Origin: Magnolia sinica
Taxonomy: Eukaryota; Streptophyta; Magnoliopsida; Magnoliales; Magnoliaceae
DNA length: 64,000 nucleotides
Direction of reading: 5' to 3'
Assembly: GCF_029962835.1 (NCBI RefSeq)
Contig: NC_080577.1
Coordinates: 6,916,001 to 6,980,000, forward strand
Under the pieces are notes generated by a model. It worked only from the letters and a program-made list of their open reading frames with translations, searched no databases and had not been told where the DNA came from. Made by a program: the position numbers and the translations under genes. Positions 1 through 64,000 of the stretch are shown here, piece after piece; positions within the stretch are counted from its first letter, which is position 1; each line of letters begins with the position of its first letter.

Positions 1-2376
1 TGCATTGTACTTCGAGCGCTTGGAATTGGATGACCCGTCCACATAAAGAATCCATCTGTGCTCTCCGTCTAACTTCGCATCTTGGATACACGGGAGAGTT
101 GACGAGGCCACAGGAACTGCTTCCGCGCCCACGTTTTTCACCTCTATATTCGGAGTAGTGAACTCTGCTATGAAATCGACTACAACCTGGCCCTTGATTT
201 CAGTTCTCAGACGATATTGAATGTCGAACTCCCTGAGTTTTATCGCCCATTTAGTCAGTCAACCTGACACGTTAGGCTTTTGAAGGACTTGCCTGAGGGG
301 AGAGGCAGTCAGGACAACAATAGTATGCGCTTGGAAGTAAGAACGCAGCCTCCGTGCCGAGAAGACTAAGCTGAGTGCTAATTCCTCTACACTTAAGTAC
401 CTAGTCTCGATGGGTACCATTGCTTTGCTCATATAATAGATGGGATACTGCCTGCCCCCCACGTCCCTGATAAGTGCAGAGTTGATGGCCGAGGCAGAGA
501 CCGTCAAGTATAGGAATAAGGGCTCGCCCTCTTCCAGCTTGGATAGCAGGGGAGGTGAGCCCAAGTACTGTTTCAGTTGTTGGAACGCCTGATTACACTC
601 CGGAGTCTACTCATCCTTCTTATGACCCTTCAACTGATGGAAAAAGGAGAGGCACTTATTCGTGACTCAGGATATGAATCGAACGAGTGCCGCCACCCGA
701 CTGGTGAGGCATTGAATTTTCTTTGTGGTATGGGGAGAGCTCATGTTAAGCAGTGCCTTGATCTTTTCGGGATTTGCCTTGTTACCCCTCTGACTGACTT
801 AAAACCCAAGGAATTTGCCGGAGCTGACTCCAAAGGCGCACTTGACAGGGTTTAACTTCATACGGTACTTGCAAAGAATCGAGAAAGTTTCATCGAGGTC
901 CGCAATGTGGTCAGACGCCTTGACGCTCTTCACCAGCATGTCGTCAACATAAACCTCCATGGTCCGACCGATTTTCTTAGTAAACATCTAGTTTACAAGC
1001 CTCTGATATGTTACCCCGGCATTCTTCAGGCCAAAAGACATGACTTAGTAACAGTAGAGACCTTTATCTGTGACGAAGGTCATCTTCTGCCTGTGTGGAG
1101 GATGCATTGCGATCTGATTGTACCCGGAGTAAGTGTCTAGGAAGGATAGCAGTTCGTGTCCGGCTGTGCTATCCACCAGCTGGTTGATCTGAGGTAGGGG
1201 AAGCTATCCTTGGGGCAGGCCTTGTTCAGGTCTGAGTAGTCTACACAGACCCGCCACTTCCCATTGGCTTTCTTCATAAGGACTATGCTTGCGATACAGT
1301 CTGGATAATGTACTTCCTCGATGAATCCAACGCCGAGGAGCTTCGAAACTTCATCTACTATGACCGAGTACCTTCGGGGTCGAACACCCTCCTCTTCTGC
1401 CTCACTGGTCTGTGATATGGGTCCATGTTTAGCCTGTGGACTATAACATCAGGAGAGATGCTTGGCATGTCTTCGTGCGACCATGTGAAGACGTCCTTGT
1501 ACTGCTGTAAGAAGGCCAGCATCTGGGACCGCTACTCAGAATTCAGCGATGATCCGAGCTAAACAGTTCTACTCGGGCCGGCTTCTTCGAGTGGGACGGT
1601 CACTAAGTCCTCCATGGAGGAGTCTTCGCAGGAGCTTTAGGGTCGAGGGCATTCACGGTGAGGGCTTGCTTCACCGAACCCTTTCTGACCGCCATAGAAT
1701 AACACCTCTGGGCTTCGTGCTGGTCTCCTCGGAGGTACCCGACCCCTCCCTCTGCAGGGAACTTCATCATGAGGTGATAAGTGGACACGATCGCTCTCAT
1801 TGCGTTAACGGATGGTCGGCCCAATATGACATTATGCACCGACGACACATTCATGATGAGGAAGTCCACCAGAAGTGTAACCTGATGCTGTCATTCCCCT
1901 GCCGTCACAGGGAGGGAGATAACTCCCTTAGAGATCACTTTATCTCCGGTAAAGCCGTGTAGGGGGTCTTGATAGGTCGAAGGCGTGACCTGTTGATCCT
2001 CATTCTTTCGAAGGCCTCGGCGTAAATGATGTCGGCTGAGCTGCCAATGTCGACCAATATGTGGTAGACCTTATGGTTAGCTATAGTCATCGCCACCATC
2101 AGGGTATCGTCGTGCGGATGCTAAATTCTGCGCGTGTCATCCCCTGTAAAGGTTAGGCTGTAGGGGCTTACTCGGAGTTCTTTCCTCGGCCTTTCAGCTA
2201 AATGGATGTAATGCTTGGGGTCCGATCTCCTAGAATAGGCTTTGCGAGCCCTATTCGAGTCACCCCCTATAGACGAACCGCTATAGATTGTGAGGATCTC
2301 TGCAGGCTCTTCCGTGGTCTTGCTTGGCTGGTCTTTCCCCCAATCTTCCCTTCAAGCTGACTTATCTTCCTTGGTG
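1..2376 (-). pseudogene. gypsy pol remnant: protease, reverse transcriptase, RNase H
   Basis: Protease-like segment at 1603-1869 contains VILGRPSVNAMRA and VSTYHLMMKFP, typical of the plant gypsy aspartic protease end. The reverse transcriptase palm with the catalytic YVDDM motif is at 799-987, followed by the LNPVKCAFGV segment. The RNase H-like domain is at 259-564 (SALIRDVGGRQYPIYYMSKA, then RYLSVEELALSLVFSARRLR). These pieces sit in different frames separated by stops and frameshifts, so no full polyprotein can be made. Integrase is outside the window. Confidence 0.85.
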
Positions 2377-2378
2377 TA

Positions 2379-3909
2379 TCACCGTAGATGGCTTTTATAG
2401 ATGAGAGTCTCGATTTCATCTTTGAGATTCATGCAATCGCTGGTATTATGACCGTGGTTCCGATGAAAGCGGCAGTACTCGCGCTTATCTCGCTGATCCG
2501 CGTCGGCCTTCATGCAAACTGGCCACTGCAGGAGTTTCTGGTCCCTGATATCTAGCAAGATCTGCTCTGGAGATGTGTTGAGGGGTGGTGTAGGAGCAGA
2601 ACTTGCTCTCATGTCTCCTGCTCGGTCGGCGATCGCGAGAGGTTCGATCGTCTGACTTCTTACTAGATGACTGAGGCTCTTCATTCTTCGATCTCTTCTC
2701 CTTAGATGACTGCTCGGCAACTTGGACATTTTTACGGGAGTTGGAGAACTCCTCGGCATTGGTGTATTTTTGAGATCGGCTAAAGTAGTCAGCGGATTCT
2801 TCCCAATTGAGAAGACGAACTTCTCCTCTCTGAGTCTACTGAACATAGCAGAAAGTGACATCTTGTCATCGTAGTCGTCCACTAACAGCGCCTCTTCATT
2901 GAAGCGGGCGATGAAGTCCTTTAATTACTCCTTATTTCCCTGCTTGAGGGTGAACAAACGAGTAGTCAACTTCAGACTCTTCTTACCATAGATGAACTGG
3001 GTAAGGAATAATCTGTTGAGCTCCGCAAAGGAGCCGATAGACTTTGACTTAAGCTGCTGATACCAACTCCGAGCAGACTCAGAGAGGGTTATCGAGAAAG
3101 TCCTACACATCATTGCATCCGTAGCCAGTTGGATCTGCATCCCCAAACAGTAGGACTCCACATGTTCTGACGGGTCTCCAGACTCGGAGTATTGGATAAC
3201 TGGAGGCATCCGGAACCTTAGGGGCATCACCTCATCCATGATTTCTGAGGTGAAGGGAGGCTCGGTCTCTTCCATCATCGCCTGGTAAGGAACTCTACGA
3301 CCAGATCCATACATTGTAGAAGAACGAGATGGACGCGGATCGCTGGTTCTTTTACAATGTATGGATCTGATCGTAGAGTTCCTTAAGCTGAGCCTCCCAA
3401 GGGTTCTAATTCTCAGATACTGCCTCTTAGGAGGCCTCGCCATCTCGGGCCCTTCTGGCCTGTCTTCTCCTCTTCAGCCGATGGCGGAGGTCAGTGGGGG
3501 TAAGAACTGAAGTCGCGGACACATAGGATGGCTCCACATCCCGAGCAGGTTCCAGGACTCGGGCGAACCGATTCTGGGATACTACATTCTGCATAGGGTT
3601 GGGAGCTCGTGCAGACTATGCTTAGGACCCCCTGACCCGAGAACTGATTTGCTGTGGTCGTTCCTCGTGTGTCGGGGTGGTTTTCACCATGTTAAGAGGT
3701 GGCTGCTGGTTTTATTGCGCTTTCAATCGGTTGATTTCATCCCTCAGCATCTGAACTTCATTTTATAACGCCTTGTACTTTTCTCCTCAGCTCCAATTCC
3801 ACTGGGATGGCCCTATCGAAGCTGATTCGGTATGTAACAGCGAAGAAGACTGATGTTGTCCACTAGGTTCGGGCTCCACTGCTGTAACCCTCTTCTTTCC
3901 TCTCGTCAT
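2379..3909 (-). pseudogene. gypsy gag remnant
   Basis: The likely start is the ATG read from 3909 (MTRGKKRVTAVEPEP). Downstream are a retrotransposon gag domain (PSEHVESYCLGMQIQL, SESARSWYQQL, FLTQFIYGKKS) and a zinc-knuckle-like stretch (YCRFHRNHGHNTSDC) near the C-terminal end. An in-frame stop lies at 2925-2927 between KQGNKE and LKDFIARFNEEA. More stops and at least one frame change lie in the N-terminal third. An inverted duplication at 3287-3384 has replaced part of the reading frame. Confidence 0.8.
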
Positions 3910-3944
3910 TTCTGATAAAACATTTTAGCTTTTTGTTTGAATTC

Positions 3945-3962
3945 CCACAAACGGCGCCAAAA
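3945..3962 (-). other. gypsy primer-binding site
   Basis: Just inside the LTR the minus strand reads TGGCGCCGTTTGTGGG, a tRNA 3'-end complement of the kind used by plant Tat/Athila gypsy elements. It is separated from the LTR terminus (CTCAACA) by a short T run. The position confirms the minus-strand orientation of the element. Confidence 0.75.
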
Positions 3963-3965
3963 AAA

Positions 3966-4914
3966 TGTTGAGATTAAAATCTGGACCACCCTCCACTCAA
4001 TGCGGTGAACTCGAAACAGACCCTAGTGCTGCATAAAAAGAGTGAGCAAAGGAGACCCTGACTTAAACAATGGACCCTTCGATGCCTAAGTTAGGTTAAG
4101 GAATCTGGGTCTAAGTTGCGTAATGTAGAGAGAGGGTGCGAGATATTGCGTACCTGTTACAATGGAGTCTCCTAGTATTTATACATGTGGGTCGAGCAGA
4201 TTATGTCCGTCAATCTCAGCATGATCTACTCAATTAAGCGAATATTGTGATCATGGAGATACTCCACAATCTTTGGATCGTGAGCGTATCTCCAGGCGTG
4301 ATCTTCGGCCACGCTCACATTCAGACTGGTTTCCCAGCTCAATACTCGGAGTATCTTCATTCAGGCTCAAACCTCGTCCTATCCAAGTCCGTGGCTGAGT
4401 ATTTATAGTCGGAATTCATAGTCGAGTCATCAGGATCGGAGTCTGCTAGGCGTGCTTATTTAGCGCTTAGCTCTCGGCCTCTAGGTTGAGGATGAGTCTG
4501 TCGATCCGAGACCGTAGCTTCTTGAATGAAGACGAGGACAAGGACGAGGACGAGAGCTCAGCTCGACCAACCTTCTTCGGATGAGGATAAGGACGAGGAC
4601 GAGGATGAGAGCTCGGCTCGACCAACCTTTTTCGGACGAGGACAAGGACAAGGACGAGGACGAGAGCTCGACTCGGCCAACCTTCTTCGGATGAGGATGA
4701 AGACAAGGACGAGGACGAGAGCTCGTCTTACCCAGCCTAGGATCGTAGTTCAGACGTCCACTCGCACCCAACATGATGTTCTCTTTCCGAGGCCCTATTA
4801 ATTGGCTCAGATGGCTCGGGCCGACCCCGTTTGACCCTGTCCAGATTTCCCCACAACCAGCTACATTAGTGCCGGGCCGACCCTGTTTGACCCTGTCCAG
4901 ATTTTCCCATAACA
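3966..4914 (-). repeat. gypsy 5' LTR, about 949 bp
   Basis: On the minus strand the LTR begins TGTTATGGGAAAATCTGG and ends CTCAACA beside the primer-binding site. It contains a 4 x 55-bp minisatellite at about 4530-4740. The ends and several internal blocks match the solo LTR at 27644-28626, for example the 'caatctcagca(c/t)gatct' and 'ggaatctgggtc' blocks. A 56-bp tandem duplication covers its outer edge, so the boundary could be one repeat unit off. Confidence 0.75.
4530..4740. repeat. 55-bp minisatellite inside gypsy LTR
   Basis: The block gagagctc starts at 4552, 4607, 4662 and 4717, exactly 55 bp apart each time. It is followed by a purine-rich gaggacgagg tract. Open frames on both strands here are by-products of the repeat and not genes. 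Confidence 0.85.
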
Positions 4915-5790
4915 AGCTACATCAGTGCCGCATGTAAGGAGCTTCAAGGATGAACTAGGACTAGCTTTTAAAAGGTTAAAAAACAACCATAAGATTGTTT
5001 GAATTCCATCCCTAGGAAAGCAACTGTAGTTGACTCTGTGACATGGACTCCGGTCAGTTTCACTAGTTCAGATGAGACAAGTATCTAAAAATGAGATAGA
5101 CCCGAGCCCAAGTAGGGGCTCAGGAAGATTTCACTGGTAGGTATTTCCTGATTGTTAGGAGCAGGTAAAGCTGATGGGCCCACATAGCTGTGAGTGCACA
5201 GGAAAATCACGTCATCTATGGTTTAAAAATCCATACATCAGTGCCACATGTGAGGAGGTTCAAGGATGAGTCACGGCTAGTTTTTAAACGGTGAAAAACT
5301 AACATGGGAATGTAAGATTTCCCTCCCAACGTGAATTGTATGCATGTAGAGCAACTGCAATGATGTCCGTGGAACATCCACTCCATCCATTAGTTTCAAT
5401 GGACCATGTTAGGACAAGAGGCTAAAACTGAGGTAGATCCATACCCAAATAAGCACCTGCACAAGGAAAAGTAGATATTGAACCTTATAACCTTGTGTGT
5501 GTATATACAGGGCTATAAAAGTTTTAGATCAGGCAAATATTTGAATTTTCTGTCCATTCCAGTGGGAATAGCCTTATGAACGGCTTGGATCGCATATAAA
5601 CATCACGGTGGGGCTCAGGAATATTTCAAAGGTAGGTATTTCAATCACCTCTATTTTCTATCGTGTGGTACATTTTAACTTCTGGAACCAGCTCATTTTT
5701 AGGCTCATGTCTTAATACGGGCAGGTAAAACTGATAGGCCCACATCGCTTGCGGGTCACAGGAAAGTCGCGTACTCTATCATGCGCCATA
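4915..5790. repeat. two diverged copies of an unclassified repeat
   Basis: The segment starting near 4918 (catcagtgccgcatgtaagg, then ttcaaggatga, ggtaggtattt, cacaggaaaatcacgt) recurs in the same order from about 5237 to 5790 (catcagtgccacatgtgagg, ttcaaggatga, ggtaggtattt, cacaggaaagtcgcgt). Internal insertions make the second copy longer. No coding potential was seen. Confidence 0.6.
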
Positions 5791-5890
5791 TGGTGCATGG
5801 AAGCGTTCATAACCCCGCGGAAAAGTCGATGGGCTTCCACCCGCTGAAGACAAAAAAGTCCACGAACGTGCTGCACGCACTCTGATATTT

Positions 5891-6930
5891 GGACGCGGTC
5901 TGGCTACTGACTCTGCCATCGGCCGGGTGGCTAGTGGTCGGTGCTACGTGGACCCTACCATGATGTATATGTTTTATCCACGCCTTCCATGAATTTTAAA
6001 AGATAATAGATAATTTTAAGTATTGATCCCAAAATTGAGGTAGATCTAAATATCAGGTGGACCACACTATAGGAAAACAGTAGTGATTGAATTTGTACCA
6101 TTAAAAGCCTCTTACGGGCCCACTGTAATGGTTATTTGACATCTAACCCGTTGATTATGAATTTTAAAAGATAATAGATAATTTTAAGTATTGATCCCAA
6201 AATTGAGGTAGATCTAAATATCAGGTGGACCACACTATAGGAAAACAGTAGTGATTGAATTTGTACCATTAAAAACCTCTTACGGGCCCACTGTAATGGT
6301 TATTTGACATCTAACCCGTTGATTATGAATTTTAAAAGATAATAGATAATTTTAAGTATTGATCCCAAAATTGAGGTAGATCTAAATCTCAGGTGGACCA
6401 CACTATAGGAAAACAGTAGTGATTGAATTTGTACCATTAAAAACCTCTTACGGGCCCACTGTAATGGTTATTTGACATCTAACCTGTTGATTATGAATTT
6501 TAAAAGATAATAGATAATTTTAAGTATTGATCCCAAAATTGAGGTAGATCTAAATCTCAGGTGGACAACACTGTAGGAAAACAGTAGTGATTGAATTTGT
6601 ACCATTAAAAACCTCTTAGGGGCCCACTGTAATGGTTATTTGACATCTAACCTGTTGATTATGTCAAACAGACTTGGATTAAGGGAAAATATATATATCA
6701 GCTTGATCCAAAACTTTTGCGGCCCCAATAAGTTTTTAATGGTGGGAGTTCAATCAACACTGTGCGGTCCACTTGAGATTTTGATCAACCTCATTTTTGG
6801 CATCATACTATAAAATGATCTGGAAGAAAGGGTAAACGGTATGGATGAAACACATACATGATGGTGGGGCCCACAGAGGATGACCACTAGCCATTGGCTA
6901 GTGGCAGGGTGAGTAGCCGATCCGTTTCCC
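5891..6930. mobile_element. foldback hAT-like element with internal array (copy A)
   Basis: The ends are long imperfect inverted repeats: left about 5900-5990 (GGCTACTGACTCTGCCA, GGCTAGTGGTC, GTGGACCCTACCATGATGTA), and the complement of these at 6820-6925. The element is flanked by a perfect 8-bp direct repeat TGATATTT (5883-5890 and 6931-6938), the target-duplication size of hAT elements. The left arm is expanded by four 168-bp tandem units. No transposase frame is present, so it is non-autonomous. Confidence 0.75.
5991..6662. repeat. 4 x 168-bp tandem array
   Basis: The block gaattttaaaagataataga begins at 5991, 6159, 6327 and 6495, exactly 168 bp apart, and the phase closes at 6663. Units differ at only a few positions. 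Each unit is a piece of the foldback left arm, from the 'aattgaggtagatct' block to 'gacatctaacc(c/t)gttgat'. Confidence 0.95.
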
Positions 6931-6938
6931 TGATATTT

Positions 6939-8204
6939 CGGTTTCCCACTCCGGAGGAGAAATCAGGACACCTGAAGTAGCAACGCCTCGCGATAACCAA
7001 CAGGCGTGCCAGCTATTGATCACGACCGTTGGTTACATGACCATGTCCCAAGGGATTTGAAGACATTCAGACAGCGACAGATACAGTTGAGCAGCCTATT
7101 AACAACCGTCCAAATTGTGGGCCTCACCGTGGAGGGACCATAGCCTCAAAGCTCCACCTTGCCTAACAGTCCCAATCATCTCATTAATGGATGATTTCTA
7201 CTCTTTGGATTTAGAGAATCGTCAACTTTTAATTGTCTATTGCTGGGCCACCAACATAGAATGGTTTGGGTAGTGAGATCACTTCAACTGTAGGCAATCC
7301 ACGGTAGATAAACATCCCATAGATGCGATCCTAGCCGTCTATTTGTTTCATTCGAAATTGGGTTAGTCTCAACCCATACATATCCCAATCCAAACTTAGG
7401 TCGGATCAGGTTGGGATCGGTTTGGAAATTCTCAACCTCCTCCAAGATGGTTTGGGCATGGTTGAGGCCATGGTTTTTGACTCAGCGACTAGACCTGACT
7501 TCTTCTAGTTCACAAGCCCCCGGAGTTGAGTCGTAGGTGAGTCAGGTTTAAGTGGATGGGTTTGATGCGTTTTGACCTAACCTGACCCAACCCAACCCAA
7601 TCAAACCTAACTTGTTGATTGCGGTGTGGACCATGTCTAACGGACATCTCCTGTTAGATGGTCCAGATTTAGGATTCACCTGCCATGTATATGGCTATTT
7701 GTACTGTAAGTGGGCCCCACACCATAACTTGTTGATATTGTGCAACAGTCTGAAAAGCTCCCACACGGTTTTGAGATTCTCATCCTCCGACCTTCAGTCC
7801 TTGATCGGCAGGTCCAATTAGATATGCATGTACCATGTGTACGATGGGATGCCAAGGCCATGATTTCCACATTTTACACTGCTGACTTGTAGATTGGATG
7901 ACCCCAGCTACTAGTTTCGGTTGTCCTTTACAGTCGTGGATGTTGCTGTATTACTCTTCTCAACGGTCTACTTGAATGCCACAGAAAAAAGTACGTGATC
8001 TGATATATTGATGAGATTTTTGGGGCATGGGTCATCCATGGCGTGGCAGAACAGTCAACGGTCAGGATTTGCAGATCAAGAGCCCCAGTTGTGAGAAAAT
8101 ACAACACGAATTATGTGCAAAACTTAGGGTATTTTATGATGCTTTTGATACATAGGCACTTTGAAATTGTACACAGGGTAACAACAGCTTAACTGACTAA
8201 ACGG
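6939..8204. other. intergenic DNA, no gene seen
   Basis: No convincing coding region. It contains phrases common in the local repeat families (ggtgtggaccatg, gtgggccccacacc) near 7620-7720 and a run of pyrrole-like 'cccaacc' words near 7580. It may include old MITE fragments that I cannot delimit. Confidence 0.4.
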
Positions 8205-8212
8205 TAGAGCTC

Positions 8213-8675
8213 TGGAAGTGGATTGCGTCCTGCCCCCGCCAAGAAAGACTCGGTCCTGGCAGTGCCTCTGTGGGGCCCACCGTGATGTATGGGTTTTATC
8301 CATGCTGTCCATCCATTTTTCCATATCATTTTAGGGAATGAACCCAAAAACAAGGCAGATCCAAGCCTTTAAGTGGGCCAAACCACTAGAAGCAGTGGTG
8401 ATAATGACAGCCATCATTGAAACCTTTCTAAGGCCCACCATGATGTCTATTTGCCATCCAATCTGTTCATAAGATAACATAGATAGCGGATGAAAGGAAA
8501 ACACAAATATCAGCTTGATCAAAACATCTACAGCTCCAAACAAGTTTTTAATGGTATTATGTAGTCCACTTGAACCTTACGTCTATCTCATTTTTTGGCT
8601 CATAAAAAAATGGATGGATGGAGTGGATATAGAACCCATACATCACGGTAGGCTCCACAGAAACAATCTGCTTCC
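8213..8675. mobile_element. foldback element (copy B)
   Basis: Left arm has gtggggcccaccgtgatgta at about 8272, then 'ggcagatccaagcc'. Right arm has the complementary series ending 'acccatacatcacggtaggc'. Outer ends are TGGAAGTGGATTG on the left and the complement of GGAAGCAGATTG on the right. Flanks TAGAGCTC and TAGAGTGC agree at 6 of 8 positions, a plausible old target duplication. Confidence 0.65.
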
Positions 8676-9040
8676 TAGAGTGCAGTACTCCCAAAATCAG
8701 ATTTGATTAAACAGTCATAACTACTTATTAGGACAGCTCGATCCTAATTAGGACAGCTTGTTTGATGAAATAGGACTGTTGGATCCTTTTCATCTTTCAC
8801 CGTCTAATGAATCTGTACTAATCCAATAGTCAAGACAATCAAATCAACGTAATTTTTGGCTCATGATACATCTAAGCTGAAAATCATAATTTGGGTGGTT
8901 TAATTTGACTTAGTTGATGCCACATATTCAATTTTGAATTAATTCCTAAGTGTCCCGCGTATTATCCATACGCCAGAGTATCAAAGTCTTTTCATTACCG
9001 GTAACCTGCGCCTATTGACCTAGAGGATCTCCGTGTAATA

Positions 9041-9071
9041 TGTTATATTATATTATATTATATTATATTAC
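9041..9071. repeat. (TATTA)n microsatellite
   Basis: About six perfect repeats of the pentamer tatta; no associated gene. Confidence 0.9.
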
Positions 9072-9083
9072 TTTTTTCTTCTG

Positions 9084-9345
9084 ATTAGCAAGAGAGATAT
9101 TCACTGTCAATGTCAAAAATCATGACATGGTGGCAGACGTCTGGGTCAGTGCGCCATCGTCCATTAATTCGTCGACCCTTTGGTATGTTTCTTTGATGGT
9201 GGGAGAAAACAACGACTCGCTAGCGAATATTGCGACAGCTGATACTCCCTTGATCTTGTGCCATATTCAATCGATTGTTTGAACGTCACCATCGTTTTCT
9301 CCAGTCTGGACAAGGTGGCCCATGGTTTATGGTACCAGAGATTTG
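9084..9345 (+). repeat. dispersed repeat, copy 1 of a pair
   Basis: It shares ordered blocks with 13861-14112 in the same orientation: cgtccattaattcgt, ggtgggagaaaacaac, aatattgcgacagc, atcgttttctc(c/t), ggcccat(g/a)gttta. Several unrelated words between the blocks show that the copies are old. Family unknown; no reading frame is shared between the two copies. Confidence 0.75.
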
Positions 9346-11790
9346 GTCTGATGAACCCCATATGGATGGAACTTGTTATAAAAAAATTTTAAAAAAATCC
9401 ATCCAGGTGGAATAAGATCTAATTAACTAACCAATCTTTGCCCTTTTCAGTTGAATGTACGCTGCTGCTGGTTAAATTGATGTTGAGGCTTCCAAAATGT
9501 AGTGGAATTTAATATATTTTCAAAAAATCAAAATTTGTTATTTAGCTCTAACTATCTAGAGATATAAAATCTAATTATGAACTGTTTATATTTTATTTGA
9601 GCTGAACACGTGCAACACGAAAAATATTAGACTTTATTGATAAGGATGTTATAAAGTAGGAAAATTTTCCCTCATCTATCACAATTGAAGGAAAGCTGAG
9701 AGCCTCCATGTCAGCCCTACTGTAGAGTCTAGAGGAACCGTACAGTTATTCATGTACCCTTCATATATGAAATCATATAATTCTATTTTATCCATACGTG
9801 CGTATCGAATCTAATGCCTTTATTGTCGTATCCATCCACCAAAAAAATCATTTTCCAAGTAGATCAAGTGTACCATCAGATATGAACCATCAAAATATTA
9901 TCGTGTGTGATTAAAATATTTTTTAATAGTTTAAATATTTGTATAATATTATAAAATCTTTTTGAATGCTGGGCCTAATAGAAAAATCACTTAATGAACT
10001 TTAATCTCTTATATTAAGCCATAAATAAGTATGTTTGAAATTAGTGGATCCCTTATTGGCTAATACAATGATCAACAAACCATGATAGTTACACCTAGCT
10101 ACACTCACTTTTATTGACCATATATTGATCTCATAAAGCAAGTGAAAATACATATGATCAAAACCTTCAGCCTTACACATTAATATTATGTCTAAGAAAT
10201 AATCAGATTCCAATGCACCCTCAAATCAATCATAATTTGAGCAATTTAACCCTCAGATGTGACTTATCAATCCACTAATGCAAGTGCTCAATAAATCTAA
10301 AATAAGATTTTGTATCAATGGAATACTCATACCCCGTGTTGGGTAGGGCGAAAGCACATAACTCATAGTCATGCCCAATGACAGAGACCTTTCATCTTAA
10401 TTCATCACAATCCCCTCACACAAAATAATCGTATCCACATCATGTAACGGAAATAAAGCACAAGTCTGTTCTAAAACCCGTTAGATGGTTATAGGATAAT
10501 AAGGTAATAAGATCCATGGATTATAACTCTTTCTTAGTTAGGGACCCTTGTGTTCTATCTCAAACTTTGAAGGACAACCACATGGATATTTTCTCTACCA
10601 ACATATGTTCATGTATGTTTAAGATACCACTGCATATTAATTAAGGCATAGCAATCTATCCACTTAGGGTACTTGGTCATTATGATCATTGGCAAAGATC
10701 ATAGTATACTTGGTCATTATGATTGGCTAAGATCATTACTACCACATACAAATGGCCAGTGAGTTGCTCATATTGGTTTTTCGGAGCTTAACTCCACTTG
10801 GTCATAAGTATGATAATTAGGATTCTAGGAATTGTGGGTTCCGCAATGGGTGGAATGGGGATGTTGATGACCTAGCCTAGAGTATAGACCTAGCTTGGCT
10901 CTTGTTCCCTAAACCGTGGCTCACCTTAATCAAGCTAAAAGGGCCTTGATACTAGCCTTGCAAGGGCAAGACTAGGCTAAGATAGAGTAGCATAGTAAGA
11001 AAAAGAGTTAAATGATCAAATGTTTAAAATAATTTGTTATATGAATTTTCTTTGAAGTATCATCCATCTAACACAAGTCACACCATATAAATGATTTGGA
11101 TAATTGAAATATGATCTAAAATCCAATGAGTATCTTTAAACTACACATGTACATTGAAAGTGAATTGCTTGCAAGTGTCTTTAAATGATGCAAATCTTCT
11201 TCTCTCTTTTTTTAATTAGTTGCCCACTTGATGATTGAAATGAGTTGATCAAAGATTTTAGGACAAGCTTGTGGTCATTACATAATGAAAGATATGGTAA
11301 TCCTGTGTGAAAGGACTAACTTGGGTTAGGATAAAAAGTCTCAACCATTGAACCCGATTTGGTATCGGAATACTTTTGTCGTACCCCACGTGGGAGTGTG
11401 AATATGCCATCAATACAAGATTTTGTTGGAACTATTAGGCACTTGCATTGTTATATTAAGATTAAGTCACTAGCTCAGAGGTCCATTTGCCTAGACTATT
11501 TCACACGTGATGATGCATTGAACTTGATTAATCCTTAGCCTAAATGATGCATGCGGGTTGGGATCTTTGTCGCATGTACTTTGCCTCAGTTTTTGAGGCT
11601 AGAGTGTGTCCTATAAAAGCAGGTGTGGTGGAGTACATCTATCATAGTCTATTAAGACTTGCATGGGCCAATTAGGATTTCTTTGGTTTTTTAAGAATGT
11701 TTTTATGATAGAGATGTAAAAGATCAGAGGTTTGTCAAGTAGTCTTTTTCGTTGGACCCCAATACATACTATAACCGTCCATTACCATGA
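9346..11790. other. AT-rich intergenic DNA
   Basis: No credible reading frame. The stretch is AT-rich with scattered short duplications, for example a repeated 'acttggtcattatgat' near 10670-10720. It could include a decayed LTR element, but no ends or coding motifs were seen. Confidence 0.4.
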
Positions 11791-11992
11791 CCATAAAAGG
11801 ATTGAATATGTTATACATGCATGGATAAACATATTACATGTTCCCATTTTGTATAGGGAATTGTGAAAAATTGTATGGTGGTGGAGTATCACCATAAAAG
11901 GATTGAATATGATATACATGCATGGATAAACATATCACATGTTCCCATTTTGTATCGGGAATTGTGAAAATTTGTATACCCTTGAAACTCTA
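11791..11992 (+). repeat. 101-bp tandem duplication
   Basis: The block ccataaaaggattgaatatg begins at 11791 and again at 11892. The copies run on through 'tacatgcatggataaacata' and 'gttcccattttgtat' with few mismatches. Confidence 0.9.
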
Positions 11993-13240
11993 ATATCTCT
12001 TTATAAATGAGATCCTATCATCAAATAAATCTTGAAACTCTTGTGAAAAATTGTATACTCTTGAAACTCTATATTTCCTTAGCCCTACCACATGGCTAAT
12101 GTCGAGCTCTCGCTCTCCCTCTATTTGAAATAGATCTTAGGGAGAGATTTTCTACTCTGGAAAATCAATGCTGCCATTGGTTCATATTTCTTCATTGCAT
12201 GCTTCATTTGGATAAAAGTAAACCATTAAATTATAGGTTTTGGTTTTATAGAAATATGAAATTATCAAGTCAGGGATTTTAGAGTTAATTAAAATCTGAA
12301 TTTTTCAAAAAACCTTTTAAATTTCATCCCATTCCATAAAAATCCAACATGACCCAGCCCATTGCCACCCCTACGATGGACCATTGCCTCAAAATGACAT
12401 ATGTTAACCATCTAATTTCACTCACGGAATGTGGACGATTGACGACATTTTTTACAACAGGACGAAATGGAACCGACACTTGATTAATGGTGGTCATGAA
12501 CAATGAACAGTGACTCGCATGATACAACATTTGATTAATGTTGGTGATGACACCACGCGTGCATGATGTTAATAGTATGTAGACCTGTAGATAGTGAGCG
12601 ATGAGCAACCGATGGTGACTTGAACCCATGACTAAAACATAACCAATGATTTTGGGATACAATCTTCCTCCAATGTGCCTGACCTATTTACTAACAGGCT
12701 CCATAATCTAGGCCGGAGGGGGTCCCATGATTCGAGATGAATCATCTGGGTCCCACCCATGAGCAGATTGCTAAGCCCTGGCTTGGCCGGACCTGAACCA
12801 TTTGTAAAGTGTAGGAGTAATTCAATAGTCTGGCTGTGTGTGATGCTCCATACACAAGCACTCAAAAATTATATATATGCCATTAATTAGCTTGAAGTAA
12901 ACAGTCAAAATTGTGGAACCTGCTTTAACTAAGTTACAACCCAAAACTAAATTGGTAGAAATGGGCCCCATTCAGCTTTTTTTTTTTAAATAAAAAAATA
13001 AAAAAATTCGACTGTCGAACTTGTAAATGGAGCCAGGTTGGTTGATTGCCTCTCACAAGATCCATTTCTATACCTATGTTTTGGGGGAGAGAGAGTCATT
13101 TAAAATGATTCCATGTCATTTCCTGTTTGTATAATGTCATCAACCTAAATTATTATCTAATATAACATGAAAAAAAAAAAAAAAAAAAAAAAACCCTAAA
13201 TTATTATCTAAGCATACATACATCTTTAGCCAAATATAGA
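11993..13240. other. intergenic DNA, no gene seen
   Basis: Short open frames only; none resembles a known protein. It contains AT-rich tracts and an A run near 13170. Confidence 0.4.
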
Positions 13241-13400
13241 ATGGATCCTTATACTTGCCTCGGTGGTATACTCCCAGGAGTTTCAACACGACGTCTGGGG
13301 TTTGATTACCCATAGGTGGTGAAATCCCACTACACAGTGAGTGCGGGGGTTTGTGTGCATGTCTATATGGGATGCGTGTGTTAAAAAAAAATATATATAT
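13241..13400 (+). mobile_element. tRNA-derived SINE (copy 1)
   Basis: Near-identical in order to the element at 62397-62551: 'aggagtttcaacac', 'ggtttgattaccc' and 'ataggtggtgaaatcccacta'. A tRNA-like A box (TGCCTCGGTGGT) lies about 33 bases before a B-box-like GGGTTTGATTACC. The tail is A-rich, then (AT)n. Flanking ATATAGA at 13234-13240 and 13401-13407 is a possible short target duplication. Confidence 0.7.
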
Positions 13401-13860
13401 ATATAGACTAATAAGCCCATAGTCTTTAAGCACAACGCAAATCCAGATCAAAGAAGACTGACCTAAGAAAGCCCTGCCCAGTCCAACGAGGTTGACGTGG
13501 TTTCAGACCTGGCTTGCACCTACTAGCTTGGCCCGTGGGCAGGGTTGGGCCTGCATACATGGCCTGATATATTTTCAGGCCTGCTCAGAGTCATTTTAGC
13601 CTAGGTCAGCCCGACCTGACTTCACATGTACATGTCTTATATCTCACAAATTTGCCATTCGAGTCCTTGATTAGGCAACCTGTGTATCTTGTATGTAGAC
13701 CATTGATTTGTTTCCTCTAGCTATTTATTTCTTTGTGCATGTGTGGCCCACTTCATGAACGGATGGATTAGGAACATTCAAATCTGAAGTAGGGATTTTA
13801 TCAATTTTCAGGTCAGGTTAGGTTGAGCCTGAGCCCAGCCAAAATTTCCAGGCTCAGGTT

Positions 13861-14112
13861 AGGAGAGAGAGATTCAGTGTCGATATCAAAAACCTTGACA
13901 TGGTCGCAGTCGTCTGGGACACTGGCCTATCGTCCATTAATTCGTTGGTACCTAATTTTCTTTATGTTTCTTAATGGTGGGAGAAAACAACAACTAGCCA
14001 ATATTGCGACAGCCAAACTTGTATCATTGATGACTTGTCCCATCTCCACCCACTTGTTTGGACGGTATGATCGTTTTCTCTGGTCTAAACAACATGGCCC
14101 ATAGTTTAGAGT
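13861..14112 (+). repeat. dispersed repeat, copy 2 of a pair
   Basis: Same-orientation partner of 9084-9345 (blocks cgtccattaattcgt, ggtgggagaaaacaac, aatattgcgacagc). It is slightly shorter than the partner because of internal deletions. Confidence 0.75.
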
Positions 14113-15190
14113 ATTGATAAGATTTACATTAGTTTTTAAGGGCACAACTCCAACATCATATATATCAATTGCAGGCCGTAACAAATAAACAACATGCAAG
14201 AACATGTGCATGGGTGTAAGTATCCCATGTGTGCCTGGTGTAGAGTGATTGTGATCCTAAAATGGTCACCCAATGGATGGATAGATTGCCACACGTGTTT
14301 CTTTGACACATGAGTGGTGTATAATGGTTTGTCTCACTAATAAAATTAAATTTACCTTAACCTAATTTTAACCAAGTACAAGTTAATGGACCCAACTTAA
14401 ACCTGACTAGAACCAGATTTAACCGTGTCTCAAAAGATGAGACTTGAACCCAACTTGATTAATTTCTAGATGGGTCCAAAAACTCAGATCCAGGCTCATT
14501 AAAAATTGAGTTGGGTTCATTCATTACCTGCAGATCCGGGTATTCATTACCTGCAGATCCGGGTACCCATTAACAGCCCTAGTTGTGCACTGCCAGTGCA
14601 ATGGGTCCAGTTCATGTGTAGTCAGTGTCAGCACAAGTCCATGCCACTTCGTAGGCGGGCCAAGAAATCTAGCCCAAATTGGATCCATGGTCCATGACCA
14701 TCTGACCCTCTCAGTCCACTAACAATTTATTTAGCCTGACCTGACCCGACGCATGGCTGACCCAATCCGGCACGCGTAATTCAATTTTAAGAATGAAATT
14801 TGAGGCTAAGGCTGCACAACTTAGTTGGGTGAATGAATACATACATAAAATATTCATCCGTACCTTGACCCATCTCAACTAAATCTAAGCCCAACACATC
14901 AATGGGCCAAACTTATACCTAGCCCAAACCCCTACCCATTTAGTTGGGCCAAACCAGCTACAAAGGTGGCTTGGGAGGTGGACCCTACCGGTTCAACCCA
15001 ATATTGAATCCGGGTGTTTTCCGCTCGTAGGGGTGTCTTTTTAATAAGTGTAAATGTGAATGTATAACATTATGAAGGGCAAAAGCCATTTGAAAGGAGA
15101 GAAAACGAGGTATGCAATTACACGTCCAGAAATGGGATTCACTTCAATGAATGCCGACAAGGGATCATGTCATCCAGAGCCATGAGTAAA
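14113..15190. other. intergenic DNA with a short tandem duplication
   Basis: No gene seen. The words attcattacctgcagatccg repeat back to back near 14517-14562. The rest resembles mixed low-copy and repeat-derived sequence. Confidence 0.4.
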
Positions 15191-15193
15191 ATA

Positions 15194-15626
15194 TGTGGGC
15201 CCACTGTGATTTTTGTGATTTATCCATGCCGTTCATCCATTACGCCAGCTCATTTTATGGCATGAGCTAAAAAATAAGCATGATCCGTTAGCTCAAGTGG
15301 ACCTCACCATGAGAGAAAGTGGTCCCATGATGTTCACCGTTGAAAGATAAATCCTTTGTAGGGCTTACAATAATGTTTATTTCTCATCCAACCTGCTAAT
15401 AAGATCAAATGGACCTAGATGAATGGAAAACACAAATATCAGCTTGATCCAATACTTCTTTGCCCCCAAGAAGTTTTCAACACTAGAATTTCAATTTGCA
15501 TTGTTTCCTGTGGTGTGGTCCACGTGAGCTTTGGATTTGCCTCATTTTTTAATGGAAGCCCTAATATAAGCTGGCGCAAAGGATGGAAGACATGGATAAG
15601 ACATACATCAGGGTGGGCCACACAGC
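15194..15626. mobile_element. foldback element (copy C)
   Basis: Left arm starts gtgggcccactgtgat and continues with 'tttatccatgccgttcatcca'-like words. Right arm ends with the complementary 'aagacatggataagacatacatca' and 'gggtgggcca'. Outer ends are eroded and no target duplication was found. Confidence 0.6.
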
Positions 15627-16345
15627 TTTTACATGCAAAAATATTTCCACTGTAAATGAAGCTTTGCAAACATCTACCTCTTACCATCCACATTGGGACT
15701 GTTGCAAGAAATCCACGTGTGTTTAATCATGATTTATTTTGGTAGGATTTTATTAGGTTGCAAGTTACTGTCATAGATGGTCCATAGTTGAGTATAACCT
15801 AATAACTTTCAAACATGTTTTGTGAACGTTATCTCTGACAGTGACGCGTAGCCTAATCAAATCCCACCCCACGAAAATCCATGGTACCCATTGGTTCACT
15901 GGATCTGCATCCCTTACTAATAGGTTGAAGATGCTGGAACTTGCACATGGATAGGTGTTTACTTTTCATTGGATGACCTAGATTGTCATGAAATTCTTGT
16001 GCTGATGGAAAACTATATGCGCCAACTATAATGTTTGTGAGAAAATACAAGCCTAAAACTGATACAAATCCAAAACTCGAAGTGGGCCACATAATAGAAA
16101 ATAGTGAAGATTAAATGTCCATGGTTGAAATATTCATGGGGCCGGAGAGGTTTTCCACACGGCTAATAATTTTGTACATGGGAATAACCTTATGAATGGC
16201 ATGGATGACATATAGACATCACAAGGGAGCTGGAAATATTTCAAAGGTAGGTATTTTTGCCTTATATTTGGGTTCATACGCTAACATTAGCAGGACCCTA
16301 TGCGTTTTCTTGCAAACATGAAGTTTGACAAGTAGGGGCTTCAAC

Positions 16346-16895
16346 ATGCCACCGTGATGTATGGGTTTTATCCACAGTATTTATTCATTTTGTCACGTCA
16401 TTTTAGAGTAATGTATGGGTTTTATCCACAGTATTTATTCATTTTGTCACGTCATTTTAGAGTATAATCTAAAAAAATGAGGCAGATCATTTTAGAGTAT
16501 AAGCTAAAAAAATGAGGCAGATTCAAGGCTTAAGTGAATTACACAGTTAAGATTGAATGTCTATTGTTGAAAACTTTACTGGAATTGTAGAAGTTTTGGA
16601 TCAAATTGATATATGTATTATCTCTTCGTCTAAGTTTGTGTGAACTAATTAAGAAGTTGGATGGTAAATAAACATTTCAATGGGCCCTAATAAGATTTTA
16701 ATTGTGGGTGTTTAATCACAACTGTTTTCATGTGGTCTACCTTAGATTTGAATTCACCTCATTTTTGGGCTCATGCATTGAAATGAACCGGCAAAATGGA
16801 TGGACGTCGTGGATAATTACCCATACATCACGGTGGGCCCCTCAGAGCCCTGTCTGGACCACGCTCGGGATAGGAGGGGGTTGTTCCCAGTCCGC
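16346..16895. mobile_element. foldback element (copy D) with internal small duplications
   Basis: Left arm has caccgtgatgtatgggtttt. A 54-bp stretch is duplicated in tandem (from 16361 and 16415), followed by a second short duplication of 'ttttagagtataa(t/g)cta'. Right arm ends 'acccatacatcacggtgggc'. The sequence beyond the right end is duplicated at copy H (see 20219-21075). Confidence 0.65.
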
Positions 16896-17110
16896 GTACA
16901 TGGCATATTCTTGCGGAGTATCAAAGCTTTTTCTCAACTCGCGTCCACTGGTCTAATAATCATACCCTGCATCTCGTAATTATTCGTGAAGAGGATGGAG
17001 GGCGACACACGCAACTGAGGTAGAAAAAGGCGACTTGAAGCAGACGGGTCAGCTTTGTACGCGTGGAGCGATCCTCGTCGTCCATCTGTCGTGTCTTCTG
17101 AACTCGTTTC
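16896..17110 (+). repeat. duplicated flank containing an unoccupied MITE site
   Basis: It matches 20219-20254 plus 20929-21075 (cgtaattattcgtga(a/g)gagga, gcgatcctcgtcgtccatct). At the position where the other copy carries a 674-bp MITE, this copy reads straight through (ttctcaactcgcgt), so it represents the pre-insertion state. Confidence 0.7.
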
Positions 17111-17199
17111 TTGCCCTGAAGTCCGTGCACTCATGAGGTGGACAGGAAGACTAACAATGCCGACGACTGAGACTTCGCAAGATTCACACACCACCAACC

Positions 17200-17500
17200 T
17201 TGGTAGTGTATTGACGTGGCAAAGAGCCCAAAAATTAAGTAGACTCAATGCTTAAGTGGACCACATGCAGGAAATCATCGGCAACAACGAAACATTCCTA
17301 AAGGTGCCCACCATAATATTTATTTGACATTCAACCTTTTCATAAGGTCACATCGACCTAGACTTTTTGAGCCCATGCCCTATAAAATTATTTGCTAAAA
17401 TGGATGAACTGTGTGGATACATCGCACATAACGTTTGGGCCACAAAACTTTACCACGCTTACACACCACTGAGTGTGCTACGCTAATGCAATCCAAGTCT
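17200..17500. mobile_element. foldback element fragment (copy E)
   Basis: It has the middle of the left arm (cttaagtggaccacatg, cccaccataatatttatttg, cataaggtcacat) joined directly to the end of the right arm (ttgagcccatgccctataaaat, gatacatcgcaca). The centre is deleted. No clean ends. Confidence 0.55.
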
Positions 17501-17587
17501 AGAGAGTTTAGCTACCAGTGGTATCATTAGCAATCGGCAAAAATGAGATAGATCTAAATCTTAAGTGGACTTTATTGTTGTATAGAA

Positions 17588-18356
17588 TGTTAGAATATTT
17601 AGTTGAATTAAATAAACCATTAAAATCAAGAATTAAAAAAGAAAAATAAAATTTTGAGAAAGAAGAACTTATTGAATTGAGTCAAGGTGTGCCTGAGTCA
17701 CTCGGCTTGAAATCGAATTTGCTCCCCTTGGACAGCGTCCCAAGTGCAACAGGTTTTCAGAGCAATCGACCTCCAGGATACAACGACTATGACCCAGTCT
17801 CAGCGGTGCACTCACTATACACGAGCTCGAACCACTTGCAGTTTAATCTGAAAGTTCTAAGTTGACTTAGCGATGAACTCAATAAAATTCTTAAAACCGT
17901 ATTAGAGAGAGTTTTATAAGAGAGATAATAATTTCGTATGTTTTAAAACTGGAATCGGTAGTCTTTATATAGACTCTGAAGTGATGTATAAACACCCTTT
18001 ACAAAAGGTTAGGTCCGTTGGTTTGGGATGCATCTATCTGGTTTAAAAACGACACGGACTCGACTCGGCTCGGCGAGCACACACCAGTGTGGTCAATGGC
18101 ATAGATTAGAGCTATTGGCATAGACCCCTAGCCCCCTAGCCCCCCCTCCCTCGCAGGACCAAATTCACATGCCCCGTAAAAGGGGCTCAAGTCCTAGATA
18201 AAAAGATTATCTTATATACAAGATATTTTATTTTGTCAAATCCGATGTGGAACAAAATCCACATCACAAAAGTACCAAAACTTTTCAAATATGAAGGGAA
18301 ATTATCAAAAGTTTGAAATTTGAAATTTTAATATTATTTTAAAACAAAATATAACA
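17588..18356 (-). mobile_element. solo LTR, 769 bp, with TAGAA target duplication
   Basis: The termini are TGTTAGAATATT and ATATAACA, inverted TG...CA ends. The perfect 5-bp direct repeat TAGAA flanks it (17583-17587 and 18357-18361). On the minus strand it has a 'ccacatcgga' motif and a TATATAAG box, followed by a leader-like region. Orientation is therefore minus. No internal domain is present. A copia-type source is guessed from the 'ccacatcgg' plus TATA arrangement only. Confidence 0.8.
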
Positions 18357-18809
18357 TAGAATGTTGATGGAATGACCACATTAAAAACTTCCCAGTGATA
18401 CAACGATTTTGGACTAAGCTGATATTTGTTTTTTAACCTTCTTTTACGTATGCATGATCTACTCAACCAATTAGATGTCAAATAAGCATTACAATGGGGC
18501 TCAAGCCCTAGGCAAAAAGATTATCTTATATACAAGATAGTTTACTTTATCAAATCCGATGTGGAACAAAACCCACAACACAAAAGTACCAAAACTTTTC
18601 AAATGTGAAGGAAAATTATCAAAAATTTAAAAGTTCAAATTTTAATATTATTTTAAAACAAAATATAGCATAGAATGTTGATTGAATGCCCACATTAAAA
18701 ACTTCCCGATGATACAACGATTTTGGACTAAGCTGATATTTGTTTTTTAACCTTCTTTTACATATGCATGACCTACTCAACCACTTAGATGTCAAATAAG
18801 CATTACAAT
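18182..18809 (+). repeat. 2 x 314-bp tandem duplication
   Basis: ggggctcaag begins at 18182 and at 18496, and the second copy ends where the phase closes at 18810 (gcattacaatgg). The unit spans the last part of the solo LTR plus part of the host foldback arm, so the duplication happened after the LTR inserted. Confidence 0.95.
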
Positions 18810-18969
18810 GGGCCTAGGAGGTTTCTAGTGGTGGACATTTAACCGTTGTTGTTTACATATGATGTGGTCCACCTGATATTTAGAACTACCCTCATTTTTG
18901 GGATCAAGCCCTATAATGATATGGAAACATGGATGGATAGCGTGGATAAAACATGTAACCCAATTAAGG

Positions 18970-19605
18970 ATGCAAATTTGGCACTACCCCCATCAGGAGC
19001 TAGCTGTATGGGGCCCACCTTGATGTGTATGTTTTATCGACATTTTTCATCTTTTTTGTTAAATAATTTTAAAGAATAAGCTCAAAAAAGAGATAAATCA
19101 AAGGCTCAAGTAGACCACACCAAAGAAAGAATTGGAGATTAAAAGCCTACCTTGGTAGCCATGGAGGTTTTGGATCAGGCTAGTATTTACGTTTTTCGTT
19201 CATCTAGGTCTAGGTGACCTTATGTACAAGATGGATGGCAAATAAAAAATCATAGTGGGTCCTAGGATGTTTTCAATAGTTGGAGTTCAATCCTCACTGC
19301 TGCCTGTAATATTGTCCACTCAAGCCTTTGATTGGTTTCCATTTGGCTAATGCCTTAAAATTATTTGTCAAAATAAATACACAGCATGGATGCAACCCTT
19401 GATAAACTTGGATGAAAGGAAAACATAAATACCAGCTTGATCCAGCCCCTTGAGAATTTTTCAACAGTGAGTTTAATCCCATTTGAGACTCATGCCTTAA
19501 ACTGATTGTAAAACTAGACAGAGAACTTAAACTGATTGTAAAAGTAGATAGACAGCATGAACAAAATATATACATCACGTTGGCCCCATAGAGCCCCGTG
19601 ACTGT
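18970..19605. mobile_element. foldback element (copy G)
   Basis: Left end TTGGCACTACCCCCATCAGG then tggggcccaccttgatgtgt. Right end 'tatatacatcacgttggcccca'. A small duplication (aacttaaactgattgtaaa) lies near 19497-19550 and a repeat of the arm centre lies near 19400. Confidence 0.6.
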
Positions 19606-19727
19606 CCGTTTCTAGCTAAGTCGTCGTGGGAAATTACAGTGTTCCTTGGTTCTTCGTATTCGCTGAATCCGTGTCGCCTACTTATAAGTCGAAGACGCGG
19701 GAACTCGCCGCGTATCATCCGCGTCCG

Positions 19728-20218
19728 GATGGTGTAATAAGCCTGCTGTCCCGAGCTCTGTACAGTCTTGAGTCTAAGGGGGCCTCACAGTGATGTATGG
19801 GTTTATCCACACCGTTCATCTATTTTTTCGTATCACTTTAGAATAAAAACTTAAAAAATGAAGTAGATCAAGGCTCAAAAGGACAACACGACAGTCAGCA
19901 ACGGTGGTAATGACGCCCACCCACCGTTGAAGACTTTCTAAAATTTACTGTGATATTTATTTGTTATCCAACCTGTTCATATAGTTGCATAGAGCTGGAT
20001 GAAGGTAAAACAAAGCATGATTCAAAATTTTTAATGATAGGCGTTCAATTGCCAGTGTGTACTCCACTTCAGCCTCGTATCCATCATATTTTTGAGATTA
20101 TACTCTTGAAATGATATGAAAAAATGAATGGACGGTATGGATAAACCAGTACAATACGGCAGGCCCCTCGTAGACCGAACCTGTGCCGAGCTTGGGACAA
20201 GTGGGGTATTACTCAATC
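19728..20218. mobile_element. foldback element (copy H), 491 bp, 8-bp target duplication
   Basis: Outer inverted ends are GATGGTGTAATAAGCC on the left and the complement of GATTGAGTAATACCCC on the right. Inner arms carry 'gtgatgtatgggtttatcc' and 'gacggtatggataaacc'. The perfect 8-bp direct repeat CGCGTCCG flanks it (19720-19727 and 20219-20226), as expected for hAT transposition. Confidence 0.75.
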
Positions 20219-20254
20219 CGCGTCCGTTTCATCCGTCCCGCTCACTTTTCTTAA

Positions 20255-20928
20255 GGGCCTGTTTGGGAGCGTGGATTTGGAACCCCTTGGATTCGCAACC
20301 CCCAGGATTGGAAACCCCCTGGATTGGCAATCCTCTCGGTGTGTTTGGCACCCTGGAGTGTGAATCAACTTTAATTCAAAAATACCTATACATGGTATAT
20401 TTACGGGGGTTTGAATTTAATTACTAAATCAACTTTAATATCCCCAATTAGTGAGATATATAATTTTTGACACTATGGTTGTGATAAGCCCGCTAAAATA
20501 TATGCTTTGCCTAGAAATGATGAAATTCCAAGTCTCAGATGGACCGCAAGCACAAGATCATGTCCGAGTGACTAACCAACAATTTTTAACCGTTGATTAA
20601 TATGGACAATGTTTGGATGGTGCTGGACAATATTTGGACGGTGCTAATCTACATGAACAATGTTTGGACGGTGCTGATCATCGTTAGTGGGCCATGTGCC
20701 CAGTAGAATGATAATGTACAGTGACATAAATTTATACCTACAACTATTGAAATGATTTTAGGTGTAATCCAAGCTCTCACATTGGATTACAAACCCCCTC
20801 AAAAAGGGGATTGGGAACCCCCTGGATTGGCAATCTCCAGTTGCTTTATGCTACCAAACAACCAAGGGGATTTGAAACCCCCTCTAATCCCCTTCAATCC
20901 CCTCCAATCCAAGGTGCCAAACGACCCC
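20255..20928. mobile_element. PIF/Harbinger-like MITE, 674 bp, TAA target duplication
   Basis: Ends GGGCCTGTTTGGGAGC and the complement of GGGGTCGTTTGGCACC, flanked by TAA (20252-20254 and 20929-20931). The arms are rich in 'ggggattg' and 'aaccccc' words. The core (ttgaatttaattactaaat, taagccc) matches the copy at 58542-59140. The paralogous site at about 16940 lacks it. No transposase. Confidence 0.75.
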
Positions 20929-21075
20929 TAAGTCGCGTTCACTGCGTAAAGATTCGTACACAGCACCTCGTAATTATTCGTGAGGAGGATGTAGGAGGAG
21001 ACTCGCGCGACTGAGCCAAAGGGTCACCCTTGTAAGTGTGGGCGATCCTCGTCGTCCATCTATCCGTGCACTATG
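20929..21075 (+). repeat. duplicated flank (partner of 16896-17110)
   Basis: Continues the duplication on the far side of the MITE: cgtaattattcgtgaggagga and gcgatcctcgtcgtccatct. Confidence 0.7.
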
Positions 21076-21740
21076 AGGGGGCGTTTAGGGCAGGGTTTGG
21101 ATGGGATTACGTGGGATAGAATTGCATTTGATGCCCTGCAATTCCATCTAGCATTTGGAGAGGCTGGGAAAGCTTACATGCTTTCCCATGGAATTACATC
21201 TCGTCCCATGTGGTGGATTTTGAAATCTACTACACATGTGAGCCCTACAATGATGCATGTGTTTATCCATGCCATCCATCCTTTTATCCATGCCGTCCAT
21301 TTGTATATACCATTTACATGTGACAATATGGTTGTGCACATGTACAAGTGAATGACATCCATTGTGAATTTGGTTTGTTGATTATAATTTTATGGTCTAC
21401 TAAATTTGGCCCATTGATTTGACTTAGTCTAGTGTTTTCCCGTAACAAAAATTGTATCCCAAACATGAGATTGATAGCTACATACCACGGTATTTCTAGA
21501 TGTGGAATCATTATGCAATAATGATGTTATTCCCATCTAATACACTTCAACACCATTCAATTCTAGGTAGACAAGCAGACCAAGAATGATGACCGTTGCT
21601 CTCCTTTTCTTTTCTGACCGTCCATTTTCCACCTCCAAATTTTGGCCCAATGGATGAGCGTAACGCCCGTATTCTTTTGTTTGGCCCACCATGGTTCCTA
21701 TGCGATGAACAATCATGCATCCTCTGAGTAGAATCGGACC
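21076..21740. other. possible unclassified MITE and intergenic DNA
   Basis: Starts with gggcgtttagggcagggttt and has repetitive 'ccatgccatccat' words near 21270. Complementary words such as 'tgtatcccaaacatgag' appear about 400 bp on. Ends are not defined well enough to call an element. Confidence 0.35.
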
Positions 21741-22250
21741 TTATTGAGTAAACTCAGTTGGGTCCACTGTCAATGTGCATAATTTTCCGTCTCAGTCATT
21801 CCCTATTCTATCCATACATTTTTATAGCTCATTTAAAGTGTTGAGCCCAAAATTAAAGCATATCCAAAGCTCAAGTGGATCAAACCATTATTAAAAGTGG
21901 GAATAATGATTTTCACTGTTTAAACCTTACTATGTTTTACAATGATGCTTATTTGTCATCCAACATGTTCGTAAGATTATATATAGACATGGATGGATGA
22001 TTGGAAAACACAAATATAACTTTGATTCAAAACTTCAGTGGCCCTTAAAAAATTTTCAATGGTGAAAGTTCAATTCAAACTATTTACTGCAGTGCCGCCG
22101 ATTTGATCTTTAGATATGCTTTATTTTAGGTGTAGTCATAAAATTATGGGATAAAATAAATGGACAAAGTGTAGATGTAATACAAAAATCACATTAGACC
22201 TTATAAAGTTTACTCGGTACACTAAACTGCTCAGTATCCAATCTACTTCC
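21741..22250. mobile_element. foldback element (copy I)
   Basis: Left arm 'gagtaaactcagttgggtcc', 'tgttgagcccaaaatta'. Right arm 'cacattagaccttataaagt', 'ttactcggtacactaaactg', 'gctcagtatccaatctactt'. The outermost ends are complementary. Target duplication not resolved. Confidence 0.55.
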
Positions 22251-22273
22251 ATTTAGAGCCAGCCTCGCTAACA

Positions 22274-22357
22274 GAATGGATTGTGTACTGAGTTACTCAT
22301 CATGCTCTTACGTACGAATGGATTGTGTACTGAGTTACTCATCATGCTCTTACGCAC
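22274..22357 (+). repeat. 2 x 42-bp tandem duplication
   Basis: gaatggattgtgtactgagt begins at 22274 and 22316. It lies at the left end of foldback copy J. Confidence 0.9.
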
Positions 22358-23390
22358 TGAGTAAACTTTGTTAGGCCCATTGTGAATTCAGGTGTTTATC
22401 TAGGCCATTCATCTATTTTTCCATATCATTTAAGAGGTTGAGCAAAAAATTGAAGTATACCCAAAGCTCAAGTGTACCACAACATAGGAAATAGTGAAAG
22501 TATTGATATACACAATTGAAACCTTCTTAAGGCCTACAGCAATGATTAATTGTCATCCTACCTGTTCATAAGATCACACCAACGAGGATGCGGATTAGCT
22601 ACTGACAAGTTTGAGCAGCTATACTCTCTACGGAAGTGATGTCATCAAGTTCCGTGGGTTCTGTCATGATGTATGTGTTGTATCCATACCATCCATACAT
22701 TTGAAGAGATCATTTAAGAGCATGATCCAAAAAATGAGGCTGATCCAAAGCTATAATGGACCCCACCACAAAAAACAATGGAGAGAGTGACATCCACCGG
22801 TGAAATCTTCTTATGGTCCGCCATGATGTTTATTTGAGATCAAATCTATTCATAAGTTAACACAAACATTAAAGAAGCTAAAACACAAATATCAGCTGCA
22901 TCAAAAACTTTTGTGGCCCTTAGAAGTTTTTAACGGTGATTGTCACTCTCTCCACTTTTTTCTGTTGTGGGGTCCACTCGAGCTTTGGATCTGAATCATT
23001 CTTTGGATCATGCCTTAAAATGGTCTCTCAAAATAGATAGACAGTGTTGATACAAAACATACATTATGGTGGGACCCACGGAACTTGGTGACATCACTTC
23101 ATCAGTATTGAATCCCCCCCCCCCACCAACAGGGAACAAGGGAAAATACAAATATTAGCTTGATCTAAAACTCTAACTCCCGTTACTCCCAGCAACTTTC
23201 CAACAGTGGATGTTGAAGAAACATTGATTCCCTGGTGTGATCTGCTTGAGCTTTGTATATCCTTTATTTTTTATTTTTTTATAATGGCTAAAGTATTAAA
23301 ATTATCTAAATAAAATGTACGGACGGAGGGGATAACACGCAAGAATGACGGTAGGCACCATGGGCTTTACACGGTACGCAATCCGCTTCC
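22318..23390. mobile_element. foldback element (copy J), interrupted by copy K
   Basis: Left arm runs from the GGATTGTGTACTGAG end through 'ctgttcataagatcaca' to 22584, then resumes after copy K at about 23124 (gggaacaagggaaaatacaa, attagcttgatctaaaac). The right end is the complement of GGAAGCGGATTGCGTACC. Confidence 0.65.
22585..23123. mobile_element. foldback element (copy K) nested inside copy J
   Basis: The inverted ends are long and close: left 'gaagtgatgtcatcaagttc', 'cgtgggttctgtcatgatg'; right is the complement of 'gaagtgatgtcaccaagttc', 'cgtgggtcccaccataatg'. Flanks CACCAACG (22577-22584) and CACCAACA (23124-23131) match at 7 of 8 bases. A C run lies at the right tip. It is the clearest case of one family member inserted into another here. 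Confidence 0.75.
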
Positions 23391-23476
23391 TCGTAAACTG
23401 GGCTAAGGAGAAATCAAAAGGGAGAGGAGGCTAGCGATGAAACAAACTTGCTAACTGCGACCGGAAACACCTACGG

Positions 23477-23886
23477 CACCGGTTTTACGCGCTGCCTCCA
23501 AACATAATTGTTCTGTGGGTCTACCGTGTTTTATACGTAAATCCACTCTGACGAGACACGCCAATGGGGACAATGGAAAAGTGCTGGTAGAACCTAAGTT
23601 CGCACGGTGTGGCCCACATGATACCTAGATTGGGATAACTTTGTATTTTCAATTTATCCGGTTGACTTACATCCGACTACGGGTTTTGATGAAAGATAGT
23701 GGCCCCACACAAACCTATTGCCCCATGTTCCATGTGGTGTGACACACTTAAGTTGTGGATTTTTCTGATTTTTTACCCTGAGTGTTAGAATAGAGGATAA
23801 AATCTGATGGATGGAGTGGATTTTACGTTTACTACATCGTGGGTGTCAGAAGCTTGGATGTTTTACGCGCTGCATAAAACTGGTGT
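23477..23886. mobile_element. possible second MITE family
   Basis: Left CACCGGTTTTACGCGCTG and right complement CACCAGTTTTATGCAGCG form terminal inverted repeats. Inner complementary words include 'gtaaatccactctg' and 'gatggagtggatttta'. No clear target duplication. Confidence 0.5.
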
Positions 23887-23921
23887 GGCAGAGGAGTCCG
23901 GTCCTGGGAACTGCGGGCGAG

Positions 23922-24275
23922 GATTGGGTACTACACCGTCAGGACCTAGCTAGCCCGAGACAGACGGTGGGCACTGTGGATCACCCGTGATATATATGTT
24001 TAATTCATGCTGTTTATTTTCGAGAAATGAGGTAGATCGAAGGGTGAAGTGGACCCCACCACATGAAGCAACGGGGATTGAACTCTTACCGTTGAAAACT
24101 GCCTAGGGTCCACCGCCATGTTTGATTCAAAACTTCTTTGGCCCCGACGTTTTTAACGGTAGGATTAAAATCCCCGCTGCTTTATGTGGTGTGAACCATT
24201 TGAGCCTCCGTCTGACACCTTTTCAGGCTCATGCCTTGAAATTATTTGAAAAATAGATCACGGAACCCGCAGAGC
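23922..24275. mobile_element. foldback element (copy L), right end lost
   Basis: Left end GATTGGGTACTACACCGTCA, then 'gggcactgtgga', 'gatatatatg' and the usual arm. The right arm ends abruptly near 'gatcacggaacccgcagagc' without the outer terminal repeat. Confidence 0.55.
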
Positions 24276-24306
24276 CCTTACATATTCATTCGTCTCTATG
24301 TATATC

Positions 24307-25056
24307 TTGTGAGGGTAGCACCTGTTATGAGAAAAATAAGCCGACCTATAATGAAAGGTCATATAGAAACTTTATAAGCTCGGCATAAGGAAAGACTGAC
24401 ATGAAGTTCGAATCCTACAAGGCTCCCTCCTTATTCTCAGTTCACAACAAAGCAACATACTCGCAAGAGCACCACCTCCGTCAATATGAATATCTCTAGA
24501 GTTCATTTGGATTCTATGTTCCCTTATTTGACTAGGAAGGCACCTCGTTATAATCCAGGCCGGCATAATCCAAATCAGCGCCAAGTTAGTATAGCTTAGG
24601 CCAACGTGACCTAGCACAACTTGACACGATGCAAATCAACATTATCTGAGTAGAGGGTTGGCATGCCTAGATCAGGCAAGACTACTTCAACCTTCTATTC
24701 CCAATTAAGAGAAATTTAACTGAGGCCTTCTCCTAAGATCTCAAAGGATACCTTCCAAATGGTCAAAATCCTTAGATCTTTGTTGAGGATATCAGAGTAT
24801 CCTCCTACTTATTTGAGATTTGATATCGATCACTAAAAAGAAAAATTCGTGCCTCTCCTAAATTATAAATGGAGATATCTTTAACGGTGAAAGGTGCACA
24901 TTATCTTTAGCCTTAAACCCTTAACATTCAATTAAACTAAATCATGTACTTGACTTACGCACGGAAGGATCACTGCTCTGGTAAGAGTCTTCCTTGTTTG
25001 TTTTTAATTTAGGTAAATATGTTGAGAAAGAGGCTAACCAGGTTTGTGCCTCAACA
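24307..25056 (+). mobile_element. solo LTR, about 750 bp, with ATATC target duplication
   Basis: The left end is TTGTGAGGGTAGC and the right end is TGCCTCAACA. The 5-bp direct repeat ATATC flanks it (24302-24306 and 25057-25061). A plus-strand TATA-like box (TTATAAATGGAGA) lies near 24866, which favours plus orientation. The left terminus has one base more than the standard TG end, so the boundary may be off by one. No internal domain is present. Confidence 0.6.
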
Positions 25057-25061
25057 ATATC

Positions 25062-25825
25062 CAAAACGCCCCCTGGAAAGCAGACGGCAGTGCACCTTCC
25101 AGGAGTCAACGATCTCACACACGGTGCCTAGAGCACAAACTTGAGACAGAAGCGGCTCAACGTCTGAAAAGCTATTGACTGGATAATATAATAAGCTATC
25201 GGTCTGATCATCAGGTCGGCCAACATGGTCCCAACAAAACAAATCTTTAAACAATCGACCAATGGCCCAAGTCATACATTTGTAGCCCACCAAATTATAA
25301 AACCAGCCTGATGTGCAGTTTTGATCTCCGGCTCGTGTTAGCCGTATGTCCCTACGTGGAGAATGCTAAAGCGATTCGCGTGGGGAGCTACTGAGGAGGG
25401 GAATTACGGCACACGATCCAACAAACCAAACGTGTGCAAGATCTGGGACATGTATCAAGTGGGGCTACGTGTGAACATTTCATGTTCCAAAATCCATTTC
25501 AATCTACTCATCAGGTGGACCACACATGGATCACGAATATAGACAGAGATCTCCATTCGGTACTGTTCAGTTCGCTGGTACACACGTGCAGAACTTGTCT
25601 TAGTTTCGGACCGGGCATATCCCCACCAGACAGTTTTAGGCCAGGATCTAGCACAGTTGCGCCACATTGCCACGTGTGCCGCGATCCATCTCTTCAATCT
25701 TTCGTCGCGCGAATCGCTGCAGCATTCCTGAATCCAAATACCCCTTCATTTCTCCCTCCTCTCTTCCTCTCGCTTTGCTTCTGCAACTTTTTTTTAGCAG
25801 AGCGTCTGACCGTTTCCTCCTCCTC

Positions 25826-25873
<48 letters not shown>

Positions 25874-25878
25874 GGTGG
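25062..25878 (+). promoter_or_regulatory. upstream region of the 25879 gene
   Basis: No reading frame of note in 25062-25700. A long (CT)n tract, about 25818-25870 and directly before the start codon, is the pyrimidine-rich patch often seen in plant core promoters and leaders. I could not fix a transcription start. Confidence 0.45.
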
Positions 25879-26541
25879 ATGGCAAGAAGCAACAAGTACG
25901 CTTCTATCAATTTCAACGAAATCTACGGTCCAAAGAAGCCCTCATCTTCCCATTCTACCCATCCTCACCAATCTTCACAAAATACCCCTCTTCCTGCAGC
26001 TCGAACCCATGGCCGGATGCTCGTCCTAACCCGCCCCTCAAATCCCCAACCGCAACCGCCCCCTACAACCCCTCCCCCGCCCTCCCCTCCCCCGAAACCG
26101 GCCGATCTAACCCGGCCTGAATCCGACTCCATCTCACTCCGACCCTTAGGCTGCACCGACTCATCATCATCCTCCTCCAACATCCCGATCAAGGAAGAGA
26201 AGCAATCCCCGTCACTGACCTTCCCGAAGCCGGAGCCTTTCGTTCCCCCGCATCTGCGCCCCGGATTCGTAGGCCGGGAAGAGCGGCTCGTGCAGGACGG
26301 GCAGAAGGAGAAGCAGGGGTTCAGGCCACGTGACAGGAGCCACCCGTTCGTGCAGGGGCAGCACGTGAGGGAACACTCTCCGCCGAGGCGGGGTGGAGCG
26401 GAAGACGGACGGCCGAGATCGGGAGGGTACGAAGGGATGCAACGCGGCGGATCGGATCTCGAGAGGAACCGACCGAGTTCTGGTGGGAATCGCCCGAGTT
26501 TTAGCGGGTGGAATGGCTCGTACCGATCTCCTCATTTCTAG
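25879..26541 (+). CDS. conserved plant protein of unknown function, Pro/Ser-rich
   Basis: Single open frame of 220 codons starting MARSNKYASINFNEIY. In order: a basic N-terminus, a GRMLVLTRPS segment (about residues 45-54), a proline-rich stretch (55-75), a SISLRPLG motif (about 84-91), a serine run, KPEPFVPPHLRPGFVGREER (about 121-140), and an arginine/glycine-rich C-terminus with EDGRPRSGG. No signal peptide or membrane segment. The N-terminal motif, the LTRPS block and the VPPHLRPGF block together look like a small family I recognise across land plants but cannot name; the low-complexity RG-rich tail suggests RNA or protein binding, which is inference. The start is chosen because it sits just after the CT tract and gives the conserved N-terminus. 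An overlapping plus-strand frame (25434-26120) is an artefact of the CT and proline-rich composition. Confidence 0.75.
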   Translation: MARSNKYASINFNEIYGPKKPSSSHSTHPHQSSQNTPLPAARTHGRMLVLTRPSNPQPQPPPTTPPPPSPPPKPADLTRPESDSISLRPLGCTDSSSSSSNIPIKEEKQSPSLTFPKPEPFVPPHLRPGFVGREERLVQDGQKEKQGFRPRDRSHPFVQGQHVREHSPPRRGGAEDGRPRSGGYEGMQRGGSDLERNRPSSGGNRPSFSGWNGSYRSPHF

Positions 26542-27643
26542 GCCGCTGTTGCCGTTGCTGTTGTTCTTGGAAAGGGTATAACGTCCTTTTATATAAATCT
26601 TATTTTATTTTTATTTTCTCACTTGGCTTTATTTATGTGCCTTTTTCGGGGATTTATATGTTCGAGAAAAGGTCTAAATGAAATGTTACAAGGAAGACGT
26701 TTTTTAATTTTCATTTCTCCTGTTCTCATTTAATGGGGAAGTGTCCTGGGTGGGCCCCACCATGCGATGATCTGGACCGTTCATCTGTAAGGTCCCACAT
26801 GTAGATGGGCCATTTATAAAACCACATTTGTAAGAGATCTCACTGCCACTCCAAAGTTGAGTTGAAACAACTGTTCAGGGAGGAAAAAATACAGTTTGTC
26901 AATTGCGTTTCCATGAATGGCGAGAATCTTTATTATTTGCTGTTTTTTCCAATATACCGGTGGTGAGGAAGGAGGAGCAAGACTCTTCCGAACTCGTTCT
27001 CATGCATTAGATGTATTCATTTTCGCTAGGTGTTTGTTAAATGTGATTGGGTGTCACCATCATTATCATCATAGTCCTGTCCCGGAAATTTGGTGCTTAG
27101 GATCACTTGGAAATTTAGCACGCTCTAATAGCACTGTGTTTCATGTCCATGAATTTATGTCTTAAGAGCCCTAGTGACTAATCTTTTTCAAAATTGATGG
27201 TGCAAAAATACTACCTAACACTCAAGTGCAACTAGCAATTCGCAAACTCTAATGAGAACTTTGAAGATCTTCTTATCATCCATGAAACCATTGAAATCCA
27301 CAGAGGGTCCCTGATCAATTCACTCTTGTTTTTTTTTTTTAAATTTTTGTGGTGTTGGTTGATAGAGCAACAGTTGCACGTGTCGACTTCCAAAATGAAA
27401 TGGCCCAGTCATGTATTTTATTTGTGGAAGTGCTGATGTGCTCCTCACATTTATCCCCATAGAGAACACATGCCTCTGATTAGGAAATGACCTTATACAG
27501 CTTATAGCATATGCTTAAATTAGAGAATTCTGCAATTCTTATTTTTCTCCATCAACTCATAACATACGTAGGAGATCTGAGTTCGTGCAAAAGGGGACAC
27601 TGCCACAAAGATCATCCCATCCAAAAATCAGGCATATGATGCT
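26542..27643. other. 3' flank and intergenic DNA
   Basis: The first few hundred bases are T-rich and probably hold the 3' UTR of the upstream gene. A short repeat-family fragment (gggtgggccccaccatgcga, gatctggaccgttcatct) is at about 26750-26800. No further gene seen. Confidence 0.4.
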
Positions 27644-28626
27644 TGTTGATGCAAAAATCTGGCTTCTCCAACCATGCCCCGACAGCTAGCTCCAAGCCCT
27701 AATGGCTAGCTCCGAGTCTTGTGAGCCTGCACAAGAGAAGGACAAAGGAGACCCTGGCTTGAGCAGGGGACCCTCCGATGCCAAAGTCAAGATAGGAATC
27801 TGGGTCGAAGTAATGTAGCTGGGGTTTAGAGTGTCAAATGTTGCGTACTTGTTCCAATGGATTCATCTCCTATTTATACCTGTGGATCAAAGGGGACGTG
27901 GCCGTCAATCTCAGCACGATCTCTTCCATCAAGCGGGCGCTGCACATGCGCTGATGTCGGCCGTTATCCTTAGATCGTGCACCGGGCAACTCTCTAACAT
28001 GCCTTATTGGGGTTGTTTCTTTAGCGTGATCCTCAGCCACGTGTGCATCCAAGCTGATCTTGGCACGATCTCTTCCATCAAGCGGGCGCTGCGCATGCGC
28101 TGATGTCGGCCGTTATCCTTAGATCGTGCACCGGGCAACTCTCCAACATGCCTTATTGGGGTTGTTTCTTTAGCGTGATCCTCGGCCACGTGTGCATCCG
28201 AGCCAATCTTAGCCCACGGCCCTCCGAGCCCATGAGCGTTAGTCTTGGTCAGATCTCGGATGACTCATATCAACACCAAGCACTAGTTCTCCGACTCCTG
28301 CCTACGAGTCGGACATATAGCACCATATTCTCATCTGACTCGGGCCTTGCTTACGATCCATCGAGCCACTGATCGGAGTAGACGGGTCGGGTGCATTCTG
28401 GTTTCTTCCAGGTTTCAGGCCAGTGTCAAAGCTCAGACATGCGATCCAAGCTGTAGTACTTTGGATGAGAGTTCCAGACGTCGGTGTAGCCCAATCTTCT
28501 TCTCTTCTAAACCCTAGTTTTAGAATCGTAGTTCGGAAGTGTGGTCAGTTCGGATGTAATGAGGCTCTGCTCATCGATTTCTCCAAGTTGGCCTTTATTG
28601 GGTTCGGCTCAGATTTTCCCATAACA
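27644..28626 (-). mobile_element. solo LTR, 983 bp, with ATGCT target duplication (gypsy-related)
   Basis: On the minus strand it starts TGTTATGGGAAAATC and ends ATCAACA. A perfect 5-bp direct repeat ATGCT flanks it (27639-27643 and 28627-28631). It is collinear with the gypsy LTR at 3966-4914 in its terminus, in the 'gagaccctggcttgagca' region, in 'ggaatctgggtc' and in 'caatctcagcacgatct'. An internal 149-bp segment is duplicated. It was formed by LTR-LTR recombination of a relative of the left-edge element. Confidence 0.85.
27914..28211 (+). repeat. 2 x 149-bp tandem duplication inside solo LTR
   Basis: gcacgatctcttccatcaag begins at 27914 and at 28063. The two units differ at only a few bases (cacatgcg/cgcatgcg, tctaac/tccaac, cctcag/cctcgg). 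Confidence 0.95.
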
Positions 28627-28631
28627 ATGCT

Positions 28632-30390
28632 GATCCACATATCAGGCAGGGGACATCTGTATGTGAGGTCAGATTGTTGGTTGCCCATTGATTTCACAAT
28701 GTCGCCTGCCACGAAACCCACCTGAAAATCAGGCAGATGCTGCTGATCCACACATCAGGTGGGACATGTGTGTTGTGACTGTTGTCAGATTTTGGTTGCC
28801 CATTGATTTCACGGTGTGGCTGGCTTGATGAGTGGACTGGTCTGAATTTCATGCCGGGTCACCTTCTCCATAGCTTGGATGCTCCACACATGCTGTATGT
28901 CCACAGAAAATTAGATGCAGCATGCTAAATCAGCATGTTATTAACCGTACATGATCATTCTTCGCCTCAAATGAGGGCACAGACAGGCCGGTTGTCATTA
29001 TTGGTACGCCTTCGCCGCATCAAACATCAGTTGATGATTGGGTAGTGTTTCTTCTCTCAATCTGAACATCAGTCTGCTTCCTCTTCCTAGTTCGTCTGCT
29101 TCTTTTGACACTGGAGGTTAGGCTTCTCCTTTTTCTTTTTTCTTTTTTCTTTTTTTGCAATGGGTGGTGTGGACGGACTGCCTGTTCTAGTTCTTACACA
29201 GGGAGTCATTGTATGTGCAACAACTTCTTAGAATCAAGTTCTCATGCTTTAATAGAGAAGGCTGCCTTTTTGATGGATCACTCACTGAAGCCATGAATCC
29301 TGTATGTTATGATTTTAAAGTTGCATGAAGCCACGAATCCTGTATGTTATGATTTTAAAGTTGCATGATCAACCTCCGCATGCTAGTCTGTTGAGGCTTC
29401 TCTAGGAGCAAGCCTGATTTCTCTTTCACTAAACACATCCCATATCTTTCTAGTGCCGTGCTGAGTTCTCCTAATGGAGCCTATAATGGTTAACACAGCT
29501 TTACCCTTTCTCATCTTTCATTGTAGAAAGAGCTTGTCACAGTTCTATTTCAGCTCTCCTCAAGGTACACGGTTCAAATACTTGTGGTGATGGGGATGTT
29601 GATATGTTGGCCCACTGTGGGTGAGCTGTACACCAAAAATCATTCCATAACTACTACCATCCAGTTGTTGTGGGTTGTGCTGGTTGAATTTGTACTGTCT
29701 ACCACCATCCAATCCATGTTCTTTTTGGGTCCACAAAATCAACAGCCCCAATCAATACACATGCACACGATCATGATATGTGAGGTGCAGATGATTATAA
29801 AAATTTCTTACAACCTCAATTCTCTTAATTCATGACATTAGTGTCTACTTACCTATAGCCAATTCAAATAATGTACAATCCTAGAATGTTATTATTATCT
29901 CTGCAGGATGCAGGGTCTGAATATTTTCTGAGACTGATGTTCCCTGAAACTTATTAGCATGTTTTGTTGCATTTTGTGGGGTTCGAGTTCTATTTAGCCG
30001 TTTTGTACCTGTCTATTGAAACCCGAGACAACCAAAATTGGGTACTGTACAGAGGGTACTGTACAGAGCATTGTTCTAAGATTCCCTGACTCAACTCAAG
30101 ACTCGGTTGCGTGAAGGCTGTGACTTGCTATTAATGGTTGTGCAGTGATGTTGCTTTGTTTCTCGTTTTATATTACTTACAAAGAGATAATTACTCTAAA
30201 TCAACATTCCTAATATTTTCAATTCATGATAATTAAATATTGAGTCGAGTCGGGTTGAGTCTAAGTCAACCCGGTCAGGCTGAACATCGATTTGAGTTGA
30301 GTTTTCAGGTTTTTGAACTATGCCATAGGGATTCTTAGGATTTAAAATGCATTTCCTCTTAACTGCATGTGGTAAGAGATTGAATGCATG
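28632..30390. other. intergenic DNA with short duplications
   Basis: No gene found. Tandem or near-tandem duplications include about 28629-28690 versus 28741-28812 (gctgatccaca(t/c)atcagg ... ggttgcccattgatttcac) and an exact-phase 40-bp repeat at 29286-29365. The latter lies near a T-rich tract at 29125-29157. Confidence 0.5.
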
Positions 30391-30900
30391 GCATACATCA
30401 TCATCATCATCATCATCATCTAAGCCTTATACCTTGATTAATTGTTTTGTCTTTGTCAATCTTGTCCAGACATTCCACTCTATCAAGGGATATACCTTCA
30501 ATTAAACCATAGGTTATCATGTCTTTTCTTATTACCTCTATTTACATTCTTTTGGACCTTTCTCTTGTCCTTTTAATCCCTCAACTTGTACCAACTCACT
30601 CCCAATCAGCATTTTTTTGGTGGCGCTACACATGACCAAACCATCTAAATCTACAATCCTTCATCTTATTACCTATTGTTGCTACTGCTGAGTTCCTTCT
30701 AATGCATTCATTTGTAATTCTATTATTCCTTGTCATGTCACTCATCAATCTAAACATCCACATTTCAAGTACTCTTCCTACTTGATGTTCCTTAACTGCT
30801 CAACATGTTATCCCATGAAGCATGTCTGAGTCTTATAGCTATCCTATCAAATTTCCCATTCTGCACATTGGCATACATGACTCAAATTAACACTGATTTG
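30391..30900 (-). mobile_element. RTE-type LINE 3' end, decayed copy
   Basis: It begins on the plus strand with (CAT)n and 'ctaagcctta', the complement of the usual RTE LINE 3' tail, and continues with 'ccactctatcaagg', 'gaccaaaccatctaaatcta' and 'tgtcactcatcaatctaaac'. These words match the copy at 54731-55225 in the same order. It is 5'-truncated, with no intact frame. Confidence 0.7.
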
Positions 30901-32746
30901 ACCATCTTACTAATAGATTGATGGATGTTTGGTGAAGTCTCAGCAAATCAAAGGCTGAGATTGTTCTATAAATCCTGATTTTGGTACTAAAGACCCATCT
31001 ACACGATATCCTTCATTTTAGATGTTTTAATTTCGGGTAATTTGTGCCACTTGCACAATTTTACGAGTGCTTGTGTACCAAGCTTCTCACTCAGCATGGA
31101 GCACTAACCAATCATGATACAAGGGGAACAGGTGAACGGTGATAAGAATGCTTGATTTGGTAGGTTATCATTTGAGTGGGCCACAGTGGATCAATGGTTA
31201 ATGTTTGTTGGATTCTTATGATGTTTCCATGGTGATCCATTACACATGGGTTGGAACTAATGGACAATTTGGATCAATGAATTGGACTCAATTGGGCAGT
31301 CTTAAGTGGACCAATGCAACTAGGGGCACTATAGCTTGTTGAATATGACCCCATCACCTTCACATGGTGGCCCACCATGCACCAGCAACTCCCCTTATCA
31401 CGATGCATGTGGGTCCAATTTTTTCAATGAATGAACCGGCCTGATTGGTGGGCCAGGGCATGTTGATGATGGGATCCATTTGAAGATAACCGGAATCTTG
31501 CACGGGCATGCCATGTATTGAGCTATTTAAGATAGGTTCCAACTCATGGATCTGCTGTAGATAAGAGTGCGTTTCAACACTGAGATCATGGTTGAGGTTA
31601 AAGTGCCCATGCGAAGAATATGCTGAGAGGCAGATTCTGTTCATGTGGGCCCAATGGTTCAGTGATCCAGACCGTTTATCTAATGATCGAGACCGTGGAT
31701 GGATAATGCCCTAAAAGTCTCCCCCCAAACCATTCTACCTTGGCCTTTTATTCAAGGAACTTGGACCGTTGGTGTTTATTATTTCCTTTAATGTGTACTT
31801 GCAGGCCAGCAATCAAAGGTTAGAAAGAAACTCCATAGATTTTGGGGAATTCTCCATTGTGTGCTGTAGATAAACGGTTCCTTTTCTCATTCCAAACTGG
31901 GAACTCGTCTGTATCACGTGCAATGTTGGCCGAGCATCTTTCCTGTCGCGATAGGACAGTAACGAATTCATCGGTTCGAGGACAGCCCATGTCTGTATCT
32001 TGCACTCTGGATAAGGAGTCGAAAGGATCTTGCACATCATGTTCAGGTTTTAAGCTATTAGAGTGGGGCCCATAGTCCCCTAATCCAGACCGTTGGAATG
32101 TTCCTTTCTTCTGAAGTGGATGTACCACGCACCGGAAATCTCCTCGATAGGAAGCTCATAACATTTTAGTTGGTGGCCTACGGAGAGACGGTTAAGAACT
32201 GGAGTAGTCATAAGATTAGGGGCTAGGATCTTCAACGGGGTGAGACTTTTGGTGGGGTTTTCATCAACAGTGGGACGCAGTAGATCAAGAGCCTGGATTA
32301 CGGGATGATGGGCCACACTTGTCAGAACTTTAGTTAGTGCTTTTATCTCTTCCTGATTAATATGATCATCTGACGTCTCGGGCCTTGAGTTTATACAAGT
32401 GGGGCAATGGTTACCAGATCTAGACCGTTGATCTGACGAGTCACATGGTAGAGGACTTTGCCTCAAAAGTCTCGAAGATCAAGCTGTCTTAGTTGTCCAA
32501 TCTTTATACTTTTAAACATTTATATGTTGCTCTATACCTCCACATGCACTTCCCCAAATCAAAGTGCTAGCCTGTCCTATTAAAGACATTTTCAGGGCAT
32601 ATTTCATTCACCATGTTGCCCATCAGATCAACGTTCTAGATCTCTGAATTCTGCAATTCTTTTTAAGACAGGGATTGTGATTCGAGAATGATGTATGCGT
32701 ACAATACAAGTAAATCAAGTAAGCAGCAGATCATGAAGATTTAAGC
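30901..32746. other. intergenic, repeat-derived sequence
   Basis: Phrases such as 'gtgatccagaccgttta', 'ctaatccagaccgttgga' and 'agatctagaccgttgatct' recur near 31660, 32080 and 32420. This points to an unclassified repeat. The minus-strand open frames here (about 31813-32466) overlap one another in different frames and show no recognisable domain. Confidence 0.4.
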
Positions 32747-34158
32747 TTAACACTCCTGGTGCACGTTAGAGGCCACCGTTCTGGCCCAAGCCCTGAGTTG
32801 TTCCTTGATATCTGCCGCTGATTTGCCATCAGCCCAATTGACCTTAGGAGTAACTGATCTTTGTACACACCATGCTTCAGATAGATAAGGTCTGGCCATC
32901 CTGTGATCACTGCCGTCCTCCTCGGTGGACCTCTTGTCTTCAAGACCAGGAATGATGGTCAGTATATTCGGGCTTATTTGGGCCTTGTCGAATACAAAGC
33001 CCAAGTCTATGAAGCCTTGGAGCTCCTCTAATTGAAGCTGGCTCAGGCTCTTGTGGCTCCTAATGCCAGATGTTCTCTGAAAACTCACTTCCTTAGTGGT
33101 TGTAAGTGGGCTCTTCTCGTAATCCTTCCTTGTTGAACCTTCAATGCTCGACTCTGCCCGCTGTAGTCAACGCCTTGGAATGCCCGGTTTCAGTGTTGTG
33201 CTCTGCGACCGGATCCGGGTAACGTTAGTGATCAGAAAAAAAGTTTCATGGTCATGATTAGTGCATAAACTGCGAGTGATTATTGTAGATGGATGATCTA
33301 AGCATATATATCGTTGTGTCGGATCATCGGTTGTCATGCTCATCTCATTGTCTGCTAACAAGCATGTGGGCCCATCACTAATATTTCTACATGGCCCATT
33401 TTTTCATTACTCTACCACCATGATAACATTTATGAGACAATATGGAGAATTCTCCTGTACTTTCTTGTATTGCATTATGTCTTGTGTTATCACACCATAT
33501 ATATCATGCAAACTATATTGATCACTACATTAAATTCCATTGTTGGGGAGGGTTAGCCGAGGACCCAATTGCCCAAAAAATGATAAAATGATTTGATCGA
33601 CGACTAAGATAATTCACGCTTAATAATTTGTATAAACCTCAAAGCTGTTGTTCAAATTGATTATAAAATGATATGATAACATTGGATTGATGTTGTCAAT
33701 GAATTCTTTCGAAAGTAATAAAATGTTAGTACCTTGGATGAAGAAGAACAATGCGAATTCGCAATCGGTGGCGGCGAAGGAGCGTTGGCCACTGAGCTAA
33801 ATGAGCGTTGCAGCCTTGAATTGGTTGATGATCGACCATTGATATCTTCGCATTGAATTGATTTCTCCTTTCCTATGCAAGGTGGGAGAGATGGAGTTCT
33901 AAGAAAATTAGGAGCATTGGAAGGATTATCATGCTTGGGAAGGTTTCTGGGTGGGGATTGTAGTCCTCCATGTTTGTCTTGAAGAAGCATTTCCTTATTG
34001 GTGCTTGAGCAACAAGCATCTGTTGAAGGTTTGAAGATCCTGGCTCTATCAAGCATGTTGTGAAAGAACCAATACTCATCCATGAGCTCAGCAGCTCCAA
34101 CTCTTTCATCTTTGCATGTAGAATATGATCCACATGGATCTTCTACCTCACATGACAT
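32747..34158 (-). CDS. DUF1685-family protein, two exons, 279 aa
   Basis: Exon 1 is 34158-33733 (142 codons, starts MSCEVEDPCGSYSTC). Its donor follows AAG|GTACTA. Exon 2 is 33160-32747 (137 codons plus TAA), after acceptor TACAG|CGG; both junctions are phase 0. Visible motifs are ELMDEYWFFHNMLDR (residues about 21-35), LRTPSLPPCIGKEK, then in exon 2 KSLSQLQLEELQGFIDLGFVFDK split by family wording, PYLSEAW, and the C-terminal LRAWARTVASNVHQEC. This order (LxxEELxGxxDLGFxFD ... YLSEAW ... VASxVxQEC) is that of the plant DUF1685 family, whose function is unknown. The upstream TTG in frame is not used as start because the ATG at 34158 is the first in context. A GA-rich tract (34171-34195) precedes it, a likely leader element. 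Neighbours are intergenic repeats; no operon-like relation is expected. Confidence 0.85.
33161..33732 (-). other. intron of the DUF1685 gene
   Basis: A 572-bp GT...AG intron read on the minus strand, AT-rich, with nothing else recognised. Confidence 0.75.
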
Positions 34159-34657
34159 CTCTCCAACCAATCAGTTGGAGAGAGAGAGAGAGAGGGAGCT
34201 TTTGGTTGAAGGGAAAATGCTATTGGTTCTTTCTTCCATTTAAAAAAATTAAAGATTAAAAAATAAAATAAAAAAGGCAAGCAGCTTGATAGATGCCATA
34301 TTATATGCACGAGCCAACATGGCGTGTGACTGCTGATCCGAGTCGTTCATGACATGGGTCCCACTGTGCATGTGTCACGTACTAGCAATTATATAATGTG
34401 AATGACACATTTACGAAAACCGACAAAAACGACTACTAAAAATGGCTGGACAATGGTCCACGCTAACTTACAAGTGTGACCAATCTAATCAATACAATCT
34501 GCAGGACTTTTGTGAATGGGTACATACAAAGCATATAAACATGATGAACGGATTTGATCTCGACCACATTTGCCACTTATGGACAGCCTGCCTGCGAGTA
34601 CGCATGCTCGTGGACATGCTTGATGGCCTCGCAGGGCCCTTTTAGTCTTTTAGATAG

Positions 34658-35081
34658 AGCGGGGGCCCACCTTGATGTATTTTCCTAGCATCCACGCCGT
34701 CAATCTGTTTTTACAGATCATTTTAGGGAATGCACAAAAAAAGGAAGATCCAATTCACAGGTGGACCACACCACATAAAACAGTGGTGACTGATCATTAA
34801 AAACTTCTTGTGGGCCACAAAAGTTTTGGAGCAAGCTGATATTTGTGGGGTCCCTTCATCCAGGCCTTTGTGACAATATCAACAGGTTGAATGGCAAACT
34901 AACATTCTGGTGGCCCCCAAGAAGTTTTTAATGGTGGATATTCAATTACCACTGTTTCCCGTAGTGTGATACACATTAGATTTGTATGTACTTTATTTTT
35001 GGGATCCTACACTAAAACGATTTTTCAAAACAGATGGACGGCATGGATGTAAGGAATATAAATCAAGGTGGGTCCCATGGT
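34658..35081. mobile_element. foldback element (copy M)
   Basis: Left 'gggggcccaccttgatgtat', 'ccacgccgtcaatctgtttt'. Right 'agatggacggcatggatgta', 'aatcaaggtgggtccca'. Arms are complementary. It lies about 500 bp upstream of the DUF1685 start codon. Outer ends not resolved. Confidence 0.65.
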
Positions 35082-35089
35082 CATGGATC

Positions 35090-36060
35090 GGTGGATACCC
35101 GGATCCACCGAACCGGCGCCCATTGAGTGGGATATGGCTGCTCCGTCACGTCCGATCAAAGAAACTCGATTCGTGCCGTTCTTCCGGCCATCTAACGTGG
35201 GTGCATGCGAGTGCGACTGGACTCATTTTCATTTACTCGAACACGTATGGCAATAAGATGCGTCGGGACTTTAGCCTTTGAATCTAAGTCATCTTACAAT
35301 GATCTAAACCGTTTATACGACGAGTCTTGCTTTGTATGGTTGAATGAAGGCAAATGAAGGCTTCGATTGGATTATTTGAACCTGTAATAATTTGGCTCTT
35401 TTTCATCGAACATCAACGGTCACCATAACCTTTGTATGATCAACGGGTTGAAATACTCAGTCTTGGAGATTTTTCGGGAATCCAAACGCATAAGGTTGGC
35501 GTCCTTGAAAATGGATCAAATCCAATGGATTAATGGTGACGTGTCTTTTTATAATACGTAAATATATATTCGAGCGAACTTCCTTGTCTTATGTGAACGT
35601 GCATTTATATTGTACTTTTATGAGTTCATTTTGTCTCCGTCGCGACTGAATATCAGCGTATGTTGCCGCCCATTGGGGCCCACATGCTGAGTGTCCAATG
35701 ATCATAACCGTTCATTTTTTGAAATCTATGAATAAAATCTATTGGAAAAGAAAACCTACACTAAACGGTTGATTTGGATACCACTATATATAGATGAATT
35801 TAGAAACAATGTAAAGAAGATTCTTCATGGCTAGAATTCAACTCTAGAAATCAAGTGCTAGGATTATCTATGAAGTGTAATTACAAAAATAGCTTGTTCA
35901 TAGTAGTTAATAGAATATGGGCGGTGCAGACCATTTGACCATCTCAGCGTGTGGGCTACAGTGAGCGGCGAGCGATGCATGCCAATCCTGAGTCGCGTCG
36001 GAGGCAACGAACACAAGCTAGAAATTGGGATGTCTCACGCAACAACAGACCCATGACTCT
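35090..36060. other. intergenic DNA
   Basis: No gene or clear element. Low-copy-looking sequence with short open frames only. Confidence 0.4.
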
Positions 36061-36067
36061 TCGTGGG

Positions 36068-36530
36068 TGTAACCCCTAACTTAGGGTCCACCTTGATAAT
36101 TTTTTGTATATCAATGCCGTCCATCCGTTTTTACAGACCATTTTAGTTGTAATAAAAAAAATTATTCATACCCAAATCTCATGTGGGGCACACTACAAGA
36201 AACAGCAGTGATTGAGTGCCTCACCATTAAAAATATCCAAAGGGCCCACCGTAAGGTTTTTGTAATCTTTATTTCAATCCAACATGTTGATAATGTCAAT
36301 AAGATCTAGATGAATGGAAAATAGAAATATCAGATTTATCAAAAACTTTTGTGGCCCATAAAATGTTTTTAATGGTTATCGATCACTGTTTTTATTGCTA
36401 TAGTCTAACTGAGATTTTGATATTCTTGTGATTTGGGATCGCATACTAATATGGGATGAAAAAACAGATGGATGGCGTGGATATAAAAAATACAAATACA
36501 TCAAGGTGGACCCACAAGGTTAGGATAACA
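36068..36530. mobile_element. foldback element (copy N)
   Basis: Terminal inverted repeats are TGTAACCCCTAACTTAGGGT on the left and the complement of TGTTATCCTAACCTTGTGGG on the right. Arms carry 'ccgtccatccgtttttacag' and 'aaacagatggatggcgtgga'. The flanking 8-mers do not match. Confidence 0.65.
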
Positions 36531-37300
36531 CCAATCCACTCTCCTGTTCAAGGTAGCATTAATCCCGAAAGGACGATAAGCGCACGCGCTCATTTTAGAT
36601 GAACCTCGGGCTTTGTGGGATACGTGCGAGCTTGGATCATATGAGAAAGATCCGAACCACTCATAAGTCATCCTGCATATAAAAGTTCCCATGGTAATAA
36701 ATTCAAATCGATCAAATTATAAAGAAGTCCACACATCTCCAATTGTCTAATTTTAATTTAATCAGCGTGGAAAATATACTTATTAAAAATTCTATGATAT
36801 CTATTGTAGAATATTATTGAAGTTTTATCTGCCTGATGAACAGAACCGATCTCATACAATCATGTCACATAAAAATATATGGCGCGAAGCACTACTGTCT
36901 GTCCGACGCGTACTGGGATAGACATGGTAATTTCTGTTCATCACGCCACCACACCAACGGGACGTAGCCATGTGCGGATTCCTATGGATGCGGGAGACAC
37001 GTGGCCCTTGAATCGTTTTATATTGCCTGTGATTGGACAGCTCTCCTACCAAAGGGAGAAATCAATGGACGATCGCACATGGATTGGTGCGTATTCCTAC
37101 GTTTTTTTATTTGCGCGAATTACGGCAGGGCCTGCGACGTTGGATCTGACATCCATGTACTTGATGGGAAAAGTGAATTGGATTCGCACCATCGCCAACT
37201 CGGCTCGAACTCACCTACGAACCGAGTCGACGCCAGCTAGCTAACCGAGCTAGCTCGGTTCGTGTACACCCCTAGACTGCAGGTGAAGCCACCTTGGGAG
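36531..37300. other. intergenic DNA, no supported gene
   Basis: The longest frame (36879-37244) has no recognisable domain and no conserved start context. The GC-richer patch near 37180-37260 has inverted 'agctagc' words only. Confidence 0.4.
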
Positions 37301-37304
37301 CGGC

Positions 37305-37810
37305 TTAGGTGAGACCGGGTCCTCGCCCAAGACAATGCGGCCCTTACCATGGGGCCCACCTTGATGTGTGTATTCTGAATCCATCCTGTCCATCCATTTT
37401 TTCATATCATTTTAGGGCATGATCCAAAAATTTAAGAATATCCAATTATTAGGTGGACTGTACTCTACAAAACTGTCTTGATTGATCATTAATGGACCAC
37501 AAAAGTTTTGGATCAAGTTGATTTTTTTATTACCCTTCATCTAAGATCATGTGACCTTATCAATAGATTGGATGGCAAATAAATACTACGGAAATATTAA
37601 GTTGCTCTCTAAGAAGTTTTTTATTGTAAGGTGTTCAATCACCACTGTTTCCGAGAATATGGTCCACCTGGTAATTGAGTCTTATTCAATTTTAAGATTA
37701 CACCCTAAAATGATATGGAAAAACGGGTGCATATAAAATACACACACATTAAAGTGGGCCCCACATTAGGGACCGCACCATCTTGGGTGAGGCCAGGGTC
37801 TCACCTAAAA
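37305..37810. mobile_element. foldback element (copy O)
   Basis: Ends TTAGGTGAGACCGGGTCCTC and the complement of TTTTAGGTGAGACCCTGGCC, then 'ggggcccaccttgatgtgtg' and its complement 'cacacacattaaagtgggcc'. The outer 35 bp differ from copies B, H and P, so it marks a separate subfamily. Confidence 0.7.
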
Positions 37811-38438
37811 CATTCCTTGAACGCATGGTGGGCTCAGTCTAATCAATAGTTTAAGTTGCTAATAAACATTACAATGGACCCTAAAAAGTTTTTAATGCAA
37901 GAGCCACGTTCAGTTATTTGATAGGTTTGGACACGTGGCAGCTTCCTTCAAGCCCAAAGAAAAATAAGTCTCCCATGTGTATTTTACTAAGGCAGCGATT
38001 GGGCACTACCCCACCAGGACCTAGGGCTTCGTGGGCCCCACTGTGAATATCTGTCTTATCTAGTTGTTCATCCATTTTAAAAAAATCATTTTAGAACATG
38101 CGCCAAAAAGGAGACGGATTTAAGGCTCGAGTGGATCATATCATTAGAAGCAGCGGTGACAATGACATCCACCGTTAAAACATTCCTAGGGCCAATCATA
38201 ATATTTATTGCCATCCTACTTATTCATAATTGGTTGCATGACCTAAATAAAGGGAAAACATAAATATCAGCTTGATCCAAAACTTTCGTGGCCCCAAGAG
38301 GTGCATTCAATCCTCATTATTTCACATAGAGTGGTCCACTTGAAAATTCCATCTAACTCAATTTAAGGCTCATAGCATAAAACGATCTTTCAAAATGAAT
38401 GAACAACATGAAGAAAATACATACATTCATTCAGGTGG

Positions 38439-39576
38439 TATTGCAAAATATTTATTTTTAAAAGTATATTTTAATAAAATAAAAAATAATATATAATATA
38501 TAAAAAGTGTTTGAAAACACACTTTTTTATAGGTTTTAGGAATAATTCCATATTGGAAAAGGAGAAGAACTTTTTGTGGTTTAAATGAAATCAGTGGAGT
38601 ATTATAATATTTGCTTACCTAATCCAAGGACTATGGACCTTGCTCGGGCTCGAGCTCGGTTACGGGCTCGATTCGATCTTGGGCTCGGTACGAGGGTGTC
38701 GGCATGTGTACATGTCGCGGTGCGACTAAGTGGCTAAGGTAAATGGCTGGATGAAGGGGAGACTAAAGGACTGAATGAGAGTCCTCCAGTATATAGAAAG
38801 AGCTGGAAAAAAAGCTGTTGCAGCAGATCTGTAACAGCTGTGCCATTAGTGTAAGGTCCAGTAGTAACTGTTGCATGGCTAACTCAACAGCTAAAAAACG
38901 GCTAGTTGCTGTCTCACAACAGTTAGCTTGCAGTAGCTTAATGGCCCATGCACAACAATAAAAAAAGGGCTATAAAAAGGCTAGTTTTCTCTAACTGCTA
39001 GAAAACAGTCATGGAATTTAATTCCCTAGACCATAACCCTCAGCCACCATAGCCTATAAAAGGAGGGCCTGGATGGGTTTCCAAACCATCTCTCAACCCA
39101 TTCTAGCAGACCCATACAAACTGAGACAGCCCACTACTCATCTCCTATACTCTAGTTATTCCAGTAAGACAGCAAGGATTGAACCTTTGCTCGAAGAACA
39201 GACCAACGGTGTGGTCTACAACGGTTCAACTGAACTAGTGGCTGAAGAACTGACCAGTGCAGTGGTCTAATTTAAATATTCTTCTTCTCTCTTTTCTTCT
39301 AGGATTTTTCTTTTGTTTTTCTGCCAGATTGTGTAACAGAGTTCCATTTGGTCGGCCTTCGTGTTTGCTAAATGCAGACCCACACCAAGCTCATTGTATC
39401 TTATAAGCGGTTTGCCTATAACCTATCAGCATACTCAATTCACTTGAGTAGGGGCAAATAACGCTTTAAGGACAGCGTTTCAGACGTGCTTCAGCCTGTC
39501 CATATTTCAAGCTAATTTTTTATTTTTCGATTTCCACATTATACAAAAATTATATTAATCTATATAAAATCCAACA
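38439..39576 (+). repeat. copia 5' LTR
   Basis: Runs from TATTGCAAAATA (first dinucleotide mutated from TG) to ATCCAACA. A TATA box CTATAAAAGG is at 39053-39062. A second TATA-like word, CTATAAC, is at about 39416-39422. A GC-rich hypervariable tract near 38640-38720 differs strongly from the other LTR. Confidence 0.9.
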
Positions 39577-39578
39577 AT

Positions 39579-39594
39579 CTTAAAGCGTTATTTG
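39579..39594 (+). other. candidate self-complementary primer-binding site
   Basis: Starting two bases after the LTR, this 16-nt segment (cttaaagcgttatttg) is the exact reverse complement of 39455-39470 in the 5' LTR, and of 45114-45129 in the 3' LTR. The usual plant copia site TGGTATCAGAGC (initiator tRNA-Met) is absent here. Confidence 0.6.
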
Positions 39595-39628
39595 ATGGAA
39601 GCCGATGGTGTTTCTTCCATCAAGTTGA

Positions 39629-42600
39629 TGAATCAAGACTTGATATGTCTTGATCGGTTCGATGGAACCAATTTTACAAGGTAGTAAGATAAGCTGAAAT
39701 TTCTTCTGATGGCGCTAAAGATCTACTACATATTACATTCAAATCTGCAAGCACTACCTGAAGCATCTGACACAGACACACCTGAATAGGTGACTGCCCA
39801 CACCAAACGAGCTAAAGACGAACTCTTGTGTCGATGACACGTTCTGAACGCGCTCTCCGACCGCCTGTACGATCTATACCAATAGACGTCATCAGTAAAG
39901 GAGATCTTGGTCGTTCTGGAGTTCAAATATAAGGCTGAAGAAGAAGGTAGCAACAAGTTTCTCATCGCCAAGTATTTTGACTTCAACATGGTAGATAACA
40001 AACCGCTGCTACTCCAAATCAAAGAACTGCAGCTAATAGTAAACAAAATCAAAGTTATTAAAATTGATCTTCCTAAATCATTCCAAGTCGGGGCTATAAT
40101 CGCTAAATTGCCATCGATATGGAAAGATATAGAAAGAAGTTGCTTCATAAAATTGAGGACTATATACTGGAACAAATTCAGAAACACCTCAAAATTGAGG
40201 AAGAATCCCGTAACCGCGACAGAAAGAATGATAACGGGAATGCCTCGTCAAAGGTACATGCAGTAGAGAACACTAATAACAAGAATTCCGAGAAGGACGA
40301 TTCCTTAAAACCTAATAAAAGAAAATTCAAGAAAAATGCCCAAAAGAAGAACGAAAAGTTCAAAGGCTCATGCCATGTCTGTGGAAAAATCGGACACTAT
40401 GCTCGAGTATGCCGATATCGCAAATCTAAAAAAGAGGCAAGTACAGTAGAAAAATGTGATATTGTAGCTATGATCACTGAGGTGAATACCATCCAAGGCA
40501 AAGTTTCAGGTTGGTGGTATGATACTACTGCTACAGTACATGTGTGCTACGAAAAATCAGCCTTCAAAACCTATGAAGAATTGACTGATGGTCAAGAAGT
40601 CCAAATGAATAATGAAGTCCGATCGAAGGTCGTCGGCAAAGGAACTGTCGAACTGATATTCATCTCTAGGAAGAAAGTGATTCTAACTAATGTACTGCAC
40701 GTCCCAAACATTAGGTGAAACTTAGTTTCTGGGGATCTTCTGGAAAAACCAGGTATAAGGATGGTGTACGAGTCAGGTAAACTGATTCTATCCAAGAATG
40801 AGAATTTTGTCGGAAAGGGATATGCTTGCAATAAGATGGTTAAGTTTTCTCTAAATGAAAGTAGTACTTCTGCGTATATGGTTGAATCCATTGGACTGTG
40901 GCATGATAAACTAGCCCATATAGGGTATAGTAACTTGAAGTTCATGGCTAGGAATGGTTTAATTTCATACACAGATAATGAAACCGATAAATGTGAAGTG
41001 TACATATGATCCAAAATGACGAAGAAACCTTTTCCAAGTGTTGAAAGATTATCTCAAATATTGGATCTAGTGCACAGTGACATCTGTGAGTTAAATGACA
41101 TTCTTACTCGTGGAGATAAACAGTACTTCATAACCTTTATAGATGATTGCTCTAGATATGTGTATGTTTATCTGTTAAAGAGCAAAAATGAAACATTGAA
41201 CATGTTTAAAATATATAAAAAAGAAGTAGAGAATCAACTAAATAAAAAGATAAAATTCTCTATAGCGATAGAGGAGGAGAATACTTCTCCAATGAATTCG
41301 ATAACTTCTGTGAAGAACATGGACTAATACATTAATGTACTTTCCCATACACACCTCAACAAAACAGAATAGCTGAAAAGAAGAATATAACATTAGTAGA
41401 GATGGTCAACTCAATGCTGATAAGAGCAAAGTTGTCACTAAGTCTATGGGGTGACACATTATTTGCAACGTGCCATATACTAAACAGAATTCCATCTAAA
41501 AAATATAAAATATCTCCATATGAAACATGGAGAGGTAGAAAACCTAACCTAGGATATCTTAAAGTGTGGGGGTGTCTTGTATACTACAGAACTCCTGATC
41601 CAAAAAAGAACTAAGTTAGGACCAAAAGCTATTAAGTGCATCTTCGTAAGGTATGCACAAAATAGTAAAGCTTATAGACTTCTAGATATAGAGTCTAATA
41701 CAATAATAGAATCAAGAGACGTTAAGTTCTTTGAAAACTCACTATCCTTGGAGTCAAAGGATAATGAAATTCAAACTCCTAATAGAGAACCAAATAGCAT
41801 AACTCCACAGATAGTGGAAGCTCTTATTGAACTTCGTAGGAGTCAAAGGACAAGAATAGAGAAGAGTCTAGAAGATGACTACATAAATTCACAAGACGTC
41901 ATTCTCTATCTTGTAGAAGGAGATAGAGAAAATGTTATAAGAAAAATACCTATAGTGATGACTATATAAGATGATCCTAAAACATATAAAGAGGTTGTAT
42001 CTTCTAAAGACTCAGCTTTCTGAAAAGAAGCTATAAACGATGAAATGAAATCCATACTGTCAAATCAAACATGGGAACTAGTAAACTTACCTCCAGGTTC
42101 TAGACCTATAGGTTGTAAGTGGGTATTTAGAAAGAAATATCACACTGATGGGACTATCCAAAACATTAAAGCTCGACTAGTAACTAAGGGTTTTAGACAA
42201 AAAGAATGGATAGATTACTTTGACACATACTCTCCTGTAGCTAGGATAACATCCATTAGGATATTATTTGCGCTAGCTTCCATACATCATCTTCACATCC
42301 ACCAAATAGATGTAAAAACCACATTTCTGAATGGTGACCTTAATGAGGAGGTATACATAGAACAACCTGAATGTTTCGTTCTATCAGGAAATGAAAATAA
42401 AGTATGTAAATTAGTCAAATCTTTATATGGATTAAAACAAGTACCAAAATAATGACATGAAAAGTTTGATTCCAAAATACTATCTCATAGTTTCATACAT
42501 AATGTAGCTGATAAATGCATATATTCTAAAGTAGATGGTAGTTATATCGTTATTATTTGTCTGTATGTTGATGACATGTTAATAATAAGTAATAAAATGG

Positions 42601-43543
42601 AAGGTGTAACTGAAACAAAGAGGTTTCTATCTTCCGTATTCAAAATGAAGGATCTTGGACAAGTTGATACCATTCTAGGTATCAAAGTTAGAAAACATTG
42701 TGGGGGTTATGCTTTGTGTCAATCTCATTATATTGAGAAGATGCTACATAAGTTTAATCATCTAAATATAAAAGAAGCCAAAACCCCATTTGATCCAAAT
42801 ATCAAGCTAAAAGAGAATAAGGGGAGAACAGTTGCACAATTAGAATATGCGAGTGCTATAGGAAGTCTTATGTATGCTATGCAATTCACTAGACCTGATA
42901 TCGCATATGCTGTGAATAAACTTAGCAGGTTTACTAGTAACCCCAGTACTAAACACTAGAATGTAATCAGTAAAGTCATTAGTTACTTAAAGGCAACGAA
43001 AGACTTAGGACTATTTTGTTTAGAGTTTCCTACCGTATTGGAAGGATATACCGATGCGAGCTGGATATCGAGTGCAAGGGATAACAAATCTACTATAGGG
43101 TGAGTATTCACCCTAGGAAGTGCAGCTGTATCTTGGGGATCCAAGAAACAGACTTGCATAATGCACTCGACTATAGAGTATGAATTCATAGCCCTAGCTG
43201 CAACAGGCAAAGAGGCTGAGTGGCTAAGGGATCTTCTATTAGAAATTCCTCTCTGTGTAAAGCCTATATTGGCTGTGTCACTAAATTATGATAGTGAAGA
43301 CACATTAGCTAGAGCCTATAGCGGCACATATAATGGTAAGTTTAGACATATCAGTTTTCGACATGATTATGTCAGACAATTGATTCGAGATGGATTCATT
43401 GCTATTTCCTATATAAAATCAAGCAGTAACCTGGCAGATCCTTTCACTAAACCTCTATCGAGAGAGGTAGTAAAAGCTACATTTAAAGGGATGATGTTAA
43501 AACTCTTCAACCAAAGTTCCACCAGTGATGGTAACCCAATCTA
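39629..43543 (+). pseudogene. copia gag-pol, multiply broken
   Basis: Gag starts MNQDLICLDRFDGTNFTR and meets two stops at once (39683-39688), then continues with KLKFLLMALKIYYIL. The zinc knuckle CHVCGKIGHYARVC is at about 40371-40412. Protease has DTTATVHVC where copia elements normally have DSGA/TxH, so its active-site glycine is lost; its frame stops at 40718. The integrase zinc region (LWHDKLAHIGYSNLK) is at about 40897. The integrase core (LDLVHSDICELND, FITFIDDCSRYVYVYLL) is shifted out of frame near 41262. Core end and GKR-type region are at 41402-41969 in two frames. Reverse transcriptase (WVFRKKYHTDG, IDVKTTFLNGDLNEEVYIEQP, then YVDDM at about 42568) has a stop pair at 42450. RNase H has TDASW and MHSTIEYEFIAL. 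It ends at 43543. At least eight stops or frameshifts are visible. Confidence 0.9.
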
Positions 43544-44088
43544 AAGTCAGAAAATCTCCAATTTCGGGTTTAATGGGTAAGAATAAGTCACTGATATGTG
43601 GAAAGTTTTCTGCATTAGATTATAAAACCTCATCCATAATAGATAAGTGCTGAGCGTTACGAAAGAGAGTTGAGTCTTATAACTCTTAATGAAATCCAAT
43701 CTATAGGACAAGTGTCTTATAGTAACGGAGACACTAGAAGGATTTCACCTATATGAACGTAAAGATAGTGCAGCCTCTCATGAGAATTAGGAGTTTTCTC
43801 TCATGATCGTTCACGAATTAGGATAAGCGCATGGACATTAATTGTGCTCAGCAAGATTATGAGAACTCTAACAAACACATAGCGAATATGTGTGTAGTTT
43901 CTCTGACTTTGTTATCAAGGAATAACTGGTTCAATGCTATGGCTACTAGCCATTTCGACAGAGTTTTGAGATACTTACACTAAGGGAAGATTAAAATCGA
44001 AAGATATCTTTCTTTATACATATAAGCCGATTATTTTGGCAGAAATGTTTAATCGTGAAAAAATATTTTTTAAAATCAAGTGGGGGAT
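43544..44088 (+). other. copia 3' untranslated region and polypurine tract
   Basis: About 545 bp of non-coding element sequence ends in the purine tract aagtgggggat directly before the 3' LTR (TGTTGCAAAATA). Confidence 0.8.
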
Positions 44089-45235
44089 TGTTGCAAAATA
44101 TTATTTTTTAAAAATATATTTTAATAAAATAAAAAATAATATATAATATATAAAAAAGTGTTTACAAAATACTTTTTTATAGGTTTTGGGAATAGTCTCA
44201 CATTGAAAAAAGAGAAGAACTTTTTGTGGTTTAAATGAAAACAATGGAGTTTTATAATATTTACTTACCTAGTCCAAGGACTATGGACCTCACTGGAACA
44301 CCCTCACGCTCGGGCACGGGCACGGGCACGAGCTCAGGCTCGGTCTCGGGCACGGGCTTGGAGTGAGGGCGTGGGCATGTGAGGCAGTGTGGCTGTAGAG
44401 GCGCTAGTGGCGTACTTTGCACTAGAGGACTGAATGAGAGTCCTTCAGTATATATAGAGAGCTAGAAAAAGAGATGTTGCAGCAAATTTGTAACAGTTAT
44501 GCCATTAGTGTAGGGTCAAGCAGTAACTGCTGCATGGCTATCCCAACAGCTAGAAAACGGCTAGCTGCTGTCTCACAACAGTCAGCATGTAGCAACTTAA
44601 TGGCCCATGCACAACAGTCAGAAAACGGCCATAAAACGACTAGTTTTCTCCAACTGCTAGAAAACAGTCATAAGATTTAATTCCCTGGACCATAACCCCC
44701 AGCCACCATAGCCTATAAAAGGAGGGACTGGATGGGTTTTCAAACCATCTCTCAACCCACTCCAACAGACCTATACGAACTGAGACAACCCACTACTCCT
44801 TTCTTATACTCCAGTTATTCCAGTAAGACAGCAAGGATTGAATCTTTGCTCGAAGAACAGACCAATGGTGTGGTCTACAACAGTTCAACTGAACCAGTGG
44901 CTGAAGAACTGACCAGTGCAGTGGTCTAATTTAAATATTCTTCTTCTCTCTTTTCTTCTGGGATTTTTCTTTTGTTTTTCTGCCAGATTGTGTAACAGAG
45001 TTCCATTTGGCGGGCCTTCGTGTTTGCTGAACGTAGACCCACACCAAGCTCGTCGTATCCTAGAAGCAATTTGCCTGTAACCTATCAGCATACTCAATTC
45101 ACTTGAATAGGGGCAAATAACGCTTTAAGAACAGTGTTTTAGACGTGCTTCAGTCTGTCCATATTTCAAGCTAATTTTTTATCTTTCGGTTTCCACATTA
45201 TACAAAAATTATATTAATCTGTATAAAATCTAATA
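44089..45235 (+). repeat. copia 3' LTR
   Basis: Starts TGTTGCAAAATA and ends ATCTAATA (CA end mutated). The TATA box cctataaaagg is kept near 44711. The second TATA-like word of the 5' LTR is TGTAAC here. It keeps the 16-nt segment complementary to the element's primer site (45114-45129). Confidence 0.9.
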
Positions 45236-45296
45236 GGTTGGTCTCTCAGCCCCGACGGGACCATCCGTCTCTAGCAAGGTCCTGGTGGTTCCAATT

Positions 45297-48200
45297 AATA
45301 CCTTATGTTTTTATTATTTTTACTGTAAAAAACTGTCCTTTTGGTAATATTTGGACGGAAAATTTTACACTATTAAATTTGCAAGCTTATTTTAGGGAAT
45401 GATACTATTACACTCCTCCCTAATTCCCAAAACCTTACTCATAACTGTAACAAATCTTCTAACTTTCCTCCTAAACCTTAAGATTAATCTTGTAGGCAAG
45501 GGTGAATAGGTCTTTTTCTCCAAGGTCAACAATCAACTATAAAACCTATGACATGGACTCTCCATCAATGTTAATAACAGGTTGGTTTCAACTAAAAATG
45601 AAAAACAACTCATTTTGTATTACTCATAACTAAAGCTAACTTCTAAGATTCCTATTATTCTAATTCCCAACCAAGTTATTACTTCGCTCGTTCAAAATTC
45701 GATGTTGTCTGGACTCGCTCAAAAACTATTAAAAATCTACCGAGAGGACCTAACGGTGGTATGTATAATCAAGAGAGGTCTCTCTCTATTAATTGATTTT
45801 AAAGATTTGTTTAGCTTCCATCTTAAGAATACATACCGTTGGCCATTGACATTACCTAACGAATCCCAGAGTGTTTCTAGACTCTTCAGTGATTTCTTGA
45901 ATTTACGAGGGAAGAAAATAGAAATAATTTCTAATAATTCGAAAATAGATTAATTGATGATGAAGACGAATTTACAATTATTTAAATAGTATTATCAAAC
46001 CTAGGAAGAAGTATCATAATCAAACCCCAACTCACTCCCTAAAAATATGACTTGCTATAAGTAGTAAACTTATTATTTACAAACAATCATGATTTCTACT
46101 AGATTTCATGGTTTTAGCTAAAAATATTAAGTGTCCAATTTAGCCTAACCTCGTTATTCTCTTAATTTTTTAAATCCTTTTCATGTTGGGCATGACTCCT
46201 AAAGTTCAAATGATTAAGAGTTATTATCAATTAAAACTTACTATAAATAGTAAAAATGAAATTAAAAAGGACTTTCAACTGTCAATATAGTGGAATCACG
46301 CAAATTCGGCCTGGGCAACCCAACATAGTAAGGTTGGTTGGTTAAAGTGGCTTCTCCTACCCCAAAATCATATATGGTACATCGAATAACTATTTTAGGG
46401 TTCTGACGGTCTTGATCATTTCTGCCTTCGATTGGGCCTTCACTGGTCCATCTTGGAAATGAAGGTGTCCACGACCCACTCTAAATCAACCTTGGACATG
46501 ATATTTCTAAATCAAATCTCTTTGGAGATAAGATTTTTCATCTCATTGTAGCTTGATTTACTTAGGAGACTTTCTTGATTGGGTTTGGCATACACCTCAT
46601 ATGTTTCTAACTATTCACATGACATCATCAAATGATAAGTCGCAATAAAAATTTACGCTTTTGAATATATTAACTATAACAGCCATGAAAAAAAAAAAAA
46701 AAAAACATTGAGAGAGAGATTTCTTATTTCATATCTATATCATATCTCATCTTATCCATATTCCTAATCATTCTCCATTTTATATCTCTAACTCTACCAT
46801 GTATCTCTCAATATCTCAAATGAGACTTTCTTTTTAAGGAGGATGTTGTAAGAGGAGTTCTATTTCAACTCAAATATTAACAAAAATGTACTTCATGCAC
46901 AACTGAAAAAGGGAGAGATGATTTTAGAGAGTTAATATCCAGTAAGTTTGTTATAATTTTATTTTATTTTTATTTTTTTTTTGTATTTAATGTAATTTGA
47001 CTCAATATATACAATGAGCAACATGGATCGACTACACATTTATTACGTTAATCTGTTGGTAGATACGATGTAAAAATAATGGAATGCTAAGATTTCATGC
47101 AAAATTTCTTGTTGGATCAACTTGTATGCATCCGATCGAATCAGATTAATCTATACGGATCATATGATCCCTAAGGCCAAAATGTACAAGAGCCCTAACT
47201 TCTAAATCAATCTAACCATCGGATGGGCCACACTAGTCTAATCTAGAAGTCTTTAATAAGGAAAACTCATATTTCTGTGCAATTGTTTGTATCACTAAGT
47301 GTAAAAGATTAAAATGGGCTATCGGTGTATGTATGGTTGGATTCATACCATTCATCCAATGTGTAGATGTAAAATATGTTAAGACCTTAAGAATCTAGAT
47401 GCCTGGTGGGCCACCCCGACCAATCATTTGCATTCCATTTCAAATGTAAATGTAAATAAGCATATAAATGGTTTATATTAGTAAATCCATAAGTCTTCTC
47501 TAGTGTTTGACCAAGGAGTGAGCAATAAACGGTGTAGTAGATAGGTGTTATTTAGTTAAATTTCGTTTAAATAAAAATAATAATAAAATAATAATAAAAT
47601 AAAATTAAAATTAAAAAAACCATTTCATGATATTTGGTGAAACCAAATGCATCCTAAGGCAAATGAGCTACATCCGTTCATGATCTTGCGTGTAATGAGA
47701 TTTAGTACTATTCATCAGTCATCTTGACTGTAAAAACAGAAAATGTCATGACAACGCCAACTATCGAATGGCAGTCAAAATGTCCCAAGAACGCCAAAGT
47801 TTGGATGGCTACGATCTCCAAATCTAGAATCAAAGATACGGCCATCAGGTCAATGGTTTGGATTAAAAAGCAATAGACTCATTTGTAGGGAATGAGCAGA
47901 TAAGGACAGTATTCACTTCCCAACCTATTTTCCTATTTGGCTGGTTGTAAACCTTCAATGGATAAAAGTCTTTACCTTTTTCCAGTTTGAAAAAAGCAAC
48001 GAAATTGATTTCCATTTCCACGAACTGATGGACCAATGGCTTTTTAACATTTCCATAGTAAATATCAGTCTAAAACAAATATCGGAATAATAGTTGGATT
48101 CCCTCAGTTTTTCATTTCTTGAGGATTCCATGGGAGCTTTCCATGTCTACATGTTAGACCCTGTCCAAACAGGACTGCAAATCAAAAGGGCTGCTGGAAA

Positions 48201-49093
48201 ATCATCCGTTGATATGTTACTTGTAGTTAATAACCAATAAGATCAATTTTAAGTACACTGTTCAACACGTGTGGGTATGAAAATCAGCGGTGAAACAAAG
48301 TTCATGATTCAATACTCATGCTCGAGATTCTCAAACAAAGAAATTCTTAGAAGAAAACACTTTCTTGCACAGCAAAGACAAACATACGAGCTACATTTGG
48401 GTTGATACCATACCAGCAGAACCACAGCATTCCACGTTGTAGCAGCAGCATCCTCCGATGGAACTATGGCATTGTCGCCAAAGACCACAAGTGCCATTTT
48501 TACCACTTAGTGGTCATGAGCAAATGTTAGAGATCAAATCTCAGAAGCAATATTGCAGATTTTGCCTCAGGATTGAATTAAATCTACCCATGGAAAAAAG
48601 ACTTTTTGAGGGGGGAAAAAAAGCAGCAAATGTTCAATAGGTTTGCTAACCGCCACGCTTGTGTAGCCCAACTCCTCTATGCACCATCACACACCATCAC
48701 ACGTGCATGATCTAAGCTGTTCCCCAGGTGGGACCCTCCATGTAGATGCCCTGTCCTTAAAATCAGGTGAGTCCACATGTCAGATGGATGTTTTAGCTGT
48801 CCACATTGCAGCCACCTGATGAGTGAACCAGCCTTACTTTCGGCCAGGACATCCACACAGTGTGTTCCATCACAGAAACTGCTTGGATGTTCATCGTGCA
48901 TGCCTAGCAAACCTCCCGTCCACAGAAGCATCTTACTGCCAAGGATTGCTTCAAACAATCACAACGCTATCTGCATCAACAACCGGTCATCCTCTCTCTG
49001 GATCGTTCAAAATGCCCCTCCATATCAAGCAGCCATCCAACTCATGGGTCAGATCATCGCACCCATCATGCTTCGAGAGATGAATTCCCTTGC
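45297..49093. other. intergenic DNA downstream of ARF3, no gene seen
   Basis: AT-rich. I looked on the minus strand for PB1-domain exons that would extend the ARF gene and saw none. An A run lies at 46688-46705. 48640-49090 contains repeat-family phrases (caggtgggaccctccatgta, gtccacatgtcagatgg). Short frames only. Confidence 0.5.
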
Positions 49094-52000
49094 CTACACC
49101 ACTACAGTGTCTGTGAGCCCAAAATTCAGTACATTATAACGAAGTATAGAAATGCAATAAAAGATGCACAGAGCATAAGCAATGCTTACTATAGTGCAAT
49201 TGCGACCAGCTATTTTTGTCAGCCCGTGAGATTTTGAAAGCAACTGTCCTTCTGTAGTAGGATGAAAAGTCGCCTCCATATTCAAGTCCTTCATTGAAGA
49301 TGGAGAGTCGACTGGAACGGAATCCGCTTCAGTTGCAACCACAGTTTCCTTGGTCAAAGGAAAACCAAAGAGTCTGCAACAGCTTTTGCTCGGAATTCCA
49401 CCTTGCCCATTGCTACGATCCACCTTTCCGACAAGCACAGGAGTGTGCACGGCACCTAGAATGTTGTACTCCTTAGATGGATGATACAGCGAATACATGC
49501 TTCCTAAATCTTCCCCTGAATGCTCGGGGTCACAAGGCGACCCGCAAGGTGGCGATCCATGTGTTATGAAGTACCTACCCTTCTCCCTTCTCTTCTGATT
49601 ATCAATGCCATATGCAGTGTGAATGCTTGCTTGCGGGAACGTTAGCACAGAAGATGGTGATGAGACTTTACGAGAAGGCACGGATGGTAGCACATGGGCA
49701 CGGTACCCTTGCAACAGAGTGGGCCATCTTCTTCCAGAGCTAGACAAGTGGAACCCTTCAAAGAATCCAAGCCCACCATTTTGGTGTGCCCAAGCATCAA
49801 CTTGAATTCCACTGTGCTGTGGTTTCAATGGAAATATTTCTTGACCTTGCAAGACCTTGTGGAATCGAACAGATTCTCCTAAACTTGTGCCCTTAAGAGA
49901 AGAAGTGTCAGAATTCCCAGGTAGTGGGATTCTGACACCATTTTGGATCCCAACTATGCGGGAACTATTGGGATTGGGAATGCATCCCCTTCGTTCAGAT
50001 GATTGATGATTTAATACATCAATACCATCGTAAGGAGTTCCAAAACCCGAAATTTCTTGACCTTGCAAGACCTTATGGAACCCATAGGATTCCATGAAGC
50101 CTGAAAGCCCACTTCCATCTGCAAACAAGTCAGGGATAAAAATAAAAATAATGGAAAGGAGATAATAAATAAATGCACCACTCTAAAAACATCTCTTCAG
50201 ACAACAGGCCTACTTGGAAGTGGAAAATCTTCTTTGACAGATGGCGGGGAGATCTTGGTTCTTTTTGACCCAGGTACTATCAAATTGCTAGAACTAGGAA
50301 TTGAACCAGATGGCTCAATCTCCCATGGAGAGACTCTATCCTGACGATTGGTCTCTACATCGTCCCACCTTACCTGCAAGAATGAGCTGAACATGTAACA
50401 CCCACCATGTCAAATAAGGCAAGCATGCAAGTTAAGAGAACTAGAATCATAATACTGTCCTACAGATAACGCTGGTGGGACTAACTATAAATCTTATGCT
50501 GATGGACACCGAAACCCTATTCCAGACAAAAGAATGATTAGAAGTTTTGAAGAAGGCCTATGACTTGAATAGGATGCTATTGTGCTGATTCAAATAATTG
50601 CAACGGTAAATAAGTTGGAAATGAACAAAAATGAAGAACACAAGAAGTTATGTGGTAAGATAGTGATGCTGATGATTATGCTATGTAATAAGGAAATTCC
50701 ATTTCTTGAAAATTTGTCCTGTCCAACATCCCTGTCAGACACGTGTCGAACACATGTAAAAATGGGTATCAGGAAGGAAAACCTCATATTTTATGCTTAT
50801 AGATGAGGGACCACCACCACCATCTGCAGCAGCATAGCCTGCCCAAGTTATTTGGGATTGGTTTCATGATTGCTTTTGCAAATGTTCAACGACTGACATC
50901 GTACTTAACATCAATCTCCACTTTTAATTGAGGCACCTTCAATCCATTAAGACAACAGGTAAGAGATTTCAATGCATAGGGAGGGCACCAAGACACCTTA
51001 GTGAGAGAATCCAATAAGGGAATTAGCCTCTTTAGAGACCTGCCCAAACACAACAATCTTACAACCAACCATAGCATTGATATGATTTACAATGTTGCAC
51101 CCGTTTCCATGGCAAAGGGGAGCTTCTTGCAAACCAAGAGATGGCCGACTACAAATCACCTTCCACTAAGAGGGCTCCTCAAACAAGTTGAAGAAATGCC
51201 TAAGCCCTCTACTCTAGTAGCCTCGCCTCACATTGTTGGAATCACCCATTCCAGATGGGCCAGAGAAGGCAATGCGAATCAACCCTGATGCACCCCGAAG
51301 ACACCCCCAGACTCCTGATTCACCCAGATTCCCTTTTGAGCATCCCTTGATAGAACTTCTAAGTTCTATCAATGGAGATTTATGTAGAACAAGGGAGAAA
51401 TGAAGAAGAAGAAGATAGGAAAAAGACGTTGATCGAATTGAGGGGATCGGTCCTCCAAAGTGTATTGGAAGATTTTAATTTAGTAAGGGGAAAAACAGAC
51501 AGAAATGGGGGGAGGGCTCCTGGATTGCATGCTCTCCCTTTCATTAGGAAAAATCATTTATAAAAAACGTAAATCAAGAAAAACCTTAACATCCCCTTAA
51601 CATTTAACACTAACCAACATAGAGAAGGACAAGTGATCGTATCAGATTTTCTATGGTCCCCGTGTCCGACACGTCGTATTGCTATCCGAGTTCCATAGCT
51701 TAATAAAGTAGCCCTTTTATTCCTTAATATTAACAAGTTGTGAAATAGAAGAAACTATGGCACTAGCAAGTGATCTGTGAACACAAGTTAAATAGTATTC
51801 AGGCATACCAACAGACATTTCCATTTGGAACCGGGCCATCTCACAGGATCTATATCACCAATCCCTGTAATCAACCCAGTGTACCTGAAAATGGAGACAC
51901 GCATTAATCATTTCTCTGAACTTCGTTTAAAATACAAATGATTTTGGAATGGAGCGAATAGATAATATCATAAAGTGTATGAAACCTTCGATCTGCTGCA

Positions 52001-55000
52001 TCTTCATTGTCAAACAGCATTTTGAACCTCATGCCAATAGGAAATGAATGATCAAAGCTCTTCACGAACTTCCTGTACGGTATTATGAATTCTGATGGGC
52101 TTTCCCTACAAGATGTTGAATTTAAAGCTCAGAAGCTGTGGCGTATTATTAACTACAGATAACAAGCTAGGTAATATTAGTATCCATTGTCATAGGTGAT
52201 TTGATCAGTTTACTTTCATGAATTCAACAGAGAAATGGAATGCTAACACAAGATAAAAGCAGAAGAAAATATGGCAAGAGAACCAATTATTTGAACTAAT
52301 GATTTTCAGAGTTCCAAGAAAGCATTGAGAGACAACATTCCTCGGTGGTTTCTGGAAACTATTAGAAATTAAAATTGATTGGCAAATCCATTGCTATGCA
52401 AAATAATATGTAAGTCTTTAGTTTGGATCGAGCAGGTAGTATCCATCCTTCAACCAGAACCCGTAGTACAATTCCAAGGAAAGACAACGATGTACAATGA
52501 CTTTGGCCATAAGCTTGACAGACCATGAAATAGGGTTTGCTAAGGTGGTGATAGCCGTCCATCAATGTTATTTTTGGGACAAAATGGCTAACAGGAGGGA
52601 GCTAGCAAGGGCAACTAGGATGTGCCATTAAAAATCAGCAGTCCCCCACTAAGGACCAATCTGCATGCAATAATTTTCACATTCTGTCTCCAAGAGTGCC
52701 ATGCACTAAAATTAGACACCAAGGTATTCCATAACAGTAATAGCGGACATTAATGGCCACCATTACCGTTAAGATATGGGCGGCAAAGGCCATTGCTATT
52801 TTTGTGAGATATGGGCATTACCATTATGGTAATGGCGGTTAGGTAACCATTTTGGAATACCTTGTTAGACACACATACACATTGTCATCGTCATCGTCAT
52901 AATCGTCATCATCAGAGCCTTTTTCCCAGCTACTGGGATCGGCTGTCATGATTTCTTCACAAAAGTTTGGCATCTCGCTGCCCTCTTGACATCAACCCTC
53001 CTATTTTAACTGGGCTTGACCGGCAGCCATTTTGCTACCAGACATGTAGTCCTAGCAAAGGATTATGATAAAACCTTTCTCATCAACTCGTCCTAGCTAG
53101 TTGGGGTTGGCTTTGATTATTGCTTTGCAAATGATTAGCTGCCTACCCGACATCAGCCCTCCTTTCAAAAGACTAGGGACAGTCTGTGCATCGCAACCAA
53201 GCGGATGTTTGTATGTGTGTGTCACAACAACCACCACCACTATCATCGCCTTTCACCTTCCTCTTTAACTTGGGCTGTTGGAACCAGCCATGGAAAAGGC
53301 TCAGATTGTCACCGCTCACATGCCACCAGAGTCCAAACAGTATTGAACGCCAGCTCACCTGTTACAGGACATTCCAAAAGTGATAAAGGAAAGCAGGGTC
53401 ATGGAAGAGCAATTGCCAGGGAAACTGCTAAGCACAAAGCATGCACACATGGGAGGGGTCACACCCAGGTAGTTGGCTACACAAAATAGCATCGAAGCCA
53501 CAAATAAATGATTACCAACACCATTCACATCAAAAGACAGCCACCTCATGCCTAACACTGCACCTTAGTCCAAGTAGGGCTTGCTACCCAAAAACGGGGA
53601 TTTGTGAAAAGTTGCTGTCAAGAGCATGCAATTCCAGATGAACCCACTGAGAACAAGGTATTTCACCTCTAACTATGAAATACAGATACACCCTACTGTA
53701 CCCACACATGCACATGGACAGACAAGCACGTTGTACATGTCAGGAAAGTTTCTCAGACTGCTGGTAATATGCTAGCTGGTCCCAAGCCTAGGTAAACATG
53801 GGTGGTTGATGTATCAGTGGGCAGTGGGTTGTCAAATCTTTGGCAAGCAAATGAAAATTCATGTTTCAAATATTGATGATTGGCAAAACAATTTTCATAA
53901 AGCCAACACCAAAAGATAGGATGATATATACAGGCCTGGTTGATTTTCTAAATTCTCGGTAAATACCTGGTAAATAAGCAATTATTACATTTTCATCCTG
54001 TTTGAAAATATGCTGGTATTTCTGCTTCGAAAACCAGTTCAAAAGGACTGCTTTAAATTTGGGAGCCCCACCATGATATATATGACATATCCACGCCATC
54101 TATCTTTTTACCAGAACATTTTGAGGCATAAGCCGAAAAATGAGGCAGATCCAACACTCAAGTGGCCCCACACCAAAGGAAACAGTGGCCCCAAGAAGTT
54201 TCTAACGGTAGGTGCTCAGTACCCTTTTTCCTGTGGTGTGATCCACTTGAGCTTTGGATCTGCCTTATTTTTTGGCTCATGCCCTAAATTCAGATGGCAT
54301 AACGGATGGACAATGGGGATAAGCCACATACATCACAGTGGGCCCCACATATATTTCGCACCTCCTCAGTTTTGTGTAAAAAAATTAGGCCCGTCAAATC
54401 AAGCATGGGGAACCATGTGGTCATTACTTGAGGAAATAATCATTACACATTTACAAGGAATTTACGGTGAATTTGGAAAATCAAACAGGGCTGGGAAATG
54501 GAGTTAATGGGTCCAAATTGGGTCACAGTTAACTAAATAGAGGTAAATCACAAATAATTAAAGCAAGGTGGCACTTTCAAATACTTAAATAAGGGAATTC
54601 TTGAGGACAAAACAAACTTGCTCCAGTAATTCGTAAACCATCCCTTTGATAGGCATGTGTCTCATCCAGCAGGACAGCCTTCCCTGCCAATGCCACATGC
54701 ATATGACAGTCTCTAATAATATGATAGATGAAGAACTGATCATCATCATCATCATCTAAGCTTTATCCAAAGTTCTCAACTAATTGGGGTCGGCTACATG
54801 AAGCTTCTACTGCCATTCCACTCTATCAAGGGCCATAACTTCAGTTAGACCATAGTCATAGGTCATTTAAGTCTTTTCTTACTACCACCACCAAGTGTCA
54901 CTTTGGGCCTTCCCCTTGCCCTTTAGAGCCTTCTCACTCCTAACCAGCGCAGTTTTTGGTCTTGGTTGCACATAACCAAACTATCTAAGTCTACTTTCCC

Positions 55001-58000
55001 TCATATTATTATATATTGGTGTTACCCCTCGGTTTCTTGGAAAGCATTCATTTCTAATTTTATCCTTCCTTGTTTTGCCACTCATCCATGTTAACATCCT
55101 CATTTCAGCTGGACTCATTCCATGAAAATGTTGTTCTTTAACTGCCCAAAATTCTGTCCCATAAAGCATAGCTAGTCTTATAGCTATCCTAAAAATTTTA
55201 CCTTTAGTTCGGGTAGCACACAACGATCACATAAAGCTTCTTTTGTTAGTTTATGATTTTATTCTTGGTATTTTAGGCTACCAGCATGCAGCAATAAAGG
55301 CTATCAATTTAAATGAGAGCGAGACTGACATAAATAATCACATTCGATTTTGCTTATGCTAAGCAGCAGCTTATAGACTGAAAGACATTGCTTGAATGGA
55401 CCAATGACACTCAAACAGCCTGACTAGGATTGCATGCTAATCTTTCATTAACATGTTAAACTTCATCCAAAAATGACATGTATCTTCTATAATGTTAATT
55501 CCCCATGACTTTCCTCATACCTTGGGTTGTAGTAGATGTGGAACATGCTCTTCGTGGATAATGCATTAGCCACAGCAGCAAGTGTAGCAACATTGGACCT
55601 TTGCCTACAGAGGACTGGATAAGTAATGCCACTTTTAATATTGGCTGCTCTCCGAACTCCCAATCTCAACTCTCCATTTGCGCCCCTACAAGAAATTTCA
55701 AACATTAAGATACTCGTCCAAAGAAAAATTCCTAAAAATGTAGGTTAGTCGTGGCGGCACACATTAGTATATACACCTAAGGAAGAGAACGGCATCCCCT
55801 GAAACGAGCTTTTTCTTATGGACAAAAGCACTCCATCCGGTCGTGAGCAAATGTCTCCGTGGCTGACCTGCAAGACGGCATAACATAACTTTTTTGTTTG
55901 CAAGACAGACCTAAATTAATTTATTAATGCAAAACTAATCCCCCACACCCAAGTCATTTTCCCTTAAATCCAATAAATCGAATCCCCAAACTAATCACCA
56001 AATCCCAAGACAAATTTCCCTTAAATCCACGAAATTGAATCCCCAAACAACAAGCTTTCTTCTGGTATGGTTCAAAGCAAAAGGTGCCAGTGAAAAAGCC
56101 ACAAATCCTCGTTTTCTGCAGAAAAGAAATGGAAGCCATTGGGAAGGAAATCTTTCAAAATGAAACCCAAAAAGAAAGAAAAACACTTCTTCAGTGATAT
56201 AATCCAATGCATCAAACCAAATCTTTTATACAACCCATTTCAGGTCCTTAATAGTAACAAGAAATGTGGAGTTGATTTGCAGCAAACATGATGGGATCCG
56301 AGACACTAATTAGTTGCCGCCACCATGAAAACGCCCAAGCATAAAAATCAAGAGTTCAACTGATTAGATGGGCCACACATATCAGAATATACTATTGGTC
56401 ATCTTTTGATAGAGCAGAATGGCGGAAATGGATTCATGCAACCCCAATTAGATGGGGGAAAGCTTAGATGATGATGATGACTATTGATCATCTTTTCTTT
56501 CTTCTAACCATCCAATTTTCACTGCAGTCCCACCCGATGATCAGACTCACCTAATTTCTTGGCCAGGGCATTTTCACTGTGGGACCCACCTAATGAACAG
56601 CCCAGAACTCAAAAGAATATGACACATTTCCACATGTGCCATGAATCATCCCTTCAACCTCTCTTCACATGAATCATCCTAGCACTAATCTTTAAAAACA
56701 TAAAGCAAAGCATAAAACATCATTCTCATCAGATAGGAATGGGCCCCTTTGGATGGTAAAACTCCAAAACTAACACAATCTACACAGAATTGAATGAGAG
56801 TACCATTAGCAAAGCAGAAAGAGAACTAAAAATCAATGAAAATTCAGTAACTATTGAAATTTTGAAACAGCGTTTCTTCAATCAACAAATTCCAATATCC
56901 CATGAAACAATGGAGCGAGTACGCACCCCTGTAGATATGCCGAAACCTCCACTCCATCCCATGCAGATCTTTTGCGATGAGCTCTTGCGAGGGTCGCTGC
57001 AATTTATAATCCTACGACAAGAACCGAAAGAGGAGCGTTCTCAAATGGGTGTGTTCTTATTACATTTAGGAAAATAACAATTTTCGAAAATGCTCATTAC
57101 CAGGGAAGGGAAACAGTCCTCGGCCGCCCGACGAGGTACAGAGAAACCTCCATGTGTGCTCGTATCTGATGCAGTAAGGGTCTTGCAGAACATATGGGGC
57201 GTAGTAGACGTGGCCGGACCTTCGATCTCTTCCTCTTCACCATCTCCTTGGACCTCTCTGTCCTGCTGCTAACAAAACCAACATGAAACCAACCGAAAAA
57301 TGTCAAAAACATTGAAAGCCATCATCCAAAATGAAAATTGAAGAAAGATAAGACAGAACTCCCAAAAATAAAAATATTACAATCTTGAATTTGTAAAATT
57401 CAGAATCAAATATCCAACCTCACTTTCCGGTAACAGAGAAACCTGCGCGTAAACCTCATCCGTAGCTGCCTCTGCCTGAAAATTGTCCAGAAAAATCCCA
57501 CATTTTAGTTTTTTAAAAAATAATAATAATAAATAAAAATAAAAATACATGCACCTAAATAACAAGATCAAAGAGAACCGATACGAAATTCGAAAAATCA
57601 AAGAAGATCCAGAACCCAAAATCCAAAACCCATTAAAAAATAATAAAAATAAAAATAAAAATAAAAAACCCACATTTCAGCAGAATTTCAGTAAATTCTC
57701 ATCAAAGAAGAGAAGAAGAAGGGAAAACCCGACATGAAGCTTCACGTCAACCACGCGGCAGAAGACATGCGGAGGGAGATCATAAGCAGGCTCCAGGCGG
57801 TAATCGGTCGTCTGCTCCAAATGACCCTGCGGAAAATACACTACAAAGCTCCCCTTCCGCGGCAGCCTGATAAGCGGACCAGCGCAGGCGTGCCAGAGCT
57901 CCAAGCAGACGGACGGTGACGGCGAATCGGCACGAGGCGGAGGCAGAGGCGGAGACGGAGAAGGGTCTTCGAAGGCATCGCCAATGGAGTTAAGATCGAT

Positions 58001-58006
58001 TCCCAT
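49094..58006 (-). CDS. ARF3: AUXIN RESPONSE FACTOR 3 / ETTIN-like transcription factor
   Basis: ARF3/ETTIN represses auxin-responsive and organ-polarity genes in the nucleus. Ten coding exons on the minus strand, every junction GT/AG and in phase: 58006-57734, 57475-57419, 57268-57101, 57011-56927, 55867-55777, 55685-55521, 52105-51986, 51884-51809, 50373-50214, 50118-49094; 739 codons. Start [15 protein letters not shown], then [13 protein letters not shown] and [17 protein letters not shown]. The B3 DNA-binding domain spans exons 3-5: [68 protein letters not shown]. The ARF domain follows: [44 protein letters not shown]. The last exon is the repression/middle region with two KVLQGQE tasiR-ARF sites and [14 protein letters not shown] rather than ARF4 is favoured by the LFGFPLT and [12 protein letters not shown] wording and by the missing PB1 domain. 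Exon 10 reads past an apparent splice donor at 49189 (after GRNCTI) to a stop at 49094; a spliced form ending elsewhere is possible. Introns contain foldback and LINE insertions. Confidence 0.92.
49838..49858 (-). promoter_or_regulatory. tasiR-ARF target site 2
   Basis: The sense strand encodes KVLQGQE. The opposite strand (ttcttgaccttgcaagacc) agrees with TAS3 tasiR-ARF as I remember it, except for one G:U-type position and the last two bases. ARF2/3/4 mRNAs are cut at such sites. Confidence 0.85.
50054..50074 (-). promoter_or_regulatory. tasiR-ARF target site 1
   Basis: Same core as the site at 49838, again encoding KVLQGQE ([10 protein letters not shown]). Having two such sites about 200 bases apart in the last exon is the arrangement known for ARF3 and ARF4. 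Confidence 0.85.
50808..50960. repeat. repeat fragment in ARF3 intron
   Basis: It has words such as accaccaccaccatctgca and caagttatttgggattggtt, then 'catgattgcttttgcaaatg'. These resemble 52900-53160 and probably derive from a LINE or SINE 3' region. Confidence 0.45.
52890..53200. repeat. LINE/SINE-like repeat fragment in ARF3 intron 6
   Basis: It starts with (CGTCAT)n-like words, then 'cagctactgggatcggctg', 'gttggggttggctttgatta' and 'ttgctttgcaaatgattagc'. Wording and tail are like RTE LINE 3' ends but diverged. Confidence 0.5.
54061..54352. mobile_element. foldback element (copy Q) in ARF3 intron
   Basis: Left 'gagccccaccatgatatata', 'gaggcagatccaacactcaa'. Right 'gagctttggatctgcctta', 'catacatcacagtgggcccc'. 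The palindrome centre is short. It lies in the 3.4-kb intron between the exons at 55521 and 52105. Confidence 0.7.
54731..55225 (-). mobile_element. RTE-type LINE 3' end in ARF3 intron
   Basis: Its minus-strand frame contains [34 protein letters not shown] and [15 protein letters not shown], the characteristic C-terminal part of plant RTE reverse transcriptases. The plus strand shows the tail as (ATC)n followed by 'ctaagctttatcc' and 'ctaattggggtcggctacat'. It is 5'-truncated and in the same orientation as the ARF3 gene. Confidence 0.85.
56425..56485 (+). mobile_element. RTE LINE tail fragment in ARF3 intron
   Basis: gcaaccccaattagatgggg then 'aaagcttagatgatgatgat' is the plus-strand form of the RTE 3' end seen at 54731. 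Very short. Confidence 0.55.
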
Positions 58007-58217
58007 CAAATACAGAAAGAGAAATGATTCAAAAGAGAATAGAAAAAGATGTCGCTTTGGGTGTTGAAGGTGGAGTGAAGGATAAGGGCGATCATGCCTG
58101 CATTTCCAAGCTGCTGCTTAACCTGCGCACCCTCTGTTCAATGTAGAGGCGACTGCTGCTGTCTCCTTTTAAGAAGAAAAAAATAAAAAGAAATGAAAAC
58201 TGTGTATGAAATGCTTA

Positions 58218-58248
<31 letters not shown>

Positions 58249-58541
58249 TTCTTCCTTTGTTTTTTTGCTGCTGCGGCCTCTGCTGTAGCTGTGGCTGTAC
58301 TGCCTCTTAGTTCACCATAAAGTAACGAGAAAAGCTTTGATACTCCGGCAATGTGACACATCATACTCGTGCACTGAGAGATCGTGATTCAAATTTTACC
58401 GTCCGAATTATTGTTCGCAATTGAAATGTATCATGAACAAAAATTACAGTTATTCGATAATTTGACCGTCGGTGGACATTTATTGGATGGTTAAAATTGA
58501 ATATCCGATGGTTTTGATTCAACAAGCAAGTGTCCGCATTA
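58007..58541 (-). promoter_or_regulatory. ARF3 5' leader and proximal upstream region
   Basis: Upstream of the start codon on the minus strand is a (GA)n tract (58219-58250) within a purine-rich leader, common in plant 5' UTRs. No transcription start or auxin-response TGTCTC pair could be assigned with confidence. Confidence 0.4.
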
Positions 58542-59140
58542 GGGCCTGTTTGGGAACCTGAATCGGGAACCCTGGATTTGAAATCCTCCTGATACCTGGA
58601 TTCAAAATCCACTGTAATTCAAAAGTAGTTATGCATAATATATTCATATTTATAAAGGTTTAAATTTAATTACTAAATTAATTTTAATATCTTTCATTTT
58701 TTAACATATATAATGTTTTGCACAATGTATGTAATAAGCCCATTGTAATATATATTTTTCTCAAAATTGATAAAATTTAAAGTCTTGAATTGGCCACAAG
58801 CACAAGATTACATCTGAGTGACTAACCAATGATTTTTAACAGTTGATTTACATGGACAATATTTAGACAGTGTAAATCATCATATTAAAGTTTTTATAGT
58901 GACGCATTTGATAATTTAATTGTTTTGAGACATTATTAGTAGGCCATGGGTCTAATGAATTAACAGTGTAACGACAAGCAAATTACACTAGCAACTCTTA
59001 AAAAGATTTTAAATGTAATTCAAGTTTTCACTTTGGATTTCAAGCTCTAGGGATATGTGAAACACTTTATGATGCCAAACATACGGGCATTTGAAATTCC
59101 CTCAAACCATAAAACCATGATGCCAAACATACCAGGCAAG
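58542..59140. mobile_element. PIF/Harbinger-like MITE, second copy
   Basis: Left end TTA|GGGCCTGTTTGGGAAC. The core (ttaaatttaattactaaatt, aataagccc, gtgactaaccaa) is collinear with 20255-20928. The right end contains gatgccaaacatacc, but the terminal repeat is eroded and the target duplication is not clear. Confidence 0.7.
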
Positions 59141-60740
59141 ATTCTTCAATTAATTTGAATTTTAACTTGATTTTGTATTTGCCAGCTGTATAAGTTTTGA
59201 CTGCCTGCGTATCAAGCGTACATACATAACGCGAGTATTTAAACTAGTTATACTATTTATTGGAATAATGATTTTATTATTATATAATATCAATGGAAAA
59301 GACGTTACTGTGGTGTATGAATCATACTACAAAGGCACCCTAACTTATACACATGGTATAGAATTAATTGAAATCCAACCGTCCAAATGGTGATCCCTAC
59401 TTCAGATGATTCACAACCTGAAGCTTATACTAACTTGATTTGTCATGGAGCTTTATTCGACGGCTGAGGTAAGAAATCGTCAATTGTGTTAATTCAGCAA
59501 ACGAATGTCCATCAATCAAAGGTTAAGATTATTCAAACAATATGGTTCTGTGACGAAGACCTATCTACGTGTGTGTGTCATAGTATGGACAGTCCAAATT
59601 TAGCTAATACATGTCACATTGTGGTTACCGGGCGCCTGCGTATGAATTACCATCGTCCGTTACAGTATAAAATAACTCCCCTTTTGGATGACATCTACGC
59701 CCACCTGGTTGATTTAGTTGCACGTCTCAGGTTGAAATCGGGACAAAAGTGTACTGTTTCGACTCCCAATGTGGAAAGTAACTGTATCGATGACAAGCGA
59801 TAAATACAGACGTTGTATCATAAGTTATGATGCAGCCGTTTTTACATGCCAACGTGTCACATATATAGATTATCATATCCGTCAAAAATGTGGACCACAT
59901 CACGATGATCGGTTGGTATAAAAATCAGGAGAATCCACATATTGGATGGTAGAAACTAGTAATCTAACTCATACCATCGGCTGTTTATTGACATTTGTGT
60001 AGTGGATGGATGTATGTGTGAATAGGCCTAATTTTCACGTCAAACAAGTAACATGTTGTGGGCCACCTTTTTAACGGATAGGATATTATACATGATAACA
60101 TATTGGGAGAAAGATTGGCTGTTTCATAGCTTACCATTGAGTCGCTATATCTGTCATTTCTCTTGGGTTGGACACAGGGCTACATTGATAGTTAACCACC
60201 ACTTTTTAAGTTGCCTCTCCCACTGTGCATGTGACATAGGTAAATGTGGAGGGTCATCATATCTATTTTGATTTGTGCTGGATACCATAAATGAAGTGGA
60301 TCCACAGCTGGGTTTGGATCTCAATCATCATGCATTCAGGATACACCTTCATGGGTAGTTTTTTTTTTTTTTTTATTTTAATTTATGGTAAGAAATAATA
60401 ATAAGCTACTTTTTTAATAAAAGTTAGTTTGATAATCACATTTAATAAAAATTAATTTGGTAATCACACTTGTAAAATTAGTTTATCAGCTTAAAGTTAT
60501 TTATACTCATGAATATAAAATATTGACTTTTTTGAACTTTTTGAATTTTTTTTACTTTCTCAACTCTCTTTCTCATCTCTCATGTGATGGAGTCTTTATA
60601 CAGAAGGTGACCTCACGTGATGAGTGGTTCACATCAAATGTGGACCCCGCAGGTTAGATGGTCCATATCAAGGTTGAGCCACGGCTTCACCAGTGACTCC
60701 TTCAGTACTTAGCTTGACACTGATATTGGTCGGTGTTAGA
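59141..60740. other. intergenic DNA
   Basis: AT-rich with T and A runs (60360-60375, 60545). The longest frame (59486-59803) has no recognisable domain. No element delimited. Confidence 0.4.
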
Positions 60741-60744
60741 AAAG

Positions 60745-61205
60745 CTTTGCATGCCTCACTTAAATATATGTGCATCATCCATTATGTTCATCCATTTTTG
60801 TATGCCTCAGCTTAATATATGTGTATCATCCACAACGTTCAATATATGTGTCTCATCCACAGTGTTCATCCATTTTGCCGGCTCATTTTCCAGCATGAGC
60901 CCCAAAGTGGCTCAGATTCACATCTCAAATGAGTCATACCATGCGAAAACAATAACAATTGAATACAATTAAAAACTTCTTAGGATCCACTAATGTTTAT
61001 ATGTTGTCTAACCTATTGATTAGGTCACACATAGTTGGATGAAGTAAAATTTCCCCAAAATGTTTTTAATGATTGGCATTCACTCTGCAGTATTTCTTAT
61101 TGATTTCAATCCGCTTCATTGTTTGGTTCATGCCCTAAAATGATATAAAAATAGATGGACATCATGGATGAAATGCACAAATCATGTTAGGGCCCACAGA
61201 GCTTT
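60745..61205. mobile_element. foldback element (copy R)
   Basis: The left part has three near-repeats of 'aatatatgtg(c/t)(a/c)tcatccac' (60765-60865), then 'gccggctcatttt', 'cagcatgagccccaaa'. The right arm has 'ttcatgccctaaaatgatat' and 'agatggacatcatggatgaa'. Ends diverged. Confidence 0.6.
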
Positions 61206-61289
61206 CAGCGCTAACTAGTATCAAGCTCGGCACTGGAGGGGTCATTACCAAATCCAAGTTCGAGTCCCACATGACAGTGACCCACGTCA

Positions 61290-62285
61290 AGGTGGGCTCA
61301 CATAATGATGGTCCACATCAAATATTAGGCCATAATGATTAATCACCTGCATCCAAAGTGGGACCCATATGATGGATGACCTAATTTGAAGGTGAGGCCC
61401 ACAGGATAGACAGTCCATATCAAAGGCGGGTTTCATATGATGGGCAATATTGAAGGTGGGCCCACATGATGGATGTCCCACATGACGGTGGGCTGGCCCC
61501 CATAATGAATGGTTGACATCAAAGGTTACCACTAATGATGAATAGCCAACATCCAAGGTGGGCCCTACACAAGGGATGGCTCACTTCAAAGGTGGGGCCC
61601 ACACAATGGACAATCCACATCAAAGGTGAGCTTCACATGATGGATGATGGACATTGAAGGTGGGCCCACATGATGGACAATTAATATTGATGGTGGGACC
61701 CATGTGATGGATGACCCACAACAAGGTGGCCCCACGTAATGAAGGTCCACATCAAAGGTCGACCTCTTATGATAATGGCTTACATCCAAGGCGGGCCCAA
61801 ATGAAGGAGGCCTACTTCGAAGTTGGGCCTTGCATGATGGACGATTGACATGAAAAGTGGGCCCCACATGATGGATGATCAACATTAATGGTGGTCCTCA
61901 CATGATGGATGACCTATATCAAGGTGGGTCCCACATAATGGATGGTCCACATTGAACGTTTGCCCCTTATGATAATAGCCTACATCCAAGGTAGGCCTCA
62001 CATGATAGAGGCTCACTTTGAAATTGAGCCCTACATGATGGATGATCCACATTAAAGGTGGGCCCCATATGATGGAGGCCCACTTGGAAGTTGGACCTGC
62101 ATGATGGGTGAGCCTTACATGATGGATGGTTCGTGTTGAAGGTAAGCCGCACATAATGGACGCTTCACATTGAAGATAGGGCCAAAGTGGGCCCAACACA
62201 ATGAATGGTCCACATCAAAGGTTGGCCACACATGATAGACAGTAAATATTAAAAGTGAACCCTACATGAAAAGGTAAAATTTGAA
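61290..62285. repeat. degenerate minisatellite, about 1 kb
   Basis: About 30 loose repeats of a 30- to 36-bp unit around 'catcaaaggtgggcccacat' and 'gatggatg'. Unit length varies and mutations are many. The minus strand gives repetitive open frames (IIHHVGPTFDV-like) which are not genes. Confidence 0.85.
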
Positions 62286-62396
62286 AGACATTTCAATTAA
62301 AGATATTTAAAAGAAACTAGTAGATGCAATGGAAAGAAAAGAAAGGGAGATCGATGGAAGACTTTGTTTTAATTACTTATGTGATATGTTGGTAAG

Positions 62397-62551
62397 GTCC
62401 TTACTCTTCCTCCGGTGGTAGACTCTTAGGAGTTTCAACACCTGGTCAAGGGTTTGAGTACCCATAGGTGGTGAAATCCCACTACGGTGTGAGTGTGTGG
62501 GGGTGTGTGTGCGCGCGCGTGTGTAAAAATCTTTTTTAAAAAATTAAAAAG
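62397..62551 (+). mobile_element. tRNA-derived SINE, 155 bp, 12-bp target duplication
   Basis: Flanked by the perfect direct repeat TATGTTGGTAAG (62385-62396 and 62552-62563). It contains a B-box-like GGGTTTGAGTACCC downstream of an A-box-like tccggtggtaga, and ends in an A/T-rich tail after a (GT)n stretch. Homologous to 13241-13400. Confidence 0.85.
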
Positions 62552-62563
62552 TATGTTGGTAAG

Positions 62564-63554
62564 TCTACCGTTTACAAAATATATTTATTTGTTAGATAAG
62601 TATAAACCAAGATAAACTACTTGAGGCATAAGTAATTTAATCAAAATGATTTACGATCCAAACAGGACCTTAGTTACCATGTTAAAAACTAAACTCGGAT
62701 CATACTTTGGGTGTCTGCACGTCTGGTTACTCATTGACTATTAGATGGTTCACAAAGAAAGACAATCTATAGTCTACATTCTGCATGAACACATCGCTTA
62801 TATGATCAATGGACCGACTGTATTTCAAGTTAGGACACATTCATACCCGGATGTGTCATGCTTGTACCACATTGGCATCACCATCTTGGATAAGAGGTTT
62901 GCTAGAGCACATTCCCTAACTTTTTGCCTTAGGAAACGTGTCTATTAGATTTTAGATTTTGAGTCAGTATTCAAGCTATTGTTATGATGGGCTTGGCATT
63001 AGATAGACAGATAGATTTTTCAAAAAAAAAAAAGCTCTAAGAGTGGAACATTTGAACCATTTAACCAGTTGACACTTTTCCTTTGAACATGGACGACTTC
63101 CTTTGAATAATTGAAGAGTGGAAATATTTACATAAGAAAATTTCTCAATATTTTTCATTCACAGCTTGCCCTGGCCTGTACATGCTTTGCATAATTGAGA
63201 AAAGACCCCAATCATCGGTTAAATTCAAAATGCATTATTGCAATACATTTGGATATAATGAAACAATGGAAAAAGAATAATAATAATAACAACGACGACA
63301 TACCAATTCGAGAAATAAATCAAAATTTTTTAACACGAGAAATAACCATATCATGGTAAAAAATAAATGGATAAAATTGGTCCATTAAAAATTTCATACC
63401 ATCCTAAACTCACTAACTGTAGCTGAGGAAAACCTTCTGAGTAAAGTCATAAATATAGATGGTAAGAGTAAAGATGGCCATGTTGTCCATTTTAGAGGCC
63501 TCAGTCATATTGTCGTATACTTGCAGTCATCGTTTACACTACTTATAAATGCTT
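62564..63554. other. intergenic DNA, no gene seen
   Basis: Short frames only, AT-rich. An A run at 63021-63031 and an (AAT)n stretch near 63279 are the only regular features. Confidence 0.4.
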
Positions 63555-63810
63555 TGTCAAACAACTACTTGCTCTAAAAGCTCCGGGGCCATCAGAGGAT
63601 GGTGTATCAATGTATATCAATAGATCTTAACACTCTAACACTCTCTTGCACGTGCGGGGTAGAACTCTGCACAGGAACATATTAGGCAAGAATGGAGGGA
63701 CACTTACAACTCATACTATAAACAGCCCCCCATGGGAGAATATATTAAAGAGGCATATTTGCTACTCACATGATTCAAACACAAGACCTCTCTCTTTGAT
63801 ACCATGTAAA
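63555..63810 (-). mobile_element. possible TRIM/copia-like fragment
   Basis: Read on the minus strand, TTTACATGGTATCAAAGAG (63793-63811) carries a diverged initiator-tRNA primer site (TGGTATCA). About 160 bp further on, TGTTAGAGTGTTAAGATC (63640 downwards) looks like an LTR start and ends GTTTGACA near 63555. This would be a very small element with no coding capacity. The second LTR, expected right of 63806, does not clearly match. Confidence 0.4.
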
Positions 63811-63838
63811 CCAGTAAACCGACTAAAATAAAGAATGA

Positions 63839-63857
63839 AGAGAGAGAGAGAGAGAGG
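63839..63857. repeat. (GA)n microsatellite
   Basis: About nine perfect GA repeats; low information. Confidence 0.9.
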
Positions 63858-64000
63858 CATTGGAAGGGAAAGATGAGGTGAGGTCTTGAGAAAGCCTCAT
63901 CCCTTTAGAGTTTTGTTTTATTATATTAATACAAGCGGGCCCATCGCTCATATCCAGATAAAATTAATCCTAAGATTGCCCATTGTTATATTGTTCACAC

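Follow-up and report, generated by a model that had tools for sequence, protein, structure and literature searches.

A family of Ty1/copia retrotransposons in Magnolia sinica most probably primes its reverse transcription with a piece of its own RNA. The member considered here is an old, broken element at 38439-45235 on the + strand of the window, the 64,000-nucleotide stretch of DNA that was analysed (NC_080577.1, 6,916,001-6,980,000). A segment of its 5' LTR, the putative self-primer CAAATAACGCTTTAAG (39455-39470, + strand), is the perfect complement of the primer binding site (PBS) CTTAAAGCGTTATTTG (39579-39594, + strand), which lies two bases past the LTR, after AT. As a primer matching the PBS is carried in the element's own RNA, the element and its relatives probably do not borrow a host tRNA.

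The 16-nt self-complementarity had been noticed in a sequence-only reading of the window, and it is real: 39455-39470 is the exact reverse complement of 39579-39594. Both LTRs keep the segment, as that reading had also stated, the copy in the 3' LTR lying at 45114-45129 with a match there of 17 nt. Within the segment is a conserved core of 14 bp (AATAACGCTTTAAG, 39457-39470, + strand). The usual plant copia PBS, TGGTATCAGAGC, is indeed absent at the LTR junction of the window element, which thus has no PBS of the tRNA-iMet type. The chance expectation of a 16-nt complement anywhere in a 1.14-kb LTR is about 3e-7, or 1.6e-6 if any of six start offsets is allowed. In the available text of PMC6317226, the criterion for self-priming is an LTR complement of at least 10 bp starting 0-5 bp past the 5' LTR; in the window element the complement is 16 nt long and starts at +2.

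The remaining parts of the element, all on the + strand, can be followed from end to end. A 5' target-site duplication, GGTGG (38434-38438), has as its 3' counterpart GGTTG (45236-45240), with four of five bases matching. The 5' LTR (38439-39576, 1138 bp), in which the initial TG is mutated to TA, ends in CCAACA, and it is 85.8% identical to the 3' LTR (44089-45235, 1147 bp) in an alignment of 1153 columns that includes 29 gap columns. The gag start, ATGGAAGCCGA (39595-39684), has its ATG at 39595, immediately 3' of the PBS, and an in-frame stop at 39682-39684. It is followed by a Gag zinc knuckle and protease-like part (40107-40715; Pfam PF22936 Pol_BBD; CHVCGKIGHYARVC in translation), an integrase core fragment (41010-41324; PF00665 rve, E 3.3e-5, below the Pfam cut-off), and a copia reverse transcriptase (42024-42956) in two open fragments split by a stop, both of which match PF07727 RVT_2 when scanned apart (1.2e-43). 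Pfam also matches gag_pre-integrs in the fragments of the element, while no chromodomain was found in a Pfam scan of six such fragments. A polypurine tract, AAGTGGGGGAT (44078-44088), adjoins the 3' LTR. The assignment to Ty1/copia is based on the RVT_2-type reverse transcriptase, the LTRs, the polypurine tract, the target-site duplication (4/5) and the position of the integrase upstream of the reverse transcriptase, with the rve match below cut-off. Elsewhere, the window holds tandem repeats at 5989-6792 (units of about 168 bp), 4519-4738 (about 55 bp), 27908-28205 (about 149 bp) and 18179-18792 (about 314 bp).

Copies of the element and paired sequence change

Relatives were sought in the 1.84 Gb genome by several routes. 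A DNA search with the element gave at least 41 matches, the best 40 of 1905 first-look candidates being scored. Both arms, the LTR segment and the PBS, were recognisable in 28 aligned copies; the full 16 nt matched exactly in 12 of these, and in the remainder with one or few differences. A protein search with the reverse transcriptase gave at least 150 matches at 84-100% identity (the best 150 of 31413 first-look candidates were scored), and the regions upstream of 20 of the 150 were examined. A PF07727 profile search of the genome likewise gave at least 150 copia reverse transcriptase places, and a search of viral contigs for a related reverse transcriptase confirmed none. Two loci, L054 and L055, represent a second family (B), with reverse transcriptases 85% and 84% identical to that of the window element over 167 aa; in the LTR-PBS-gag region, B is only about 66% identical to the family of the window element (A). 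A search with L055 found 40 places, of which 20 were used as loci. Finally, a free-base pattern around the paired cores matched 408 places in the genome, and its reversed control none; the first 60 of about 100 matches listed among the 408 were used.

Altogether 128 loci were examined, and both arms were located in 122 of them (87 of family A and 35 of family B), the window copy (L001) included. The pattern search supplied 58 of the 122, and as the pattern demands CTTTAAG/CTTAAAG cores, positions 8-14 carry no evidential weight in those loci. The six that were missed are L037, L045 (rearranged), L053 (no match) and L043, L044 and L051, in which the site falls outside the piece; L107-L109, which contain the site missing from these last three, were counted. 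Left out before counting were L179 and L193, which repeat L105 and L022, and L087, which is the same place as L055; the reverse transcriptase loci L029-L036, L110 and L142 are not among the counted rows.

Several loci are rearranged around the site. In L037 (C19:22957049-22959049), a deletion removes the LTR from about the TATA region onward and ends in the middle of the PBS, so that the remaining PBS adjoins the start of gag. L045 has a duplicated and partly inverted U5/PBS region with an 18-nt self-complement. At L003:1245-1279, in family A, a shortened U3/R carries an additional 35-nt piece of primer and downstream hairpin, such as template switching might leave.

The pairing of the two arms (helix 1) is retained across the copies. 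Over the 14-bp core, 1656 of 1708 cells in the 122 loci are standard or G:U pairs, and the helix is perfect in 61 copies. The arms differ between the families: in A the LTR arm is AATAACGCTTTAAG and the arm past the LTR is CTTAAAGCGTTATT, and in B they are AATCACGCTTTAAG and CTTAAAGCGTGATT, respectively. All 87 family-A copies have A:T at position 4. In family B this position is C:G in 31 of 35 copies, and T:A (L183), T:G, C:T and C:A in one copy each. At position 6 the 122 loci read C:G in 97 cases, T:G in 13, C:A in 10, and A:T (L163) and A:G in one each; L163 is itself unpaired at position 4. Position 0, just outside the core, counts against paired change: 81 of the 87 family-A copies have A:T there, and 26 of the 35 family-B copies an unpaired G:A, with pairs in only 7 of the 35 (five G:C, two G:U). 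That it is mostly unpaired in family B can be attributed to the gag ATG, which directly adjoins in 26 copies. The CpG of the core (positions 6-7) is the site of most one-sided decay in the 122 loci, C to T or G to A, a footprint of the methylation type.

Covariation was measured in an alignment of 31 sequences, the window copy and 30 of the 60 pattern-search loci, hand-picked for diversity. In this alignment 96.1% of cells pair, compared with 27.4-52.6% when the partners are slid by 1-3 columns. Neither the number of cells with both-sided change (13) nor the covariation score (0.107) was reached in any of 500 shuffles of these sequences. Two of the five shuffle measures did not rise above chance, namely pairs with both-sided change (401/500) and further pair types (241/500). 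Few of the both-sided changes are independent: the A/B split at position 4 is one event, and L183 and L163 each add a single copy. Co-variation of the 16-nt pair among family members, which had been suggested as a check, is thus found, LTR and PBS having changed together between A and B, in a small number of events. It could be argued that the match is due to chance, or is a mutational relic without function, given that the window copy is old and broken, with diverged LTRs and stops in its reading frames. However, this is extremely improbable in view of the chance expectation given above and of a match kept in 122 located loci, in two families and with both-sided change.

Host tRNAs as candidate primers

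The sequence-only reading had allowed that a shared tRNA fragment might explain the match, and had suggested a search of the 16 nt against the tRNAs of the species. The set compared here is a partial one, of 62 ARAGORN genes from 61 genome places together with a tRNA-Ile(AAU) motif, and it holds no matching tRNA or tRNA half. Exact matches of the 62 genes to the primer-sense strand extend to 6 nt at most, and a comparison of the element with Rfam, with matches considered up to E 10, gave no tRNA. The closest fit is to tRNA-Ile(AAU). A motif of its anticodon arm containing AATAACGC, 8 nt of the primer-sense strand, occurs at 18 genome places, and the whole tRNA-Ile(AAU) shares the same 8 nt. 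The motif is clustered, with 5 of the 18 places at G000:C11:79600212-79601544 and 6 at G000:C16:7805053-7913049. The shared 8 nt lie in the wrong register, and none of the tRNAs examined fits as the cause of the match.

Priming by a cleaved tRNA-Ile(AAU), with the LTR match incidental, would resemble the case of Bianca, for which half of tRNA-Ile is the reported primer in the available text of PMC6317226. The presence of AATAACGC in the anticodon arm favours this explanation. Nevertheless, the match is of 8 nt only and leaves unpaired the six PBS bases nearest the LTR, where the 3' end of the primer must sit. In addition, family B, with AATCACGC, loses the tRNA match and keeps its partner in the LTR. 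A half tRNA-Ile primer therefore does not fit, and we regard it as highly improbable. A PBS of the Bianca type, the complement of half tRNA-Ile, was accordingly rejected for this element.

A broader alternative is that a host tRNA or other RNA outside the compared set primes reverse transcription, and that the LTR:PBS helix serves instead in folding, dimerisation, packaging or control of translation from the gag ATG. The set of 62 genes is incomplete, and helix 1 ends near the gag ATG, where it could control translation: 31 of the 87 A copies have a gap of 2 nt (TG/TA), and 26 of the 35 B copies have none. Against this, helix 1 begins exactly at the PBS position, and the longest exact matches among the tRNAs examined are the 6 nt, and the 8 nt of tRNA-Ile(AAU), already described. 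Furthermore, by the established course of retroelement replication, plus-strand copying of a foreign primer would renew the PBS toward that primer and not toward the LTR. This alternative seems to us unlikely. The spacer between PBS and gag ATG varies by subfamily, being absent in the 26 B copies and TG in 27, TTTCTG in 9 and TTACTG in 8 of the 87 A copies, with others besides; across the 122 loci the 14-bp core is largely fixed while this spacer varies.

Position of the primer in the RNA and folding of the leader

The sequence-only reading had placed a transcript start near 39450, on the strength of a TATA-like CTATAAC near 39416, and so had put the complementary segment at the 5' end of the RNA, exactly as in Tf1. 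This start is not supported. The sequence is CTGTAAC in the window's own 3' LTR and in 59 of the 65 loci that have the stretch; CTATAAC is found in 4 of the 65, the window copy and three others, and is a point variant rather than the TATA box of the family. The same reading had noted that a stronger TATA box at 39053 argues for a different start, and this objection is borne out. The box, in the CCTATAAAAGGAGG region (39053-39064, + strand), is TATAAA in 34 of 36 family-A loci, one of the others having TATTAAA and one a shifted or poor match. These are loci in which the surrounding 36 nt were found with at most 6 mismatches, and since that stretch contains the box, the count leans toward it. 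Of 19 family-B loci, 18 have a TATATAA located 244-254 nt upstream of the primer. A start near 39450 is therefore very unlikely. The RNA of the window copy would instead start at about 39083, some 30 nt after the TATA box, which would put the primer near +370 in family A and near +220 in family B. With conserved TATA boxes about 400 nt (A) and 250 nt (B) upstream, the primer is probably internal and freed by cleavage, rather than the RNA 5' end. Thus, of the Tf1-like scheme first proposed, self-priming itself remains the best reading, given the position of the PBS, the conservation, the both-sided change and the lack of a fitting tRNA among those examined, and the placing of the primer at the RNA 5' end does not.

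In the proposed self-priming, the LTR segment would anneal to the PBS in packaged RNA, and the RNase H of the element, or another nuclease, would cut just 3' of the segment, at 39470/39471. The freed 3' end of this internal stretch would then be extended across U5 as minus-strand strong-stop DNA. Plus-strand synthesis would copy the primer and so renew the PBS from the LTR, which would keep the two matched. With a primer cut in cis, no more than about 106 nt of template would be left; a primer supplied by a second packaged RNA would avoid this limit.

Folding of the leader RNA, another of the suggested checks, places the primer:PBS pairing of the window copy as the central helix, with a hairpin against the 3' end of the primer and the gag ATG right after the PBS (-34.8 kcal/mol, z -1.89; 6 of 200 shuffles were as good). 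The hairpin, GACAG..CTGTC (39471-39500, + strand), comes from folding of the window leader and of the 28 copies, and directly follows the primer. Helix 1 is part of the minimum-energy fold in 21 of the 28 first copies and absent in 7. RNAalifold, applied per family, recovered helix 1 in part for B and did not find it for A, possibly owing to disruption of positions 6-7 by CpG decay.

A second helix may form between U5 and the first codons of gag. In the window copy its U5 arm is TCGATTTCCA (39527-39536, + strand), complementary to the gag start at 39596-39605. Its common family-A form joins TCGGTTTCCA of U5 to TGGAAGCCGA of gag, and its family-B form joins TTTCGGTGT(AT)CC of U5 to GGACACCGAAA of gag. 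The mean energies are -12.5 (A) and -12.8 (B) kcal/mol, compared with -5.6 and -4.6 for letter-shuffled U5, and the fraction of shuffled U5 reaching the observed mean is 0.004 (A) and 0.0 (B). When the families are crossed, B U5 with A gag gives -9.3 kcal/mol, and A U5 pairs almost equally well with B gag (-11.3 compared with -12.5 kcal/mol). For 8 of the 87 A copies, another part of U5 gives the best duplex with the gag start. Over 120 loci (L159 and L163, in which these arms were not found, are left out), 1007 of 1080 cells pair, and shuffling across families yields no more than 978. When the shuffling is kept within families there is no signal, since the observed value is reached 499 times in 500, so the support for this helix consists of the A/B difference and the energy test. 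One pair has changed on both sides (U:A to G:C), and another from U:G to U:A.

The second helix would cross helix 1, and the arrangement is suggestive of a pseudoknot resembling the Tf1 'pretzel', in which U5 is tied to the gag start. It is graded no higher because the gag arm is coding and the arms were located by family-specific motifs. More tentatively, plant Ty1/copia elements might have evolved independently a Tf1-like pseudoknotted primer complex, in which an internal R/U5 segment pairs with the PBS and U5 with the first gag codons. Primer cleavage would then be tied to gag translation, with no need of a host tRNA and no exposure to silencing by tRNA fragments. We consider this wider proposal less likely than not.

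Comparison with known systems

The sequence-only reading had held that self-priming was not known for plant copia elements. It has in fact been predicted already: according to the available text of Neumann et al. 2019 (PMC6317226), self-priming is predicted for 12% of the plant LTR elements that were studied, the Ty1/copia TAR lineage among them, and an earlier proposal of self-priming for Houba and Osr-1 is cited there. In rice, drug treatment induces eccDNA of Houba (PMC5501947, available text). A review of plant LTR elements from December 2025 (PMC12786077) describes tRNA priming, and the term 'self-prim' does not occur in its available text. The TAR lineage (Houba, Osr-1) resembles the window element in being plant copia without a tRNA-type PBS and with a PBS complementary to its own 5' LTR (PMC6317226, available text). 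The predicted self-priming PBS is the one TAR feature compared, and the window element has it. The TAR prediction was based on a blastn match of at least 10 bp, and the available text of that paper describes no compensatory change, position of the primer relative to a TATA box, or pseudoknot.

Two other copia groups invite comparison. The Bianca lineage of Ty1/copia, reported to use half of tRNA-Ile, is comparable in the 8 nt that the window element shares with the anticodon arm of tRNA-Ile(AAU), but differs in that this match is in the wrong register and is not kept in family B. The fungal Ty1/copia element GalEa, with its Conserved Hairpin Site, is likewise a copia element without a tRNA PBS (PMC5445492, available text). 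It differs in having a palindrome at the site and, according to what its authors state there, no complementary U5 segment, whereas the window element has one.

The closest parallel in structure lies outside copia. In Tf1 of fission yeast and Tj1, of the Tf1/sushi group, a self-primer from the LTR is complementary to the PBS, and sequence flanking the PBS pairs with the LTR downstream of the primer to form the 'pretzel' (PMC10085805 and PMC4600332, available text). These are Ty3/gypsy chromoviruses with a chromodomain, unlike the window element, which has a copia reverse transcriptase of the RVT_2 type with the integrase before it. The Tf1-type primer is the 5' end of the RNA (PMC4600332 and PMC10085805, available text), while that of the window family is probably internal, judging by the position of the TATA boxes. 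The Tf1 pretzel has two flanking helices; here, one crossing helix is seen in both families, and an AT-rich inverted repeat upstream of the PBS (39539-39569, + strand) is present in family A and absent from family B.

Among the papers listed in searches of the open-licence PMC literature, none was seen to describe compensatory change or a pretzel-type pseudoknot in plant copia. The window family is probably a further case of the predicted self-priming of plant copia elements, with better evidence. In the literature available, such self-priming has so far been deduced from simple complementarity, and both-sided change in two families is stronger evidence. What may be added here is compensatory change, traced to a small number of independent events, a primer that in both families seems to be internal, and possibly a Tf1-like pseudoknot. 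An internal primer would mean that the standard account of strong-stop synthesis and first-strand transfer has to be extended, either by a cleavage step or by a primer that a second packaged RNA provides. Elements without a tRNA primer would, moreover, escape the PBS-directed tRNA fragments to which tRNA-primed elements are exposed.
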